Assembly (NCBI GenBank): GCA_017999435.1
Contig: JAGNLV010000002.1
Span: 124,001-188,000 of the forward strand
DNA from: Candidatus Zixiibacteriota bacterium
GTDB lineage: Bacteria > Zixibacteria > MSB-5A5 > GN15 > FEB-12
Length of the DNA stretch: 64,000 bases
Direction of reading: 5' to 3'
Made by a program: the position numbers and the translations under genes. Below, piece by piece: positions 1 through 64,000 of the stretch. Within the stretch, counting starts at the first letter, position 1; the number at the start of each line of letters is the position of its first letter. The notes under the pieces were generated by a model. The model saw only the letters and a list, made by a program, of their open reading frames with translations. It was not told the origin of the DNA and did no database searches.

Positions 1-2451
1 ATTCGCGAGCAGCTCGGCAACGTGCCCGGCGGGCAGATCATCCGGGGAGGCGAGATGACTCTCGTGCGGGGGATCGGCCAGGTGGAAAATGTCGGCCAGA
101 TCGAGAACATCGTGGTCGCCGTGGTCGAGGGAACGCCGATCGCGGTGCGCGATGTCGCCGAGGTCGTGATCGGGCACGAACTGCGCCGGGGCGCGACGAC
201 CTACAACGGGCGCGGCGAGGCGGTGCTTGGACTCGGGTTCATGGTCACCGGCGAGAATCCGGCCGAGGTCACCGAACGGCTGGCCCGCCGGCTGGGGGAA
301 GCGGCCGGGGGGCTGCCGGCGGGCGTGCGGGCGGTCCCGGTCTATGAGCGCACGAAAATGGTTGGCGAAGTGCTCTCGACTGTAGAGCATAATCTCTTCT
401 ACGGCGCCGTGCTGGTGGTGGCGGTGCTGCTGGCGTTTCTCGGCAATCTCCGCGCGGGCCTCATCGTCGCCTCCGCCATCCCGCTGGCGATGCTGTTCGC
501 GTTTGATCTCATGTCGCGCGCGGGGATCACGGGAAGCCTGATGAGCCTCGGGGCCATCGACTTCGGCCTCGCCGTCGACAACGGCGTGATCCAGGTCGAG
601 AACTCGATCCGGAGGCTGTCGCAGGCCGGCGGTTCAGCCTCGCGCCTGCACGTGATCCGCGACGCCATCCTCGAGGTGCGCAAGCCGACGCTCTTCGGCG
701 AGATCATCATCATCATCGTCTACCTCCCCATTCTCACCCTCGAGGGGGTCGAGGGGAAGTTGTTCCGGCCGATGGCGCTGACGGTAGTGTTCATGCTGAC
801 CGGCTCGCTCATCCTGTCGTTCACGGTCCTCCCGGCGCTCATCGGAACGCTGCTGCACAAAGGGGTCCGCGCGCGCGAGCCGATCTTCGTCGGCTGGCTG
901 CGGCGGCTCTATGCGCCGGCGCTCGAGGCGGCCCTGCGGTACCGCCGGGCCGTGCTGCTGGCGGCGGCCGTGCTGGTCGCCGGAGGGGTGTTGCTCTTTC
1001 TCCGGCTCGGCGCCGAGTTTGTCCCGCGCCTGTCGGAGGGAACGGTCGTAATCAACCTCGTGCGGCTGGCCGGGATTTCGGTCGACGAAGCGGTGGCTTA
1101 CAACTCGCGCGTGGAGAAGAACCTGCTGGCCGCTTTCCCTGATGAGATCGACCACATCTGGACGCGCACTGGCACGGCGGAACTCTCGACCGATCCGATG
1201 GGGCTGGAGCAGTCGGATATGTTTATTTCCCTCACACCGCGGCGGCAGTGGACGAAAGCGTCGACCCAGGAGGAACTGGTGGCGGCGATCGATGCCGCGC
1301 TGGCCGACCTGCCGGGTCAGAACCGTATCTTCACCCAGCCGATCGAAATGCGGGTGAACGAGATGGTGGCCGGGATCCGCGGCGACATCGGCGTCAAGCT
1401 GTTCGGCGACGATCTGGCGGTGCTGGAAGAGAAGGCCGAGGAAATCGCCGCGCTGCTCGGAGCGATTCCCGGCGCGGCCGACGTGACCATCGAGCAACTC
1501 ACCGGCCAGCCGCAGCTGCGCCTCGCGGTCGACCGCCAGCGGCTCGCCCGCTTCGGGCTGTCGGCCCGCGATGTCCTCACCGCGATCGAGAGCCTCGGCG
1601 GGCTCCGCGTGGGCGACGTCTACGAGGGACAGCAGCGCTTTGCGCTTACGGTGCGGGTGGACACGACGCTGGTCAGCGGGCCGGAGGATATCGGGGCGTT
1701 GCTGGTGCAGTCGGCCGCCGGGAGCCTGGTGGGACTGGACCGGGTGACGACGGCGACACTCGACGAGGGCCCGGCGGTGATCACACGCGAATGGAGCAAG
1801 CGGCGGATCGTAATCCAGTGCAATGCCCGCGGCCGCGACCTGGGGTCGCTGGTGCGCGAGATCCGCGAGCGGCTGGCCTCGGACATCACACTGCCGACCG
1901 GCTATTTCCTCCGCCTTGGCGGCCAGTTCGAGCATCTCGAACGGGCCCGGGTGCGGCTCGCGATAGTTGTCCCGGCGGCGCTCCTGCTCATCTTTGGCCT
2001 GCTCTACTGGACCTACCGATCGACGCGCGACGCCCTCTTGATCTTCTCCGGCGTGCCGCTGGCGGCCCTGGGGGGCGCGGCCATGCTGGCCGTGCGGGGG
2101 ATGCCGTTTTCGATATCGGCCGGGGTCGGATTTATCGCGCTCTCGGGGATTGCCGTGCTCAACGGACTGGTGCTCGTGTCGACCATCAAGCACCTCCGTG
2201 CGGAGGGGCGCGAGATCACCGAGGCGGTGCGCGAGAGCGCCCTGGTGCGGCTGCGGCCGGTGTTCATGACCGCACTCGTGGCGGCGCTCGGATTCGTCCC
2301 GATGGCGATTTCCACCGGCGTGGGGGCCGAGGTTCAGCGGCCGCTGGCAACCGTCGTGGTCGGCGGCATCCTCACCTCGACCGCGCTCACCCTGATTGTG
2401 CTGCCCGCCCTCTACCTGACTTTCGGCCAGAAGACGGAATCGGAGGTCTGA
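1..2451 (+). CDS. Heavy-metal efflux RND pump, CusA/CzcA type (5' end outside window)
   Basis: Inner-membrane proton-driven RND pump that would export metal ions through a tripartite envelope complex. The frame is already open at base 1 and 816 residues are visible; CusA-type pumps are about 1040 residues, so roughly the first 220 are missing. Visible parts are the end of the first periplasmic domain, the first membrane block, the second periplasmic domain (about 330-640) and the last helices, ending in a typical ALTLIVLPALYLTF segment. The fourth-helix motif reads DFGLAVDNGVIQVEN (Asp193), against the usual DFG-x3-DGAVVMVEN, so the residues after the proton-relay Asp differ. No membrane-fusion or outer-membrane partner is visible downstream. 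The family is clear; the substrate metal is unknown. Confidence 0.93.
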   Translation: MREQLGNVPGGQIIRGGEMTLVRGIGQVENVGQIENIVVAVVEGTPIAVRDVAEVVIGHELRRGATTYNGRGEAVLGLGFMVTGENPAEVTERLARRLGEAAGGLPAGVRAVPVYERTKMVGEVLSTVEHNLFYGAVLVVAVLLAFLGNLRAGLIVASAIPLAMLFAFDLMSRAGITGSLMSLGAIDFGLAVDNGVIQVENSIRRLSQAGGSASRLHVIRDAILEVRKPTLFGEIIIIIVYLPILTLEGVEGKLFRPMALTVVFMLTGSLILSFTVLPALIGTLLHKGVRAREPIFVGWLRRLYAPALEAALRYRRAVLLAAAVLVAGGVLLFLRLGAEFVPRLSEGTVVINLVRLAGISVDEAVAYNSRVEKNLLAAFPDEIDHIWTRTGTAELSTDPMGLEQSDMFISLTPRRQWTKASTQEELVAAIDAALADLPGQNRIFTQPIEMRVNEMVAGIRGDIGVKLFGDDLAVLEEKAEEIAALLGAIPGAADVTIEQLTGQPQLRLAVDRQRLARFGLSARDVLTAIESLGGLRVGDVYEGQQRFALTVRVDTTLVSGPEDIGALLVQSAAGSLVGLDRVTTATLDEGPAVITREWSKRRIVIQCNARGRDLGSLVREIRERLASDITLPTGYFLRLGGQFEHLERARVRLAIVVPAALLLIFGLLYWTYRSTRDALLIFSGVPLAALGGAAMLAVRGMPFSISAGVGFIALSGIAVLNGLVLVSTIKHLRAEGREITEAVRESALVRLRPVFMTALVAALGFVPMAISTGVGAEVQRPLATVVVGGILTSTALTLIVLPALYLTFGQKTESEV

Positions 2452-2469
2452 GGATTGGGGCGCGCCGGC

Positions 2470-3450
2470 TCACCGGTGCGCCGCACTGTCGGCATCCCGC
2501 GCCAGATGGGCGGCGCCGACCGGCCCCGCGTCGGCGCCGAGATGCGCCTTGACGATTTCGAGATCGCCGGCGGCGGCCGGCAGGGCCCGCTGCCGAACGC
2601 CCTCGGCGACCAGGCCGATCAACTCGGGGCAGCCCTCGATGACTCCGCCCCCCAGGATGAGCCGGCGCGGATTGAAAGCGTTCACGAACGAGGTGCACCC
2701 GCCGACCAGGGCCGCGACCGCTTCGCCGATGATCCGTTGGGCGAGCGGATCGCCGCGGCGGAAAGCCTCGGCCGCCGCCTGGGCCGAGAGGCGCTCCGGG
2801 TCGCCATCGACCAGACTGAGGAGCAGGGCGCCGTCGCGCGGCGAAGCCAGCGCCAGCTCCCGGGCGCGCCGGGCGATCGCCCAGCCACCCGCCAGCGCTT
2901 CAAGGCACCCGCGGTTCAGGCAGTGGCATGGCGGGCCGTCGAGTTGAACCGTCGTGTGCCCCAGCTCGCCGGCGCTGTTGCGGTGGCCGGTGAGGATCCG
3001 CCCGCCGCTGATGACGGCGCCCCCGATGCCGGTCCCGACAAAGAGAACGACCACATCGGCGCACCCCCGCCCGGCGCCGAAATTCCACTCGCCCGCCGCC
3101 GCCGCGCGTACGTCGTTGGTCACAAACACCGCCCGGCCCAGCGCCTCCGCCAGCAGCCGCCCCAGCGGAACCTCGCGCCAGCCGCTCAGGTTGGGGGCGA
3201 AAGTGATAGCTCCCGAGGCGGCGTCGATTTGCCCCGCCACACCGATACCGACCGGAATCGCCGCCCGCTCGGGACACTGAGACTGAAGCTCCCGGATAAT
3301 GTCCGCAAGCTGGGCAATGAGGATCTTGGGCGGGCCGTCCTTGCGCGTGCCCTCGTGCCGGACGTGCAGGGGCGAGCCGTCCTCCGCCAGCAGCGCCGCG
3401 CGGATCTTCGTTCCACCGAGGTCGATACCGATCGCCGGACTGCCTGTCAT
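2470..3450 (-). CDS. ROK-family sugar kinase (glucokinase / amino-sugar kinase type)
   Basis: Cytosolic ATP-dependent sugar kinase of the ROK family, 326 residues. The N-terminus has the phosphate-binding motif GIDLGGTK (about residues 8-15). The middle has FVGTGIGGAVI and the zinc-site region HTTV...CHCLNRGCLEAL, in which a Leu replaces the usual Gly of CxCGxxGCLE. The ATG at 3450 is preferred over a TTG two codons upstream because a GA-rich stretch lies ahead of it. The gene converges on the RND pump with 18 bp between stops. Substrate cannot be read from sequence; glucose, N-acetylglucosamine or N-acetylmannosamine are all possible. murQ nearby makes amino-sugar salvage attractive, but that is inference. 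Confidence 0.9.
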   Translation of the reverse strand: MTGSPAIGIDLGGTKIRAALLAEDGSPLHVRHEGTRKDGPPKILIAQLADIIRELQSQCPERAAIPVGIGVAGQIDAASGAITFAPNLSGWREVPLGRLLAEALGRAVFVTNDVRAAAAGEWNFGAGRGCADVVVLFVGTGIGGAVISGGRILTGHRNSAGELGHTTVQLDGPPCHCLNRGCLEALAGGWAIARRARELALASPRDGALLLSLVDGDPERLSAQAAAEAFRRGDPLAQRIIGEAVAALVGGCTSFVNAFNPRRLILGGGVIEGCPELIGLVAEGVRQRALPAAAGDLEIVKAHLGADAGPVGAAHLARDADSAAHR

Positions 3451-3600
3451 TTCCAATCTCTCAACTCGAAGAAGTGTCCTGTATGTGTGGCCGGGACATT
3501 TTCGGGCAATGTGTCGGGCGGAGAGAAACGGCGCAAGGGAGAAAAAGCGGGCGCCGGGGCGAGAGCAATTTCAGCAGTAGGCGCCGAGGAAATTGGAAGG

Positions 3601-3635
3601 CAAAAATAAAGGGCAGGATTGCGAGAATCCTGCCC
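3601..3635 (-). terminator. Intrinsic terminator, minus strand
   Basis: A perfect 10-bp stem (3611-3620 with 3626-3635) closes a 5-nt loop and, read on the minus strand, is followed at once by TTTATTTTTG. This is a textbook Rho-independent terminator. It ends a transcript made between 3640 and 3937, where no protein gene is visible, or attenuates transcription into the ROK gene 150 nt further on. Confidence 0.7.
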
Positions 3636-3694
3636 AACGCAGGGCTGTCTCGGTAAGAGACAGAGGGGGGCTTTTCAGAAGCTTTTCAAAAACT
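3601..3694 (-). ncRNA. Candidate ~95-nt structured small RNA
   Basis: On the minus strand a promoter-like pair (TTGCTT at 3730-3725, 18-nt spacer, TATTGT at 3706-3701) would start an RNA near 3694. It holds a perfect 7-bp hairpin (3645-3651 with 3657-3663, 5-nt loop) and ends in the strong terminator at 3601-3635. I do not recognise an RNA family. It could instead be a terminated leader of the ROK kinase gene. Confidence 0.3.
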
Positions 3695-3867
3695 TTAACA
3701 ACAATACATGCTCACTGGTTCGCAAAGCAAGCAAAAAATTCGTAAAAAACACAATTTCTTGGACAAAAATGCCGTTTTTCTCGCCTCGCCCTGACAAATT
3801 CTGTCTGCACAATCGCAATCCTCGTTCGGGCCCCCTGACAGAATCTGGCGAACACCGGAAGTAAGAC

Positions 3868-3900
3868 CGCTGCCGGCCCGGCCGAGCCGGACCGGCAGCG
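3868..3900. terminator. GC-rich hairpin after lipoprotein gene
   Basis: A 9-bp stem (3868-3876 with 3892-3900) encloses a second inner stem; it sits 36 nt past the stop of the minus-strand lipoprotein gene. There is no clear T-tract on the minus strand, so it may be a weak terminator or mRNA 3' stabiliser. Confidence 0.4.
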
Positions 3901-3936
3901 TCTTTGCAAGCGGGGCTTTTCCCAACCGATCAGTCA

Positions 3937-5169
3937 TTAGTGGCCATCCCCTTCCCCATTGCGCCACGGATCGAAGTTATCATCATCGCCGGGGCCGGGG
4001 TGATCCGACCATCCGTCGTTATCGTCGTCGTCATCCCACGCCTGGCCGTAGGTCCGGCCGCAGTGAAGACGCCACATGCCCTGGAAATACCCGGGCTTGG
4101 CCGGACGAAAGTCGGAGGCAAACTTCCCGCGGAGAAGGCCGATCTCGTTCCGGTCGGCATCGTAGATGCGTCCGGCAAACCACCCGCCCGCATGGCGGCG
4201 GGCCTGATCCGAGGCATGGCGGTCGGGATGCGGCATCCAGGTCCCGCGGAGGAACCCTTCGAAGTTCCCCCGGTCGTCGACCCATTTGCCGACAAATACG
4301 TTTTCGCCGGCGTCGTTGCGGCCATACGTCCCCTGCAGCCAGCCCTCGAGGTAGCCAAAGCGGGACATCCACATCCCGCGAAATTCGTTGTTCCCTTCTT
4401 CATCGACGCCCCAGAAGCCGGCGAGGAAACCGCGCGCGCAGGGGACGCGGTCCATCCGGAAAGCGTGGAATGCGACAGCGTTGGAGTCGTCGAGGTAGAC
4501 GATCGTGTCCAGGGCCACCAGCTCACCGAGCGTGAAGGTGCGCGTGTAGGGACCGGTCGCAAACGTTACCTCAACCGGCTCGCTCGGGAAAGTATCAATG
4601 ACCGTCTGCCAGGTGGTGTCGCCGAGCGTGTCGACGATCGGAATCTCGACGGTGTCGACCACGGCGTGCGGCCGGGGGACAAAGATGTCGATAGCCACGC
4701 CGTCGTGATGCACCGTTGTCCGGCTCACCCACGCGACGAGTTTCGGGTCGGTCCGTTCGAGAACGTAGTCCTGTGCGGGCTCGAAAGCGATGACGCGGCG
4801 GACGATCTCGACGCCCCGCGTGACCGCCAGCGACCCGGTCCAATCGGTGGGCGTCGTGACTGTCGAGTCGTAGCGGAGCCGCCCCCACACGACGCGGAGA
4901 GAGAAGAACCCCGCCTCGGGATCGCCGACGATGGAGTCGGCCGCCGGGGAAGCCAGGATCGGATCGTCGTAACTCACCTCGCTGCCCGCCCCGGCCAGCA
5001 GCGAAGGATCTCCGAACCCCGGCGGTTCCGGAGTCGCAGTGTAACCGCCGAAGAAGTCATTCAGATCGGCGGAATTGGTGGCGGCGGTGTCGGCGGGGTT
5101 GTCGGAACAGCCGAAAACCAGAAGGGCGAGGATCATGAGGGGGACCAGCGTGAGCGCTGTGCGAGGCAT
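3937..5169 (-). CDS. Hypothetical lipoprotein with Gly/Trp-rich repeats
   Basis: No family recognised. 410 residues with a lipoprotein signal ending at Cys21 (LLVFGC). The first half (40-250) is rich in Asp, Val and Thr, as in secreted beta domains. The second half has repeated G-x-W/G-x-F units (FLAGFWG, EFRGMWM, YLEGWLQGTYG, NFEGFLRGTWM, YFQGMWR) of about 20-25 residues, which resemble MORN-like beta-hairpin repeats. The tail is very acidic (DDDDDNDG...), possibly calcium-binding. The ATG at 5169 is chosen over one 14 codons upstream because AAGGAGAA lies just before it. It stands alone on the minus strand. Confidence 0.75.
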   Translation of the reverse strand: MPRTALTLVPLMILALLVFGCSDNPADTAATNSADLNDFFGGYTATPEPPGFGDPSLLAGAGSEVSYDDPILASPAADSIVGDPEAGFFSLRVVWGRLRYDSTVTTPTDWTGSLAVTRGVEIVRRVIAFEPAQDYVLERTDPKLVAWVSRTTVHHDGVAIDIFVPRPHAVVDTVEIPIVDTLGDTTWQTVIDTFPSEPVEVTFATGPYTRTFTLGELVALDTIVYLDDSNAVAFHAFRMDRVPCARGFLAGFWGVDEEGNNEFRGMWMSRFGYLEGWLQGTYGRNDAGENVFVGKWVDDRGNFEGFLRGTWMPHPDRHASDQARRHAGGWFAGRIYDADRNEIGLLRGKFASDFRPAKPGYFQGMWRLHCGRTYGQAWDDDDDNDGWSDHPGPGDDDNFDPWRNGEGDGH

Positions 5170-5317
5170 GGTCGGTTCTCCTTCCTTCTCCTTCCGGGTT
5201 CCTTCGGTCATCCACAGATAGGATCAACAACCGTGCCAACGGCGGCGGGGCGAGGCTAATTTCCGGAAAAACAGCGGCTTAGGGCGGCCGGGCAAGAACC
5301 CCGGGACGCGGCAGAGT

Positions 5318-5331
5318 GTACCGTACGGTAC
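5318..5331. promoter_or_regulatory. 14-bp perfect palindrome, possible operator
   Basis: GTACCGTACGGTAC is a perfect palindrome, flanked by a second inverted pair GAGTGT (5314-5319) and ACACTC (5339-5344). It lies about 150 bp upstream of the lipoprotein start at 5169 and 60 bp past the preceding gene. It could be an operator for a dimeric regulator. Confidence 0.35.
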
Positions 5332-5389
5332 GAACGGCACACTCCCCGGCCGATTCGGTACAGGACGGAGCGATCCGCAACCGTGTGCG

Positions 5390-5926
5390 TCACTGGCCGC
5401 GGCTCTGTTCCAGAAACAGGACTGTGCGATCGATCCACGCAAACACAGAGTCGCGCTCCGCCCCGTCGATCTTGGCCCCCCAGTGCATCAGCCGGTAGCT
5501 CAGGGGGGGCATGTCTCCCCGGTCGATCTCCTTGCGCATCTTCTGCAGCAACGGCACCTGGTCGGCATCGCCCGCAAAGGGGAAACCGTCGGTGAAGTCG
5601 AGGTGCTCCCGCCCCTCCTTGATGTGGTCGTCGATCATGCCCGAGATCACCGGGAGGCGGTGGTACCAGGGGTATTCCGTGTAGGCGCTGTGGCAGTCAT
5701 AGCAGGAAGCGCGGAGGATCGGTTCGACGGTGCGGAACTGTTCGTTTACCCGGTTGATCACCGGATCCGGAATGCTGCCGGAGGCGTCGCTGCGCGCGCG
5801 GCGGGTGTCACGCGGGTCGGCCGGCTCCCCGGCGTCACTGCCGGCGACCATGGCGGCGTAGGTCATGAGCACGGCCGCCGCCGCGGCGAGAGCGAAGCCG
5901 ATCCGGAATTGGCGTATCGTGGACAC
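5390..5926 (-). CDS. Periplasmic haem-binding-domain protein
   Basis: 178 residues. An N-terminal hydrophobic segment (10-28) acts as signal or anchor. A single c-type haem motif CYDCH (75-79) is followed by SAYTEYPWYHRLPVI and a downstream HIKEGREHLDF, the pattern of the 'haem-binding domain' family (Haem_bd). These are small envelope cytochromes of unsettled role, probably electron transfer or redox sensing. The GTG at 5926 is chosen because it follows the murQ stop by 17 nt and has GAGG ahead of it; an upstream in-frame ATG would overlap murQ. Likely co-transcribed with murQ, although no functional link is obvious. Confidence 0.8.
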   Translation of the reverse strand: MSTIRQFRIGFALAAAAAVLMTYAAMVAGSDAGEPADPRDTRRARSDASGSIPDPVINRVNEQFRTVEPILRASCYDCHSAYTEYPWYHRLPVISGMIDDHIKEGREHLDFTDGFPFAGDADQVPLLQKMRKEIDRGDMPPLSYRLMHWGAKIDGAERDSVFAWIDRTVLFLEQSRGQ

Positions 5927-5943
5927 GGCTCTGCATCCTCGGT

Positions 5944-6870
5944 TTAGGGATTCTCCTGTTGCAGGACGTTTCTCACGAAGCCGCCGTGGCGGGCCAGCAG
6001 GGCGCGCGCCTCGGCTGCCGTACATTTCAACTTCTGCATCACGATGGCCGTTTTGACCGATCCGCCGGCCGCCTCGAGGAGCCGGTCGGCCTCCTCATAC
6101 TCGAGCCGGAGCAGATCGATCAGGATCTTGCGCGACCGGGCTGCGAGCTTCTCCGAGCGGGCCTGCAGATCGACCATGAGGTTGCCGTACGTTTTTCCCA
6201 GCAGCACCATGGCCGCGGTCGAGATCATGTTGAGCGCCATCTTCTGCGCCGTGCCGGATTTCATGCGCGTCGAACCCGCGATCACTTCCGGCCCCACCGG
6301 CAGCGCAATGACGACATCGAGACCGGGCGGCAGATTGACCGGATCGTTGCAGATGAGGAAGGCCGTTTTCGCGCCCAGGCTGCGGGCATACTCCAGCCCC
6401 GCCCGGGTGTACGGGGTGCGCACGGAGGCGGCGAGGCCGATGACAAAATCCCCCGGCCCGAGCCCGTGGCGCTGCAGATCGGCCGCCGCAGCGTCGGCGC
6501 GGTCCTCGACGCCCTCCTGCGACAGCACCAGGGTGTCGTACCCGCCGGATATGACGCCGATTATACGGGCCGGGTCGGTGCCGAAAGTGGGCGGGCACTC
6601 GGCGGCGTCGAGCACGCCGAGGCGGCCGGAGGTGCCGGCGCCGATGGAGAAGACGCGGCCACCGGCGCGCAGGACGGCCGCATAGATTTCCGCGGCCCGC
6701 GCGATCTCCGGCAGCGCCCGCTCGACCACGGCCGCCACTTTCCTGTCCTCCGCGTTGATGATCCGGACAATTTCCAGGGCCGGCAGGCGGTCGATGTCGA
6801 CCGTGTTTTCGTTCACCTGCTCGGTGCCGAGACGGGCGAGTTCCTCGATGAGAGCGCGGCGATCGTCCAT
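5944..6870 (-). CDS. murQ: N-acetylmuramic acid 6-phosphate etherase MurQ
   Basis: Cleaves the lactyl ether of N-acetylmuramate 6-phosphate to give N-acetylglucosamine 6-phosphate and lactate, a step in cell-wall recycling. 308 residues, normal for the family. A SIS domain carries SIGAGTSGRLGVLDAAECPPTFG (75-97), with the catalytic Glu in ECPP (Glu91), a second conserved Glu region QEGVEDR (118-124), and GSTRMKSGTAQKMALN. The C-terminus holds the small helical domain. The start at ATG 6870 lies only 6 nt past a -10-like TACTTT, with no ribosome binding site, which suggests a leaderless mRNA. Neighbours include a ROK kinase, but no MurP or AnmK is visible. Confidence 0.96.
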   Translation of the reverse strand: MDDRRALIEELARLGTEQVNENTVDIDRLPALEIVRIINAEDRKVAAVVERALPEIARAAEIYAAVLRAGGRVFSIGAGTSGRLGVLDAAECPPTFGTDPARIIGVISGGYDTLVLSQEGVEDRADAAAADLQRHGLGPGDFVIGLAASVRTPYTRAGLEYARSLGAKTAFLICNDPVNLPPGLDVVIALPVGPEVIAGSTRMKSGTAQKMALNMISTAAMVLLGKTYGNLMVDLQARSEKLAARSRKILIDLLRLEYEEADRLLEAAGGSVKTAIVMQKLKCTAAEARALLARHGGFVRNVLQQENP

Positions 6871-6876
6871 GCGGGC

Positions 6877-6906
6877 AAAGTAGAACGGGGCGCGGCGGAA
6901 ATTCAA
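6877..6906 (-). promoter_or_regulatory. Promoter of murQ, leaderless arrangement
   Basis: -35 TTGAAT (6906-6901), 18-nt spacer, -10 TACTTT (6882-6877). The murQ ATG begins 7 nt after the -10, so the transcript would start at or next to the start codon. Confidence 0.5.
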
Positions 6907-6907
6907 T

Positions 6908-6934
6908 AAAAAAGGGGCCGCTCCAAGCGGCCCC
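6908..6934 (-). terminator. Intrinsic terminator of lipoprotein gene
   Basis: Perfect 9-bp stem (6914-6922 with 6926-6934), 3-nt loop, followed on the minus strand by six Ts. It sits 29 nt past the stop of the lipoprotein gene at 6964 and separates it from murQ. Confidence 0.88.
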
Positions 6935-6963
6935 ATCGCAATTCGATCGCGCGCCCGCCCGCT

Positions 6964-7758
6964 TTAGTTGGCCAGCACCTCGACGACGCCGTAGTTGCTC
7001 ACCACGACCGTGCCGACACGCCCGGCGAGTTCCCCGCCGTCAAGGTTGTCGTCCAACTGCGCCGGCAGCGGCACCGGGAGCCGCAGCGCCGAGAGGGCGC
7101 TGTCGGGAGCGCCGGTGTAGGCATAGACGAAGATGTAGTAGAGACCGGGGTTGGGCTCGCCCCCCTGCAGGTTGAAGCGGGTGAAAGCCGAGTCATTGAT
7201 CGTGACCAGGGTCAGCGCCTGGTCCACAAACTGCGTCCAGCCGATCCCGTCGAAAACCGAATCCTGCTTGACGGCGGCCACAATGTAGCCTTCCGCATTG
7301 ACGGCCGCGTTCCACGTCACCCGCACCGGATCCGACGTCCCCTTCAGTTGCGGAGAGATGTCGGTGATGACCGGTTTGCCCGGGACGACGGCGAAGAGGG
7401 TATCGGCGAACACGGTGCTGTCCGCGAGGTAGACCGGCGCGGAGCCGAGCAGGAGGCTGTCTGCCGGACCCAGCACCCGTCCGTAGACCCCCTGGTCGAA
7501 AGTCGGGCCGTTGTAAAGGAGGGTGTCGTCGCCGACCAGGATCGTCATGGTCTCGGCGGTGTCGCCGTTCTTGAAGACCTGCATCAGGGCCGAGGCGATG
7601 TTGCTGTTGGGCTCCTTGATGAGCGCGCCCGCGACCTGGTATGTCTTTTCGTCCGGCGCGAAGACATCCTTGGTCGGGCTGCTGCAGCCGAACGCCCACA
7701 CGAGCGCCAGCCCGAGAGCCGACGCCATTATCGGGAGAAACCGCATATGTCGTTTCAT
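6964..7758 (-). CDS. Hypothetical lipoprotein, beta-rich
   Basis: 264 residues. A lipoprotein signal ends at Cys25 (VWAFGC) and is followed by a Ser/Pro/Thr-rich linker. Residues about 125-215 look like one fibronectin/Ig-type beta domain (PGKPVITDISPQLKGTSDPVRVTWNAA region ending in YYIFVYAYT). No catalytic motif is seen. The start is uncertain: three Met codons occur within 12 codons and none has a clear Shine-Dalgarno sequence; 7758 is taken because it gives a standard signal peptide. Monocistronic, with its own terminator. Function unknown; probably an envelope or surface protein. Confidence 0.75.
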   Translation of the reverse strand: MKRHMRFLPIMASALGLALVWAFGCSSPTKDVFAPDEKTYQVAGALIKEPNSNIASALMQVFKNGDTAETMTILVGDDTLLYNGPTFDQGVYGRVLGPADSLLLGSAPVYLADSTVFADTLFAVVPGKPVITDISPQLKGTSDPVRVTWNAAVNAEGYIVAAVKQDSVFDGIGWTQFVDQALTLVTINDSAFTRFNLQGGEPNPGLYYIFVYAYTGAPDSALSALRLPVPLPAQLDDNLDGGELAGRVGTVVVSNYGVVEVLAN

Positions 7759-7801
7759 CATAGTATCTAGTATCGTCACCGACGGCCGAACGGTTAAGCC
7801 T

Positions 7802-7836
7802 AAAAAAGAGGAGGCGGATCGACCCGTGATCCGCCT
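7802..7836 (-). terminator. Intrinsic terminator of the YgaP-like gene
   Basis: 9-bp perfect stem (7812-7820 with 7828-7836), 7-nt loop, then CTC and six Ts on the minus strand, 25 nt past the stop at 7861. Confidence 0.85.
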
Positions 7837-7860
7837 GCCTGGACACTTACCGCAAAGGGG

Positions 7861-8103
7861 CTACGCCCGCGAGGACTGGGCCGAGCGCCGCCCCGCGGGA
7901 GCGGCCGCCTCGGCCTGGTCCTTGAAGAAGAGCTTTTTGAGCATCCACTGGGCCGGGCACAGACCGGTAAAGGAGGACTGCACCATGTTGAACCCGGCAA
8001 AGGCTGTCAGGAGCAGCCACCACGGGGAGACCCACAAGTAGAGGGCCAGCGATAGCAGAACCACGAAACCGGCCCAGAGGCGAACGGCGTTTTCCAGAGT
8101 CAT
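7861..8103 (-). CDS. Small YgaP-type membrane protein (DUF2892)
   Basis: 80-residue inner-membrane protein with two hydrophobic helices (about 6-24 and 28-46) followed by GLCPAQWMLKKLFF. This is the pattern of the DUF2892/YgaP transmembrane domain, found alone or fused to rhodanese domains; the Cys in GxCP is conserved in the family. The Ala/Arg-rich tail is low-complexity. The ATG at 8103 is preferred over one 20 codons upstream because AAAGGTGG precedes it. Family members are linked to sulfur metabolism and thiosulfate/polysulfide handling in some bacteria, but nothing here specifies the role. Confidence 0.85.
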   Translation of the reverse strand: MTLENAVRLWAGFVVLLSLALYLWVSPWWLLLTAFAGFNMVQSSFTGLCPAQWMLKKLFFKDQAEAAAPAGRRSAQSSRA

Positions 8104-8263
8104 TGTCCACCACCTTTTAGCTTGGCGATCGAAAGTCATTTCCGTCGTACCCGTTAGATGCAAAACAAGGCAAAAAAGATTCCAATTTTCGGGGGAATTC
8201 CGATAGCGGCCGGTCCGGGGGCTTCCGGCCCCATCAGGTGCGACGTAAAATTCAACAGCCCAG

Positions 8264-8512
8264 CTACTTACCGAACTTCTTCCGCCACTCCTGCCGGAGC
8301 AGATCGGTCAGTTTCTGTTGCAGCGATTCCGGGAGCTTCTCTTGGCGGCCCTCCCGGCAGAGGATCACAGTCTTGCGGAGGGTATCGACCATGATCCGGC
8401 AGTTTTCGCACCGGCCGATATGCCGCTCGAGTTCCTCGCAGAGCTCCGGCGAGATTTCGCCATCGAGGTAGTCGTTCAGGTCGGTGACGTATTCAGCGCA
8501 TTTCTTACCCAT
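8264..8512 (-). CDS. Zinc-binding anti-sigma factor (ZAS type)
   Basis: 82 residues. The H-x3-C-x2-C zinc motif is at His31, Cys35, Cys38 (HIGRCENC), with an acidic helix before it and a helical tail after it. This is the soluble anti-sigma domain; there is no transmembrane helix, so it would act in the cytosol, possibly as a redox-sensing zinc anti-sigma factor. Its start overlaps the end of the ECF sigma gene by 8 bp (ATGGGTAA), so the two are translationally coupled and surely a regulator pair. Confidence 0.9.
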   Translation of the reverse strand: MGKKCAEYVTDLNDYLDGEISPELCEELERHIGRCENCRIMVDTLRKTVILCREGRQEKLPESLQQKLTDLLRQEWRKKFGK

Positions 8513-9089
8513 TGTGGCCCTCGAACTGTTTCGCGAGGCGGTCCCGGACCGCCAGCCGCGCCCGGAGCACCCGGGACTTGGTCGCGGCGACCGACTCGCC
8601 GAGCAGTTCGGCTACCTCTTTTATTGGGAGTTCATCGATATAGCGCAGGACGAATGCTTCGCGGTACGGCAGGGGGAGCTCGCCGATCGCGCGATCGATC
8701 GCGGTGCGCAATTCTCCCTGCTCCAAAAGCCGGTGGGGGTCCCGCCAGTCGTACACCGTCGGCCCGCCGTGATCCCGGTCGTGGGCAGGGAGGTAATCTT
8801 CGATCGGCCGGAGGTCGGCGCGTTTTTCGCGGGCCAGCGCCATGCGGGTCTCGTTCAGAGTGATCGCATACAGCCAGGTGCCGAACGCGGCTTCGCCGCG
8901 GAACTGGTCGATCCTGTCGATCGCCTTGAGGAACGTATCCTGCACGATGTCCTCGGCATCGAGTTGGCTGCCTGTCATTTTGAGAGCCAGGTTGTACAGC
9001 CTGGTCCGGTGGGCGGCGATCAGTTCGGTGAAAGCGTCGAAATCGCCGGCCTGGGCCCGCCGCACCAGCTGTTGTTCTTTCTCGTCCAT
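8505..9089 (-). CDS. ECF RNA polymerase sigma factor
   Basis: 194-residue sigma-70 family ECF factor. Region 2 (about 20-90) contains DAEDIVQDTFLKAIDRIDQFRGEAAFGTWLYAI; region 4 (about 135-190) contains LPLPYREAFVLRYIDELPIKEVAELLGESVAATKSRVLRARLAVR, a helix-turn-helix. A linker of about 30 residues separates them. It directs polymerase to a stress regulon and is held by the coupled anti-sigma factor at 8264. ATG 9089 has no Shine-Dalgarno sequence, and a -10-like TATATA ends 8 nt upstream, consistent with a leaderless message. I found no convincing ECF-type (AAC) promoter for autoregulation. Confidence 0.95.
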   Translation of the reverse strand: MDEKEQQLVRRAQAGDFDAFTELIAAHRTRLYNLALKMTGSQLDAEDIVQDTFLKAIDRIDQFRGEAAFGTWLYAITLNETRMALAREKRADLRPIEDYLPAHDRDHGGPTVYDWRDPHRLLEQGELRTAIDRAIGELPLPYREAFVLRYIDELPIKEVAELLGESVAATKSRVLRARLAVRDRLAKQFEGHNG

Positions 9090-9097
9090 AGGATTGG

Positions 9098-9127
9098 TAT
9101 ATACCCGGAAAGGATGCAGAAAAACAA
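9098..9127 (-). promoter_or_regulatory. Promoter of the ECF sigma gene
   Basis: -35 TTGTTT (9127-9122), 18-nt spacer, -10 TATATA (9103-9098), followed by 8 nt and the ATG. The arrangement implies a very short or absent leader. Confidence 0.4.
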
Positions 9128-9371
9128 GCGGGAAGGCGCGGGGGCGGCTGACAGTCTTTGTCCGGCCCGGCGTTGTGGACTTCCAGGGCCTTCTTTTTCG
9201 AAATCTTCCGGAGGCGGGAAACTCCCGCGCCTGCCGATAGGTTATGGAGAGTGGCAAAATGACCAGACTCGATGGCCCGGATTGACAACTCGTTTGACAC
9301 CGGCCATCACCGCTCCGTGTCGTCACCCCTCCCCCGGCACGGAGCTCTTTTTATGTGCGCCGGCCCCGGTC

Positions 9372-10484
9372 TCACGCGAGCGTGAAGTCCGCGGCCGCGA
9401 CTGTCCTGCCGTTCACGATGATTTCGAGACGATGCCGTCCGGGGACATGTTTCCTCACCGACACATCGGCGAACGACTGTCTCACCTGCAGCGCAAGCGT
9501 CTCCCCCGGCGCAATCGTCTTCTCGGCCAGCTTGAACACTTTTGGCGACGTCTTCCCGTTCTTCTTGACATAGTGGACGCGGTAGTCGATCGCCAGCTTC
9601 TGGCGGCTCTGTGCGCGCGAGGTGACGGTGAACGGGAAGGCGGCGTCCGCGCCGATCGCCACCGCCCGGCGCGGGGGGCGCGGGCCGGTGACGGAGATTT
9701 TGGGGTTGGCGGTGAAGCCGAAGATGGGAAATACCCGCGGGTCGCCCTTTTTGATGAGGCTCCGGCAGGCGTGGCGGACAATCCAGGTCGTGCCGGCATC
9801 CCCGTCTTTGAGCCAGCGGAGGGCGGCGGTGATGACGAGGTCGGGGTGGTCTTTGGAGATGTCGTTGAGGTTGTTGGCGACCGCGGTGCGGACATATTTC
9901 GAGGGATCGGCTTTCAGCTTCTCCAGCAGGGCGAGGACGGGGCGCGGGTCTTTCTTGTACGCCCCGATGTGCGCAACCCAGACGCCCCTCGGCCGCGAGC
10001 CTTCGGCCGCCAGCCGCCGGACGTGCTCGTCGGGATCGGCGGCCCACTCGTGGAGGATCGGCAGCAGGCGGTCGGGGAAGCTGTTCAGGAAGGGCCTAAT
10101 CGCCGATTCTGCCGTGCTGTAGCGGGTGAGCGCCTTCATGCCGCGCACCGAATCCTCGAAATGCGCGAGGCCCTGCAGCTCGATGAATGTCATGGCCGCC
10201 CAGTTGTGAAATCCATCGAGGCGGGGAGCGACGGCGATCAGCACGTCGACCGCCCGGCCGTAATCGCCCGGCAGGTATTCGGCCAGGGCGCGGGCAATGG
10301 CGCGCCCCCGGTCTTTGAACTCGAGGCGCGGAAAATCATCGGTGATGACGGAAGCGACGAAGCCGGGAAGGTCGAAGGTCGGACAGACCGCCTTGATTGC
10401 CCGCCCCATCGCCGTGACCGAGGCGCGGCTGTAGCGGTTCTTGAAAAGATCCCGTTCGGGTTCGGGCCGGGTGATTCGGGGCAT
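9372..10484 (-). CDS. AlkC-type DNA alkylation repair glycosylase with C-terminal Ig-like domain
   Basis: 370 residues. Residues 1-260 are helical HEAT-like repeats with the family signature HEWAADPDEHVRRLAAEGSRPRGVW (about 153-177), typical of the AlkC/AlkD alkylpurine glycosylases that remove 3-methyl bases without base flipping. Residues about 265-370 are a beta domain (FPFTVTSRAQ...KLAIDYRVHYVK...VFKLAEKTIAPGETLALQVRQSF...RHRLEIIVNG), matching the Ig-like domain known to embrace DNA in AlkC. The start has AAGGAGG at good distance. It lies 51 nt behind the MscS gene on the same strand and may be co-transcribed. Confidence 0.85.
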   Translation of the reverse strand: MPRITRPEPERDLFKNRYSRASVTAMGRAIKAVCPTFDLPGFVASVITDDFPRLEFKDRGRAIARALAEYLPGDYGRAVDVLIAVAPRLDGFHNWAAMTFIELQGLAHFEDSVRGMKALTRYSTAESAIRPFLNSFPDRLLPILHEWAADPDEHVRRLAAEGSRPRGVWVAHIGAYKKDPRPVLALLEKLKADPSKYVRTAVANNLNDISKDHPDLVITAALRWLKDGDAGTTWIVRHACRSLIKKGDPRVFPIFGFTANPKISVTGPRPPRRAVAIGADAAFPFTVTSRAQSRQKLAIDYRVHYVKKNGKTSPKVFKLAEKTIAPGETLALQVRQSFADVSVRKHVPGRHRLEIIVNGRTVAAADFTLA

Positions 10485-10535
10485 AGAAGCGAAAACCTCC
10501 TTGGGACAGCCGTTGGCGCATGGGTGTCCCCGCGG

Positions 10536-11828
10536 TTAGGGCGAGGGCGCTCCCCCGGCCGCAGCCGGCGGCGCCGGCCGGTGATCTTGCGGAAGAAGCG
10601 CCGCGAGTCCCCGGACATCGTGACCGCCGGGGAGCTGGAATATGCGCAGGTCGAACAGCGGCACGGCAGCGAGGATGTGGTCGAAGAGGTCGGCCTGGAG
10701 GGCCTCGTAGTTGGTCCAGATCTTGTCGCGGCTGAAGGCGTAGATTTGCAGCGGCAGACCTTTCTCGGTCGGCTCGCGGTGGCGGACGAGGAGGGGCAGG
10801 TCGGGGTTGATGAGCGGGTGGCGGCGCAGGTAGGCGGAGACGTAGGCGCGGAACGTGCCAAGGTTGGTCATGTTGCGGCCGTTGACCGGGTGCCGTCGGT
10901 CGATTCCGTGGGCGCGGTTCCACTCCTCGATTTCGCCGCGGCGCTGCCGGACGTACTCGGTAATGAGCTGGAACTGCTCGAAACGATCGAGCATCTCGGG
11001 CGTGCAGAACCTGATGCTCGACACGTCGATGCAGACCGCGCGCATGATTCGGCGCCCCCCCGACTCCTGCATCCCCCGCCAGTTCTTGAAGGAATCGGCG
11101 ATGAGGTGGTACGAGGGAATGTTCGTGATCGTGTTGTCCCAGTTGCGCACCTTCACGACGTGCAGCGTGACATCGACCACCTCGCCGTCGGCCCCGTACT
11201 TGGGCATCTCGATCCAGTCGCCGATCCGGACCATGTCGTTGGACGACAGCTGGACGCTCGCGACGAGGCCGAGGATGGAGTCGCGGAAGATGAGCAGCAG
11301 GACGGCCGTCATGGCGCCGAGCCCGGAGAGCAGGAGCCACGGCGAGCGGTTCATGAGAGTGGCGATGGCGACGATGCCGACAAAGACGAACAGGATGATG
11401 CGGGCGACCTGGATGTAGCCGCGAATCGGCCGCTGGCGGGAGATCGAGAACGTCTGGTAGACGTCGTCCACCGCGGACAGGAAGGCCGAGAAGGCGAACA
11501 GGCCGGTCATGATCATGTAGACCATGGCCGCCCGCTCGATGCCCTCGCGGATCGAGGGGAACAGCCCGGCGCAGAAGTAGAGTACGAGACCGGGGGCGAG
11601 GTGGGCGAGGCGGTTGAAGAAGCGCCGGTGGAGCAGCGCGTCGTCCCATGTGGTCTGCGTGCGCATGACGAAGTAGCGCACGATGCGGAGCACGATGACC
11701 TGGGCGGCGGTCTTGGCGATCACCATGGCGCCGGCCACGGCGACGCCGACGATCAGCCACGACAGCCACTCGGCCGCCGCGACGTTCACCCGGTGATTGA
11801 TGAGCCAGTTCTGCACCAGTGTCCGCAT
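10536..11828 (-). CDS. MscS-family mechanosensitive channel, YbdG-like
   Basis: 430 residues, inner membrane. Five or so hydrophobic helices (about 25-195) end in the pore helix LSGLGAMTAVLLLIFRDSILGLVASVQL, followed by the beta domain (MVRIGDWIEMPKYGADGEVVDVTLHVVKVRNWDNTITNIPSYHLI) and a long C-terminal cytosolic domain. The length and the IEMP...NIPSYHLIADSFKNWRGM segment are closest to YbdG/MscM channels. It would release osmolytes on hypo-osmotic shock. The ATG at 11828 is preferred over one 20 codons upstream (AGAGGA precedes it). The last 30 residues are Pro/Ala-rich and probably disordered. Confidence 0.9.
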   Translation of the reverse strand: MRTLVQNWLINHRVNVAAAEWLSWLIVGVAVAGAMVIAKTAAQVIVLRIVRYFVMRTQTTWDDALLHRRFFNRLAHLAPGLVLYFCAGLFPSIREGIERAAMVYMIMTGLFAFSAFLSAVDDVYQTFSISRQRPIRGYIQVARIILFVFVGIVAIATLMNRSPWLLLSGLGAMTAVLLLIFRDSILGLVASVQLSSNDMVRIGDWIEMPKYGADGEVVDVTLHVVKVRNWDNTITNIPSYHLIADSFKNWRGMQESGGRRIMRAVCIDVSSIRFCTPEMLDRFEQFQLITEYVRQRRGEIEEWNRAHGIDRRHPVNGRNMTNLGTFRAYVSAYLRRHPLINPDLPLLVRHREPTEKGLPLQIYAFSRDKIWTNYEALQADLFDHILAAVPLFDLRIFQLPGGHDVRGLAALLPQDHRPAPPAAAGGAPSP

Positions 11829-11956
11829 ACGTCCTCTGCTCCCAGTCGGTTCCCCCTTAGGGTTAGCGAAAACGTGCGGCCAAGGCAAACAATAAATGCG
11901 GCGGTGCGCCCCCGGCGCCGGGCCCCGGCCCGGGCCCCGACCGGCGCCAAAATCTG

Positions 11957-11984
11957 TTGCGCCCGGCGCCTTCGCGAGTATGTT
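11957..11984 (+). promoter_or_regulatory. Promoter of the octahaem cytochrome gene
   Basis: -35 TTGCGC (11957-11962), 16-nt spacer, -10 TATGTT (11979-11984), about 70 nt ahead of the ATG at 12058. Confidence 0.45.
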
Positions 11985-12057
11985 GGGGGCAAATCACCGA
12001 GGCGGTCTCCTCCCCGGTCGGTCTTTCGGGGCGGGAACCGCCGGAGAGGAGGATCGC

Positions 12058-13380
12058 ATGAGGTTTCTCAACATCGTCATCCTGCTGTGGGCGGTAGCCG
12101 CGTCCGGCGCGGCGGCTCAGACGGCCGCGTCCGCCGACGCCTGCGAGGACTGTCATCAGAAGCAGACCGCGGGGCTCCACCGGCAGTGGCAGGAGTCGCT
12201 CCACGGCCAGTACGGGGTGGGCTGCCGGGACTGCCACGCGGCGGCCGAGGGCGACCCGGACGCCTTTGCGCACAACGGGGCCCTGATCGCCACCCTGGTC
12301 ACGCCGGCCGATTGCCGCGCCTGCCACGAGAAGGAGGCGACGGAGGTGGAGCGTTCGTACCATGCGACGGCGGGGCAGATTCTGGAGTCCAACGACGCCT
12401 ATCTCGCCCATGTGGCGGGGGGCGCGCCCGCGGCGATCGCCGGGTGCGAGAACTGCCACGGCGCGAAGGTGCAGATCGACCCGAACCGGCCCAACCGGCT
12501 GGCCCGGCAGTCCTGGCCGAATGCCGGAATCGGAAGGATCAACCCGGACGGCAGCAAGGGCTCGTGCACCGCTTGCCACACCCGCCACACGTTTTCGGCG
12601 GCGCAGGCCCGCCGGCCCGAGGCGTGCGGCAAGTGCCACCTCGGTCCGGATCACCCGCAGCGCGAGATCTACGACGAGTCGAAGCACGGTAACGCGTTCT
12701 ACACCAACGTCGACAAGATGAAGCTCGCCGGCGACAGTTGGGTGGTCGGGCGCGACTACGCCGCGGCCCCGACCTGCGCCACCTGCCACATAGGCGCCAC
12801 CCCCGCATCCCCAGGCACCCACGACGTCGGGGAGCGGATCAGTTGGACGCTGCGGCCGGCAGTGTCGGTGCACAAGGAGAACTGGCAGGAAAAGCGGGCG
12901 GCGATGAAGCGCGTCTGCGCCAACTGCCACGGCGGCGGGTTCGTCGACGGCCACTACTACCAGTATGACGCGGTCGTGGCCCTGTACAACGAGAAGTTCG
13001 CCCGGCCGGCCGGGGAGATTCTCGCCCGCGTGCGCGCCCAGGGGCTGCTGGAGCGCCCGGCCTCGTTCGGCAACGAGATCGAGTGGACCTACTGGGAGAT
13101 CTGGCACCACGAGGGCCGCCGCGCCCGCCACGGCGCCGCGATGATGGGGCCCGACTACACCTGGTGGCACGGTCTCTACGAGGTCGCCAAGCACTTCTAC
13201 TTCGGGCTGCTTCCGGAGGCGCGGGCCTACGGCAACGCGGCGGTGAACGCGTATATCGACAGCCTCCTGGCCAACGACCCGATGCACGCCTGGGTCAACC
13301 GCGAAACCGACCAACTGACCCGCGAGATTCGGTCCGGAAAGATGCAGGAGATCTACGAGGCCATGTTCCCCGAACAATGA
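12058..13380 (+). CDS. Octahaem c-type cytochrome, hydroxylamine oxidoreductase (HAO)-like
   Basis: 440-residue exported multihaem cytochrome. Signal peptide 1-20. Exactly eight CxxCH sites are present: residues 29, 56, 86, 130, 170, 190, 240 and 287 (first Cys). The haem-free C-terminal helical region carries HGAAMMGPDYTWWHGLYEV (358-376), typical of the HAO family. Such enzymes oxidise hydroxylamine or hydrazine, or run in reverse reducing nitrite/hydroxylamine. Tyr367 lies in the segment where the cross-linking tyrosine of oxidative HAO is expected, but I cannot align it with certainty. AGGAGG precedes the ATG. No haoB, NrfH-like quinol partner or cytochrome c554 gene is adjacent; it is a lone gene divergent from the MscS channel. 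Confidence 0.88.
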   Translation: MRFLNIVILLWAVAASGAAAQTAASADACEDCHQKQTAGLHRQWQESLHGQYGVGCRDCHAAAEGDPDAFAHNGALIATLVTPADCRACHEKEATEVERSYHATAGQILESNDAYLAHVAGGAPAAIAGCENCHGAKVQIDPNRPNRLARQSWPNAGIGRINPDGSKGSCTACHTRHTFSAAQARRPEACGKCHLGPDHPQREIYDESKHGNAFYTNVDKMKLAGDSWVVGRDYAAAPTCATCHIGATPASPGTHDVGERISWTLRPAVSVHKENWQEKRAAMKRVCANCHGGGFVDGHYYQYDAVVALYNEKFARPAGEILARVRAQGLLERPASFGNEIEWTYWEIWHHEGRRARHGAAMMGPDYTWWHGLYEVAKHFYFGLLPEARAYGNAAVNAYIDSLLANDPMHAWVNRETDQLTREIRSGKMQEIYEAMFPEQ

Positions 13381-13485
13381 GCGGGAAGGCCGCCGGCTTA
13401 ACGGGAACGGCCGGGGGACAGGCGGACGGCGCCATGGTCATGACTCTCGCGGTTCCGGCTTTTTTTGCGCGGCCCGGCGGGGAGG

Positions 13486-14190
13486 TTACTGCATCGCGGT
13501 GAGGATGGTCGGCGTGCCCGGCTCGCACACCGAGTACAGGGTGAGAGCCGCCTCGGCGTCCATCTGCACGCGCAACTGGGTGGTGAAGGGACGCTTGATG
13601 ATCTGCTTGAGACCGGCCATGATGTTGCCGAACGCCGAGGTCGCCTGCCCCTTGACGGTGGTGCGCACGTCGAGCACGGCGCCCCCCTCCCATTCCAGGA
13701 CAAAGCGCTCGGGGAGGAAGCGCTGGACCAGCGCGGGGTCGGCGTTGACGGCGTCGCAGATGATCTGGAGGATCGAATCGGGGATGACGCCGGCTCTGCT
13801 GAACATGTAACGGTCGCGGAGGAACGAGACCTCGACGTCGTCGCCGAGCAGGTCCAGGCCGAACTCGCGCAGCCGGTCGGTCACCTCGCCGGCCGAGAGC
13901 GCGGTGTCGTCGTCGACGACGGTGATGGGGACGGAGAAAACGACGGCGCCTTTGAGCTTCAGCAGCAGGGCCCGCCTGCCAGGGTCGATGACGAGGTAGG
14001 TGCGGTCGCCGCGGGCCAGTTCCATCTCAGCCAGGGCGCGCATGTACTCGCGCTCGAGGCGGGCTTCCCCGGGGTCGGCCGCGCCGGTGGTCTGGGAGGC
14101 CGCCTGCTGCTGTTCGCAGGAGGCGATAGCGGCGGCGGCGAGGACGCCGAGGGCGATCAGGGCGCGCAGCCGAGGGCGGCTAAAAGACAT
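13486..14190 (-). CDS. Hypothetical lipoprotein at end of L,D-transpeptidase operon
   Basis: 234 residues. A lipoprotein signal ends at Cys25 (AIASC). The middle (about 65-115) reads RTYLVIDPGRRALLLKLKGAVVFSVPITVVD, similar to the opening strands of YkuD domains, but no catalytic His...Cys motif follows, so it is not an active L,D-transpeptidase. The rest is a mixed alpha/beta domain of no family I know. Its start overlaps the end of the upstream transpeptidase gene by 11 bp, so translation is coupled. Probably a partner or degenerate relative of the two L,D-transpeptidases. Confidence 0.78.
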   Translation of the reverse strand: MSFSRPRLRALIALGVLAAAAIASCEQQQAASQTTGAADPGEARLEREYMRALAEMELARGDRTYLVIDPGRRALLLKLKGAVVFSVPITVVDDDTALSAGEVTDRLREFGLDLLGDDVEVSFLRDRYMFSRAGVIPDSILQIICDAVNADPALVQRFLPERFVLEWEGGAVLDVRTTVKGQATSAFGNIMAGLKQIIKRPFTTQLRVQMDAEAALTLYSVCEPGTPTILTAMQ

Positions 14191-14815
14191 AGATCCTCGT
14201 GCCGATCGGCACTTTCTTGTAGAGGTAGCGCAGATCCTCCGCGCCGAGGCGGACACAGCCGTGGGTGACGTTGACGCCGAGGAGGCGCTCGTAGATGGTG
14301 CCGTGGATGAAATAGCCGTCGCCGAAACCGATGGCGTACTCGCCCATCATGCGCGGATCGAGCCGCTCGTTTTCGTCCTCGGGGACCGGTTCGTTTTCTT
14401 CGACAAACGCCCAGTCAGGCTTGCGCCACCACGGATCCTTGATCTTGCTCGTGACTTTGTACATTCCGCGCGGGGTGTCGAACACCCAGCGCCGCCCGGT
14501 GGTGGAGTCGGTCAGTTCGGCCCCCGAACCGGCCGAGCAGACCGCTTCGAACAGCACGCTGTCGGCGGTGCGCAGCGACAGCTTGCTCGCGTGGGTGTTG
14601 ATCACGATATACGGCTCCCGGGGGGCGACCCGCTTGAGGTCGCGCTGCAAAAGCGCGAGCTGGCTGCGCAGCGAGCGGCCCTCGGGCAGCCGGGCGGCGG
14701 TGTCGCCGACCACCTGCGCCGCGCGCGACCCGTCGGCCTCGTCCGGAGGCGACAGGTAGATGGCGGCGAAGGTGACCGTCAGCGCGACGATGAGCACAAT
14801 CACGACATATCTCAT
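14180..14815 (-). CDS. L,D-transpeptidase (YkuD domain), membrane-anchored
   Basis: 211 residues. An N-terminal transmembrane segment (2-20) anchors a periplasmic domain. The YkuD catalytic motif is HGTIYERLLGVNVTHGCVRLGAEDL, with the nucleophile Cys in HGCVRL. It forms 3-3 cross-links in peptidoglycan, or attaches proteins to it. Residues 75-120 give the first strands (EPYIVINTHASKLSLRT). The start codon overlaps the stop of the upstream transpeptidase gene by 4 bp (ATGA), so the two are translationally coupled. Confidence 0.93.
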   Translation of the reverse strand: MRYVVIVLIVALTVTFAAIYLSPPDEADGSRAAQVVGDTAARLPEGRSLRSQLALLQRDLKRVAPREPYIVINTHASKLSLRTADSVLFEAVCSAGSGAELTDSTTGRRWVFDTPRGMYKVTSKIKDPWWRKPDWAFVEENEPVPEDENERLDPRMMGEYAIGFGDGYFIHGTIYERLLGVNVTHGCVRLGAEDLRYLYKKVPIGTRIYVF

Positions 14816-15882
14816 GGCCACTTGTCGGAGCGCCGGACAATCGTCACGGGCATCCCTTTCTGCACGTGCTGGAACAGTTCGTCGATGTCCTCGTTGGACA
14901 GGGCCACACAGCCATCGGTCCAATCGCGGTTCTGACCGCCCTCGCCGTGAACTTCGATCAGGCCGCCGATTTTGGCGCCCGAGGAAATGACCCCGGCTTT
15001 CTTATTCTCCATAAACCGCCGGCGGTCCAGTTCGTTCGGGTAATTCAGCATGAGGGCGCGGTAGTACTTGCTGCCGCGGCGCCGCACTTCGGTCACCCGG
15101 TACATCCCCTCCGGCGTCGCACCGTCGCCCGCGAACAGCTTCTGGCGCGAGGGGTTGTGGCCGAGGTCGGCCGGCCAGGATTTCACGAGCCGCCCGCTGG
15201 ACACCAGGTAGGCCCGGTGCGCCGCTTTGTCGACAATGAGGGCCGACGTCCCGGTGGCCCGGGATTCCTGGATCGTTTCGTTCACCCAGCGCCGCCAGGT
15301 GCTGATGTGGCGGGACTCATCGCGCATGTACTCGTCGACAATGTCGCGAATCCGTCCGAGCGAATCCCGCACGTCATCCATCACCTCCATGGCCTCGGCG
15401 TACTTGCCGGAGTCGATCAGGCGGCGGCCGATCTGGAGGCCGAGTTCGGCGTTGGTCAGCCGTTTTTCCGCGCCGTGGAGGCGGAGGAACCCATTGAGCG
15501 CCTCCCGCCAGGTCTTAAGCTCGGTCAGCAGCTCGTCGCGCCGGGCGAGCGCGGCATCGCGGGCGCGGTCGTGCCGGACCTTGGCCGAATCGGAGGCGGC
15601 CACGGCGGTTTGGAGCGCCCGGGTGAGCAGCGACTCGGCGGCGGCAAAATCCCGGAACGGCCCGATCCGGCCGTTCTGTCGGGCCATTTCCAGACGGCCC
15701 GATAGGAGCAGGCTGTCGGCCTGGCGCAGCAGCGAATCGGCGTAGGCGCCGGTCGTCTGCGTGCGCACCCGGCGCACAGCCGAATCGGCCTGCCGGTACA
15801 GCCCCTCGGGGGCATCCTCGCACCCGCCCAGGCCGCCGATCAGAACGGCGGCGAAAGTCAGTCTGCGCAGCGTCCGTCGCAC
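14812..15882 (-). CDS. L,D-transpeptidase lipoprotein with helical N-terminal domain
   Basis: 356 residues. A lipoprotein signal ends at Cys21 (GGLGGC). Residues 25-210 are Ala/Arg/Leu-rich helices, probably a coiled or TPR-like bundle. The C-terminal YkuD domain (about 215-350) has SALIVDKAAHRAYLV...GDGATPEGMYRV and the active-site segment HGEGGQNRDWTDGCVALSNEDI. It is a second, differently tethered cross-linking enzyme in the same operon: this one is lipid-anchored, its partner membrane-anchored. A gap of about 100 bp separates it from the upstream lipoprotein gene. Confidence 0.92.
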   Translation of the reverse strand: MRRTLRRLTFAAVLIGGLGGCEDAPEGLYRQADSAVRRVRTQTTGAYADSLLRQADSLLLSGRLEMARQNGRIGPFRDFAAAESLLTRALQTAVAASDSAKVRHDRARDAALARRDELLTELKTWREALNGFLRLHGAEKRLTNAELGLQIGRRLIDSGKYAEAMEVMDDVRDSLGRIRDIVDEYMRDESRHISTWRRWVNETIQESRATGTSALIVDKAAHRAYLVSSGRLVKSWPADLGHNPSRQKLFAGDGATPEGMYRVTEVRRRGSKYYRALMLNYPNELDRRRFMENKKAGVISSGAKIGGLIEVHGEGGQNRDWTDGCVALSNEDIDELFQHVQKGMPVTIVRRSDKWP

Positions 15883-15986
15883 CTGCCGTCGTGCCCCGTC
15901 ATCGAAGGAGTTCTCCTACAAGAACACCCCGGAGACCGATTCTGTGCAAGGGTCCCCGGGGCCGTATGTTGTCGCGGGGGCAGCGG

Positions 15987-16586
15987 TCAGCGCTGGCCCG
16001 TGCGCGAGAAGGCGGTATTGACTTCGTTGATCAGGCTGTTGAGGCGCTGGCTGACGGCCTCGACTTTGGTCTTGGCGACCAGGAACTGACCGCGGTCGAA
16101 GTCGGCCCGGGCATCGGCGAGCGCGGTGGTCGCCGAGGACAACTCGCCCCGCATGAGCTCGATCTCAGCCTTGTTCCCCTTGCCGCGGGGGGCCTTGTCG
16201 ACAAGCTGCGTGGCCTGGGTCAACACGCTGTCGGCCTGCGTCAACAGACCGGCCACCAGCACCCGCACGCGCTCCTTCTCTTCAGCGGCAGCGGTAGCGG
16301 CCTGCTCAGAGAGGGTCTGGGCGCGGACGAACATCTCGGCCGCTTTCCCGTAGCGGCGGAACAGCGAAAACTTGCCGTCCTGCTCGGCCTTGAGGGCCTT
16401 GGCGGAATTCAGCGTGTCCAGTGCAGCCTGGAACGCTTCGGGCGCGTACTGCTCGGCTTCGGCCGCGACTGCCGCCTGCATAGCGGCTTCACTGGCCTGC
16501 ATTTCCGCTTCCGGGGCTTTCGAGCAACCGGCCGCCGCCAGAAGCATCGCGAGCGCCACTAGAGCCAGCGACACACGCTTGAACAT
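15987..16586 (-). CDS. Helical lipoprotein, DUF4398-like
   Basis: 199 residues. Lipoprotein signal ending at Cys21 (LAAAGC), then an almost entirely helical Ala/Glu/Gln-rich domain (EAEQYAPEAFQAALDTLNSAKALKAEQDGKF...YGKAAEMFVRAQTLSEQAA), like the small DUF4398 periplasmic proteins. No enzymatic motif. It leads the L,D-transpeptidase operon. GAGG lies ahead of the ATG. It has a long 5' leader with a canonical promoter at 16849 and an intrinsic terminator inside the leader, so expression may be attenuated. Confidence 0.8.
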   Translation of the reverse strand: MFKRVSLALVALAMLLAAAGCSKAPEAEMQASEAAMQAAVAAEAEQYAPEAFQAALDTLNSAKALKAEQDGKFSLFRRYGKAAEMFVRAQTLSEQAATAAAEEKERVRVLVAGLLTQADSVLTQATQLVDKAPRGKGNKAEIELMRGELSSATTALADARADFDRGQFLVAKTKVEAVSQRLNSLINEVNTAFSRTGQR

Positions 16587-16624
16587 ATCACACTACCTCA
16601 CTGCCGGGAGTTGTTGGTTTGCAT

Positions 16625-16815
16625 GAAAAAAAAGACATGCTCAAGTCCCCGGCGAACTTGCACACGTCTGGTTGCGTTAGCAGTGATCCTTAACGTGCCG
16701 CGCATCCCAGATCCAGCCGGCACTCCTTGGTTGTCTCTCTTTTGCGGTTGTCGCGTCGGTATCCGGCGCGCGGTCGCTCACCTTCAAATCTGTCCTAACT
16801 GGTCCGAGTTTCCAG
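16625..16815 (-). ncRNA. Candidate leader RNA or small RNA (~190 nt)
   Basis: Transcribed from the promoter at 16849-16822 and ending in the terminator at 16660-16626. It includes a stem GTGCCG/CGGCAC with a 17-nt loop (within 16690-16725) and other GC-rich repeats. The length is in the range of 6S RNA or a riboswitch leader, but I could not match any known RNA family. The rest of the gene-free interval 16587-16991 shows nothing else. Confidence 0.35.
16626..16660 (-). terminator. Terminator inside the leader of the envelope operon
   Basis: On the minus strand a 7-bp stem with one G-U pair (16660-16654 with 16648-16642) is followed by a short GCATG step and eight Ts (16633-16626). It lies about 40 nt before the ATG at 16586, so it either ends a small RNA or works as an attenuator. 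Confidence 0.6.
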
Positions 16816-16821
16816 CCCGGT

Positions 16822-16849
16822 AATTTATCGCGCCAATCCGGTTTGTCAA
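16822..16849 (-). promoter_or_regulatory. Sigma-70 promoter for leader RNA / envelope operon
   Basis: Perfect -35 TTGACA (16849-16844), 16-nt spacer, -10 TAAATT (16827-16822). It lies 235 bp before the first start codon of the operon. Confidence 0.65.
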
Positions 16850-16991
16850 GGATATAATTTTCGCCCCCGCTCGCCCTCATGACCGATACCCGCCGGCGCG
16901 ATGATCCGGGGCGCAGCCCATGCAGGAACAGCGCCCGGAAAAATCGGCCCGGGAGATGCCCCGCGCAACGACCGCCGGCGCCCTCCGCCGG

Positions 16992-17216
16992 CTACCGCTC
17001 GTCGTCCTCTCCTCCCAAAAAACGGTCCTCGGAATCCTCCTCAAAGTCGACCTCTTCCTCATCGAGCGTGTCGAATTCATCGTCGAGTTCCTGGTCTTCC
17101 TCGTCATCGTACCGGTCCTGGGCAGCGGACTCGGCGCAATCGATCGAGCAGAACACCCGGTTCCCGCGCTTGATCGGCTTGCCCGTGATTTTGTCGCCAC
17201 ACTCGGCGCAACGCAT
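16992..17216 (-). CDS. Small zinc-ribbon protein with acidic tail
   Basis: 74 residues. The N-terminal 30 residues form a treble-clef/zinc-ribbon pattern CAEC-x17-C-x3-C (MRCAECGDKI...VFCSIDCAES), followed by some 40 residues that are almost all Asp and Glu. GAGGGAG sits at the right distance before ATG 17216. Gene-like and self-contained, but no function is known; the acidic tail suggests binding to a basic protein or nucleic-acid mimicry (inference). Confidence 0.75.
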   Translation of the reverse strand: MRCAECGDKITGKPIKRGNRVFCSIDCAESAAQDRYDDEEDQELDDEFDTLDEEEVDFEEDSEDRFLGGEDDER

Positions 17217-17250
17217 TTTCGACTCCCTCAGAACAAGTTCAAGGTGCTAG

Positions 17251-17283
17251 CGGAAACCGGCTAATTATGTGCTCCGGTTTCCG
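17251..17283. repeat. 10-bp inverted repeat upstream of zinc-ribbon gene
   Basis: CGGAAACCGG (17251-17260) and CCGGTTTCCG (17274-17283) are exact inverse copies around a 13-nt AT-rich centre. It lies 35 bp upstream of the zinc-ribbon start and could be an operator, or a plus-strand terminator, since eight Ts follow some 7 nt later on that strand. Confidence 0.45.
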
Positions 17284-17390
17284 AGAAGCAAACTTTTTTT
17301 TACACCGATGAAATGAGGAAAGAGTTCGCACACACACCGGTCCCGGATCAACAAGCACCATCGTACTATATTGATTGACAATGATATAAC

Positions 17391-17433
17391 AAAATATGAA
17401 GGGTCCCGCGTCCTTGGCCGGGAAACGGGACCC
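17391..17433 (-). terminator. Terminator of the 23-residue mini-gene
   Basis: 8-bp stem GGGTCCCG/CGGGACCC (17401-17408 with 17426-17433), 17-nt loop, followed on the minus strand by TTCATATTTTG. It begins 31 nt after the mini-gene's stop. Confidence 0.65.
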
Positions 17434-17464
17434 TGAGGAAGTTTATTGACGGAGCCGCGGTTGG

Positions 17465-17536
17465 CTAGCGGCTCATAATGGGGTCGGCATAGAAGAACAG
17501 CGCGAGCTGCTCGGAGAGAACACGGTCGGCGATCAT
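17465..17536 (-). CDS. Possible 23-residue small protein
   Basis: An ATG at 17536 opens a 23-codon frame (starts MIADRVLSEQLALFFYADP, ends IMSR). GAGAGGTG lies 5-7 nt ahead of it and a well-formed intrinsic terminator follows. The peptide has an amphipathic, fairly hydrophobic core. No family is known to me. It could be a genuine small protein or a leader peptide; the latter is less likely because the terminator is followed by a separate gene. The 617 bp between the zinc-ribbon gene and the cysteine gene holds only this unit, the inverted repeat and promoters. Confidence 0.4.
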   Translation of the reverse strand: MIADRVLSEQLALFFYADPIMSR

Positions 17537-17709
17537 GGCGACACCTCTCAGTTCGGTCGGTTTCGTGGACGGGCGGTCCGCCGGTGTTCGTGATTGAATA
17601 TACGGGCAGCCGGGCGGGCGGTTGCGGGGAAAAGGCGCGCGCGGCCGGATCGCGCACGATGCATCGGCTGTCTCGCGCGCTCCCGCGGGTGCGGCCCGCC
17701 GCCATGGCC

Positions 17710-17739
17710 TTGACACAGGTTCTCCGCGCCCGCTATACT
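17710..17739 (+). promoter_or_regulatory. Sigma-70 promoter of the transsulfuration genes
   Basis: -35 TTGACA (17710-17715), 18-nt spacer, -10 TATACT (17734-17739), about 95 nt upstream of ATG 17834. Confidence 0.7.
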
Positions 17740-17833
17740 ACGGGCCGGCGTCGAACTTTCCCGGCCCTCCGGTGTTCTGGACCGTGCGAACGCCCGAAAA
17801 CAACGACCCAGACAAGAGAGAGATTATTTGTCC

Positions 17834-18865
17834 ATGAACAGCCACAACCCCACACCTCTCCCGGCCCGCCTCCGGGACATTGCCTACGCCGAGGATATGA
17901 CCGAGACAGCCGGCAACACCCCGCTCGTCCGGCTCCGCGTGCTGCCCCGGGAATGGGGGATCAAGGCGACGATCCTGGTCAAACCGGAGTTTCTCAACCC
18001 GACCGGCTCGGTGAAAGACCGCATGGCGATCTACCTGCTGCGGCAGGCGGAGCGCAAAGGGGAGCTGTCGCCGGGGGGGACGATTGTCGAGGCGACCTCC
18101 GGGAACACCGGCGCGGCGGTGGCCATGTTCGCCGCCGCCCACGGTTACCGCGCCATCCTGACTATCCCCGACAAGATGTCGGCGGAGAAGATCAACGCGC
18201 TCCGGGCGTTCGGGGCCCAGGTCCATGTCTGCCCGACCGCGGTTGCACCGGAGGATCCCCGCTCCTACTACGAGACCGCCAAACGGATCGCCCGCGAGAC
18301 GCCGCACTCGTACTTCGTCGGGCAGTATTTCAACACCGACAACATCGAGGCCCACTACCGCACGACCGGCCCGGAAATCTGGCGCCAGACCAAGGGGAAG
18401 ATCGATGTCCTCGTCGGCGGCATCGGCACCGGCGGCACCGTCTCCGGCACCGCCCGCTACCTCAAGGAGCAGAACCCGAAAGTCGCCGTGATCGCCGCCG
18501 ACCCCGAGGGTTCGGTCTTCTACCACTACTTCAAAACCGGCGCTCTCCCCGAGGCGCACCCCTACCTGGTGGAGGGGATCGGCGATGACTTCCTCTGCCC
18601 GACGCTTGATCTGACGGTGATCGACGACATCTGCCAGGTGAGCGACCGGGACTGTTTCCTCATGGCCCGCGATCTCACGCGCAAAGAGGGCATCTGCGGC
18701 GGCGGTTCCTCCGGCGGGATCGTGCTGGCGGCGCTCCGCTACGCGCAGGAAGCCGATCTGGCCGAGGACAAACTGCTCGTGGCGATTCTCCCCGACCACG
18801 GGAACAAGTATATCAGCAAAATTTTCAACGACGAGTGGATGCGCGAGAAAGGATTCATCGAGTAG
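17834..18865 (+). CDS. Cystathionine beta-synthase / cysteine synthase (PLP)
   Basis: 343 residues, fold-type II PLP enzyme. The Schiff-base lysine is Lys61 in PTGSVKDR; SGNTGAA binds the substrate carboxylate; the phosphate loop is GGIGTGGTVSGTARYL. The Ser at the end of the barrel is in CGGGSSGG. It joins serine or O-acetylserine with homocysteine or sulfide. Because the next gene, 8 nt downstream, is a cystathionine gamma-synthase/lyase, a reverse transsulfuration role (homocysteine to cysteine) is likely, but cysteine synthase cannot be excluded. No C-terminal CBS regulatory domains. A TTG two codons upstream is a less likely start. Confidence 0.9.
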   Translation: MNSHNPTPLPARLRDIAYAEDMTETAGNTPLVRLRVLPREWGIKATILVKPEFLNPTGSVKDRMAIYLLRQAERKGELSPGGTIVEATSGNTGAAVAMFAAAHGYRAILTIPDKMSAEKINALRAFGAQVHVCPTAVAPEDPRSYYETAKRIARETPHSYFVGQYFNTDNIEAHYRTTGPEIWRQTKGKIDVLVGGIGTGGTVSGTARYLKEQNPKVAVIAADPEGSVFYHYFKTGALPEAHPYLVEGIGDDFLCPTLDLTVIDDICQVSDRDCFLMARDLTRKEGICGGGSSGGIVLAALRYAQEADLAEDKLLVAILPDHGNKYISKIFNDEWMREKGFIE

Positions 18866-18873
18866 AGGCGCTT

Positions 18874-20052
18874 ATGGCTCACGACCGCAGCAAGAACTGG
18901 CAGTTCGAAACCACCGCGATCCACTCCGGCCGCGTGCCGGAGGACGGCACGCGCTCGGTGACCACCCCGATCTACCCCAGCTCGACCTACCGTGTCGACT
19001 ATCCGGGGGATGAGTCGGGCTACGTGTACGCCCGCTGGAAAAACCCGACGCGGCTGGCGCTCGAGGAGACGCTGGCGAAACTCGAGCGGGGGACGAAGGC
19101 GGCGGCGTTCGCCTCCGGGCTGGCCGCGCTCGACGCGGTGCTCAAACTACTCAAAACCGGCGACCACGTGGTGGCGGTCGACGATCTCTACGGCGGCACG
19201 ATGCGCCAGTTCGAGCGGATCGGACGGCGCTTCGGGCTGGATTTCACCTATGTTGACGGGCGCGACCCGAAGAATCTCGAGAGCGCCATCCGCCCGAACA
19301 CCCGGCTCTTCTGGCTCGAGACCCCGACGAACCCGCTCATGCACCTCGTGGACATCGAGAAAGTCGCGGCGGTCGCGAAGGAGCGCGGGATCCTGGTCGG
19401 GGTCGACAACACTTTCGCCACGCCCTACCTCCAGCAGCCCCTCGAACTCGGCGCCGACATCGTCCTCCACTCGATGACCAAGTACCTCGGCGGCCACTGC
19501 GACCTCGTGGCCGGCGCGCTCATTGTGAAGGATTCCTCGCTCGGTGAGCAGCTCTGGTTCAACCAGTACGCCGGCGGGGCGCACTTGGGACCGTGGGAAT
19601 CCTGGCTCGTGCTGCGGGGGCTGAAAACGCTCGCGCTGCGCATGGAGCGGCACTCGGTCAACGCCATGAAGATCGCGGAGTACCTCGAGACGGTCGAGGC
19701 GGTGGAGAAGGTGTATTTTCCGGGGCTCGACGGCCGGCCGGTGCCGAACCGCATGCGCCTTCCGGGCGGCATGGTGGCGTTCACGATCGCGCCGCAGTTC
19801 GATTTCGAGGCGGTCAAGCGGTTCGTGATGGCGCTGCGGGTGTTCGTGCTGGCCGAGTCGCTCGGCGGGGTGGAGTCGCTGGTGAACCACCCGGCGGCGA
19901 TGACCCATTCCTCGATTCCCAGGGAAATCCGCGAGCCGCGGGGGATCACCGACGGCCTGGTGCGGCTGTCGGTCGGGATCGAACATATCGATGATCTGCT
20001 GATCGACCTGCGGTCGGCGTTCGACGCGCTGACGCAGTCGGCCCGGGCCTGA
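18874..20052 (+). CDS. Cystathionine gamma-synthase/gamma-lyase family PLP enzyme
   Basis: 392 residues, fold-type I. The N-terminal substrate loop is TTPIYPSSTY; the cofactor Lys203 is in HSMTKYLGGHCD; the C-terminus has ESLGGVESLVNHPAAMTHSSIP and RLSVGIEHIDDLL, the standard Cys/Met metabolism signature. With the upstream beta-synthase it would form a two-gene transsulfuration pair. gamma-Lyase (making cysteine) and gamma-synthase (making cystathionine) cannot be told apart by eye; the neighbour favours lyase. The start at 18874 follows the previous stop closely, and an AGAGG lies before it. Confidence 0.92.
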   Translation: MAHDRSKNWQFETTAIHSGRVPEDGTRSVTTPIYPSSTYRVDYPGDESGYVYARWKNPTRLALEETLAKLERGTKAAAFASGLAALDAVLKLLKTGDHVVAVDDLYGGTMRQFERIGRRFGLDFTYVDGRDPKNLESAIRPNTRLFWLETPTNPLMHLVDIEKVAAVAKERGILVGVDNTFATPYLQQPLELGADIVLHSMTKYLGGHCDLVAGALIVKDSSLGEQLWFNQYAGGAHLGPWESWLVLRGLKTLALRMERHSVNAMKIAEYLETVEAVEKVYFPGLDGRPVPNRMRLPGGMVAFTIAPQFDFEAVKRFVMALRVFVLAESLGGVESLVNHPAAMTHSSIPREIREPRGITDGLVRLSVGIEHIDDLLIDLRSAFDALTQSARA

Positions 20053-20063
20053 GCGGCCCGGGC
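20041..20063 (+). terminator. GC-rich hairpin overlapping stop of the transsulfuration gene
   Basis: GCCCGGGCC (20041-20049) and GGCCCGGGC (20055-20063) form a 9-bp perfect stem; the stop codon is in the 5-nt loop. There is no T-tract, so termination strength is uncertain. Confidence 0.4.
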
Positions 20064-20158
20064 GGGCCGGCGGCGCGCCCAATATCTGCGCTTGCCTCGG
20101 CGGCCGGGGATCATCTTATTATCTCCGACGAACTCATACCACCGAAAGGAGTTGCCCC

Positions 20159-21676
20159 GTGCCTCACAAAACGACCGTCGCCGCGCTCGTTCTCGGCGGA
20201 CTGGCGCTGCTTGTTCTCGGCTGCTCAGGCGGGTCGGACGATTCGCCGCGCCTGACGCTCCCGACTGCCTACGACCAGGCTCTCATCACCCAGTACATCC
20301 AGTTGAGCAACGAGGGGTACGGCGCCCTCGAGCGGGGCCAACAGGATTCCGCGCTGGCGGCGTTCCGGAAACAGGCGGAGGTGATTCCCGAGGGACGGTG
20401 GGGGCTGTACAACCTCGCCTGCGCCTACAGCCGGATGGGGAACGCCGACGCGGCGCTGGCCTATCTCGACACGGCCGTCACCCGCGGCTGGACCGTAGTC
20501 GATCATCTCGAAAACGACCCGGACCTCGCTCCGCTGCGGGACGACCCGCGCTTCGCCGCGATCCTGGACAAGGCCCGCCAGCTCGATACGGAGAAGATGG
20601 GGATGCTGGCGGCGGGCCTGCCGCGCGACGTGACGCCGCCGCAGGGAATCACCGACTCCGCGGCGCTGGTGGCGTGGTTTGACGGGCAGCAGGAGATTCT
20701 CCGCGTCAACAGCCAGGTCTGGCACCCCTGGCAGACCGCTGCGGCCAACCTTGACCTCGAGGCGAAGCGGCTGGCCGCTACCGAGGCGCTCCTGGGCGAC
20801 CGTTTCGACTACGACCTCGAGCGCATCATCTCGCTGGGCCGCATGAACTCCCCCTACGACGAGAAGTGGGGGGCGGTCTCGCAGACTATCATGAAGGAAG
20901 TCGACGCTTACCTGGCGACCTCGCCGAACGCAGAATCGGCCTCGGAGGCCTGCTACCGCGGGGTGGCGGCGGCCATCATGGAGCACGGTCCCGCCGCGAC
21001 CGGCACGCCCGAGGGGCAGGCGGCGCTGGCCAAAGCGGAGAGCTACTACGGCCGGATGGACTCGTCCTACCGCCGCTATGGCGGGGCGGAGGGGTGGATC
21101 CTGGCGGCCCGCCTCGGCGCCGCCGGGGAGGCGCGCGAGACGCTCTATCCGCAGATCAAAGATTTCGCCGCCCGCAACGCCGCCGATGAGAATGCGATGG
21201 CGGTCGCCAAGACGCTCTTTCCCGCCGACATGGTGAAGGCGAGCTGGCCGATCCCGCTGACGGCCACCGATATCGACGGCAAGCCGGTGTCGCTCGAGGA
21301 CTACAGGGGCAAAGTGCTCCTGCTGGATTTCTGGGCCACCTGGTGCGGCCCGTGCCGCGCGGAACTGCCCTACCTGAAAGCCGCATACGAGAAATACAGA
21401 TCCCAGGGATTCGACATCCTGTCGATCTCGCTCGACTATCCCAACCAGACGACCCAGGATGCCTACCGGGCGTGGATCACCGAGGCCGGGATGCCCTGGC
21501 GCCACGTCTACGACGAACAGAACTGGACCGGCGGCATCACCCAGGCCTTCGCGGTCGGCTCGATCCCCTCGCCTTTTTTGATCGGCAAGGACGGGACGCT
21601 GATCGCCATGCATGACACCTGCCGCGGCCCGGCGCTCGATACGCTCATTCAGAAAGCGCTGGCAATGCAGATGTAG
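20159..21676 (+). CDS. TlpA-like thioredoxin-fold lipoprotein with TPR region
   Basis: 505 residues. A lipoprotein signal ends at about Cys22 (LLVLGC). Residues 45-140 contain TPR-like helices (GRWGLYNLACAYSRMGNADAALAYLDTAVTRGW); residues 170-350 are helical and unassigned. The C-terminal TlpA/AhpC-type domain (about 360-505) has the thioredoxin-like motif WCGPC (395-399) and an LDFWATWCGPCRAELPYLK strand-helix. It would reduce or exchange disulfides outside the cytosol, possibly for cytochrome maturation. The GTG start at 20159 has AAAGGAG ahead. A weak promoter-like pair lies at 20092-20122. It stands alone. Confidence 0.88.
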   Translation: MPHKTTVAALVLGGLALLVLGCSGGSDDSPRLTLPTAYDQALITQYIQLSNEGYGALERGQQDSALAAFRKQAEVIPEGRWGLYNLACAYSRMGNADAALAYLDTAVTRGWTVVDHLENDPDLAPLRDDPRFAAILDKARQLDTEKMGMLAAGLPRDVTPPQGITDSAALVAWFDGQQEILRVNSQVWHPWQTAAANLDLEAKRLAATEALLGDRFDYDLERIISLGRMNSPYDEKWGAVSQTIMKEVDAYLATSPNAESASEACYRGVAAAIMEHGPAATGTPEGQAALAKAESYYGRMDSSYRRYGGAEGWILAARLGAAGEARETLYPQIKDFAARNAADENAMAVAKTLFPADMVKASWPIPLTATDIDGKPVSLEDYRGKVLLLDFWATWCGPCRAELPYLKAAYEKYRSQGFDILSISLDYPNQTTQDAYRAWITEAGMPWRHVYDEQNWTGGITQAFAVGSIPSPFLIGKDGTLIAMHDTCRGPALDTLIQKALAMQM

Positions 21677-21763
21677 CCCGGCTTGCGTGTGACCGGTCCG
21701 CAGAGCACGAAGGCGGCCCCCGCGCGGAGGCCGCCTTCTCTTATGACATCTTCACCGCTTGAG

Positions 21764-24700
21764 CTACGGCCGCGGCGAGGGAACCGGAGCGGCGCCGCCG
21801 ACCGCCCCAAAATCAGGAACGACTTCTTCGGGCGCGCCCGGGAAACCGCAGGCGGGAGGCGCCGATCCGCCTCGGAAGACATAGTTGACCAGGTACGTGA
21901 TATCTACCACACTCACGGGGCCGATCAGGCTGACCCCCAGGCCTCCGTTGACGTTGGAGTGCTCCGGGCAACCCGGCTCCGCCCCGCCGCGGAAGACCTG
22001 GCGGATGAGGGCGGTGATGTCGGCGACCGTCACCGAACCCTCGCCGGTGAGATCCCCCCGCAGCGCGCAGCATCCGGCGCAGGCCTCATCGACCGCATAA
22101 GCCCCGATCAGCGCGGCGCAGTTGTTCATTTCCGCCCGGCAGGGGGAGTGCACGAAGAGGTGGTAGTCGCCGCCGGTCGTGTCGCAGAACTGCGGGTTGC
22201 GGGTCAGGTTGTCGCCTGTTCCCAGCCCGGCGAGGCAGCCGCTCCAGTCGCCCCCCGCGTTGCCGAAGAGATCGGTGCAGGAGACCGTTACGGCGCCGGG
22301 GTGCGCCGGGTCGAAGGCCACCGGCGGGCTCCCCTGGCCATAGGCGAGGATGCAGCGCTCGAGCGTGACGTGCGACGCGGAAGCCCACACCGCCGAACCC
22401 AGCGGGGCGGCGTTGCCGGCAAACGTGCAGCCGACAAACCGGATCTCACACGAGTCGAGCCACACCGCCCCTCCGGCCGAGTCGGCCCGGTTGGCGATAA
22501 AGGCACAGCCTTCGAAGACGGGACTCCCGCCCCGACAGACCACCGCCCCGGCGGACCGCCCCCGCGTCGCCTCAAACCGGCAGTCGCGGATCGACGGACT
22601 GCTCCCGTTCAGGTCCAGCACCCGGCCGTCGAGCGTATCATTTCCGAAGTTGCGCAGAGTCAGATCGCGCAGCACAAACGTGCTGTCCTCAAAACCCGCC
22701 AGCGGCACTCCGATCTTGGTCGAGGCGATCACATTGGGTGACAGCCCGCCGTCGATGACGGTCGCCGCGGCGCCGTGAACCGACTCGATCACCAGCTGTT
22801 TTCCCCAGAAACTGAGGAAGGCGCCGGGATAGACGCCGTCGCCGATGCGGATGGTGTCGCCGTTGTTGGCGAGATCGGCGGCGCGCTGGACGGAGGCCAG
22901 CGGCGCGCCCTCGTCGCCCGTGCCGGTGGTGTCGTTGCCGGTTACGGCCACCCACCGGACCGCTCCGCCCGGATCCGTGACGACCGGACCGTAAAACCGG
23001 TGGGCCGCGGTGACGGCGCCGGCGGCGGCCGCGCCGTGCTCATCGCGCGCCTCGAACCAGTACGTGTACGAGGGATCGGGCGGGAGGTCTTGCACCACCG
23101 CCGCGTACACTTGGCCCGCCGAGCGCGCGCCCGACACCGCCGTCATCGGGAACGGACTTCCGACCGCCGGTCCCCCGGTGAGGGCGCTGTAAAGGTGCAC
23201 CCGCGGGTAGCCGGGCAGCGGCAGGTCGCCGTCGGGATCGCTGAACTCGACGCGGAACTCGAAGGCGGTGCCGGGATTCCCCCACTGCGGGACCACGCCT
23301 TTCCGCTCGTAGCCGGGCTCGCCGGTCAGGGCGAGGGCCGGGGCCGAATTGGGCGTCCGCAGGGCCGCCAGCAGTGCCCGGGCATCGAGCGTGTCCATGT
23401 GGTACAAATGGAAACCGAAGAGGTGCACGTCGGACGTGTCATCGAAGAAAGCCACCCGACTCTTGACGCCGACGATCCCTCCCTCCTGCAGGGAGGTGGC
23501 CGGCGCGAGCGACCGAAAGACGTGCGTGGCGACGGCATCGGCCGAGGGATCCGACGAAAGCGTAAAGGTCGCCACCGAGGGGGGACTGGTTTCCGGCCAG
23601 AACGTGGTCCAGTTCGCAGCGAGCGGGAAGGCGGCGGTGTCGCAGGAGAGCGACGGGAAACCGCCGCCGATCGGCTCCGCCGTATGGAAGGCGAAGATGC
23701 TGTCGACGTGGGGGATGCCGTTGGTGTAATAGTAGCCGTAGCCCGTGCAGGTGGCGGAGTCGACGCCGAACCAGGAGCGAACGGACGATGGCAGCGCCCG
23801 CGTCCCGGGCCCCGTCAGGTAGCCCATCCCGTAGTACGCCCCCAGGTTCGAGAAGCAGACGAGTTTCCCTCCGGACTTCAGGTACCGCTCGAGAGCGACC
23901 GGAAATCCGCCGGTGGGGCTCGGGAAGCCGTCGTGGAACGGGCCGTCGATGATCACCATGTCGTACGGCATGAGCTGAAGCCACTGCGGGTCAGCGGCGT
24001 TGATGTAATCAAAAATCTCGTAGCGGAACGCCGCCTGATAGAACTGCTCGCAGAAGGCGGTCGGGGAGAAGATTCCGCCCGGCCCCGACGCCGTCTTCGT
24101 CAGCACCATGAGGCTCTTGTCCCGCACCGGCACCCGCAGCACCTTGACCGGCCGCGGGGCCGACTCGAACCCGTAGGCGTTGACCGCCGTGATGAGGAAA
24201 TCGGCGCTGTCGGCGACGGTTTCTGTAAACGACGATTCGAGCGCCGGCACCTCCAAGTACGGCGCCATGCGGTAGTAGTAGTACCACCTGCCGTCCGCCG
24301 TCACGCTGTCGAACGGCTCGCCGTAGGACGAAGCGGCCAGCCGGCCTTCGCTGTAGAAGGGCGCGAAGTACCGGGTGCCCCGGTACACATGGTAGCGGTC
24401 GACGCCCGCCTGGGCGGGCCAGTGAACAACCGCCTCCTCCTCCCCCGGCACAAACCACATGGACCTGACATCCGGCGCACTGGGGCTCGGGACGTGGATG
24501 AACTCCGACGTGCTCAAGGCCCCCGCGCCGGCGGCGGAGACGTGGGCGATATTGACGGCGGCGAACACGCCGGGGTCGCACGGCAGGACAGCCTTGTACG
24601 TCCGGCCGGCGGTGCCGGCGAGAACCGGCGATTCGGGAATGAGCCAGGGGGGCACAGCGCCCGGGTGCGGGAGAAGCCCCGGATCGAGCGGCGTGACATA

Positions 24701-26140
24701 GATGTTGTACCCGGTCACTTCGTCGTACACCCACGGATCCCACTCCAACGAGAGGTCGGAGTGCCCGTACCCCGGGGCGACTTCCAGCCAGGCGGGCGCC
24801 TGCAGCGGATCCAGCAGGAGCGGCAGCGCCGTCTCGCCGGCGGCCGCGCCGGCTGCGAGCCGCTCGAGACCCAGGTTGTCACGGTACGCGGCCGGGTCAG
24901 CGGGAAGATGGGCCAGGTTCCCGGGGACAGTGTGGATGGAGTCCGCCGTGAACATGGAGAAGATCACGCGGAAGCTGGAATCGGGAGCGAGGGTGAACGG
25001 GCCGAGGGAGAGGAGGAAGCGCGCGTCATAGCCATTGCACAGATCGACTGCCAGCGCGGCCGGCGGCGTCAGCCACAGCGGATCGGCCGAGTCGATCGCC
25101 GCCGTGGCGAACTGGTCGTAGTCCCATTCCCGATGGCGCAGCACGTAATACTTGTTGGCGTCGCCGGTCGGCGTGCCGAGACCGCCGGTGCCGAAATCAC
25201 GGAAAGGGTCATCCGGGGCGCCGCGCAGCCGGGGCCCGAAATCGAGTTCGGCATACCCGTTGGAGATCCACCAGTTGCAGTTTGTGTCGGACGGGGACTG
25301 GGAGGCGTTCAGGAAGCGGGCCGCAAGCGCCCGCAACTTCTCCGGCTCACCCGACCCGAAATCCCCGTTGTTATCGATGATGTACGCCGTGCCGACCTCC
25401 CGCACCGCTCCGGCGAGATCGTCAGTCCACCCCTCACCCGTGCTTCCGACCCAAACGACGTCGCCGTCCACGTACAGCCCGACATAACCCGCCTCGATCA
25501 GTTCGCTGCCGATGTTGGTGATGACTGCGTCATAGAAGATGTGTTTGTCCAGGGGCGGGGTGCGCCAGGCGTGGCTGCGCAACGCGACTTTCACGTCCAG
25601 CGGCCGGTGAGTGCTGTCGATCGGATCCTCGCTCGGGCACGATGCGCACGTATCGGTGAACGACGTCCGCAGGCCGAAATCCGACACGGCGGGAAAACGA
25701 TCAACCTCCGGCACGAGCCGAGGGGGGAAAAACTCCTCCACGTTTACCCAACCGTCGTATGTAACCGACACGAGGGTGTCGTTGCCGACGACACCGCCAA
25801 CCCAGAGGCCCCCGGTGAACAGGTAATCGACTCCGCTGTAGGCGGGCGTTTCGAATCCCTGGGACGGCCATGAATCCACCCACGGACCATAGAAGAACCT
25901 AAGGCCGAACTTACCGGCGGCCGTGAACGCGGCATTGATCTCCCCTGTCTGCTGGACGCCGTAGGCCGTCGGCCAGACCACACCGGGATCGCAGACGGAA
26001 TCGGGAGAAAGCGCCAGGGGCGGGAGTGCGGGCCGCCCCGGGTCGGACTCGACGGGCGGCAGCGGACTGCGGGCGACGACCGATATCGCCAGGAGCACGA
26101 CGGCAACCAGCACCGTCGACGCGGATGCGCGGCATGTCAT
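21764..26140 (-). CDS. Very large secreted protein: beta domains, beta-helix and C-terminal dockerin
   Basis: 1458 residues. Signal peptide 1-24. Residues 45-470 resemble secreted proteins with exported beta structure (VSVTYDGWVNVEEFF, TGGLWVGGVVG). About 470-680 looks like two fibronectin-III-type domains (TGYNIYVTPLD, VDRYHVYRGTRYFAP). About 690-900 is an alpha/beta GATase-like segment (MVIIDGPFHDGFPS...LKSGGKLVCFSN). About 1060-1330 is a right-handed beta-helix of repeated short strands. A two-repeat dockerin (about 1362-1425) begins GDLTGEGSVTVADITALIRQVF; the second repeat, ending SVVDITYLVNYVF, has an enlarged first loop. AAGGAGG precedes ATG 26140. Probably secreted and attached through a cohesin, none of which is visible here. 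Confidence 0.85.
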   Translation of the reverse strand: MTCRASASTVLVAVVLLAISVVARSPLPPVESDPGRPALPPLALSPDSVCDPGVVWPTAYGVQQTGEINAAFTAAGKFGLRFFYGPWVDSWPSQGFETPAYSGVDYLFTGGLWVGGVVGNDTLVSVTYDGWVNVEEFFPPRLVPEVDRFPAVSDFGLRTSFTDTCASCPSEDPIDSTHRPLDVKVALRSHAWRTPPLDKHIFYDAVITNIGSELIEAGYVGLYVDGDVVWVGSTGEGWTDDLAGAVREVGTAYIIDNNGDFGSGEPEKLRALAARFLNASQSPSDTNCNWWISNGYAELDFGPRLRGAPDDPFRDFGTGGLGTPTGDANKYYVLRHREWDYDQFATAAIDSADPLWLTPPAALAVDLCNGYDARFLLSLGPFTLAPDSSFRVIFSMFTADSIHTVPGNLAHLPADPAAYRDNLGLERLAAGAAAGETALPLLLDPLQAPAWLEVAPGYGHSDLSLEWDPWVYDEVTGYNIYVTPLDPGLLPHPGAVPPWLIPESPVLAGTAGRTYKAVLPCDPGVFAAVNIAHVSAAGAGALSTSEFIHVPSPSAPDVRSMWFVPGEEEAVVHWPAQAGVDRYHVYRGTRYFAPFYSEGRLAASSYGEPFDSVTADGRWYYYYRMAPYLEVPALESSFTETVADSADFLITAVNAYGFESAPRPVKVLRVPVRDKSLMVLTKTASGPGGIFSPTAFCEQFYQAAFRYEIFDYINAADPQWLQLMPYDMVIIDGPFHDGFPSPTGGFPVALERYLKSGGKLVCFSNLGAYYGMGYLTGPGTRALPSSVRSWFGVDSATCTGYGYYYTNGIPHVDSIFAFHTAEPIGGGFPSLSCDTAAFPLAANWTTFWPETSPPSVATFTLSSDPSADAVATHVFRSLAPATSLQEGGIVGVKSRVAFFDDTSDVHLFGFHLYHMDTLDARALLAALRTPNSAPALALTGEPGYERKGVVPQWGNPGTAFEFRVEFSDPDGDLPLPGYPRVHLYSALTGGPAVGSPFPMTAVSGARSAGQVYAAVVQDLPPDPSYTYWFEARDEHGAAAAGAVTAAHRFYGPVVTDPGGAVRWVAVTGNDTTGTGDEGAPLASVQRAADLANNGDTIRIGDGVYPGAFLSFWGKQLVIESVHGAAATVIDGGLSPNVIASTKIGVPLAGFEDSTFVLRDLTLRNFGNDTLDGRVLDLNGSSPSIRDCRFEATRGRSAGAVVCRGGSPVFEGCAFIANRADSAGGAVWLDSCEIRFVGCTFAGNAAPLGSAVWASASHVTLERCILAYGQGSPPVAFDPAHPGAVTVSCTDLFGNAGGDWSGCLAGLGTGDNLTRNPQFCDTTGGDYHLFVHSPCRAEMNNCAALIGAYAVDEACAGCCALRGDLTGEGSVTVADITALIRQVFRGGAEPGCPEHSNVNGGLGVSLIGPVSVVDITYLVNYVFRGGSAPPACGFPGAPEEVVPDFGAVGGAAPVPSPRP

Positions 26141-26275
26141 GGGAGAGACCTCCTTGGGGGCCCTGCGGCCGATTCAGCGGTTGGACCGGTTTTGCGCCAA
26201 GAAACACGACCGGCGCACCGAAAGCAAGGCCAATCTCTCCATGTTCCCCTCCGCGGCCGCCGCGCCCCTCGCCGC

Positions 26276-26998
26276 CTAGCCCTCCCAGCTCTCCGCGAGC
26301 GTCATGATGTCCTTGACCAGGATTGGCTCGACGGCATGGAACCCCTGGCCGTACTTCACACGCGTCAGGAGCCCGAACGAGCGGCTGGTGGCGGCAATCC
26401 CCTCGAGGTAGTCGCGCGACTTCTCGGGGTTCAAAAACTGCGAGCGGTGGGCCGAGAGGGCCTGGATCCAGCGGTCGAAGTGCGGCGTGATGTCGACGAC
26501 GAAGTTGGGGGAAACGCCGGGGGGCAGGAAGTAGTGGAAGATGCGCGTGACCAGGTGGGGTTCGCCGGGGACGTCGGCTTTCTTCAGCGCCGCGAGGTTG
26601 GCGGCGTTGATGGCGATGATGCCGGCGGCGACATGATCCGGGTGCGACTGGCGCCGGCCGTGGCCGACGTGCGGGTACGGGGCCAGGACGATGCGGGGAC
26701 GGGTGCGCCGCAGAACCTCCGCCAGGGCCCGCCGGTGTTCATAGGTGTCCTCCAGCCGGGTGTCCCCCCAGTCAAAGCGGGCGACGACCTCGGCGCCCAG
26801 GATCCCGGCCGCCTCCTCCACCTCCCGCCGCCGGATCTCGGCGGTGCCGCCGGTGCCCAGTTCCCCCTCGGTGAGAATGGCGACGGCGACTTTGTAGCCC
26901 CGCCGGGCGGCGTCGATCAGCACGCCGCCGGTCCCCACCTCGACGTCGTCGGGGTGTGCTCCCACGGAAAGCAGATCGTAGGGGGTTGTCTCAGCCAT
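26276..26998 (-). CDS. PIG-L family N-acetylglucosaminyl deacetylase (BshB1-like)
   Basis: 240 residues. Zinc-ligand motif AHPDD (14-18) and SHPDH (about 118-122) mark the PIG-L/LmbE fold; YEHRRALAEVLRRTRPRIVLAPYPHVGHGRRQSHPDH fits the BshB1 subgroup that deacetylates GlcNAc-malate in bacillithiol synthesis. LmbE-like mycothiol or other GlcNAc deacetylases are alternatives. No bshA or bshC is in the window. GGAAAGGA precedes ATG 26998. Other thiol-linked genes in the window (OsmC, DUF302, FmdB) make a low-molecular-weight thiol plausible, but this is inference. Confidence 0.88.
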   Translation of the reverse strand: MAETTPYDLLSVGAHPDDVEVGTGGVLIDAARRGYKVAVAILTEGELGTGGTAEIRRREVEEAAGILGAEVVARFDWGDTRLEDTYEHRRALAEVLRRTRPRIVLAPYPHVGHGRRQSHPDHVAAGIIAINAANLAALKKADVPGEPHLVTRIFHYFLPPGVSPNFVVDITPHFDRWIQALSAHRSQFLNPEKSRDYLEGIAATSRSFGLLTRVKYGQGFHAVEPILVKDIMTLAESWEG

Positions 26999-27020
26999 CC
27001 GCCTGTCCTTTCCTTCTACA

Positions 27021-27051
27021 AAAAAGCCCGGAGAAACGAGTTCTCCGGGCG
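27021..27051 (-). terminator. Intrinsic terminator of the esterase-like/FadL operon
   Basis: A perfect 10-bp stem (27027-27036 with 27042-27051), 5-nt loop, then six Ts on the minus strand, 20 nt after the stop at 27072. Confidence 0.9.
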
Positions 27052-27071
27052 CATGTGCCGGTCAAATCGGG

Positions 27072-28406
27072 TCAGTTCCCGCCCTGCTGGTTCTGGCGGG
27101 CCTGACGGAAGCAGTTCGAGTGGAAGATGAGCACTTCGCGCAGCAGGTGGGTGAGGTACTCGTCGCCCCACCCCGGGTTGCCCTCGTAGCCTCCGAAGTA
27201 GTAAATCTCGGGATCATACCGGTACTTCTGCAGCAGCTTGGCGAAGTCCCGGGTCATGACATTGTACCCGAGGGGGTCGTCCTCCCGGGAGTAGGCCACC
27301 CAGAAGTGGGTGTTGGGAAAGGCCCGCCCCTGGCTTTCGGCGTTGTAGATCATCGAGTCCGGGCTGTTGCGCAGCCACAGGTCCCAGATCGGTTCGTTGG
27401 GCGCGCTGTAGGGCCGGCCGAACCGATCAAACGGGAGGTGGACCTGAAACGAGAAATCGGCGGCGCTGATGAGATCGGGCAGGAGCGTCTCCGTACCTGC
27501 AATTTTGTAGCGGGTGCGCACCCACGTATCGGTCCCCGTGATCTTCGCGGAGTCGGGACAGGCGACTCTGGGCCCAGTCTGGGTGTACGTGATCACCGGG
27601 TACACGAGGGTGTCGTGCGGGGAAAAAGCCATAGCGCCGCCGGTGAGGAGACGGCTGATCTCGTTGTAGCTGGAGGTGTCCCACTTAGTGGCGAAGGGTA
27701 CGCCGGACTGTTCGGCGATGGCCTTTGCGAACAGGGGGATCAGGCCGCCCTGGCCGTCGAGGCCGTCGAAATCCATCGGGCCGTTGATGACGCTGATGGA
27801 TCCGAAGCGTCCGGGGTGTTTGAGGGCGGCGCGGACGGCGCCATAGGCGCCGGTGCCGATCCCGCCGATGGCGGTCATGCACTGCGCCGTGTCGAAAGCG
27901 CCGGGGCCGAGCGCATTCTCCCGGATGTGGTCGATCAGCGTGCCGCCGACCAGAGTGTCATAATTGCCGCAGCCGCCGCCCGATCCCGCCCACCAGTAGC
28001 CGCCCAGAACCGGGTCGTTCTGGGGGACGAAGATGGCCATCGGCTCAAGGAGCCCTTCCGCCATCAACTCATTGGCCACCTGCGAGAGGCCGTGGTGGAA
28101 ATAGTACCACTCGTCGGCGTCTTCCGGCGGCAGGAGCACCAGGAGGGGAAGCGGGTGGTCCGGGTGGTAGTTCGGCGGCGGGCCCCACTCATTGTACTTC
28201 GGCACCCAGGCTTTCAGGTAGAGCATCCAACGACCCTGGTTGCGGATCTGGGTGGACAGTTCCTGGAAGAACATGTGATCGGCGGTCAGCACGCCGCTCT
28301 CGCCGTCATATACAGGTCCGGTGTTGTCACCCCGGTCGGAGCAGCCCGTCGCCAGCGTGAGCACCAGAATCAAAGCAGCCAGTAGGTATCTCGTCATTGC
28401 TTGCAT
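27072..28406 (-). CDS. Esterase-fold lipoprotein with missing nucleophile
   Basis: 444 residues. A lipoprotein signal ends at Cys22 (LATGC). Residues about 85-420 follow the putative-esterase fold (PF00756 type): HPLPLLVLLPPEDADEW, then the elbow AIGGIGTGAYGAVRAALKHPGRFGSISVINGPMDF (179-213), which lines up with GxSxG...SGALD of that family. The nucleophile Ser is replaced by Gly184 (GIGTG, 182-186), so catalysis by the usual triad is not expected. It may be a surface-binding pseudoenzyme. It lies 11 nt behind the FadL-like barrel gene and is probably co-transcribed. AGGGAGG supports the start at 28406. Confidence 0.75.
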   Translation of the reverse strand: MQAMTRYLLAALILVLTLATGCSDRGDNTGPVYDGESGVLTADHMFFQELSTQIRNQGRWMLYLKAWVPKYNEWGPPPNYHPDHPLPLLVLLPPEDADEWYYFHHGLSQVANELMAEGLLEPMAIFVPQNDPVLGGYWWAGSGGGCGNYDTLVGGTLIDHIRENALGPGAFDTAQCMTAIGGIGTGAYGAVRAALKHPGRFGSISVINGPMDFDGLDGQGGLIPLFAKAIAEQSGVPFATKWDTSSYNEISRLLTGGAMAFSPHDTLVYPVITYTQTGPRVACPDSAKITGTDTWVRTRYKIAGTETLLPDLISAADFSFQVHLPFDRFGRPYSAPNEPIWDLWLRNSPDSMIYNAESQGRAFPNTHFWVAYSREDDPLGYNVMTRDFAKLLQKYRYDPEIYYFGGYEGNPGWGDEYLTHLLREVLIFHSNCFRQARQNQQGGN

Positions 28407-28417
28407 CTCCGACCTCC

Positions 28418-29929
28418 CTAGAACCGGTAGTTGAACGAGAGGATGGTTTCAAAAGTCTGCGGCTGGTAGTAGCCGGGGAAGCTGGTGAAAGCTTCGTCCA
28501 TGTCAAGGTCCCAGGCCCGCTGGTGCTGCAGACGTGTGTACGAGGTGACGAGGCCGAGATCCCAGCGGTCGAGGTGCACGATGCCGCCGCCGGAGAAGCC
28601 GAACTTATTGCCGGTGTCGAGCAGTTGCGGGGTCAGGCGCCACTCGTTGCGCGCGGGCGACTGATCCCACGACAGCCCGCCCACCAGCGTCAACCCCACC
28701 TCGGGCGCCAGGAATTCCGGAAAGTCATATGAGGCTCCGAGCATCAGCTTCACCGAATTGTCCCAGTCGACCGGTGCGCTGAGGTCGGCGGTGAAGAACT
28801 CGCGGGCCAGCGGCACCGTGTCGGCCGGACCGGCCAGGCCCACGGCGTTCGAGAACGCGAAGTCGAGTCCGTCAAAGCGCGACCAGAACGTGTACTCGCC
28901 GTCGAGCGCCAGCACCAGCCGGTCGGTCGCCTGGTAGGACACGCCGGCGCCCAGGCTCGGCGGCAGATCGAGACCCACCTCGAAATCGGAGATCGGCCGC
29001 ACCACGGCCCCCGAGACGAACAGGTGGCTGATGGTGCCGGGGATGATCCCGGGCAGCGGCGGGTTGGTCACCATGGTCGCGCCGTCCGGCATGTAGAACT
29101 GGCTCTGCGAGGTGCCGCTGATCGTGATCGGGAACGGCAGGTTGAACGTCACCCCCGCCTGCGTGCGCTCGCTCAACTGCACCATCGCCCCGAGGTTGAC
29201 CCCGAATCCCCACCCCTCGCCGTCGCTGCGGCTCCACTGGGTGATCACGTCCCAGGGATAATCCTGCATCACGTCGTAGAGGGGTTCATCGGGCGAATTC
29301 GTGATCGGGTTCCGGCGGAAAAAGACGTTGGTGTAAATGAGGTCGGCGCGCTGCAACTGCAGACCGATCCCGAGGGCGGCGCTGCGCTCGCCCCAGGCAA
29401 ACTCCTTCGCCGCCGTCAGCTGGAATGAGACGACGTCAAGGTTCATGCCGAACTGATCGTCGGGAAAATTCGCGCTGTCGCTGTAGGCGCGCAGGGGCTC
29501 GTAGAGTTTCCACGTGATGTTCCGGTCGAACCGCTGGTAGGCGCTCAGGCCGAACACGGTTTCGCCGGCCACCGGGAGGCGGAGGAGGATGCCGGCGGAG
29601 GGATTGGTGAGGATCTCATGGTTGTTGTAGTTGGTGCGACCGTCGAACACACCGCGGTCGAAGGTGCCGCCCCAGCGGGTGTTCGGCACGAACTCGTCGC
29701 GGTGGTGCACAAAGGCCCAGGCCGATCCCAGCTGGTTGTCCAGGATGTAGGCATAGCCGGCCGGGTTGTAGTAGGCGGCGGTCCAGTCATCCGCAATCGC
29801 CCGGAACGCGCCCCCCATGCCCCGGGCTTTCATCCCGACGCCCGAGTTTTCGAAGCCGCTGGCGCTGATCCCGGAGGACAACAAAACCAGAACGGTCGCT
29901 ACCGTGGCAGAGAATTTCGCAATTCCCAT
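28418..29929 (-). CDS. Outer-membrane beta-barrel, FadL/OmpP1-like
   Basis: 503 residues. The signal peptide (to about 24) is followed by SGFENSGVGMKARGMGGAFRAIADDWTAAYYNPAGYAYI, the N-terminal plug signature of FadL/TodX/OmpP1 transporters (GAFVAxADDxxAxxxNPAGxA). The rest is alternating beta strands ending in aromatic LSFNYRF, as expected for a barrel. It imports hydrophobic substrates across the outer membrane, or serves as a secretion-linked scaffold. The ATG at 29929 is favoured over one 8 codons upstream because GGAG stands ahead of it. Together with the esterase-fold lipoprotein it is driven by the strong promoter at 30108. Confidence 0.9.
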   Translation of the reverse strand: MGIAKFSATVATVLVLLSSGISASGFENSGVGMKARGMGGAFRAIADDWTAAYYNPAGYAYILDNQLGSAWAFVHHRDEFVPNTRWGGTFDRGVFDGRTNYNNHEILTNPSAGILLRLPVAGETVFGLSAYQRFDRNITWKLYEPLRAYSDSANFPDDQFGMNLDVVSFQLTAAKEFAWGERSAALGIGLQLQRADLIYTNVFFRRNPITNSPDEPLYDVMQDYPWDVITQWSRSDGEGWGFGVNLGAMVQLSERTQAGVTFNLPFPITISGTSQSQFYMPDGATMVTNPPLPGIIPGTISHLFVSGAVVRPISDFEVGLDLPPSLGAGVSYQATDRLVLALDGEYTFWSRFDGLDFAFSNAVGLAGPADTVPLAREFFTADLSAPVDWDNSVKLMLGASYDFPEFLAPEVGLTLVGGLSWDQSPARNEWRLTPQLLDTGNKFGFSGGGIVHLDRWDLGLVTSYTRLQHQRAWDLDMDEAFTSFPGYYQPQTFETILSFNYRF

Positions 29930-30079
29930 CCTGATCTCCGTGTTTGATATCATCTCAAATGCGTCTCTCTCGTGGTCAGTGATCGAAGCACGGATGGGGG
30001 CCGACAGGAACGAGTCGGAGAGAAACCACCAGGGGCCGACAGTATCTCCTCCACGGCTTCGGTCAACAAACAGGCAACC

Positions 30080-30108
30080 ATATTAAGGCGGCCGCAGGGA
30101 CTTGTCAA
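30080..30108 (-). promoter_or_regulatory. Sigma-70 promoter of the FadL-like operon
   Basis: Consensus -35 TTGACA (30108-30103), 17-nt spacer, -10 TAATAT (30085-30080); 150 bp upstream of ATG 29929. Confidence 0.75.
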
Positions 30109-30452
30109 GGACTTCCACCTGATAATGTAAGTCTGCGCGCCTGATTAAGCATATGCCATCACGCACGTTAGCATTCGACACACAGACGTGCGACGGGGCG
30201 CCGGCGTGCAGTCCATACGGCGCGCCGGAGAAAATTGGACAAGTTGAAAGACGTTGCCCGCTTTGCTCTTATGAAAGCCCCGCCGCACACTCCCCCTCCC
30301 CGCCCCCAGATTGTCGTCTCCGGCTCCGGAAAAAACTTCCCGCCACAGGGGACAACTTTGCCCACGCATAACCTGCTGCGGCGGGTCGCGGCGGCCGCCT
30401 GCCAGCCTGAGGCGCAACGCGCACAAGCGCTTGCCGCATCGCCCCGATCTCC

Positions 30453-30466
30453 GGCACACGGGGTGC
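30453..30466 (+). promoter_or_regulatory. Sigma-54-like promoter of the export gene
   Basis: GGCAC at 30453-30457 and GTGCT at 30464-30468 give GG (30453-30454) and GC (30465-30466) separated by exactly 10 nt, the -24/-12 spacing of RpoN promoters; the -12 T-T-G-C has one mismatch. About 75 nt ahead of the start codon. Confidence 0.4.
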
Positions 30467-30511
30467 TTTTGCCTGCGGCAACGGCCGCCGGAGGCGGTCG
30501 TCAGGCAAAAG
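30466..30511 (+). repeat. 10-bp inverted repeat ahead of the export gene
   Basis: CTTTTGCCTG (30466-30475) and CAGGCAAAAG (30502-30511) are exact inverse copies; the 26-nt interior holds a smaller CCGCC/GGCGG stem. It may be a regulatory site or, if transcription starts upstream, an RNA hairpin 30 nt before the ATG. Confidence 0.45.
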
Positions 30512-30539
30512 GAAGTTGCATTACAGGAAGGTATCGTCC

Positions 30540-32885
30540 ATGCGCAAGCTCATCATCTTCATTCTCCTGGTGATCGTGCTCGTCTCGATCAACTGGTTCC
30601 GCCGGGCAATGGCGCAGGATCTTGGCTCGCTCAGCACCGAGGACATCGCGCGCCTGCGCCGCCAGTACGAGCAGAAGTCAGCGCCGGCCCCCCAGCCCGA
30701 GCCGGGCTACTACGAGAGCCCCCGGATCTTTGAGGAGGACACGGCGTCGCCGGGCCCGCCGGCGGCGCCCGTCGCGGCGCCGTCGCCGCCGGCCCCGGTG
30801 CGCACCGGTTTTGAGCGCGACCGGACGCTCGAACCGTTCGAGGACCTGCGCCCCTTCGGCATGGAACTCTTTGAGAACGCCGGCGAGACCAACCCGCCGG
30901 CCGACCTCGTGTCGAGCGACGACTACGTGCTGGGACCGGGCGACAACGTGATCGTCCACCTGTGGGGCCGGGTCGAACACGAGTACAACCTCACGCTCGA
31001 CCGGGAAGGGAAAGTGTTCATTCCGAAAGTCGGCGACCTTATCGCCTGGGGGCTCACCCTGGAGCAAATGCGCCAGCGGATGAAAGAGCGCCTCGCGGCG
31101 ATCTACTCCGATTTCGAACTCACCGCCTCGCTCGGGAAGATCCGCTCGATCCGCATCTACGTGACCGGGGAAGTCCGCCGTCCCGGCGCCTACACGGTGT
31201 CGTCGCTCACGTCGGTGCTCAACGCGGTGTTCACGGCCGGCGGGCCGAACGAGCGCGGCACGATGCGCGCCATTGCGGTCACGCGCGGGGGCGCGGCGGC
31301 CGCCGCCATCGACCTTTACGATCTGCTCCTCAAGGGGCACAACGCCTCGGACATCCGGCTGCAGACGGGCGATGTCGTGTTTGTCCCGGTGACCGGGCCG
31401 CGGGTGGCGGTGCGGGGGGAGATCCGGCGGCCGGCGATCTATGAGTTGTCGGGCGGGGAGAACGTATCCGACCTGCTGCGGCTGGCCGGGGGGCCGACGG
31501 CGGCGGCGTACCTCGACCGCGTCATGCTCGAGCGGATCTCGCCGGCCGGCGAGTGGCTCGTACGCGACCTCAATCTCAACTGCGGGCCGGCCCAGCCGTG
31601 CGACACGATCGCGCTGGCCGACGGCGACCGGGTCACCGTGTACTCCATCTACGACCTGCGCACCAACATGGTGGCGGTCGGCGGCCGGGTCAAACACCCC
31701 GGCTGCTACGAACGCACCGACTCCACGCGGGTCTCGGACCTGATCGCCCGCGGCCAGCTGCAGCCGCTCGACGTCTATTTCGAGCGGGCCGATGTGTTTC
31801 GCCGCTACCCCGACCGGCGGGTCGAGGTGATTCCGATCGATCTCACCCGGGCGCTGGCCGGCGACCCGGCCTCCGACATCGTGCTGGCCGACCGCGATTC
31901 GCTCCACGTGTACGGCATCGACGACGTGCGCCGCGAGCAGTTCGTGTACATTGAAGGTGAGGTGCATAAACCGGGCAAGTACCCGCTCTACGACGGGATG
32001 ACGGTCGGCGACCTGATCTTCCTGGCCGGCTCGTTCCTGCGCGGCGCCGACGCCGGCGAGGCCGAACTCGCCCGCCTCGACTCGCTCGGCAACGTGGCTA
32101 TTCTGCCGGTGAGCCTGAGCGACTCCGGCGGCTACCGCCGGCTGCTGTGCGAAGACGACCACCTCTTCATCCGCCGCATTCCCGAGTGGGACGCCAACCG
32201 GAGCGTCGTCGTCAGCGGCGAAGTGATGTATCCGGGGACGTACTTCCTGGAGGGGCGGCACGAGGGGCTGCACCATCTGCTCGGCCGGGCCGGCGGGTTC
32301 ACCGCCAACGCTTTCCCGACCGGCATCATCTTCCAGCGGCGCTCGATCCGCGACAACCTCCAGCGCGCCAATGTCCCCGCGCTCCTGGAGCAGTCGCAGC
32401 CCATCGTGCTCGACTCCAACGGCGTCCCCACCACCGACAGCTTTTTCAGCTACCGCGATGAGTCGATGGACCGGATCATCATCGACATGGAGCGCATCCT
32501 GGCCACGGGCGGTTCGGAAGGGGACGTGGTGATGGAACCGGGCGACCGGGTGTTCATCCCGCCGACTCCCTCCGGCATCTCCGTCCTCGGCGCGGTGGGG
32601 GCCAACGGCACGCTGAAGTACGTGGAGGGCCGCAGAGTGAAAGATTACATCGAGCGGGCGGGCAATTTCACCCGGCGCGCCGACAAGAAAGAGACGCGGC
32701 TCATTCGCGCGGGCGGCGAAGTGTTCGCCGGCGGCGACGTCATGGGCAAAGCTGTCCGGCTCGGCGACATCATCGTCGTACCCAGCCAGATCAAGCACGA
32801 CCGCGACTGGCTCAAGACGGTCACCACGGTGGTCACAGCCACGGCCGGACTGGTGACGTCGGCCTACCTGGTGAGCAAACTCTAG
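30540..32885 (+). CDS. Polysaccharide export protein with tandem SLBB domains (Wza-like)
   Basis: 781 residues, outer-membrane/periplasmic capsule or exopolysaccharide export. Signal segment 1-27. A Pro/Ala-rich linker leads to the Poly_export domain (from about residue 125: YVLGPGDNVIVHLWGRVEHEYNLTLD). At least five SLBB repeats follow (each about V-x-GEVxxPGxY ... VxDLIxxAGG), many more than in Wza, as is common in long FCB-group exporters. A hydrophobic C-terminal segment (TTVVTATAGLVTSAYLVSKL) may be the membrane helix. AGGAAGG precedes ATG 30540. It heads the exopolysaccharide locus; its own terminator suggests a separate transcript. Confidence 0.93.
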   Translation: MRKLIIFILLVIVLVSINWFRRAMAQDLGSLSTEDIARLRRQYEQKSAPAPQPEPGYYESPRIFEEDTASPGPPAAPVAAPSPPAPVRTGFERDRTLEPFEDLRPFGMELFENAGETNPPADLVSSDDYVLGPGDNVIVHLWGRVEHEYNLTLDREGKVFIPKVGDLIAWGLTLEQMRQRMKERLAAIYSDFELTASLGKIRSIRIYVTGEVRRPGAYTVSSLTSVLNAVFTAGGPNERGTMRAIAVTRGGAAAAAIDLYDLLLKGHNASDIRLQTGDVVFVPVTGPRVAVRGEIRRPAIYELSGGENVSDLLRLAGGPTAAAYLDRVMLERISPAGEWLVRDLNLNCGPAQPCDTIALADGDRVTVYSIYDLRTNMVAVGGRVKHPGCYERTDSTRVSDLIARGQLQPLDVYFERADVFRRYPDRRVEVIPIDLTRALAGDPASDIVLADRDSLHVYGIDDVRREQFVYIEGEVHKPGKYPLYDGMTVGDLIFLAGSFLRGADAGEAELARLDSLGNVAILPVSLSDSGGYRRLLCEDDHLFIRRIPEWDANRSVVVSGEVMYPGTYFLEGRHEGLHHLLGRAGGFTANAFPTGIIFQRRSIRDNLQRANVPALLEQSQPIVLDSNGVPTTDSFFSYRDESMDRIIIDMERILATGGSEGDVVMEPGDRVFIPPTPSGISVLGAVGANGTLKYVEGRRVKDYIERAGNFTRRADKKETRLIRAGGEVFAGGDVMGKAVRLGDIIVVPSQIKHDRDWLKTVTTVVTATAGLVTSAYLVSKL

Positions 32886-32926
32886 CGGTCCAAGATTCCT
32901 GCATTTATTTCCTTTACCTTCCTGTA

Positions 32927-32966
32927 GCCGCCGGCGCTGTGACGACAGCACCGGCGGCGTTTTTTT
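32927..32966 (+). terminator. Intrinsic terminator of the export gene
   Basis: Stem of about 14 bp with one mismatch (32927-32940 with 32945-32958), 4-nt loop, then G and seven Ts, 40 nt after the stop at 32885. Confidence 0.9.
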
Positions 32967-33119
32967 GTCGGGCGGAATTGTTTTCGCTAGCCGAGGGAAA
33001 TTCCTGCCTCGCGCCCCCGCCGGGGGTGGTCGCACGCCGCCGCCCGGGACTCTCACACGCACGCCTTACCGCCGTCGCCACAACGAGTTCCGCCTCCGCT
33101 GGCGGTTCCCGCGCCATTC

Positions 33120-33133
33120 GGCACAGGGCTTGC
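33120..33133 (+). promoter_or_regulatory. Sigma-54-like promoter of the exopolysaccharide operon
   Basis: GGCAC (33120-33124) and TTGCA (33130-33134) with GG and GC exactly 10 nt apart. It matches the RpoN consensus very well except for one base before GG. About 180 nt upstream of ATG 33316. Confidence 0.6.
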
Positions 33134-33315
33134 AATTCCTGCCCGCAAAGGAAATCTGGCAGCGACAAGGAATGTTGTGCCGATGGCAACCACTCACTCA
33201 CAGCGACCCCCGCGACCCGGCGGCGACTGGCAGTCGGCCGGTCCCACCGCGGCGGTCGCCCTCTCTCCCCGACACAGACGCGGGCGGCAGCGCCGCCGGA
33301 ATATGAGGTAAGCGT

Positions 33316-34347
33316 ATGAACACTCTCCAGGACACGCCCACCACCGATCGCTCCGACCTGCTCGAGGCGATCGCCCAGAGAACCATGACCAGTCCCTCGA
33401 TGGTGCATCCGTTCGCGGCGGCCGGCCCGTTTCTCGCCGGCTTGCTGGGGGCGCTCTATCGGCCGGGCTGCCGCCTCCAGGCGATCGGCCATGTGACCCC
33501 GGAGGTCGAGCTGGCCGCCGACCGGGCCGAGGTCGAGGTGATCGAACACATCGGCCCATCGCCCTTCTCCGGCAGCCTGCAGACCGCTCTGCAGGGGACG
33601 GTGCTCCCCCACGACATCCTCTGCGCGGCCAACCCGAACCGCGTCACCGGCGCGAACTACTCGCTGGCCGATGTGCAGCGGATGGCGGAGACGGTCCCGG
33701 AGGGGGCCGTGCTGGTCGATGAGCACTACCACGATTACTTCGGCATCACGGCGCTCCCGCTGCTGAGCGACTGTCCCAATGTGATCATTCTCCGCTCGTT
33801 TGCGCCCGGGGGCGCACTCGGCGGCGACGAGCCCGGATACGCCCTCGCCTGCCCCCGCACGATCGCCCGCCTTCGCGCCGCTCTCCCCGAGAGCGTGCTG
33901 CCGGCCGCCGAGGCCCGTCTGCTGATCGACCGGTGGCCCGGAGGAGAAGCGCTGGCCGCGCGCCTGCGCGAGGGGCATCAGGAATCGCTCCGCCTGGCCG
34001 AGGGACTCACCCGCCTCGGCGTGCAGTGCCGCCTCAGCGCCACCGATTTCATCCTCCTCCGCGTCGCCGACCCGGCGCGGGTCGGTAATCACCTGAGCCG
34101 CGCGCGGATCGCGATCGACAATCTCGACGGCTACCCGGCGATGCAGCACTACCTGCGCTACCGGGTGCAGTCGCCGTTGTCCAACGACCGCCTGCTGCAG
34201 GCCTTCCAAGCGATGCCCCCGGAGTCGTTCCGCATGAAGACGATCGACGGGCGGGTGATGACGATGCGCCTGAGCGCCCAGGCGGCCCGCAAGGGCGCGG
34301 GCCGCAGCGGCAACCTCCTCATGGCCGCCCTGCGCGACACCGAGTGA
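33316..34347 (+). CDS. Histidinol-phosphate-aminotransferase-fold protein lacking the PLP lysine
   Basis: 343 residues with the outline of a fold-type I aminotransferase close to HisC. NPN (106-108) sits in AANPNRVTG, the place of NPNNPTG; VDEHYHDYFG (134-143) replaces DEAY; the C-terminal carboxylate-binding arginine region LRYRVQSPLSNDRLLQAF is retained. The segment that should read RTLSKAFGLAGLRxGY reads RSFAPGGALGGDEPGY (160-175), so Pro164 stands in place of the Schiff-base lysine and Glu in place of the phosphate-binding arginine. Aminotransferase activity is therefore not expected. In the exopolysaccharide operon it may be structural or regulatory. The start follows GAGGTAAGCGT. Confidence 0.8.
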   Translation: MNTLQDTPTTDRSDLLEAIAQRTMTSPSMVHPFAAAGPFLAGLLGALYRPGCRLQAIGHVTPEVELAADRAEVEVIEHIGPSPFSGSLQTALQGTVLPHDILCAANPNRVTGANYSLADVQRMAETVPEGAVLVDEHYHDYFGITALPLLSDCPNVIILRSFAPGGALGGDEPGYALACPRTIARLRAALPESVLPAAEARLLIDRWPGGEALAARLREGHQESLRLAEGLTRLGVQCRLSATDFILLRVADPARVGNHLSRARIAIDNLDGYPAMQHYLRYRVQSPLSNDRLLQAFQAMPPESFRMKTIDGRVMTMRLSAQAARKGAGRSGNLLMAALRDTE

Positions 34348-34404
34348 ACCGCTCAGTCGCCGTATGAAAAAACTTCGGCTGTTCATAGCTGCACCTCCGG
34401 AACA

Positions 34405-34433
34405 CCGACCGAAGCGCCCGTCGCTTCGGTCGG
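34405..34433 (+). repeat. 12-bp perfect stem-loop between operon genes
   Basis: CCGACCGAAGCG (34405-34416), loop CCCGT, CGCTTCGGTCGG (34422-34433). A very stable hairpin without T-tract, in the 190-bp gap between the PLP-fold gene and the sugar transferase. It could protect mRNA ends or set relative expression in the operon. Confidence 0.6.
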
Positions 34434-34535
34434 GATCCTCGCGCGACTCCCTGCGGACCCGCCGGGAGGACGGCCGAGACGAGAGGCGACCGACGCGCGG
34501 TGCGCGGGAAGATCATCATTGGAGAGCCTGATCGT

Positions 34536-35945
34536 ATGCACCTCACCCACCGTCGCCGTCAGTTCCTCCTCCGCCTGGCCGGGTCTCCGGGGTCCCATGC
34601 CGGGGCTGTCGCCGCGCTCTGCGCGACACTCATGGCGGCCGGGTCGTCGCTGGGGCTGCTGGTCGAAATCGCCGCCGCGATCACCCTAGCGCGGCTGCTC
34701 GCGTTCGTCCACCCGCACCCGCGTCCGGTGCTCGACGCTCCGCCGGTGCGGAAATACGCCGGCGCGGCGCTCGCCGCCGAGGCGCGCTTTGCCGTGCTCG
34801 TGCTGGCGGCGGCCTACCTGCTGGACTGGCCGCTGCCCCGCCTGGCGGTGCCGGTCTTTCTGGGACTGAATTTCGTGACCCAGCTTGGTCTGTTGGTCGG
34901 GGCGCGGCTGATTCTCCGGCGGCTGGCCCGCTCGCCGCTGCCCGACCGCCTCCGCCGCGCCCGAAACCGCCTCCTCGTGGTCGGCACCGGGGCGCGCGCC
35001 CAGGCGCTGGCCGACATGATTCTCAACGCCCCCGAGCTTGATGCGGCGATCGACGGATTCCTCGACTACCGCCGCACCGGCTTCTGGCGCTACCGCGACA
35101 TTCCCCTGCTGGGCCACCCGGACCTGCTCACGCCGCTGGCCGCGCGGGTCCAGGTCGACGCCGTCATTCTCGCCGTGGAACCGGAGGACCTCTCCCGTAC
35201 GGCGCCGCTGCTGACGGCGGCCGAACAGCTCGGGGTGGCGGTGGCGCTGCTGCCCGATGTGTACCCGACGACGATCGCGCGCATGGTGCCGGCGACGCTC
35301 AACGGTTCGCCGGCGGTGGTCTGGCGGCGCGTGCCGGAGAGTCCGGCCGCCCTGTTCGTCAAGAACGCGCTCGACCGCCTGGGCGGTCTGGTCGGCCTCA
35401 TCCTCACGCTGCCGCTCATGCTGGTGACCGCGCTCGCCATCAAGCTGGAGTCCCCCGGGCCGGTGTTTTTCGCGCAGCGGCGCGCCGGCGCCAACGGCCG
35501 GCCCTTTTCGCTCTACAAGTTCCGCACGATGCGAGCCGATGCCGAGAAGCACAAGGAGTCGCTACGGGGGCTGAACGAGATGTCCGGGCCGGTCTTCAAA
35601 ATCCGCAACGATCCGCGCCTGACGCGGGTGGGGCGGTTCCTGCGCCGGTTCTCGATCGACGAGATCCCGCAGTTCTACAACGTGCTGCGCGGCGACATGT
35701 CGCTGGTCGGCCCGCGGCCGCCGCTCCCCTCCGAGGTGGCCCGCTTTGAACCCTGGCAGCGCCGCAAGCTCTCGGTCAAACCCGGCCTCACCTGCATCTG
35801 GCAGGTGAGCGGCCGCAACAAAATCGATTTCGAGGACTGGATGAAGCTGGATCTCCAGTACATCGACAACTGGTCGCTCTGGCTGGACGCCAAGATCCTC
35901 GCCCGCACCGTCCCCACGGTCCTCAAAGGCGACGGCGCGGTTTGA
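34536..35945 (+). CDS. Polyprenyl-phosphate sugar-1-phosphate transferase (WbaP/WcaJ type)
   Basis: 469 residues, inner membrane, starts exopolysaccharide repeat units by moving a sugar-1-phosphate to undecaprenyl phosphate. Several N-terminal helices (about 30-140), a Rossmann-like middle domain (NRLLVVGTGARAQALADMI, 145-165), a membrane hairpin (about 275-300), and the catalytic domain with FAQRRAGANGRPFSLYKFRTMR, RVGRFLRRFSIDEIPQFYNVLRGDMSLVGPRPP and KPGLTCIWQVSGRNK, the full bacterial sugar transferase signature. ATG 34536 has GGAG 11 nt ahead; a GTG 12 codons upstream is possible. The downstream Wzi-like gene begins 2 nt after the stop. Confidence 0.95.
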   Translation: MHLTHRRRQFLLRLAGSPGSHAGAVAALCATLMAAGSSLGLLVEIAAAITLARLLAFVHPHPRPVLDAPPVRKYAGAALAAEARFAVLVLAAAYLLDWPLPRLAVPVFLGLNFVTQLGLLVGARLILRRLARSPLPDRLRRARNRLLVVGTGARAQALADMILNAPELDAAIDGFLDYRRTGFWRYRDIPLLGHPDLLTPLAARVQVDAVILAVEPEDLSRTAPLLTAAEQLGVAVALLPDVYPTTIARMVPATLNGSPAVVWRRVPESPAALFVKNALDRLGGLVGLILTLPLMLVTALAIKLESPGPVFFAQRRAGANGRPFSLYKFRTMRADAEKHKESLRGLNEMSGPVFKIRNDPRLTRVGRFLRRFSIDEIPQFYNVLRGDMSLVGPRPPLPSEVARFEPWQRRKLSVKPGLTCIWQVSGRNKIDFEDWMKLDLQYIDNWSLWLDAKILARTVPTVLKGDGAV

Positions 35946-35947
35946 CG

Positions 35948-37408
35948 ATGAAGGCGCTTTTCCGCATACTCGCGCTGCTGGCGGTGTTGCTGCTGCTGCC
36001 CTGGGCGATCAAGGCCGCCGGCGTGCTCCCGCTGGGCAGCCCGGAGTTCGAATTTCTCTATGACCGCCTCGAACGCGCCGATGCCCTCACGCTCGACACG
36101 GCCGACCGCCAGCTTGGTCCATACCCGCTCGCCCTTGCCCGCGAGGCGCTCGGTCCGTTCGCCTGGCTGGACCGGCTCGACCGCTCGGACCTGCGCGTGG
36201 AAGGCCGCCTCGGTGAGGATTTCCGGAGCGCGAAGGGTCACCCGACAGTCGGCTATGAGTCGTTCTCCGGCGCTCTGGCCGCGCGCCCGCACGACAGGAT
36301 TTTTGTCTACGGCAGCTTCCGCCTCGACGAGGCGCTTGCGGATGATCCGGCGTACACCGGCAAGAAGTGGCGCGGTCTGGCGGGCGACATCGACGAGGCC
36401 TTCGTTCACCTGAGCGCCGGGGCCTTCACCGCCGCGCTCGGGCGGTACGCCTCGTTCTGGGGGCCGCGCCGGTCGCTCGTGCTGGCCCCGCACGCGGCGC
36501 TCGATGGTTTCGGGTACGCCTACCGCTGGGGACGGCTGGTGCTCTCCTACCGGCTCGCCCGGCTCGACAGCCTTGATCCGGACGCCGACAGCGCTGTGCC
36601 GGTCGAGAACCGCTATTTCGCGGGGCATCGGCTCGACATCCACCTGAGCCGCCGCCTGCGGATCGGATTCTTCGAAACGGCGGTGTTCGGGGGCGCCGGA
36701 CGGCAGGTGGAATTGTACTACCTCAACCCGATTCTGTTCTATCACGCCTCGCAGCTCAACGACGGCGTGGACGACAACACCTTCCTCGGTGTCGACTTCG
36801 CCTACGAACCCGGCCGCGGAGTGCAGCTCTACGGGCAACTGCTGGTCGATGACTACCAGGTCGACCGGGCCTCGCAGAGCGACCAGGAACCGAACGAGAT
36901 CGGCCTGTTGGCGGGCGCGTATGTCGCCGAGTTCCTGCCCCGACTCGACCTGCGGGCGGAGTACACGCGCGTCACCAACCGCACCTTCAACCAGAGCCAC
37001 CCCCGCAACCGGTACACGTTCGAGAGCGAACTGCTCGGGGCGGCGCTGGGGAATGACTACGATCTTCTCGATCTGCTCATCCGGCGCTGGTGCGGGGAGG
37101 ATCTGGCTGCCGGCGTGCGGCTGGCCTACCGCCGCCAGGGGGAAGGCCGCGTCAACGCCGCCTGGGACACCCCGTGGCTTGAGGTTGAAGGGGATTACCG
37201 CGAGCCGTTCCCAACCGGCGTGGTGGAGAAGACATTCACGGCGGCGCTGCAGCTGCGGGGACTGCTTTTCGGGCACATCTTCGTCGATGCTTCTTTCGGG
37301 GCGGACCGGGTGGCCGATTTCGGCCACGTGCGCGGCGACCGCCGGACGATCTCCTTTGCGGCCATCAAGCTGATCACATTTGCCTCCCAGGCTCTTGACA
37401 TCGATTAA
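35948..37408 (+). CDS. Wzi-like capsule assembly outer-membrane protein
   Basis: 486 residues. A signal peptide (to about 24) is followed by a predicted barrel with many alternating strands. PRRSLVLAPHAALDGFGYAYRWGRLVLSYRLARL, VELYYLNPILFYHASQ and the acidic loop EFLPRLDLRAEYTRVTNRTFNQSH fit the capsule assembly Wzi family, which anchors exopolysaccharide to the cell surface. The start codon overlaps the sugar-transferase stop region with a 2-nt gap, so the genes are coupled. The promoter of the next gene lies inside its 3' end. Confidence 0.83.
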   Translation: MKALFRILALLAVLLLLPWAIKAAGVLPLGSPEFEFLYDRLERADALTLDTADRQLGPYPLALAREALGPFAWLDRLDRSDLRVEGRLGEDFRSAKGHPTVGYESFSGALAARPHDRIFVYGSFRLDEALADDPAYTGKKWRGLAGDIDEAFVHLSAGAFTAALGRYASFWGPRRSLVLAPHAALDGFGYAYRWGRLVLSYRLARLDSLDPDADSAVPVENRYFAGHRLDIHLSRRLRIGFFETAVFGGAGRQVELYYLNPILFYHASQLNDGVDDNTFLGVDFAYEPGRGVQLYGQLLVDDYQVDRASQSDQEPNEIGLLAGAYVAEFLPRLDLRAEYTRVTNRTFNQSHPRNRYTFESELLGAALGNDYDLLDLLIRRWCGEDLAAGVRLAYRRQGEGRVNAAWDTPWLEVEGDYREPFPTGVVEKTFTAALQLRGLLFGHIFVDASFGADRVADFGHVRGDRRTISFAAIKLITFASQALDID

Positions 37409-37422
37409 ACGCCGCCTATACT
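37395..37422 (+). promoter_or_regulatory. Sigma-70 promoter of the TPR membrane protein gene
   Basis: -35 TTGACA (37395-37400), 16-nt spacer, -10 TATACT (37417-37422). The -35 lies inside the preceding coding region. Confidence 0.7.
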
Positions 37423-37465
37423 TTCTCCGAACAACAGCCTTTCATCTTTTGGGGAGTGAACCGCC

Positions 37466-39526
37466 GTGAGCACCCGGCCGCACCGCTGTCAGTCGCGTTT
37501 TGCGTTTACGGATACCGCTACCGCCGTCCTGATCATTATATTCGCCCTCGCGTTCATTGCCGCCGGCCGCGCCGGCGGCCTCGGCCTGTGGGGACTGAAC
37601 CATCTCCGGTACCTGCCGCCGGCTTTTGAAGCTCTCGCCTGGCTCGGCCTGATCTTCCACCTGCTCTGTCTGCATCCCCGGTACGCGCCGGTCCCGGCCC
37701 TGATCGCCGCCTGGGGGCACGAGTTGTTCTTCGGCCGGCTCGCCTGGCAATGGCGATTAGGGCTGGCCGCGCTCGCCGGCGCCGCCTTCTGGTTCTTCCA
37801 GGCCGAGACGCATTTTCTCGGCGACGGTCTCACCTGGACGGCCAATTTCTCGCAGGCAGCCGGGCATGTCCGCAAGTGGGCCGAGTTCGGTTCCATCCCG
37901 CTCGTGCGCACGCTCCAGGGGTTGCTCGGCGGGTACACGCGCGGGACGGCGGAGGCGGCGTTCCGGGCGATCTCGATCGCCGCCGGTATCGCGGCCCTGC
38001 TCGGCCTGTTCCCCCTGGTCGCACTCCTGGTAAAACATCCGGTGCATCGGGTCGCGGCCCTTGCCACCCTGCTCTTCTCCGGGGCGGGGCTGCTGTATTT
38101 CGGCTACGTGGAGTTCTATCCCCTGCTCTGGGCGGCGGCGGTGTGGTTTTTCCGGTTGGCGCTGGTGTGGTTGCAGGAGCACCGGGCGGGGGCGCTCGCG
38201 GGAGCGCTGCTGGTTTACGCGGCGGCGCTTTGTATCCACGTGCAGGCGGTCTGGCTGGCGGGCGCCGCGGCGGCCCTCGTGCCCGGAGTCGTGGCCGCGC
38301 GCACCGGAGAACTTTCTCGGCGGCGGTCGCGGCTGCTTCTCGCAACGCTCGGGCTCGGGGCGCTGGCCGCCTATCTCTGGTTCCTCTTCGGCCCGACCGA
38401 CCGCAACTGGATCGTTCTCCCACCGTGGTCGGGCCGCATCGAGGCGCCGGAGTATGCGGTCTTCTCCCTCAAACATCTGGGCGATCTGTTCAATCTGGCG
38501 CTGGTGTTGTTCCCGGGGGCGGTGGTTCTGGCGGCGGCGCGGCTGCGTCCCGCTGGACTCGCCGCCGAGCCGATCGCGGTCTTTCTTGCCGCCGCCTCGC
38601 TGGGCGGACTGTGCTTCGCCCTGTGCCTGAACCCGGTCATCGGAATGGGCCGGGACTGGGACCTGCTCTCGCTCGCCGGCCTGCCGGCCGTCCTCTGGCT
38701 CTTCCACCGGTTGGAACGCGTCGGACCGCCGCTGACCCGCCGGGTCGGAGTGGAGCTGGGGGTGCTGGCGATGATGACGGGAGTGACGTACTGGGCCGCC
38801 AACCTCCGGGTGGAGGCCTCCGAGGAGCGCTTTCTCTCGCTGCTGCGGTGGTACGGCGGCAAGGATTACAGCGGCTGGAAGGCGTTCGAGACCTACTTGG
38901 TCGAGGCCGGCCGGGCCGAGGAGGCAGCGCAGGTGGGCGAGGAAATCCGGCGCGTGTTCCCGCACCAGGCTCTGCTGGCCGATGGCTGGCGGAACCTCCA
39001 GTCGGGGCAGGCGGCCGAAGCCCGCCGGATCGCCGAGCATCTCGTCAGTGCCGATCCCGACCGGGCGGAGCACATACATCTGCTCGGCGAATCGCTCGCG
39101 GCCGATGGGAACCTGGCCGCCGCCGAGCAGCGGTTCCGCGAGGCGATCCGCAAACGGCCGGACTACGCCCCGGCGCTGCGCAGTCTGGCGCAGTCGCGCA
39201 TGCGGTCCGGGTCTTTCGGCGAAGCCTGTCGGCTGCTCCGGCAGGCCCGCCGCCTCGATCCCGGAGCCGCCGCCATCCTCGAGGATCTCGGCGCCGCCTA
39301 CCTTCGTCTCAATTATCTTGACTCCGCGGCCGCCGTGGCCGACACTCTGCTGGCGATGGAGAGCCGCTCCCCCGGCGGACATCTGATCCGCATGCTGGCC
39401 GCGGTGCGGTCGGGCGACGAGGCCACCGCCCGCCGGCACTTCCTGACCTATCGCGAACACGGCCGGCAGCGGCCGGAGTACGCGCAGATTGTGTCCGCCT
39501 ACGGCGGCCTGGCCCCAGATCGCTGA
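37466..39526 (+). CDS. Polytopic membrane protein with C-terminal TPR repeats
   Basis: 686 residues, inner membrane. Residues 15-440 contain about ten or eleven hydrophobic helices with periplasmic loops, resembling GT-C glycosyltransferases or O-antigen ligase/polymerase proteins. No definite catalytic motif is seen. Residues 460-670 form TPR repeats (EHIHLLGESLAADGNLAAAEQRFREAIRKRPDYAPALRSLAQSRMRSG). A GTG start at 37466 has GGGGAG ahead. Position after the sugar transferase and Wzi-like gene suggests polymerisation or modification of the exopolysaccharide, but that is inferred from the neighbourhood. Confidence 0.82.
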   Translation: MSTRPHRCQSRFAFTDTATAVLIIIFALAFIAAGRAGGLGLWGLNHLRYLPPAFEALAWLGLIFHLLCLHPRYAPVPALIAAWGHELFFGRLAWQWRLGLAALAGAAFWFFQAETHFLGDGLTWTANFSQAAGHVRKWAEFGSIPLVRTLQGLLGGYTRGTAEAAFRAISIAAGIAALLGLFPLVALLVKHPVHRVAALATLLFSGAGLLYFGYVEFYPLLWAAAVWFFRLALVWLQEHRAGALAGALLVYAAALCIHVQAVWLAGAAAALVPGVVAARTGELSRRRSRLLLATLGLGALAAYLWFLFGPTDRNWIVLPPWSGRIEAPEYAVFSLKHLGDLFNLALVLFPGAVVLAAARLRPAGLAAEPIAVFLAAASLGGLCFALCLNPVIGMGRDWDLLSLAGLPAVLWLFHRLERVGPPLTRRVGVELGVLAMMTGVTYWAANLRVEASEERFLSLLRWYGGKDYSGWKAFETYLVEAGRAEEAAQVGEEIRRVFPHQALLADGWRNLQSGQAAEARRIAEHLVSADPDRAEHIHLLGESLAADGNLAAAEQRFREAIRKRPDYAPALRSLAQSRMRSGSFGEACRLLRQARRLDPGAAAILEDLGAAYLRLNYLDSAAAVADTLLAMESRSPGGHLIRMLAAVRSGDEATARRHFLTYREHGRQRPEYAQIVSAYGGLAPDR

Positions 39527-39538
39527 GGCGCACGGCGG

Positions 39539-39562
39539 AACAGCCGGGGGACTGCGGCTGTT
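39539..39562 (+). terminator. Weak hairpin after TPR membrane protein gene
   Basis: 8-bp stem AACAGCCG/CGGCTGTT (39539-39546 with 39555-39562), 8-nt loop, no T-tract. Confidence 0.4.
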
Positions 39563-39645
39563 GAGCCAGTACCGCCGGCGCGCACAGGGCGCCGCGCGGT
39601 GGTGAACGCTCCTCGGCCGACCTGTCGGAGAAAGGTAGAACGTCC

Positions 39646-41697
<2,052 letters not shown>

Positions 41698-41705
41698 CCC
41701 CCTTT

Positions 41706-41733
41706 CCCGCGGCCGCTCTCAACCGGCCGCGGG
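41706..41733. terminator. 10-bp GC stem-loop after DUF255 gene
   Basis: CCCGCGGCCG (41706-41715) and CGGCCGCGGG (41724-41733), 8-nt loop, without T-tract. Confidence 0.45.
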
Positions 41734-41813
41734 CCCGGTCGGTGACGGGGCGATTCTGCCCGAGCGATCCCGTCCGCCCGCTTCTCCCCGCGACTCGCAG
41801 GAATCATTCCGCT

Positions 41814-41842
41814 TTGTGGATCATCCAAGATATGATATACTG
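41814..41842 (+). promoter_or_regulatory. Promoter of the redox-stress group
   Basis: -35 TTGTGG (41814-41819), 17-nt spacer, -10 TATACT (41837-41842), about 30 nt ahead of the OsmC Shine-Dalgarno. Confidence 0.5.
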
Positions 41843-41877
41843 AACAGAGACATAATTGCCGGCAAAGGAGACGCGCC

Positions 41878-42339
41878 ATGCCATCGACCATGACCACCCG
41901 GATGCACTGGAAAGGCGGGATGCAGTTCGGGGCCACCGGCCAGTTCGGCCACGCCATCACCACCGACATCTCCCTGGCCGGCGGCGGACAGGAAGGCGGC
42001 TACAAACCGACCGAGCTGTTGTTCTGGGGGATGGCGGCCTGCACCGGGGTCGACGTTGTGCGCATCCTCCAAAAACAGCGCCAGGAACTGGCCGGTCTGG
42101 AGATCGAGATCACCGCCGAGCAGCCCGATGATTACCCCAAGCCGTTTCAAAATATACAGATACGCTACATTTTCCGGGGCCGGAACCTCGACCCGAAAAA
42201 GCTCCGCCAGGCGGTCGAGCTGTCGGAATCCAAATACTGCTCGGTAGGCCAGACCATTCGCCGCGAGACCGCCATCACCTCCCACATCGAAATCATCGCG
42301 TCCCAGCCGGAGGCGGCGGCCGCCGACGGCAATTCCTGA
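41878..42339 (+). CDS. OsmC/Ohr family protein
   Basis: 153 residues, cytosolic. The two redox cysteines are Cys55 (MAACTGVDV) and Cys121 (SKYCSVGQT), placed as in OsmC-type hydroperoxide reductases, with YKPTELLFWGMAACT and the C-terminal helix intact. It reduces organic hydroperoxides, probably using lipoamide or a thiol. AAAGGAG precedes ATG 41878. First of a five-gene group on the plus strand (OsmC, DUF302, selenoprotein candidate, FmdB, ferritin-like). Confidence 0.93.
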   Translation: MPSTMTTRMHWKGGMQFGATGQFGHAITTDISLAGGGQEGGYKPTELLFWGMAACTGVDVVRILQKQRQELAGLEIEITAEQPDDYPKPFQNIQIRYIFRGRNLDPKKLRQAVELSESKYCSVGQTIRRETAITSHIEIIASQPEAAAADGNS

Positions 42340-42406
42340 ATCGTTTCCGCGGCTCGCCCATCTAACCGGAAAAGAAGACGAGTCTGAAGACGAACAGGAG
42401 TATTCT

Positions 42407-42820
42407 ATGCCGCACCATACCTCGCCGCCGACCGCCACCGCCTTCGCGCTGCGCCGGGAATCGACTAAACCGTTTGCCGAGGTAGTCGGCAACCTCGAGC
42501 GCCGGACGGCGGAGCACAATTTCCGGGTTCTGCACGTGCACGATGTGCAGGCGACGCTGGCGGAGAGGGGACTCGCGCGCGGACCACTCAAGATCATTGA
42601 GGTGTGCAACGCCGGTTTCGCCCATCAGGCGCTCGGCAAGGATATAAACGTCGCCCTCTTCATGCCCTGCCGTTTCGTGGTTCACACCGAGGGGGGCACG
42701 ACCGTCGTGACCCTCGCGCGGCCGTCAATGATCGCGGACCTGATGCCGCACGCCGGCCTGACCGAACTGGCCAGGGGGATCGAGCAGACGCTGACAGCCG
42801 TGGTGGAGGAGTCGCTTTAG
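42407..42820 (+). CDS. DUF302 protein
   Basis: 137 residues. The fold and motifs (EVCNAGFAHQALGKDINVALFMPCRFVVHTEGGTTVVTLARPSMIADLM, about 64-113) match DUF302. These proteins are of unknown function, often linked to sulfur oxidation or redox genes; the Cys in EVCN and MPC are typical of the family. It lies 67 nt after the OsmC gene on the same strand. Confidence 0.9.
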   Translation: MPHHTSPPTATAFALRRESTKPFAEVVGNLERRTAEHNFRVLHVHDVQATLAERGLARGPLKIIEVCNAGFAHQALGKDINVALFMPCRFVVHTEGGTTVVTLARPSMIADLMPHAGLTELARGIEQTLTAVVEESL

Positions 42821-42855
42821 CCGGGCACATTCCGCGCGGCGGGTCACGGAGTATA

Positions 42856-43041
42856 ATGATGAAATGGCAACGCCTTCTGAAAGTGAAACCGGCGCTCTGG
42901 ACGCTCGCCGGCGGCGCCGTCGGCTTCGCCGTCTACCTGCTCTACGCCGGCCTCGGCTCGACCTGACCCCTCATGTGCAACCCGTATGTCACGACGACAG
43001 CGGGTGCGGTGACCGGGGCGGTCATGTCGGTAATGGAATGA
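42856..43041 (+). CDS. Candidate selenoprotein: DUF6132-like small membrane protein with in-frame UGA
   Basis: The frame from ATG 42856 (GGAG just upstream) codes for MMKWQRLLKVKPALWTL... and a helix (about 15-32), then GLGST, a UGA at 42964-42966, then PLMCNPYVTTTAGAVTGAVMSVME and a stop at 43039. From memory, members of DUF6132 have a helix, a T-C-P-I-T-S-N-P motif and a second helix; here T-UGA-P-L-M-C-N-P lines up exactly, with the UGA at the conserved Cys, and the sequence after it continues the family pattern. If UGA is read as selenocysteine the product is 61 residues with Sec37. The true stop would lie 10 nt before the FmdB start. selA/B/C/D lie outside the window, so this is a strong candidate, not proof. 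Confidence 0.7.
42980..43005 (+). promoter_or_regulatory. SECIS-like stem-loop downstream of the UGA
   Basis: Thirteen nt after the UGA, ACCCG (42980-42984) pairs with CGGGT (43001-43005) and TGTC (42987-42990) with GACA (42996-42999). The loop is ACGAC, with a 2-nt bulge (TA) on one side and a single G on the other. Position and bulged shape resemble bacterial SECIS elements; the loop lacks the preferred early G, so the fit is incomplete. Confidence 0.45.
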
Positions 43042-43051
43042 GGTAACGCAT

Positions 43052-43237
43052 ATGCCGTTGTACGAATACAAATGCCTTGACTGCGGAAAGGACTTCGAAG
43101 AACTCGTGAGCGCCGACCAGGAGGAAGTGTCCTGTCCGGCGTGCGGTTCGCAGGAAGCCTCCCGTAGACTCTCCACGTTTGCCTGGGGCAGCGTCGCCGC
43201 CTCGTGCGCCACCCCGTCCGGCAGCGGCTTCCGGTGA
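43052..43237 (+). CDS. FmdB-type zinc-ribbon protein
   Basis: 61 residues. MPLYEYKCLDCGKDFEELV...SCPACGS has the two CxxC pairs (Cys8/11 and Cys28/31) of the FmdB regulatory family, followed by the usual short Ser/Gly/Ala tail with one Cys and a terminal GFR. Its role is unknown; the family often accompanies redox or methylotrophy genes. The Shine-Dalgarno GAGGT overlaps the stop codon of the selenoprotein candidate, so the two are likely coupled. Confidence 0.92.
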   Translation: MPLYEYKCLDCGKDFEELVSADQEEVSCPACGSQEASRRLSTFAWGSVAASCATPSGSGFR

Positions 43238-43458
43238 GGGTGATCACGCGTTCCACGGTCGTGGAACGGGAAAGCGCAACTTAACGCGCTGAAAGTACGA
43301 TGCGGATCCGGCGGCGATCCCGCCGCGAGGCTGCGCCGAAAATAATCCCCCTCGTCCTCTCACGCCCGCACGGCCGGGCGCTTTCACCAGCCCCGTGTTT
43401 CGTTTTAGGGGGTCCGCGCACAGCCCGCCCGGCCTGTCGCTGCGTGTTGAGCCCCGCC

Positions 43459-43487
43459 TTGACAACGATGACCAAATAGGTGATTTT
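43459..43487 (+). promoter_or_regulatory. Promoter of the ferritin-like gene
   Basis: -35 TTGACA (43459-43464) with -10 TGATTT or GATTTT (43481-43487), 16-17-nt spacer, 45 nt before ATG 43533. It suggests the ferritin-like gene has its own transcript. Confidence 0.4.
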
Positions 43488-43532
43488 GCGGCCAAATGGT
43501 GGTGTTCCGAATTGGTGAAAGGACGCGATCGC

Positions 43533-44018
43533 ATGACCCCGGTCAACCAGGAAACGCTTCAGGCGCTGACCTCCGGCATACAGGCGGAGGTCGCCAGTTA
43601 CGTGTTTTACCGCGAAGCCCTCAAGAAGCAACAGGTTACGCAGATCAGAACGATTCTTGAAGAACTCGCGCTGGAAGAGAAGCGCCATTTTCACGTGCTC
43701 GAACGCCAATACGACTCCCTCGTCCGCAGTGAGAAATGGATCAGCACCGCGGATCTCATGAAACAGGAGGGGCTGCCGGAGGTCCCGGAGGAGATGAGCC
43801 GGACACACACGGCGCTCATGGGCGAGGTGGCCCAAGCCGCATCGCTGCGGGAAATTCTCGCCATCGCGCTGCGGCTTGAGGAGCAGGCCCGCGATATCTA
43901 TGCCCGGGCGTTGACTTTCGTGCAGAGCGAAGAGGGCCGGAAAGTGTTCGAGCGCCTGGTGTCGTTCGAGGAAGGGCATGTCCGGAAGGTCAAGGGGATG
44001 ATGGAGAAGTACTTGTGA
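43533..44018 (+). CDS. Ferritin-like / rubrerythrin-family protein
   Basis: 161 residues, all-helical four-helix bundle. Di-iron ligand candidates: EVASYVFYREAL (Glu first), EEKRHFHVLE (ExxH), RLEEQARDIYARAL, and SFEEGHVRKVK (EEGH), a pattern typical of COG1633 ferritin-like proteins without a rubredoxin tail. Probably peroxide reduction or iron handling. ATG 43533 has AAAGGA at a proper distance; an upstream in-frame start would include an unlikely 46-residue extension. Last of the redox-stress group. Confidence 0.88.
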   Translation: MTPVNQETLQALTSGIQAEVASYVFYREALKKQQVTQIRTILEELALEEKRHFHVLERQYDSLVRSEKWISTADLMKQEGLPEVPEEMSRTHTALMGEVAQAASLREILAIALRLEEQARDIYARALTFVQSEEGRKVFERLVSFEEGHVRKVKGMMEKYL

Positions 44019-44042
44019 CCGGACGGCCGGACGGCTTATATT
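44013..44042 (+). promoter_or_regulatory. Promoter of kdsA, leaderless arrangement
   Basis: -35 TTGTGA (44013-44018), 18-nt spacer, -10 TATATT (44037-44042); the kdsA ATG begins 8 nt after the -10, with no Shine-Dalgarno. Confidence 0.55.
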
Positions 44043-44049
44043 GCCTGCC

Positions 44050-44844
44050 ATGATCGAGGCCGCACTCTCCCGGGTCGCCGCCGGCGAGTTTTTCCTGATC
44101 GCCGGTCCCTGCGTCGTTGAATCACACGCGCTCTGCCTCGAAATCGCGGAGCGCGTGGCGGAGTTGTGCGCCCGCCGCCGTGTCCCCTACATTTTCAAGG
44201 CCTCTTTCAAGAAGGCCAACCGCACCGCGCCGGGTTCCTACACCGGTCCGGGAATCGCGGAGGGGCTGGCCGCCCTCGCAGCCGTCCGCGAGCGTATGAA
44301 ACTGCCGGTGCTGACCGATGTCCACGAGACCTCCGAGGTCGCCGCCGTGGCCGCAGTCGTCGATATCCTGCAGATCCCGGCGTTTCTCTCCCGGCAGACC
44401 GACCTTCTCGCCGCGGCCGGGGCCACCGGCAAGTGGGTGAATATCAAGAAGGGGCAGTTTCTTGCCCCCGACGACATGGCCTATGCGGTGCAGAAGACCG
44501 GTTCCGACAAAGTGATGCTCACCGAGCGGGGGACAACCTTCGGCTACCACAACCTCGTGGTTGATTTCCGCTCGCTCTTGATCATGCGGGAGTATGGCCG
44601 GACGGTGTTTGACGCCACGCACTCGCTGCAGTTGCCGAGCGCCGCCAGCGGGGTGTCGGGCGGGCGGCCGGACATGGTGATCCCGATGGCGAAAGCTGCG
44701 GTCGCAATCGGCGTCAACGGCCTGTTTGTGGAGACCCACCCCGATCCGGCCCGGGCCCGGTCCGACGCCGGCGCCATGCTCCCCCTCGACCGCATCCCCG
44801 ATCTCCTGGATCAGGTCCTTCGCATCCGGAATGCCGCAGGATAA
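44050..44844 (+). CDS. kdsA: 3-deoxy-D-manno-octulosonate 8-phosphate synthase
   Basis: Condenses phosphoenolpyruvate with arabinose 5-phosphate to Kdo 8-phosphate, the first step to Kdo for LPS. 264 residues, normal length. IAGPCVVESH (start), IFKASFKKANRTAPGSYTGPG, LTDVHE, IPAFLSRQTDLL, KKGQFLAP, and VFDATHSLQLPSA are the KdsA motifs. First gene of the Kdo/lipid A cassette; kdsC begins 3 nt after its stop. ATG 44050 is preferred to a TTG 3 codons upstream. Confidence 0.97.
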   Translation: MIEAALSRVAAGEFFLIAGPCVVESHALCLEIAERVAELCARRRVPYIFKASFKKANRTAPGSYTGPGIAEGLAALAAVRERMKLPVLTDVHETSEVAAVAAVVDILQIPAFLSRQTDLLAAAGATGKWVNIKKGQFLAPDDMAYAVQKTGSDKVMLTERGTTFGYHNLVVDFRSLLIMREYGRTVFDATHSLQLPSAASGVSGGRPDMVIPMAKAAVAIGVNGLFVETHPDPARARSDAGAMLPLDRIPDLLDQVLRIRNAAG

Positions 44845-44847
44845 GCC

Positions 44848-45384
44848 ATGCCCAAGCCCAAACTCACCCGCACACAACTGGTCGGACGCTTCAAGAACGT
44901 AAAGCTGCTGGCGATGGATGTCGACGGCGTCCTGACGGATGACACGCTGTACTTCGGCCCCGACGGCTTCGAGATGAAGCGGTTTCACATTTCGGACGGG
45001 CTCATGATGGTACTGGCGATGCGGGCCGGTCTGCAGCTTGCGGTGGTCTCGGGGCGCTACTCGGCGGCAACCGAGACGCGGATGCGCGACCTCGGCATCC
45101 CGCACGTCCTGCAGGGGATGAAGGACAAAGTGGCGCAGATCACTCCCCTGCTGGCCGCGCTGCAGCTCTCGTTTGCGGATATCGCTTTTGTCGGCAACGA
45201 AATTCTGGACATCACGCTGGCCGAACGCGCCGGTCTCGCGCTCGCGGTCGCCGACGCCTCCCCGCATCTGGTCGAGGTGGTCGACTACGTGACCGCCGCC
45301 CGCGGGGGGGCGGGGGCGGTGCGGGAGATTCTGGAGGCTTACTTCGAAGCGATCGGGCAGGAGCCCCGGAGGTACCTGGTATGA
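44848..45384 (+). CDS. kdsC: Kdo 8-phosphate phosphatase (HAD family)
   Basis: 178 residues. The HAD motif I DVDGVLTD (24-31) has nucleophile Asp24 and acid Asp26; VVSGRYSAATE is motif II; KVAQ... the lysine motif III; and FVGNEILDI replaces the usual GDDxxD/GNDxxD motif IV (Asp to Glu). It removes phosphate from Kdo 8-phosphate. It lies between kdsA and kdsD and overlaps kdsD by 4 bp. Confidence 0.95.
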   Translation: MPKPKLTRTQLVGRFKNVKLLAMDVDGVLTDDTLYFGPDGFEMKRFHISDGLMMVLAMRAGLQLAVVSGRYSAATETRMRDLGIPHVLQGMKDKVAQITPLLAALQLSFADIAFVGNEILDITLAERAGLALAVADASPHLVEVVDYVTAARGGAGAVREILEAYFEAIGQEPRRYLV

Positions 45385-46349
45385 CCAACGACCTGCGCGC
45401 CTATGCCGCCCAGGTGATCAGGATGGAGGCTGAGGCGGTAGCGGCCATGGCCGAGCACCTCGACGACAATTTCAGCCGGGCGGTGGAGGCCATTCTGGAC
45501 TGCCGCGGCCGCGTCATCGTCTCCGGCATGGGAAAATCCGGCCTGGTCGGCAAGAAGATCGCCGCGACCTTCAACTCCACCGGCATCGCCTCCATCTTCC
45601 TCCACCCGGCCGAGGCCATGCACGGCGACCTCGGGCTCATGCAGGCGGACGATCTGCTGATGATCATCTCCAAGTCGGGGATGGTCGGCGAGTCGGAGCT
45701 GGTGCTGTCGGTCGCCAAGCGCAAGGGACTGCCGATCATCTACCTGGCCGGCACGCTCGATTCGGAGATGGCCCGACGCGCCGATATCGTACTCGACTGC
45801 AGCGTGGACAAAGAGGCCTGCCCCAACAACCTCGTGCCCACTTCCTCGTCGACCGCGGCGCTGGTGATGGGGGACGCGCTCGCGGTGGCGCTCCTGAAAG
45901 CCCGCCACTTCACGGCCGAGGATTTCGCCGCCCTCCATCCGGGCGGGTTTATCGGCCTGCGCCTGCTCAAACGAGTGAGCGAACTGCATCACACCGGCGC
46001 CGAGCTCCCCCTGGTCGGGCCGGAGGCGACGATGAAGGAGATGATCCTCGAGATGACCGGCAAGCGGCTCGGGTGCGTGCTCATGACCGACGAAACGGGA
46101 CAGGTGGCGGGGATATTTACCGACGGCGACCTGCGGCGGCTGGCAGAACAGGGGAGCAATCTCTACGAGGTGACGGCCCGTTCGGCGATGATCAAGAATC
46201 CCAAGCGGATTGCGGCCGACGCGCTCATCGATGCCGCGCTCGCCCTCATGGAGCGCTATGCGATCACCCAGTTGCCGACGGTGGACGCCGACGGGAAGCT
46301 GGCGGGCGTGATCCATCTCCACGACATTCTCAAGTCCAAGCTCATCTGA
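45381..46349 (+). CDS. kdsD: Arabinose 5-phosphate isomerase
   Basis: 322 residues. SIS domain (about 35-190) with VSGMGKSGLVGKKIAATFNSTGI and HPGGFIGLRLLKRV; two CBS domains (about 205-320) follow. It supplies arabinose 5-phosphate from ribulose 5-phosphate for KdsA. The ATG overlaps kdsC's stop. The order kdsA-kdsC-kdsD is a self-contained route to Kdo; kdsB is not present here. Confidence 0.97.
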   Translation: MTNDLRAYAAQVIRMEAEAVAAMAEHLDDNFSRAVEAILDCRGRVIVSGMGKSGLVGKKIAATFNSTGIASIFLHPAEAMHGDLGLMQADDLLMIISKSGMVGESELVLSVAKRKGLPIIYLAGTLDSEMARRADIVLDCSVDKEACPNNLVPTSSSTAALVMGDALAVALLKARHFTAEDFAALHPGGFIGLRLLKRVSELHHTGAELPLVGPEATMKEMILEMTGKRLGCVLMTDETGQVAGIFTDGDLRRLAEQGSNLYEVTARSAMIKNPKRIAADALIDAALALMERYAITQLPTVDADGKLAGVIHLHDILKSKLI

Positions 46350-46352
46350 GTC

Positions 46353-47270
46353 ATGCGGCTGTCCCAACGGATACGGCGCGGGGCGGTGCACCGCCTGGCC
46401 ACCGCCGCTCTGGCGGTGCTCAACCGCATTCCGCGCCGGGCCGCCCTGGCGATCGGGGCCTGGTTCGGTCTGGCCGCCTGGGGCCTTCTCCCGCGGCACC
46501 GCCACCGCAGTATCGCCACCCTCAATCTCGTGTACGGCGACCGCCTAAGCCGGAAAGAAGCGGCCGCGATCGCCCGGAGATTCTTCGTAAATAGCGGCAA
46601 GAACCTGGCGGACTTTGTGCGATTCCGCGATCATTTTCGGGAGGAGATCGCCCCCCGCGTCACGATCGAAGGCCTGGAGCACTACCTTGGCGCGTTCGCC
46701 GGAGGGGGCGGGGTGTTCGGCGTGACCGGCCACATCGGTCATTTCGAGATCCTCGCGGCGCGTCTGGCCATGGAACCCCACCCGGTCGCCGTGATCGCGC
46801 GCGAGCTGTACGATCCCCGCCTGAACCGGTTGCTGGTGCAGGCCCGCGAGTCGGTCGGCCTGAAGAATGTCCTCACCACCGATTCCCCCCGCGTGCTGCT
46901 CGAGTGGCTCAAGCGAAACGGGGCGGTGGGCGCGCTGATCGACACCGACTCGTTCCGTGTCCGCAGCGAATTTATCGATTGGTTTGGCCGTCCGGCCCGG
47001 ACCCCGATCGGGCAGGCGCTGCTGGGTCTGCGCGCCGGGTCGGCTTTTGTCCCGATGGCCTGTCTCCGGCGTCCCGACGACGGATATCATATCATTATAA
47101 AACAACAGGTTAGAGTCGAAGAGACGGGTGACGCCGAGACTGACGCCCGCAGAATCACCGAAGCTTGTGTCCGCGAGCTACAGACAATTATTGACAGCCA
47201 CCGCGATCAGTGGATCTGGCTGCACGACCGCTGGCGGACCCGCCCGCCGACCACCTCAGAATCCCCTTGA
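46353..47270 (+). CDS. Lipid A lauroyl/myristoyl acyltransferase (LpxL/HtrB type)
   Basis: 305 residues, inner membrane. An N-terminal hydrophobic helix (about 18-45) precedes the catalytic motif TGHIGHFE (HX4D/E type, about 129-136). NLVYGDRLSRKEAAAIARRFFVNSGKNLADFVRF and IDTDSF are typical lipid A acyltransferase features. It transfers a secondary acyl chain to Kdo-lipid IVA. It starts 3 nt after kdsD and ends 65 nt before lptC. Confidence 0.93.
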   Translation: MRLSQRIRRGAVHRLATAALAVLNRIPRRAALAIGAWFGLAAWGLLPRHRHRSIATLNLVYGDRLSRKEAAAIARRFFVNSGKNLADFVRFRDHFREEIAPRVTIEGLEHYLGAFAGGGGVFGVTGHIGHFEILAARLAMEPHPVAVIARELYDPRLNRLLVQARESVGLKNVLTTDSPRVLLEWLKRNGAVGALIDTDSFRVRSEFIDWFGRPARTPIGQALLGLRAGSAFVPMACLRRPDDGYHIIIKQQVRVEETGDAETDARRITEACVRELQTIIDSHRDQWIWLHDRWRTRPPTTSESP

Positions 47271-47335
47271 CAAATCCCCGATTATATCGTCTTTACCTGC
47301 CGACATTAGGAGAACTGAGGAAGTAGAACATAAGA

Positions 47336-47947
47336 ATGCTCATTATTAATAGTATGCACCAACCCAAGGTTCTTGCGCTGATCCTCACCCTCCTTCTCGC
47401 GATCGCCCTGAGCGGTTGCGGGCGGGACGACCTGCCCTCCAACGGGCGCACCGCCACCGTGGACAGCGCGATACATCCGGACACCGAAACCAGCGGCGCC
47501 GTCATCCACCTGTTTGATCGCGGCCAGGTGACGGCCGAGATTCACGCAGCCAAGATCGTGCAGTTTTCCTCCAAGGATTCGACGATGGCGTACGCCCTGG
47601 ATATCGACTCTTATGATTCGGCCGGGACGGTCGGTACCGAGGTTACGGGAGATTCCGCGATTATTCGGCAGGATGAGGGATTTTTCACGGTCTTCGGTAA
47701 CGTCGTGGTCATCACACCCGACCAGCGCCGCCTCGAGACTGAGTATCTCCACTGGAACTCCCAGAGCGACCGGATCTACACCGACGCTTATGTGACGATC
47801 ACCACTCCGCAGGAGACGATCCGCGGATGGGGTCTGGAGGCGGACCAACGCGTACGCCGCTACAAGATTCTCCATCAGGTGTCGGCCGAGATCGAAGACG
47901 CCTCCCGACTGGAGCAGGAGGTCGGCCCGGGGGGATCGGGCGAGTAG
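47336..47947 (+). CDS. lptC: LPS export protein LptC
   Basis: 203 residues (197 if the ATG 6 codons in is used). A lipobox-like Cys28 (IALSGC) follows a hydrophobic N-terminus; LptC is normally an inner-membrane bitopic protein and lipoprotein versions occur in other phyla. Residues about 45-190 form repeated beta strands (AEIHAAKIVQFSSKDSTMAYALDIDSYDSAG...FFTVFGNVVVITPDQRRLETEYLHWNSQSDRIYTDAYVTI), the OstA/LptC-like jellyroll that hands LPS to LptA. Last gene of the lipid A cassette. No lptA or lptB in the window. Confidence 0.85.
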   Translation: MLIINSMHQPKVLALILTLLLAIALSGCGRDDLPSNGRTATVDSAIHPDTETSGAVIHLFDRGQVTAEIHAAKIVQFSSKDSTMAYALDIDSYDSAGTVGTEVTGDSAIIRQDEGFFTVFGNVVVITPDQRRLETEYLHWNSQSDRIYTDAYVTITTPQETIRGWGLEADQRVRRYKILHQVSAEIEDASRLEQEVGPGGSGE

Positions 47948-48046
47948 TGCAACGGTTCTACAGCGCGCAGATATTGGGGTCGGCGGTCGCCGGCCCCGTT
48001 TTTGTTCGGCCTTCCGAGCCGTGGGGGGCGCAAGCGTGCCCGCCTC

Positions 48047-48075
48047 TTGCGCACTCCCCCGCGCCGTGGTATACT
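48047..48075 (+). promoter_or_regulatory. Promoter of the HhH/PilM-like pair
   Basis: -35 TTGCGC (48047-48052), 17-nt spacer, -10 TATACT (48070-48075), 30 nt ahead of ATG 48105. Confidence 0.55.
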
Positions 48076-48104
48076 TCGGGACAAACGCGAGTCGGGGACT
48101 GTTC

Positions 48105-48521
48105 ATGAACCGGTATTTCGAGTTCTCCAGACGTCAGTTGTATGTTCTCGCCGTGCTCTGTACCTCGGCGGCGGCTCTGGGCAGTTATGCCGCGCTGGCG
48201 CGTCTGGACTTCTCGGCGCCGGAACCGGCGGGCCTGCCCCTGACCGCCGGGACCTTCGCCGACCCCGCCCTCCCGGCCTTATCGATCGGGGGGATGGCGA
48301 TCGGCAGTTTCGTGCTCGACCCGAACACAGCCCCCTCCGACTCGTTGGAGTTGCTGCCGGGGATCGGGCCGACCAAAGCGGCGGCCATGATCGCCGCTCG
48401 CGACACGTTGCCGTTCGCCGGGCCCGACGATCTGCTCAGGGTGGACGGCATCGGGCCGAAGACGCTCCAGAAGGTGCGGCCGTTCATCAAGATCGCCGGC
48501 CCGGAAACACCCGCCCCATGA
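48105..48521 (+). CDS. Membrane-anchored helix-hairpin-helix protein (ComEA-like)
   Basis: 138 residues. A transmembrane segment near the N-terminus (about 10-30) is followed by a linker and a C-terminal HhH pair: NTAPSDSLELLPGIGPTKAAAMIAARD and DLLRVDGIGPKTLQKVRPFI. Such proteins bind double-stranded DNA, as ComEA does in DNA uptake. GGGGA precedes the ATG. The stop overlaps the next start by 4 bp (ATGA). With a PilM-like partner, a role in type IV pilus/competence is conceivable (inference). Confidence 0.85.
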   Translation: MNRYFEFSRRQLYVLAVLCTSAAALGSYAALARLDFSAPEPAGLPLTAGTFADPALPALSIGGMAIGSFVLDPNTAPSDSLELLPGIGPTKAAAMIAARDTLPFAGPDDLLRVDGIGPKTLQKVRPFIKIAGPETPAP

Positions 48522-49384
48522 ACACCCCGTCGTTCCTTGTCGGCCTCGATCTGCAGCCCGACTCCTGCCGGGCGGTCCGGATGCGTGTGGACACGCCGCG
48601 ACCGGAGGTGGCCGCGGTGGCTGAGATCACTCCCGGCCGGCCGGCCCCGGAAGAGTTTTTTGCAGAAGCCGCGCTGGTCGCCGCGGTCCCCGGCCAGTAT
48701 GCGATCGCCAAGAACATCCCCCTCACGGATGGAGGCTCGGACCCCTGCGCGCGAGCGCTGTTCGAGCTGGCGCAGTCACTGACCGGGAGCCCCACGGATT
48801 ATTGGCTCGATGCCGCACCGACCGGTTTGGCGGGATTGATGCTGGGGATGGCGGTGCGGCGGAGCGTGCTCCGGCAGGAGCTTCTTGATCCGCTGGCGGG
48901 CATGACCGGCCGCACGCCGATCCGGGCCGAGGTCCGGGGCCTGGCGCTCGCGCACGGCTATCTCGCCTTCTGCCGCCCCTCGCGGGGAGGCGTGCTGGTC
49001 ATGATTGACCAGGACGGAGGGCACGGTTCGGCGGCCGTCCTGTATCGCAACCGGGTGGTTGCGCTCGCCCACGTGCCGACCGGGCATCTCGACCTGTCGG
49101 CGGCGGCCGACCGCGAGCGGTACGCGGTGGAGATCAAGACGGTGGTCAGTTTCCGTCTGGCGGCCCTGTTCGACTACGGCCTGACTCTTCCCCCCTCGGC
49201 CCTGGTGGTTTCCGGCGGAGCGGCCGAAGAGGCTCTCCAAGCGGCTTTGCAGAAGCAGTTTACGGTTCCGATCGAGAGGCCCGGGGTGAACGCCGGGTTT
49301 TTGGCGGGACCTTTGCGCGGGGAATTGGAGCAGCCGGAACGGTATCTGGCGGCGATGGGGCTGGGCGCTAATTTCCTTGCGTAA
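48518..49384 (+). CDS. PilM-like actin-fold protein
   Basis: 288 residues. VGLDLQPDSCRAVRM at the N-terminus and VMIDQDGGHGSAAVLYRNRVVALAHVP...SGGAAEEALQAALQKQF look like the split actin-like fold of PilM/GspL-type proteins. There is no obvious complete ATPase motif set, and the match is by eye only. Coupled to the HhH gene. If PilM-like, it would belong to a type IV pilus or type II secretion platform, but no pilN, pilO or pilQ is adjacent. Confidence 0.55.
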   Translation: MNTPSFLVGLDLQPDSCRAVRMRVDTPRPEVAAVAEITPGRPAPEEFFAEAALVAAVPGQYAIAKNIPLTDGGSDPCARALFELAQSLTGSPTDYWLDAAPTGLAGLMLGMAVRRSVLRQELLDPLAGMTGRTPIRAEVRGLALAHGYLAFCRPSRGGVLVMIDQDGGHGSAAVLYRNRVVALAHVPTGHLDLSAAADRERYAVEIKTVVSFRLAALFDYGLTLPPSALVVSGGAAEEALQAALQKQFTVPIERPGVNAGFLAGPLRGELEQPERYLAAMGLGANFLA

Positions 49385-49405
49385 CCCGCTCCGCGGGCGT
49401 ATACT
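49377..49405 (+). promoter_or_regulatory. Promoter of coaD
   Basis: -35 TTGCGT (49377-49382), 17-nt spacer, -10 TATACT (49400-49405); overlaps the end of the PilM-like gene and lies 50 nt before coaD. Confidence 0.55.
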
Positions 49406-49456
49406 AGCCGGAGCGGCGTTCATCCGGCGTGACCGGGAAAGGACGCTCTGAGGACA

Positions 49457-49969
49457 GTGACGAAGACGAAGACCAAAAGCAGAGCTGTTTATCCCGGTAC
49501 GTTTGATCCTATCACCAACGGCCACATGTCGTTGATCGAACGCGCCTGCAGCCTGTTCGACGAAGTGATCGTCGCGGTGGCCCTGAACGCCGGGAAAAAT
49601 CCTTTTTTTGAGTTTGAGGAACGCATTCAGCTGGTCGAGCAATCCGTTCGCGCGAGAGATTTTTCCCCTCAAGTGAAAGTCGTCGGTTTCGACGGTCTTC
49701 TGGCCGACGTAGCGACCGACGTCAAGGCCCGCGCGATTATCCGCGGCCTGCGGGCGGTGTCCGACTTTGAGTACGAATTCCAAATGGCGCTCATGAACCG
49801 TAAGCTCGCCCGGGAGATCGAAACCGTGTTCCTCATGCCGGCCCTCTCCTGGGTCTATCTCTCGTCGACCATTGTGAAAGACGTGGCGGTTCACGGCGGC
49901 GACGTCAACGGCCTCGTGCCGCCGCCGGTCCGCGCCGCGCTGCGGCGAAGGAACAAGCTCCGTTCGTGA
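49457..49969 (+). CDS. coaD: Phosphopantetheine adenylyltransferase
   Basis: 170 residues; makes dephospho-CoA from phosphopantetheine and ATP. YPGTFDPITNGH (12-23) contains the TxGH nucleotidyltransferase motif; FDGLLADVA, IRGLRAVSDFEYEFQMALMNRKL and WVYLSSTIVKDVAVHGGDV are CoaD signatures. GTG start with GAGGA ahead. Confidence 0.97.
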   Translation: MTKTKTKSRAVYPGTFDPITNGHMSLIERACSLFDEVIVAVALNAGKNPFFEFEERIQLVEQSVRARDFSPQVKVVGFDGLLADVATDVKARAIIRGLRAVSDFEYEFQMALMNRKLAREIETVFLMPALSWVYLSSTIVKDVAVHGGDVNGLVPPPVRAALRRRNKLRS

Positions 49970-50044
49970 GCGAACCCGACGGGCGCCGCCGGAAATCCGC
50001 TATGTTCGTGATGACAACCATACCACCCAGGACAGGGAACCGCT

Positions 50045-51637
50045 TTGACTGATAGGAACTCCCATCCGGCCCCGGAGCCGCACCCGCAGTCGGAGCCGTC
50101 CGACGCCCAGATCCCGCTGGCCGACCTGATTCGCATCCGGTACCAGAAGGCCTGCGACCTTCAGGCCCGGGGGATCAACCCCTACCCGTACCGCTACGAC
50201 CGCGACCATGAGATCGCCGCCCTGCTCGCCGATTTCGACACGCTCGCGGAGCGCCAGACGGCGGTGCGGATCGCCGGCCGCGTCATGCTCATCCGCAAGA
50301 TGGGCAAGGTGTTTTTCGCCGATCTCCGCGATCAGTCCGACCGCATCCAGATCTACCTCAAGATCGACACCGTCGGCGAGGACCAGTTCCGCCTGTTCGA
50401 CGCGGTCGACCTCGGCGACATCGTGGGTTGCGAGGGGACGCTGTTCGTGACCCGCACGGGCGAGCGGACGCTCAACGTGCGCCGGTTCGAACTGCTGACC
50501 AAGGCGCTCCACCCCCTTCCGGACAAGCGGGCGGGCCTGACCGACGTCGAAATGCGCTACCGGCGCCGCTACGCCGACCTGATCGCCAACCCGGAGGTGC
50601 GCGCGACCTTTCTCAAGCGCACCGCCATCGTCCAGGCCATCCGCGACTTCTTCAACCGCCGCGGCTTCCTCGAGGTCGAGACCCCCATCCTTCAGCCGAT
50701 TTACGGAGGCGCCAGCGCCCGGCCGTTCAAGACGCACCACCACAAGCTCGACGAGGACATGTACCTCCGGATCGCCGACGAACTCTACCTCAAGCGCCTC
50801 ATTGTCGGCGGATTCGAGAAAGTCTGGGAGTACTGCAAGGACTTCCGCAACGAAGGGATGGACCGGCTGCACAACCCGGAGTTCTCGATGGTCGAGGCCT
50901 ACTGGGCGTATGCGGACTACCGCGACATGGCCCGCCTGGTCGAAGAGCTGGTGCGCCACGTGGCCTTTGCCGTCCACGGCGCCTACCGCTTCACCTACGG
51001 CGAGCGGGAGATCGACGTCGCCCCGCCGTTCCGGTGGGTGTCGATGGTGGATTCGATCCGGGAGGCGGCCGGCCTCGACCTGATGGCCCTGTCTTATGAG
51101 CAGGCGAGAGCCGAGGCGAAGAAGATGCACCTTCCCGACGAGGACCTGACCAACTGGGGGAAGTGCGTGGAGGCGATCTGGGAAGCAAAAGTGGAACCGA
51201 CGCTCGTGCAGCCGACCTTCATCGCCGATTTCCCGCGGGAGATTTCGCCGCTGGCCAAGGTCCACCGGGAGAATCCCCGTTTGGCCGAACGGTTCGAGTT
51301 GTTCATCGCCGGCCAGGAGACCGCCAACGCCTTCTCCGAACTCAACGACCCGGTCGACCAGCTCCGGCGGTTCATCGAGCAGGGAAAAGCGCTGGCCGCC
51401 GGCGACGAAGAGGCGCAGCCGCTCGATGACGATTTCATCACCGCCCTCACCTACGGCATGCCGCCGACGGCCGGGCTCGGCCTGGGCGTCGACCGCTTCG
51501 TCATGCTCTTGACCAACCAGCACACGATCCGCGAGGTGCTCCTGTTCCCGCAGATGAAGCGGGAGCTGGCGGACGGCGCGGTGCCGGTGTCGCGCATCCT
51601 GGCCCGGATCATCGGCGCCGACAAGGAGACCCCGTGA
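50045..51637 (+). CDS. lysS: Lysyl-tRNA synthetase, class II
   Basis: 530 residues. N-terminal OB-fold anticodon-binding domain (about 30-170: RIAGRVMLIRKMGKVFFADLRDQSDRIQIYLK). The class II catalytic domain has motif 1 (FLEVETPILQPIYGGASARPFKTHHHKLDEDMYLRIADELYLKRLIVGG), motif 2 (KDFRNEGMDRLHNPEFSMVEAY) and motif 3 (GLGLGVDRFVMLLT). TTG start at 50045, a few bases after AGGGA. Start choice is less certain than the identity. Confidence 0.97.
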   Translation: MTDRNSHPAPEPHPQSEPSDAQIPLADLIRIRYQKACDLQARGINPYPYRYDRDHEIAALLADFDTLAERQTAVRIAGRVMLIRKMGKVFFADLRDQSDRIQIYLKIDTVGEDQFRLFDAVDLGDIVGCEGTLFVTRTGERTLNVRRFELLTKALHPLPDKRAGLTDVEMRYRRRYADLIANPEVRATFLKRTAIVQAIRDFFNRRGFLEVETPILQPIYGGASARPFKTHHHKLDEDMYLRIADELYLKRLIVGGFEKVWEYCKDFRNEGMDRLHNPEFSMVEAYWAYADYRDMARLVEELVRHVAFAVHGAYRFTYGEREIDVAPPFRWVSMVDSIREAAGLDLMALSYEQARAEAKKMHLPDEDLTNWGKCVEAIWEAKVEPTLVQPTFIADFPREISPLAKVHRENPRLAERFELFIAGQETANAFSELNDPVDQLRRFIEQGKALAAGDEEAQPLDDDFITALTYGMPPTAGLGLGVDRFVMLLTNQHTIREVLLFPQMKRELADGAVPVSRILARIIGADKETP

Positions 51638-51668
51638 CCGTGCAAAAGGTGAGATACATGGTGGCCCC

Positions 51669-51713
51669 GGTCTGCAGTCCGCCTCCGCACGTCGCCTGTC
51701 CCCGCTGCAGACC
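51669..51713 (+). repeat. 9-bp inverted repeat in leader of RRM gene
   Basis: GGTCTGCAG (51669-51677) and CTGCAGACC (51705-51713), 27-nt loop, 110 nt upstream of the RRM protein start. It may be part of a temperature-responsive leader. Confidence 0.4.
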
Positions 51714-51821
51714 CGATCAACGGTTAACGGTGTCGCTTGGGAGGAGTGCCCTATGACCTGATGTGCGCGCAGCGGGGGAACATGAAAACCGGCAACTAGT
51801 CTTTTTTTGGAGTTTGATGCG

Positions 51822-52133
51822 ATGAATATCTACGTTGGCAATCTTCCGTTCAGCACTGATGAAGAGGAGCTGAAGGCGAAGTTTGAGGCGTACGGCACCG
51901 TGACCTCGGCCAAGATCATCATGGACCGGGTGAGCGGTCGGTCCCGCGGGTTTGCGTTTGTCGAAATGCCGAATGACGAAGAGGCCCAGGCGGCGATTGA
52001 CGGCCTCCAGGGGAGCGACTACGGCGGCCGCGCCCTGACGGTCAGCGAAGCCCGTCCGCGCGAAGGCGGCGGGGGCGGCGGCGGGCGCGGGGGCGGACGC
52101 GACCGCGATCGCGGCGACCGCGAACGCTGGTAG
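51822..52133 (+). CDS. RRM RNA-binding protein with Gly/Arg tail
   Basis: 103 residues. A single RRM (2-80): RNP2 IYVGNLPF and RNP1 RGFAFVEM are intact. The tail is Gly-rich then Arg/Asp-rich. Such small RRM proteins are frequent in cyanobacteria and FCB bacteria and are often cold-induced; single-stranded RNA binding is expected. The start at 51822 has GGAG ahead and an inverted repeat in the leader. It ends just before a strong terminator. Confidence 0.95.
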   Translation: MNIYVGNLPFSTDEEELKAKFEAYGTVTSAKIIMDRVSGRSRGFAFVEMPNDEEAQAAIDGLQGSDYGGRALTVSEARPREGGGGGGGRGGGRDRDRGDRERW

Positions 52134-52152
52134 AGCGGGCGCTTAAAGGTTC

Positions 52153-52187
52153 GGGCCGGGTTACGCAAGTGACCCGGCCCTTCTCTT
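52153..52187 (+). terminator. Intrinsic terminator of the RRM gene
   Basis: 11-bp stem (52153-52163 with 52170-52180) with one G-U pair, 6-nt loop, then TTCTCTTT. Confidence 0.85.
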
Positions 52188-52228
52188 TGGCGCCCCCGGC
52201 CGGAGAAGCCCCGCACCCGGCCCCCCGC

Positions 52229-52256
52229 TTGCCCCGCGGCGCGAATTGCGTATACT
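52229..52256 (+). promoter_or_regulatory. Promoter of fumC
   Basis: -35 TTGCCC (52229-52234), 16-nt spacer, -10 TATACT (52251-52256); ATG follows at 52318. Confidence 0.55.
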
Positions 52257-52317
52257 TCCTCCGGACACTGCGAATCACATCACAACCCTGCGCCCGCGGG
52301 CGCCTTTGGGAGGCTCT

Positions 52318-53709
52318 ATGGAATACCGCATCGAAACCGATACGATGGGCGAGATGAAGGTGCCGGCCGACCGCTACTACGGCTGCCAGACCGCCCGGTC
52401 CCTGCACAACTTCCGCATCGGCGGCGAGCGCATGCCGCGCGAACTGATCCGCGCCATGGGGATCCTCAAGAAAGCCGCCGCCCTGGTCAACATGGAGCTC
52501 GGCACGCTGCCCAAAGACAAAGGGGAGCTGATCGTCCGGGCCGCGGATGAGGTAATCGAGGGGAAGCTCGACGAGCACTTCCCGCTGGTGATCTGGCAGA
52601 CGGGCTCCGGCACCCAGACCAACATGAACGCCAACGAGGTGATCTCCAACCGGGCGATCGAACTGGCCGGCGGTGTTCTCGGCAGCAAGAAGCCGATTCA
52701 CCCGAACGACGACGTCAACAAGGCCCAGTCCTCCAACGACACGTTTCCGACCGCCATGCACATCGCCGCCGCCGAGGAGACCCACCGCCGGCTGATCCCG
52801 ATGGTGGCGCAACTGCACGACACGCTGCGGCAGAAGTCCGAGGAGTACCGGGACATCATCAAGATCGGGCGCACGCACTTGATGGACGCCACGCCGCTCA
52901 CGCTGGGCCAGGAGATTTCGGGCTGGACCGCCCAGCTGGCCCTCGGCCTTGACCGGGTCCGCGGCGCCCTCGTGCGGGTCTACCCGCTCGCCCTGGGCGG
53001 CACGGCGGTCGGCACGGGTCTGAACACCCATCCGGAATTCGCCGAACGGTCGGCGAAAACGATCGCCCGCCTGACCGGCCTGCCCTTTGTGTCGGCGCCG
53101 AACAAATTCGAGGCGCTCGCGAGCCACGACGCGCTGGTGGAGTTCCACGGCGCGCTCAAGACGCTGGCGGCCTCCCTGTTCAAAATCGCCAACGACATCC
53201 GCTGGCTCGGCTCCGGGCCCCGGTGCGGCATCGGCGAACTGATCCTCCCCGAAAACGAACCCGGGTCCTCGATCATGCCCGGCAAGGTCAACCCGACCCA
53301 GCCGGAAGCGATGACCATGGTGTGCGCGCAGGTGATGGGCAACGACGTCACAGTCAACATCGGCGGAATGTCCGGCAATTTCGAACTGAACGTCTTCAAA
53401 CCGGTGATCATCTACAATGTCCTCCAGTCGATCCGGCTGCTCGCCGACGCCTGCGAGATGTTCAACGAGCACTGCGCGGTCGGCCTGCGGGCCGACAAGG
53501 ACCGCCTCGCCGCCCACCTGCGGAACTCGCTCATGCTCGTGACCGCACTCAACCCGCACGTCGGGTACGACAACGCGGCCAAGATCGCCAAGAAGGCCCA
53601 CGCCGAGGGGACGACGCTCAAGGAAGCGGCGGTGGCGCTCGGGCTTCTGACGCCGGAGAAGTTCGACGAAGTGGTGCGCCCCGAGGAGATGATCGGCCCC
53701 CGCAGATAA
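52318..53709 (+). CDS. fumC: Class II fumarate hydratase
   Basis: 463 residues; adds water to fumarate to make malate in the citric acid cycle. [53 protein letters not shown] and [16 protein letters not shown] are the fumarase/aspartase superfamily signatures; the last contains the active-site loop Ser. Heat-stable, iron-free type. GGGAGG precedes ATG 52318. It converges on the Mop gene across a shared terminator. Confidence 0.97.
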
Positions 53710-53730
53710 CCGGCCGCACCGGCGGCCATG

Positions 53731-53763
53731 AACAAGGCGGGAGCCCCGGGCTCCCGCCTTGTT
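53731..53763. terminator. Bidirectional terminator between fumC and Mop gene
   Basis: A perfect 15-bp stem (53731-53745 with 53749-53763), 3-nt loop. A-rich on one side and T-rich on the other of the stem base, serving both convergent genes. Confidence 0.8.
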
Positions 53764-53787
53764 ATCGCGCCGCCCCAGCGGGTGTTC

Positions 53788-54000
53788 TCAGGCGTCTTTC
53801 ACCGGCAGCACGTGAATCGCCTTGATGACCAGGATGACCTCATCCCCCTTCTTCAGCTTGAGGTCGCTGAGGGACTCGGTGGTCAGCACCGAGGCCGCCT
53901 GGGCCGGAGGGGTGATCTGGAACTTGACCAGCGACATGACGTCCCCCTTCTTCACGGACGTGACTTTCGCCCGGATCTGATTGCGCGCACCGTACTTCAT
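53788..54000 (-). CDS. Mop-type molybdopterin/molybdate-binding protein (TOBE domain)
   Basis: 70 residues, a single TOBE/Mop domain: MKYGARNQIRAKVTSVKKGDVMSLVKFQI...VLTTESLSDLKLKKGDEVILVIKAIHVLPVKD. Molbindins form hexamers that store molybdate or tungstate. AAGGAG precedes ATG 54000; a longer upstream reading adds an implausible 71-residue extension. No molybdate transporter is adjacent. Confidence 0.93.
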   Translation of the reverse strand: MKYGARNQIRAKVTSVKKGDVMSLVKFQITPPAQAASVLTTESLSDLKLKKGDEVILVIKAIHVLPVKDA

Positions 54001-54325
54001 CGCTCGCTCCTTGCCACGGGTTGGGATTTCCTGCACAAGAGAGAATACGACCGCGAGGCGCTTCCTGTCAACGGCGCGGAGGCCGCCTGCGCGGCGGCCG
54101 CGGCGGGCGGGTGTCGCACAAAAAAGCGGAGCAGGGAGCTGCTCCGCCCTAAGCACGATGGACACGACAGGTTTTTCGGGCGAAAAACCCGGCCGGATTT
54201 CCCGGCCCTTCACCGCCTTATACCCGTTGGCCGGCGATCCGTTTCCGCCCGGGCGAAAGGGTTTGCGCCGAACCGCCCGGGCCGCTCATATTGCGGAAGG
54301 AATGACGACAAATGGGAGAACAGCC

Positions 54326-54745
54326 ATGAGATCCCCCGCCTTGACGGTCGACGTGATCATCGAGTTCCCCGACGGTTCCATTGTCCTGATCGAGCGCGGC
54401 CATGAACCGTACAAGGGACGGCTCGCCCTCCCCGGCGGCTTCGTCGAGTACGGCGAGCGGGTCGAGGAGGCGGCCGTCCGCGAGGCCAGAGAGGAAACCG
54501 GTCTGGAGATTCGCCTCGATCGGCTGGTCGGTGTCTACTCCGACCCCGCGCGCGACCCGCGCGGGCACACGGTCTCGGTCGTGTACCATGCGGAGCCGAT
54601 CGGCGGGGTGTTGGCCGGCGGGGATGACGCCGCCCGCGCTGTCCGCACCCGCGCCTACCTCGGCCGGCCGCTGGCGTTCGACCACGCCCGGATCCTCCGC
54701 GACGCATTCGGGGACCGCCGGGCGGACGGTACGCCGGAAGCCTAG
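54326..54745 (+). CDS. NUDIX hydrolase
   Basis: 139 residues. The NUDIX box GGFVEYGERVEEAAVREAREETGLEI (GX5EX7REUXEEXGU) is complete. The VDVIIEFPDGSIVLIERGHEPYKGRLALP start and overall shape fit ADP-ribose/NADH-type or unspecific NUDIX hydrolases; substrate not readable. ATG 54326 has GGGAG ahead. Confidence 0.92.
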   Translation: MRSPALTVDVIIEFPDGSIVLIERGHEPYKGRLALPGGFVEYGERVEEAAVREAREETGLEIRLDRLVGVYSDPARDPRGHTVSVVYHAEPIGGVLAGGDDAARAVRTRAYLGRPLAFDHARILRDAFGDRRADGTPEA

Positions 54746-54778
54746 TGGCGCGGCGACCGGGCGCCCGCTCCCGAACGC

Positions 54779-54806
54779 TTGCGATCCCCGCCCCGATTCC
54801 TATATT
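54779..54806 (+). promoter_or_regulatory. Promoter of rqcH, leaderless arrangement
   Basis: -35 TTGCGA (54779-54784), 16-nt spacer, -10 TATATT (54801-54806); ATG begins 6 nt after the -10, with no Shine-Dalgarno. Confidence 0.55.
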
Positions 54807-54811
54807 CCGCC

Positions 54812-56476
54812 ATGCAGACCGCCCTTCACATCCTGAGCCTGATCGACGAGATCCGCCGCGAGATGGTCGGCGGTCGGGTGGCCTCGACCGAGTTCTACAA
54901 GAAGGAGCGCGCGGCGTACCTGTTCGTCAAGGGCCCCCACACGCGCGTCGCCTTCGGCTTCCTGTACCACCCGCACGGGGCCGGGGTCTTCGTCGTGCCG
55001 GCCTCGAAAGTGACGATCGAGACGAAAGAGAAACCGTGGCCGATTTTCGACCTCGACGGGGCGCTGGTCGCCGGCGTCGAGCCGTTCGGCCTGGACCGCC
55101 TGTTTGCGCTTCACTTTCGCGCCGGGGACACCGAATCCCGCGTCGTGTGCGAGGCCATGGGGGCCAACGGCAACCTCTGGCTGCTCGATGCCGACGGCCG
55201 CCTCCGCGGCACCCTGCGCAAGCGCGAGTTCACCCCCGGCGGGATCTACGCCCCCCCCGAACCGTTCGCCGGACTGGATCCGTTTGCGGCCGCCGCCGAG
55301 GCGCTCGCCGCGCATTTGGACGAAGCTCCCGGGATGAGCGCCGCCGCCCTGCTCCAGAGACACGTCACCGGATTCAACCGGACCCTCGCGGTCGAGGCGG
55401 TCCACCGCAGCCGCACTGAGCCCGGCGACCGCTCGCCGGAGGCTCTGGCCGCGGTCGCGGGAGCGGTGCGCGACCTGGCGGAGCGGTTCCGCACCCCTGA
55501 GACCGGCTGCCTCTACACAGTCGGCGGCCGCCTCGAGGCCTACCCCTTCAAACTGGCCTCGGTCGCCGAACCGCCGGAGAAATTCAAGTCCCTCTCGCTG
55601 GCGGTCATGCAGATGGCCTCCCGGCGCCAGACGACGGTCGAGCAGGAGGATGAGGAGAAGACCGTGCTCGCGGCGGTCGGGCGGGCGATCGCGCGGCTCG
55701 AGCGGCGCATCCGGAACATCGAATCCGATCTGGCCGAGGCGGCCGATTTCGAGAAGTTTCGGAAATTCGGGGAGCTCCTGCAGATTAATTTCGACGCTCT
55801 CGCGCGGGGCATGGAGGCGATCACGGTTGACGACGTCTACGCCGACCCGCATACGCCGCTCACGATCCCGCTCGATCCGGCGCTCGGGCCGGCCGAGAAC
55901 GCCGAGGTCTATTTCCGAAGATACCGCAAGGGGCGGGAGGGGCTGGAGCTGCTGCAGCGGCGGCTCGACATCAGCCGCCAGGAACTCGAGGAACTCCGGC
56001 GGATGCAGGCGGAACTCGGCCGGCAGTTCGAATCCGCGCGCGAGCGCTACCGCGCCGACCTCGAGGCGCTTCTGCCGAAAGAGGGGACCCGCGAGGATGC
56101 CGCGCCGCGCCTCCCCTTCCGCGCCTACACGCTCTCCACGGGGCTGACGATCTGGGTGGGGAAGGACGGTTCCGACAACGACCGCACCACCTTCGAGTAC
56201 GCCAAGCCGCACGAGATCTGGCTGCACGCGCAGCAGTGTCCCGGCTCGCACGTGGTGATCAAACACCCGAACAAGTCGTTCGTGCCGTCGAAGCAGGAGA
56301 TTGCCGAGGCGGCGGCGATCGCGGCCTGGTTCTCGAAAGCCCGCAACGACACGCTCGTCCCGGTGATCTACACCGAGCGCCGCTATGTCCGCAAGCCCCG
56401 CAAGGCCAAGCCGGGGCTGGTGACGGTGGAGCGTGAGAAATCGGTGATGGTCACGCCGGCCAAGCCGGCCGACTAG
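54812..56476 (+). CDS. rqcH: Rqc2/RqcH-type ribosome quality control protein (NFACT)
   Basis: 554 residues. The NFACT-N domain has FGLDRLFAL with the Asp95-Arg96 pair required for alanine tailing in Bacillus RqcH. A long coiled coil (about 280-420: LAAVGRAIARLERRIRNIESDLAEA...) precedes the NFACT-R domain with HEIWLHAQQCPGSHVVIKHPNKSFVPSKQEIAEAA. It binds 50S subunits carrying stalled chains and adds alanine tails. The start at 54812 lies 6 nt past a -10 element, so it may be leaderless. It ends tail-to-tail with the omptin gene: both stops lie in CTAG (56473-56476). Confidence 0.93.
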   Translation: MQTALHILSLIDEIRREMVGGRVASTEFYKKERAAYLFVKGPHTRVAFGFLYHPHGAGVFVVPASKVTIETKEKPWPIFDLDGALVAGVEPFGLDRLFALHFRAGDTESRVVCEAMGANGNLWLLDADGRLRGTLRKREFTPGGIYAPPEPFAGLDPFAAAAEALAAHLDEAPGMSAAALLQRHVTGFNRTLAVEAVHRSRTEPGDRSPEALAAVAGAVRDLAERFRTPETGCLYTVGGRLEAYPFKLASVAEPPEKFKSLSLAVMQMASRRQTTVEQEDEEKTVLAAVGRAIARLERRIRNIESDLAEAADFEKFRKFGELLQINFDALARGMEAITVDDVYADPHTPLTIPLDPALGPAENAEVYFRRYRKGREGLELLQRRLDISRQELEELRRMQAELGRQFESARERYRADLEALLPKEGTREDAAPRLPFRAYTLSTGLTIWVGKDGSDNDRTTFEYAKPHEIWLHAQQCPGSHVVIKHPNKSFVPSKQEIAEAAAIAAWFSKARNDTLVPVIYTERRYVRKPRKAKPGLVTVEREKSVMVTPAKPAD

Positions 56477-57492
56477 AAGCGCAGCGCCAGGCCCAGCCCG
56501 ACGCGCCCCTGGGTGGTGTGGATCTCGTGCGGCACGCCGGCCGCGTATTGCCCGGTCTCATCTTCGTTGCGCGTGCCGGGGTCGTCGCCGTAGTAAAACT
56601 GCGTGCCGGTGCCGGAGGCGGAGAAATAGAGGAATTCGCCGCCGGCCGAGAGAAACAACCCCCAGCTATCCCCCCGGCCCAACTCCCACTCGACCTCCGC
56701 TTCGCCGATGACGCCGTGGCCGTTGATCGAGGCCTCCGAGAGAAAATTCCGCACCACGTGGTCGTCGCGGTCGGAGGCAAACACCGGCGCGTAGGCCGCC
56801 CGGGCGGCCACCGCCGCACGGTCGGTGACGGCGAGGGAAAGCCCGAGGCCCGCCTGCGGGCTGTGGAATGTGACCTCGTAATCGATAAAGGTCGTCCCGT
56901 CGCGGGAGCCGTCAAAGTAGCCCTTGACGAGTTCCCCCCCGACATTCACCATCTGCCACCCCGAGATCCCGATCGCCTTCTGCGCGATATGCTGGTAGCG
57001 GTAGCCCGCAAACAGCCGGATGCTCCCCTTGGGCCCGGCCGCGAGTACCTTGCCCACCTCGGCCGCAACCACCCAGGACCGCGACTCGGCGCTGGACACG
57101 GTGCTGGAGAGCTCCGTGAACGACGGGAGGTAGAACGTCTCGCTCCCGCTCTCCCAGAAGGTCGACCAGTCGCGGTCGGTCATGTCGCCGGCCGGGTCGC
57201 TGAGGTTGGTGGACACGCTCAGTTTCGAGTCCCAGGGTTTGGTCGAGGCCGGGTTCCAGCGCACCCTCCCCTCCAGCCCCGCATAGAGGCCGTCCAGCGG
57301 GAACTCAAGCTGGCTTTTCAGATGCTGGAGCACCCCCTCGTCGTCGTACCATCGGGCGTCGAGCACGTACTCGGTCTCCCCGAACCCGTACCGGAGGGAA
57401 GGCTGGAGGCTGACTCGCGGTTTGACGTTCGCGGTCGGTGAGGGCGGCGTGGCGGCGAGGCACAACAGCAGGGCGATCAAGATGCGATTCAT
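56473..57492 (-). CDS. Omptin-family outer-membrane protease
   Basis: 339 residues. A signal peptide (to about 20) is followed by a ten-strand-like barrel ending in GRVGLGLALRF. All four omptin catalytic positions are recognisable: DMTDRDWS gives Asp106 and Asp108 (MVDQDW in OmpT), and SDRDDHVVRNF gives Asp243 and His245 (DNDEHY in OmpT). KVLAAGPKGSIRLFAGYRYQ and SPQAGLGLSLAVTD align with OmpT strands. Omptins cleave between basic residues on the outer face of the outer membrane. Omptins are known mainly from Proteobacteria. GGAG precedes ATG 57492. Divergent from a lipoprotein gene. Confidence 0.82.
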   Translation of the reverse strand: MNRILIALLLCLAATPPSPTANVKPRVSLQPSLRYGFGETEYVLDARWYDDEGVLQHLKSQLEFPLDGLYAGLEGRVRWNPASTKPWDSKLSVSTNLSDPAGDMTDRDWSTFWESGSETFYLPSFTELSSTVSSAESRSWVVAAEVGKVLAAGPKGSIRLFAGYRYQHIAQKAIGISGWQMVNVGGELVKGYFDGSRDGTTFIDYEVTFHSPQAGLGLSLAVTDRAAVAARAAYAPVFASDRDDHVVRNFLSEASINGHGVIGEAEVEWELGRGDSWGLFLSAGGEFLYFSASGTGTQFYYGDDPGTRNEDETGQYAAGVPHEIHTTQGRVGLGLALRF

Positions 57493-57643
57493 GGGGCGGG
57501 TCTCCGTTTCGAAACAAGCTGCCGGACAGTCGGTTTCGGATCCCCCATTGAACACAGCGGCCGTTCCCGACGCAAGCAGTTTCGCGGTCCCGGCAAATCC
57601 CGCGGCGGGGGGCGGCCGGAACAGCCGGGGGCAACGTCTAGAG

Positions 57644-57672
57644 TTGACGGGCCGCGGCGGCCGCCATAGAAT
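57644..57672 (+). promoter_or_regulatory. Promoter of the lipoprotein gene at 57781
   Basis: -35 TTGACG (57644-57649), 17-nt spacer, -10 TAGAAT (57667-57672), about 105 nt before the GTG start. Confidence 0.55.
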
Positions 57673-57780
57673 ACGGGAGCGAAAGGCACAATTAGAACAC
57701 GGGGGTATCGCAGCCGTCGGCGCATGCGGGTCGGGTGCGAACCCTGATCGCCAACACAACGGTCACCGGGAGGAGAACAG

Positions 57781-58914
57781 GTGAGACACTTTGTAGTCTT
57801 CGGGCTGCTGCCGCTGGTGATCCTCGGCTGCGGCGCCACCGTCCCGCGCTATGAGGTATGGCGGCCGTGGACGCGGGTGCTCGGCGAGGGGCAGGCGGTC
57901 CCGATCGGGCAGTCGATTCAGATCCGGGTGGAGGGGACCACCGATCCGATGCCGGGCCACGAGGAATTGCTCCAGGATCAACTCGCCTCCATCGCAGGAG
58001 AACTTCTCGCCAGGCGGGGGTATCAGATCGTGGAGTCGAATCCGGATCTTATGCTCACGCTCAGGTACCGGACCGAGCGGGTGGAGGAATTCGCGGCTGC
58101 AGCTTCCGCATCCGTGACGGCGGAAACGGCATCATCAGTCGGCATGCGCTTCCGTTCTGCTTCAGTGAGCGATGTCGGCCTGGGCGTCGCGGTCGCCTCC
58201 GCCGTGGTGCAGAGGTTGACGCGCACCAGCTCCAGCGCCGCCGTCGCGATTGAAACCACGACCGGCTTCGTACACACGATCGAGCTGGCCCTCGCGCCTC
58301 CCCGTCAGCAACCCGTGTGGACCGGTGAATCACGATGGCAGACGGAAGATGTCGAAATCGTACCCGGCGTCAAAGATGCACTGCGGTTGATCCTGAGCCG
58401 GCTGCCCTCGGACTCCGCCTTGATTCCCGCGGTCCCGGCGCTGCGTGACTCTCACATCAAGAACTTCCTCGATGCCTATTGCGGGGAGACGCCCTACAGC
58501 TGTCCGGCGCTTCCCTATCGCATCTTCCTGCGATTTGTCTGGCCCCCTCAATACGTGCAGGATGGCATGGGCTCCTATGGGTTCAGGGCATCCGGGCTGC
58601 TGCTCGACCCCGCCGCCCTGCCGGCCTACCTCGACCTGGCCCAGACCGCCGAATTCGCCCTCCCCATCGGCAAAGGAAATTACTCCAAACCCCTCGACCT
58701 CAATCTCTGGAAGGAAGTCATGCTCGGGGGCCGGTACCGGCTCGGTCCCGACAGCCAGTTGGTGAACGTCCTGCTGGAGCTGGAAGGGAGAGCCGAAGGC
58801 TACGATGTGAAGAAGGCCTGGCTGGCGTCGGATTCCGAATTCGCGGAGTTCCGGGACCGTCTGCGACGCTGGCAGGAGGTCCTGAGGGTTTTCTTCGACA
58901 TGTACGAGGACTGA
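57781..58914 (+). CDS. Hypothetical lipoprotein
   Basis: 377 residues. A lipoprotein signal ends at Cys17 (VILGC). The N-terminal half (SIQIRVEGTTDPMPGHEELLQDQLASIAGELLARRGYQIVESNPDLMLTLRYRTE, then a hydrophobic stretch VSDVGLGVAVASAVVQRL) resembles DUF4136-type lipoproteins. The C-terminal half is mixed alpha/beta, ending in an acidic helix. No catalytic motif. A GTG start at 57781 has GGAGGAG ahead. Divergent from the omptin gene; a shared 290-bp control region is likely. Confidence 0.75.
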   Translation: MRHFVVFGLLPLVILGCGATVPRYEVWRPWTRVLGEGQAVPIGQSIQIRVEGTTDPMPGHEELLQDQLASIAGELLARRGYQIVESNPDLMLTLRYRTERVEEFAAAASASVTAETASSVGMRFRSASVSDVGLGVAVASAVVQRLTRTSSSAAVAIETTTGFVHTIELALAPPRQQPVWTGESRWQTEDVEIVPGVKDALRLILSRLPSDSALIPAVPALRDSHIKNFLDAYCGETPYSCPALPYRIFLRFVWPPQYVQDGMGSYGFRASGLLLDPAALPAYLDLAQTAEFALPIGKGNYSKPLDLNLWKEVMLGGRYRLGPDSQLVNVLLELEGRAEGYDVKKAWLASDSEFAEFRDRLRRWQEVLRVFFDMYED

Positions 58915-58940
58915 GGCGGCGTCCGGAGCGGGGGCGCCGC

Positions 58941-60032
58941 CTAGCGCGGGATCTTTTCTCCGGTCAGCTCTTCGATCTCGTCCAGGAGCCGCTGCTCCAG
59001 TTCGGCCTCGGGGAAGCGCTTGATGATTTGCCCTTTGCGGATGATCATCCCCATCCCGTCGCCGCCCGCGATTCCGACATCGGCGGCCGCGGCTTCCCCC
59101 GGCCCGTTCACGGCGCAGCCCATGACCGCCACTTTGAGCGGCGTTTTGATGTGGCGCGTCTTCCGTTCGACCGACTCCGCCAGGGGGATCATGTCGATCT
59201 GGCAGCGGCCGCAGGTCGGGCAGGCGATCACCTGCACCCCCTCGTTTTTCAGGTTGCAGGCGGTGAGAATCTGCCGGGCCACCCGCGGTTCGTGGATGGG
59301 ATCGGCCGAGAGCGACACCCGGATCGTGTCGCCGATCCCGGTCATGAGGATCGCCCCGATTCCGACCGCCGACTTGAGGCTCCCGGTCTCGAGCGTCCCC
59401 GCCTCAGTGATCCCGACGTGGAGCGGGTACTCGGTCTGGGCCGCGAGCATGTGGTAGGCCCAGAAGGCCGTTTCGGCGTTGGTCGATTTGACCGAAATCA
59501 CGATGTCGGCGCACCCCATGTCCTGGAGCACCGCGATTTCCCGCAGGGCCGCCTCGGTGAAGGCGCGGGGATCGTCGTGGCCGTAGGTCTCGAGCAGATC
59601 CTTGGGCAGCGATCCGGAATTGACCCCGATGCGGATCGGCACGCCGGCGTCGCGGGCCGCCCGGGTCACCTCGCGGACTTTCCACTCCGCCCCGATGTTG
59701 CCCGGGTTGATGCGGATCTTATCGAACCCGGCCGCGATCGCTTTGAGCGCCAGTTTGTACTGGAAGTGGATGTCGGCGACGAGGGGGCGGTCGGGCACGC
59801 GGCGGCGGATCTCGGGCAGGCAGTCGGCGGCCTCATGGTTGAGCACGGAGAGGCGGACGATGTCGCAGCCGGCCGCGAACAGGTCAAGCGTCTGCGCGAC
59901 CGTGGCCTCGACGTTGCGTGTATCGGCCGTGGTCATCGACTGGATCGCGACGGGGAACCCGCCCCCGATGATCACGCTGCCGATCTTGACCGCCTTGCTC
60001 TTGCGGCGCCGGATGGGGTAAGTCAGTTCCAT
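58941..60032 (-). CDS. ispG: (E)-4-hydroxy-3-methylbut-2-enyl-diphosphate synthase
   Basis: 363 residues; second to last step of the MEP isoprenoid pathway, [4Fe-4S] enzyme. RKSKAVKIGSVIIGGGFPVAIQSMTTADTRNVEATVAQ at the start, DIHFQYKLALKAI, KIRINPGNIG, and the C-terminal cluster motif CPTCGRC...GCAVNGPGEA with three conserved Cys. The short, two-domain form typical of most bacteria. AAGG precedes ATG 60032. It means isoprenoids are made by the MEP route. Confidence 0.97.
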   Translation of the reverse strand: MELTYPIRRRKSKAVKIGSVIIGGGFPVAIQSMTTADTRNVEATVAQTLDLFAAGCDIVRLSVLNHEAADCLPEIRRRVPDRPLVADIHFQYKLALKAIAAGFDKIRINPGNIGAEWKVREVTRAARDAGVPIRIGVNSGSLPKDLLETYGHDDPRAFTEAALREIAVLQDMGCADIVISVKSTNAETAFWAYHMLAAQTEYPLHVGITEAGTLETGSLKSAVGIGAILMTGIGDTIRVSLSADPIHEPRVARQILTACNLKNEGVQVIACPTCGRCQIDMIPLAESVERKTRHIKTPLKVAVMGCAVNGPGEAAAADVGIAGGDGMGMIIRKGQIIKRFPEAELEQRLLDEIEELTGEKIPR

Positions 60033-60112
60033 TGTTCAGCCTTGACCTCGGGTGAAAAGCCCGGTAGTTTACAGAGTTTTACGCGTCGCGTCAACCGAAA
60101 GTTGGTGGCATC

Positions 60113-60505
60113 GTGGTCTGGTTCAGGCGGCTTTTGGCCCTCGCGCTCGTCCTCCTTGCAGTCGGCGGGTACGCATACGTCCGGCAGCACCGCCGCGCGG
60201 CCGCACAGGCGGAGCGCGCACACCTCGCCCTGCTGACCGCCCGGATCTGGGTCGGCACAGCCGAGTACCGCGACCGCCCGGCCGTCTTCCTGGCCTGGCG
60301 CGACTCTCTGCTGGCCGCCGAGAACCTCACCGCCGACTCGCTCCGCGTCCGGGTCGACCGCCTGCGCGCCGATCCGTCGGCCTCCGGGGACTACTTCCGC
60401 CAGGTCAGCCGGTTCGTGGATTCGCTGGTGCGGATCCGGACGGCGCCCGCGGAAACCTCGGCCGGTTCGGCGCCGCCCCCCGGGGTGCGGGTGCGCCGCG
60501 AGTAG
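60113..60505 (+). CDS. Small membrane-anchored hypothetical protein
   Basis: 130 residues. One N-terminal transmembrane helix (4-24), then a helical, Arg/Asp/Ala-rich exported domain. No family recognised. A GTG start at 60113, with a GTTGGTGG stretch upstream. Alone between ispG and yraN, on the opposite strand to both. Confidence 0.6.
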   Translation: MVWFRRLLALALVLLAVGGYAYVRQHRRAAAQAERAHLALLTARIWVGTAEYRDRPAVFLAWRDSLLAAENLTADSLRVRVDRLRADPSASGDYFRQVSRFVDSLVRIRTAPAETSAGSAPPPGVRVRRE

Positions 60506-60515
60506 CGGCCGGCGC

Positions 60516-60899
60516 CTACTCCTCGACCAGGAACGCGTTGGGATAGTGCTCGATTTGTCCCCCGACAAAGGTAATGCAGTCGAAGCGCAGATCGCAGCCG
60601 CTCAGGTCGTTTTCGCCCATGTAGCGCCGGGCGGCGGCCACGAGGTGTTCCCGCTTGCGTCCGTCGACCCGTTCGGCCGGGTGCCCGAAGCTCTCGTCGC
60701 GCGCGGCTTTCACCTCGACGAACACGACGAGGCGGTCGCGTTGCACGATGAGATCGATCTCGCGCGCTCCGGCGCGGAAGTTTTGCGCTCTCACTTCGAA
60801 ACCGTTGGCGCGGAAGAAATCGGCGGCCAGCCGTTCGTAGCGGCGGCCGGCGGCCACCCGGCCGGTCCCCTTGCCGCGGGGGCGCTTAGACGAGGGCAT
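60516..60899 (-). CDS. yraN: YraN family (UPF0102) nuclease-fold protein
   Basis: 127 residues. Restriction-endonuclease-like fold: GRRYERLAADFFRANGFEVRAQNFRAGAREIDLIVQRDRLVVFVEVKAA contains the E-x-D...E-x-K pattern; RFDCITF at the end. Its function is unknown, often next to rnhB. The start overlaps the end of rnhB by 14 bp. Confidence 0.95.
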   Translation of the reverse strand: MPSSKRPRGKGTGRVAAGRRYERLAADFFRANGFEVRAQNFRAGAREIDLIVQRDRLVVFVEVKAARDESFGHPAERVDGRKREHLVAAARRYMGENDLSGCDLRFDCITFVGGQIEHYPNAFLVEE

Positions 60900-61548
60900 A
60901 CTGGAGCAGTTCGGCGACGGGGCCGAAAGACTTGCGGTGAATCTCGCACGGCCCGTGGGCGCGGAGTTCCTCGAGGTGGGCGGGCGTGCAGTACCCCTTG
61001 TGCTGGGAGAACCGGAACTGCGGGTAGAGGCGTTCCATGCGATCCATGATCCGGTCGCGGGTCACTTTCGCGATCACCGAGGCCGCCGAGACCGCCGGGC
61101 AGAGCCGGTCGCCGTGGACGAGCGCGTACTGGGGGAAGGCCAGGTTAGGAATCGTGTGGTTGCCGTCGACAATCACGCACTCGGGAGGGGCGGGCAGTTC
61201 CATCACCGCCCGGCGCATCGCCAGAAGCGAGGCTTTCAGAATGTTGACCCGGTCGATGGTCTCGTGGTCGATGATGCCGACCGCGCAGGGAAAGCCCGCT
61301 TCGGCGATCCGGGCGAACACCTCGTCGCGCTGCGCGGGCGTCATGAGCTTGGAATCAGTGAGTCCGTCGAGAGCGAACCCGTGCGGCACAATGACGGCGG
61401 CCGCCACCACCGGTCCGGCGAGCGGTCCCCGCCCGGCCTCGTCGACGCCGCACATGGTGCGGAATCCGAGGTTCGCCAGCATCCCCGCGACGTCGTCGAT
61501 CGGCAGGGAAGCCGTTTTTCGCATGTGGGTCGTCATGAGGTCCGCCAT
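60886..61548 (-). CDS. rnhB: Ribonuclease HII
   Basis: 220 residues; removes RNA from RNA-DNA hybrids, especially single ribonucleotides. CGVDEAGRGPLAGPVVAAAVI (Asp-Glu pair), the Asp of VDGNHTI, and SVIAKVTRDRIM are the RNase HII motifs. The start is one of three close Met codons (61548, 61536, 61524); none has a good Shine-Dalgarno. Upstream of yraN, the usual order. Confidence 0.95.
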   Translation of the reverse strand: MADLMTTHMRKTASLPIDDVAGMLANLGFRTMCGVDEAGRGPLAGPVVAAAVIVPHGFALDGLTDSKLMTPAQRDEVFARIAEAGFPCAVGIIDHETIDRVNILKASLLAMRRAVMELPAPPECVIVDGNHTIPNLAFPQYALVHGDRLCPAVSAASVIAKVTRDRIMDRMERLYPQFRFSQHKGYCTPAHLEELRAHGPCEIHRKSFGPVAELLQYALV

Positions 61549-61680
61549 ATCGCAACTAGGCCGCGCCGGGACCGTCCCGGCAACAAAAATCCGGCTCTCC
61601 CCCATTCTATCGGCGCGGAAAAGCCGTGTGTTTAGCGGCCGCCGGGGGGTATATTGCGGGCGGGGAAGCGAGTGGAAAGC

Positions 61681-62259
61681 ATGAGGCGACGGAAGCAGCG
61701 GCAGTTCGAATTCACTATCGTGGCGGGCGATCTCAAGGGGCGGCGCATCACGGCCCCGGATCTCGGCTCGACCCGCCCGCCCCTCTCCCGCGTGCGCAAG
61801 GCGATCTTCGACTTCCTCACCCCCCACCTCGAGGGCGCCGCCTACCTCGATTTGTTCAGCGGCACCGGCTCGTACCTGTTCGAGGCGGTTTCGCGGGGCG
61901 CGGCGTTCGCCCTGGGGGTGGAGCAGGAGCGGCTGCTAGCCGATGCCATCAACCGCCAGGCGGCTGCGCTCGGCGTCGCCGACCGCCTCCGCTGCCTGCG
62001 CGACGACGTCTTCCGGACAATCGCGCACCTGTCCGACGACTCCCGCCGCTGGCCCGTAATCATGCTCGCGCCCCCGCAGTACCGGGGGATGATCGACCGC
62101 ACGCTGGCCGCGCTCCGCGAACACCCGCTCTCCGCCCCCGGCGGCCTCCTCATCTGCCAGCACGACAGTTCCGAGACCGGCCGCATCGACTTTCTTGATT
62201 TTTCGATTCAGCAGCGCCGCGCCTACGGCAACACCACGTTCACTGTCGTGGAGGCGTGA
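61681..62259 (+). CDS. RsmD-like methyltransferase with altered catalytic motif
   Basis: 192 residues. IVAGDLKGRRITAP and RPPLSRVRKAIFDFL at the N-terminus and the SAM-binding DLFSGTGSYLFEAVSRGA (57-74) are those of RsmD, the 16S rRNA m2G966 methyltransferase. The catalytic D/NPPY motif, however, reads APPQY (130-134), so the essential Asp/Asn is missing. The C-terminal part is short and beta-rich. It may be inactive, or use a shifted residue. GGAAAG precedes ATG 61681. On the opposite strand to rnhB. Confidence 0.75.
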   Translation: MRRRKQRQFEFTIVAGDLKGRRITAPDLGSTRPPLSRVRKAIFDFLTPHLEGAAYLDLFSGTGSYLFEAVSRGAAFALGVEQERLLADAINRQAAALGVADRLRCLRDDVFRTIAHLSDDSRRWPVIMLAPPQYRGMIDRTLAALREHPLSAPGGLLICQHDSSETGRIDFLDFSIQQRRAYGNTTFTVVEA

Positions 62260-62313
62260 TCGGGAGATTGCCGCGGCGGCAATGACCCCGCGGCACAGCT
62301 CGGCGAGGGCCGT

Positions 62314-62694
62314 CTAAATTCGCGGTGTGGACGCGCGGTCGGCCCGCCGCACGTCTTTCAGATACTGCAGCAGCCGCCGGTAGGGTGCGTAGGCGCATTC
62401 CCGGTCGCACGGACCGGTGTCGGCCAGATCCAAACAGTGCCGGCCGCACCGGGCTGTCCCGCTCAGCCGCTCCGACGGAATCTCCCCGACGATCTGCGCC
62501 CGCAGGAGTTCGACGGGGATGGTGAAAGTGGTTCCGCAGGATGGCGCGAGGTGGTTGAAATAGTAGAAGTTGTGCCGGAGATCGTCGTCCTCCAGCAACA
62601 TCCCGATCGGCAGGATGTCGCGGCGGAAGACGATGTCCTGGAGGGTGAAGGGCTCACCGCAGCAGGGGCAGACTTTGATGACCTCGCTGGCCAT
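62314..62694 (-). CDS. Cys-rich hypothetical protein
   Basis: 126 residues. It has a zinc-knuckle-like start (KVCPCCGEPFTL) and more cysteines later (PSCGTTF, RCGRHC, GPCDREC), suggesting two metal sites. No family recognised. It follows rplS on the same strand by about 70 nt and may be in its operon. Confidence 0.65.
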   Translation of the reverse strand: MASEVIKVCPCCGEPFTLQDIVFRRDILPIGMLLEDDDLRHNFYYFNHLAPSCGTTFTIPVELLRAQIVGEIPSERLSGTARCGRHCLDLADTGPCDRECAYAPYRRLLQYLKDVRRADRASTPRI

Positions 62695-62766
62695 GGCCGG
62701 GAACGGCAAAGGTCGGCGGGAAGCGCCCAGAGGCCGGGCGCCTGCCGCGTCACACGGGCTGCGGCC

Positions 62767-63225
62767 TTACGCCGTCGGCTCGTCCGTGCTCTCGGCCGCC
62801 GAACCGGAGGGCGTCTTGGGCCCGGTCGGTTCGCCGGCGGCGTCCCGCTCGGCTGCGTCCGCCGTCAGGTCGTCGGACGACTCCGTGAGTTGCTCGCGGA
62901 TACGGGCCGACTTCCCGGTGAGCTCGCGCAGGTAGTAGAGCTTGGCGCGGCGGACCTTGCCGCTGCGCACTTTCTCGATTCTGGCCACGTTGGGCGAGTG
63001 GAGGGGAAAGACGCGTTCGACGCCGACGCCGCCGGAGATTTTGCGGACGGTGAACGTTTCGCCGACGCCGCCGCCGCGGCGGCCGATCACCGTTCCCTGG
63101 AACACCTGTATACGCTCCTTGTCCCCTTCTTTGATTTTCACGTGGACCCGCAGCGTATCGCCCGAGCCGAACGCGGGGACATCCTCCCGCTTCATGCTTT
63201 TTTCGAGTTGGGCAATGCGTTTCAT
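62767..63225 (-). CDS. rplS: Ribosomal protein L19 with acidic tail
   Basis: 152 residues. Residues 1-110 match L19 ([91 protein letters not shown]). The last 40 residues are an Asp/Glu/Ala/Pro extension, longer than usual for L19 (about 115). Follows trmD by 33 nt. Confidence 0.96.
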
Positions 63226-63258
63226 CGTAGTATCCCTTTCAGGTTCAATATGTAATCG

Positions 63259-64000
63259 CTACATCTCGTTTTCATCGGCGGCGCCGGCGCTGTCGGCCGG
63301 CGGCGCGCCCTGTTCTCTCCGCCGCCGGGCGATCCAGGCGCGCTCCTCATCGGTCAGTTCGGCCGCCGCCAGCAGGTCGGGCCGGCGTTCGAGCGCCCGC
63401 TCAAGCGCGCGGCGGCGGCGGTAGTCCCGGATCTCGGCGTGGTTGCCCGACAACAGCGGCTCCGGCACGGCCAGGCCTTCGTACACGGCGGGCCGGGTGT
63501 AGCTCGGGGTGCCGAGCAACTGGTTCATGTAGGAGTCTTCGAGCGCCGACTCGAAGTTCCCCAGCACTTTCGGGATCAGCCGGGCGACCGCATCGACCAG
63601 CACCGCCGCGGCCGGTTCGCCGCCGGTCAGCACATAGTCGCCGATCGACACCTCGTCCACTTCGTACAACTGCAGGATCCGCTCGTCCACGCCGAGGTAG
63701 TGCCCGCAGATGATCGTGACCCGCTCGCACAGCGAGTAGCGCACGGCCGCGTCCTGGCGAAAGGTCGCACCCGCCGCCGAGGTCAGGATGATCCGCTCCC
63801 GCTCATGGGGCGGACCGTCCTGCCCGCGCCGGCGGTAACCGAGCGAGGCCAGGCACCGGTCGAGCGGCTCGACTTTCAGGAGCATGCCGCCGCCCCCGCC
63901 GAAGGGGGTGTCGTCGACAGTGCGGTGCCGGTCGGTGGCGAAGTCGCGCAGGTTGATCACCTCGATGTCAAAGAGCCGCCGCTCGCGCGCTTTTCCCAGA
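63259..64000 (-). CDS. trmD: tRNA (guanine-N1)-methyltransferase (5' end outside window)
   Basis: About 246 residues are visible; the gene is still open at the window edge. INLRDFATDRHRTVDDTPFGGGGGMLLKVEPL, YEVDEVSIGDYVLTGGEPAA, and LLGTPSYTRPAVYEGLAVPEPLLSGNHAEIRDYRR are TrmD motifs, including the trefoil-knot SAM site. It methylates G37 of tRNAs. An acidic tail ends the protein. The order trmD-rplS is the standard rpsP operon. Confidence 0.96.
   Translation of the reverse strand, partial: LGKARERRLFDIEVINLRDFATDRHRTVDDTPFGGGGGMLLKVEPLDRCLASLGYRRRGQDGPPHERERIILTSAAGATFRQDAAVRYSLCERVTIICGHYLGVDERILQLYEVDEVSIGDYVLTGGEPAAAVLVDAVARLIPKVLGNFESALEDSYMNQLLGTPSYTRPAVYEGLAVPEPLLSGNHAEIRDYRRRRALERALERRPDLLAAAELTDEERAWIARRRREQGAPPADSAGAADENEM

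Follow-up and report, generated by a model that had tools for sequence, protein, structure and literature searches.

The in-frame UGA of a small gene in the window (the whole 64,000-nucleotide stretch of Candidatus Zixiibacteriota DNA analysed here) very probably encodes selenocysteine (Sec), judging from its conservation with homologues and from the gene content of the host. The product reads MMKWQRLLKVKPALWTLAGGAVGFAVYLLYAGLGST-U-PLMCNPYVTTTAGAVTGAVMSVME-stop; its frame has only one TGA inside it, which is followed by 24 sense codons and a terminal TGA (43039-43041); ATG 42859 is an alternative start. The original prediction had proposed this frame with its UGA, residues and coordinates, with FmdB beginning 10 nt past its end and in a group of OsmC, DUF302, FmdB and ferritin. 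Translation and searches of Pfam and NCBIfam bear it out: the gap between the terminal TGA and the FmdB start is 10 nt, and the group consists of OsmC, DUF302, an FmdB zinc ribbon and a rubrerythrin-family protein (Table 1).

Table 1. Position of the putative selenoprotein gene, its RNA hairpins and its neighbours in the window.
Feature	Position	Strand	Basis or remark
DsbH/DUF255 thioredoxin-like protein, operon neighbour	39646..41697	+	PF03190, E 6e-78; synteny
OsmC-family protein, operon neighbour	41878..42339	+	PF02566; synteny
DUF302 protein, operon neighbour	42407..42820	+	PF03625; synteny
Putative selenoprotein gene	42856..43041	+	61 residues including Sec; coordinates include the stop codon
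In-frame UGA, probable Sec codon (residue 37)	42964..42966	+	UGA in 70 homologues, Cys in others
Hairpin 1, bulged stem-loop from 13 nt past the UGA	42980..43005	+	-13.6 kcal/mol
Hairpin 2, covarying 7-bp stem with GGG apex; candidate SelB-binding part of SECIS	43009..43025	+	
FmdB-family zinc ribbon protein, next gene	43052..43237	+	TIGR02605; synteny, also at Cys homologues

There are many homologues that share the UGA. Matches were found in 62 of 132 Zixiibacteriota genomes searched, and 53 of them contained exactly one TGA inside the match (42 of the window's family and 11 of a sister family). The TGA falls in the identical column in 53/53 of these read-through homologues and is followed by 24-33 codons, with no indels around the motif, whose most frequent loop is G-S-T-U-x-x-M-C-N-P. 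A further 7 genomes of the class encode Cys versions without any interruption (such as SGTCPISSNPY and GSQCMILCNE). Outside the phylum, a search with a DNA pattern containing TGA yielded UGA contigs of Candidatus Fischerbacteria (L099) and of an unplaced MAG (L094), while a Nostoc match (L082) to the pattern was rejected as chance. In the phylum of L099, homologues occur in 24 of the 199 genomes searched: five have UGA at the column, four of these being of the CAGSTUGITGNP type, and all others have Cys (GCSTGTCPLTATP-type). In the phylum of L094, a match was found in 14 of 149 genomes, and 12 of these have the UGA form. The UGA thus occupies one column in 70/70 read-through UGA homologues (53 from Zixiibacteriota and 17 from these two groups), at which 20 other sampled homologues have Cys, and this U/C column is one of three invariant columns in a 59-row alignment. 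Such a column was what the original prediction had proposed to look for in homologues, and two of its three routes to refutation, absence of UGA in relatives and correction of the TGA by raw reads, lead nowhere: the relatives do have UGA, and a single-base error is no explanation because the UGA recurs in 70 genomes. A tree of 47 columns, with many forks unresolved, requires three changes between Sec and Cys, of which well-supported branches force two or more.

Two divergent homologues (L212, G468:C117:62003-62134; L213, G467:C12:70331-70456) lack both Sec and Cys at the column (motifs GAGADLLSNP and GIEDILSNP), and their genomes also carry a UGA form; they are perhaps redox-less partner subunits. 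Weak matches in two genomes (G084, G120) were left out as unrelated proteins or frames. A protein search of a plasmid collection found nothing.

The codons past the UGA behave in evolution like protein-coding sequence. In the 53 Zixiibacteriota sequences, no stop occurs in frame within the next 22 codons (0/53), compared with 48/53 and 21/53 in the other two forward frames. Moreover, dN/dS downstream of the UGA in 43 close pairs was 0.30 in frame, while the two alternative frames gave 1.04 and 1.89, indicating that the downstream half is under protein-level selection in frame; the upstream value (0.25) is similar. The UGA is aligned with the Cys of homologues, and the gene shows coding conservation on both sides of it. 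These data leave hardly any probability for an ordinary stop that would end a 36-residue single-helix peptide before a noncoding remainder, even though this is the standard-code reading of the frame and TGA terminates other genes of the genome as well as this gene itself: the open frame and the low dN/dS are specific to one frame, and the Cys homologues pass uninterrupted through the same column. On such comparative grounds, the ordinary stop as sole reading may be regarded as already refuted.

With regard to the host, its 3.5-Mb genome (98% complete) has the genes for Sec biosynthesis and insertion, namely tRNA-Sec (67.9 bits; SeC with anticodon TCA by ARAGORN), SelA (501 bits), SelB (313 bits) and SelD (377 bits). 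All four components named for checking in the original prediction were thus found, which disposes of its third route to refutation, a genome without machinery. The SelD gene (L131, G000:C3:411295-412218) has its own in-frame TGA in the motif CAGUASK. Each of the 53 Zixiibacteriota UGA genomes has one or more of tRNA-Sec, SelA and SelD; since nearly all genomes of the phylum have the machinery, co-occurrence inside it gives no contrast. Outside Zixiibacteriota, on the other hand, SelA was present in 6/6 UGA-form genomes tested versus 1/19 Cys-form genomes (Fisher p = 4e-5), and tRNA-Sec in both genomes of the first extra-phylum UGA contigs (L099 and L094). These results bear on the idea that the UGA is read as another amino acid through a reassigned code, a suppressor tRNA or a leaky stop. 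Downstream conservation alone would fit such readthrough too, but we consider it highly improbable, because the alternative at the column is Cys in the 20 sampled homologues, UGA forms are found where SelA is, the full machinery and a Sec-containing SelD occur in the same genomes, SECIS-like hairpins are conserved, and TGA also ends the gene itself. Thus, Sec is very probably incorporated at UGA 42964 itself.

Many genomes (L101-L118, L120, L124) also have a second SelD without TGA, which sits in a far longer open frame of ~560-900 aa and is presumably a fusion protein. In one genome, the SelA match (G058:C64:9741-11075) contains one in-frame TGA, which may reflect a frame error, decay or recoding.

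The RNA downstream of the UGA contains two hairpins in tandem. Folding all 55 sequences together with RNAalifold yielded little structure, since hairpin 1 forms its inner pairs at different places from one sequence to the next; accordingly, synonymous-shuffle and helix-scan tests were used. In 49 sequences, the regions of hairpin 1 (t = -10.2) and hairpin 2 (t = -6.4) were more stable than their synonymous shuffles, whereas an upstream control region showed no excess stability (t = -1.3). A blind scan of all helices near the UGA, run on 49 non-redundant sequences, placed the helix +46/+60 (numbered from the U of UGA) at the top for pairing, and its covariation was high. In this hairpin 2, six of the seven pairs show changes on both sides (e.g., GUGACC-GGUG-CGGUCAU, GUGGCC-GGGG-CGGCCAU and ACAGCC-GGUG-CGGCUGU), and its covariation score was reached by 0/500 shuffles. 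Its apex GG(U/G) is like that of bacterial SECIS, with the GG being also an invariant Gly codon, and eight sequences have the loop GGUCU, which we take to be the same as the loop of E. coli fdhF. As a control, the SelD hairpin of the same genomes has a covarying stem and a G-first apex at +16 to +32 in 39 relatives. Hairpin 2 is not clearly visible in the phylum of L094, and Rfam gave nothing at the gathering threshold for either the selenoprotein locus or the SelD locus. The bulged stem-loop that the original prediction placed after the UGA is real and under selection, but the second hairpin is the better candidate for the SelB-binding element.

In the usual bacterial SECIS model, 16-37 nt separate the UGA from the loop (PMC13188914). 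In the window, hairpin 1 agrees with it in distance (loop ~24 nt past the UGA) and energy but lacks a G among the first two bases of its loop, while hairpin 2 agrees in stem, loop and energy (-8.7) but has its loop ~49 nt from the UGA. It is conceivable that hairpin 1 alone is the SECIS at the canonical distance and hairpin 2 has another function, a reading to which we give somewhat less than even weight. Its position and the strongest excess stability of the region speak for it; on the other hand, its loop and inner pairs lack conservation and the covariation of its outer pairs is weak, while hairpin 2 covaries strongly and shares the G-first apex with the SelD hairpin of the same genomes. 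The tandem arrangement would reconcile spacing and loop if folding of hairpin 1 brings hairpin 2 effectively closer to the UGA. Our tentative overall proposal is a widespread family of membrane selenoproteins with the SelB-binding hairpin ~49 nt off, in which the intervening hairpin folds out ~26 nt and restores the effective distance, and in which Sec may carry sulfane sulfur or electrons at the membrane face. The tandem hairpins make the distance rule of bacterial SECIS directly testable.

To get insights into the protein, we predicted its structure by AlphaFold2 with the 59-row alignment. The model (mean pLDDT 72, moderate) has helices at residues 5-33 and 43-59, with U37 and C41 in the loop joining them (GSTUPLMCNP, Cys at U+4, i.e., UxxxC). 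Four Lys/Arg precede the first helix, and so the positive-inside rule suggests a cytoplasmic N-terminus and a periplasmic Sec loop. The helices are glycine-rich with weak glycine-zipper matches, and Foldseek against PDB gave nothing significant (best E 0.8). The position of the partner Cys differs between most Sec and most Cys forms: it is at U+4 in 55 of the 70 UGA forms (-5 or -6 in nine, neither in six) versus -5 in 18/20 Cys forms.

The gene order OsmC-DUF302-[Sec protein]-FmdB recurs across Zixiibacteriota loci, often with DsbH upstream, while at some loci only OsmC and FmdB were detected. At two Zixiibacteriota Cys forms, a thioredoxin-like protein follows FmdB. In the phylum containing Fischerbacteria, several Cys forms are near OsmC, and one Cys locus examined in detail has a YgaP-like membrane domain upstream and rhodanese and OsmC downstream. 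Of the UGA forms in the third lineage, one is oriented divergently from a rhodanese-YgaP fusion, one neighbours a CsoR-type metal-sensitive repressor and one adjoins DUF302 and FmdB. Neither the OsmC nor the FmdB gene of the window contains an in-frame UGA, and this OsmC showed a weak match, far under the cut-off, to NCBIfam NF041052 (OsmC-related (seleno)protein).

The conservation of the operon DsbH-OsmC-DUF302-[Sec protein]-FmdB points to a role of the product as a membrane thiol/selenol protein in the handling of sulfane sulfur or peroxide. The product would be a 61-residue two-helix inner-membrane selenoprotein, with Sec inserted by SelA, SelB, tRNA-Sec and SelD of the host together with the downstream hairpins in the coding region. 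Sec in the short interhelix loop would face the periplasm and pair with the Cys four residues on, cycling between selenol/thiol and selenenylsulfide or carrying sulfane sulfur, in the setting of an operon for thiol, persulfide or peroxide handling. The computational results establish the homology, the UGA/Cys column, the machinery, protein-level selection beyond the UGA, the RNA structure and the synteny, from which we infer the incorporation of Sec itself, the topology, the redox partner and the substrate. Membrane sulfane-sulfur or thiol-peroxide chemistry is favoured because the neighbours include rhodanese, YgaP-like, OsmC, DUF302 and thioredoxin-like proteins, though we give a specific thiol/persulfide role somewhat less than an even chance. 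A selenoprotein with a structural or metal-binding role instead, i.e., a glycine-rich membrane hairpin whose Sec and Cys are metal ligands together with FmdB, seems rather unlikely to us. The glycine-rich helices with their zipper matches, the six UGA forms without a partner Cys nearby, the zinc ribbon of FmdB and the CsoR-type repressor next to one UGA form are in line with that role, but a Cys sits at +4 in 55 of the 70 UGA forms and at -5 or -6 in another nine, and the neighbours are mainly thiol, sulfur and peroxide proteins.

The original prediction gave a T-C-P-I-T-S-N-P motif for DUF6132, which is right for the Cys homologues, four of which exceed the cut-off of Pfam PF19628 (24.6-28.1 bits versus 23.2), but the window protein itself did not match PF19628 even at E 10, and another UGA form (L062) stayed under the cut-off (E 0.011). 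Thus, the window protein is homologous to DUF6132 but falls outside it by the Pfam criterion, being linked to it by Cys homologues of the same phylum; these also adjoin FmdB and are therefore probable orthologues. NCBIfam assigned the window protein to no family, and release 20.0, which includes models for many selenoprotein families, gave no specific match to any of the 59 members. Neither DUF6132 nor a matching motif is in the 2026 inventory of 119 prokaryotic selenoprotein families and subfamilies (PMC13188914, Table 1). The literature search found no relevant paper on "DUF6132", the family is absent from those that name Zixibacteria together with selenoproteins or selenocysteine, and no mention of it in published lists of selenoproteins was found; this comparison covers families other than hypothetical protein GOS_A of the 2008 GOS study (PMC2398784), which is given in a figure only. 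These results agree with the earlier statement that no description of selenocysteine in this small family is known. Our study adds a selenoprotein family that spans three bacterial lineages or more, with 70 loci read, and whose product a standard-code gene caller cuts at 36 residues or misses entirely. It also gives a domain of unknown function, DUF6132, a probable redox residue, and between its natural Cys and Sec versions the partner cysteine switches from -5 to +4.

Finally, the family can be compared with known systems. It shares with DUF6132 (PF19628) the two-helix layout and the [TC]-P-[IL]-[TS]-x-N-P loop, and most Cys homologues adjoin FmdB. The UGA forms differ from the Cys forms in having Sec in place of the second Cys, and they usually lose the first Cys and gain a new one at +4. 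Like the catalogued bacterial selenoproteins (PMC13188914), the family has UGA-encoded Sec, Cys homologues, the Sec machinery and a downstream hairpin, but its spacing is UxxxC whereas theirs is commonly UxxC or CxxU, and its proposed SECIS loop is farther from the UGA. Sec forms are known for the OsmC, FmdB, rhodanese and YeeE/YedE families (PMC13188914, Table 1), which likewise place Sec in sulfur- or thiol-handling families and include those of the operon neighbours; in contrast to all of these, the present protein is a predicted two-helix membrane protein with a GSTUxxMCNP loop.
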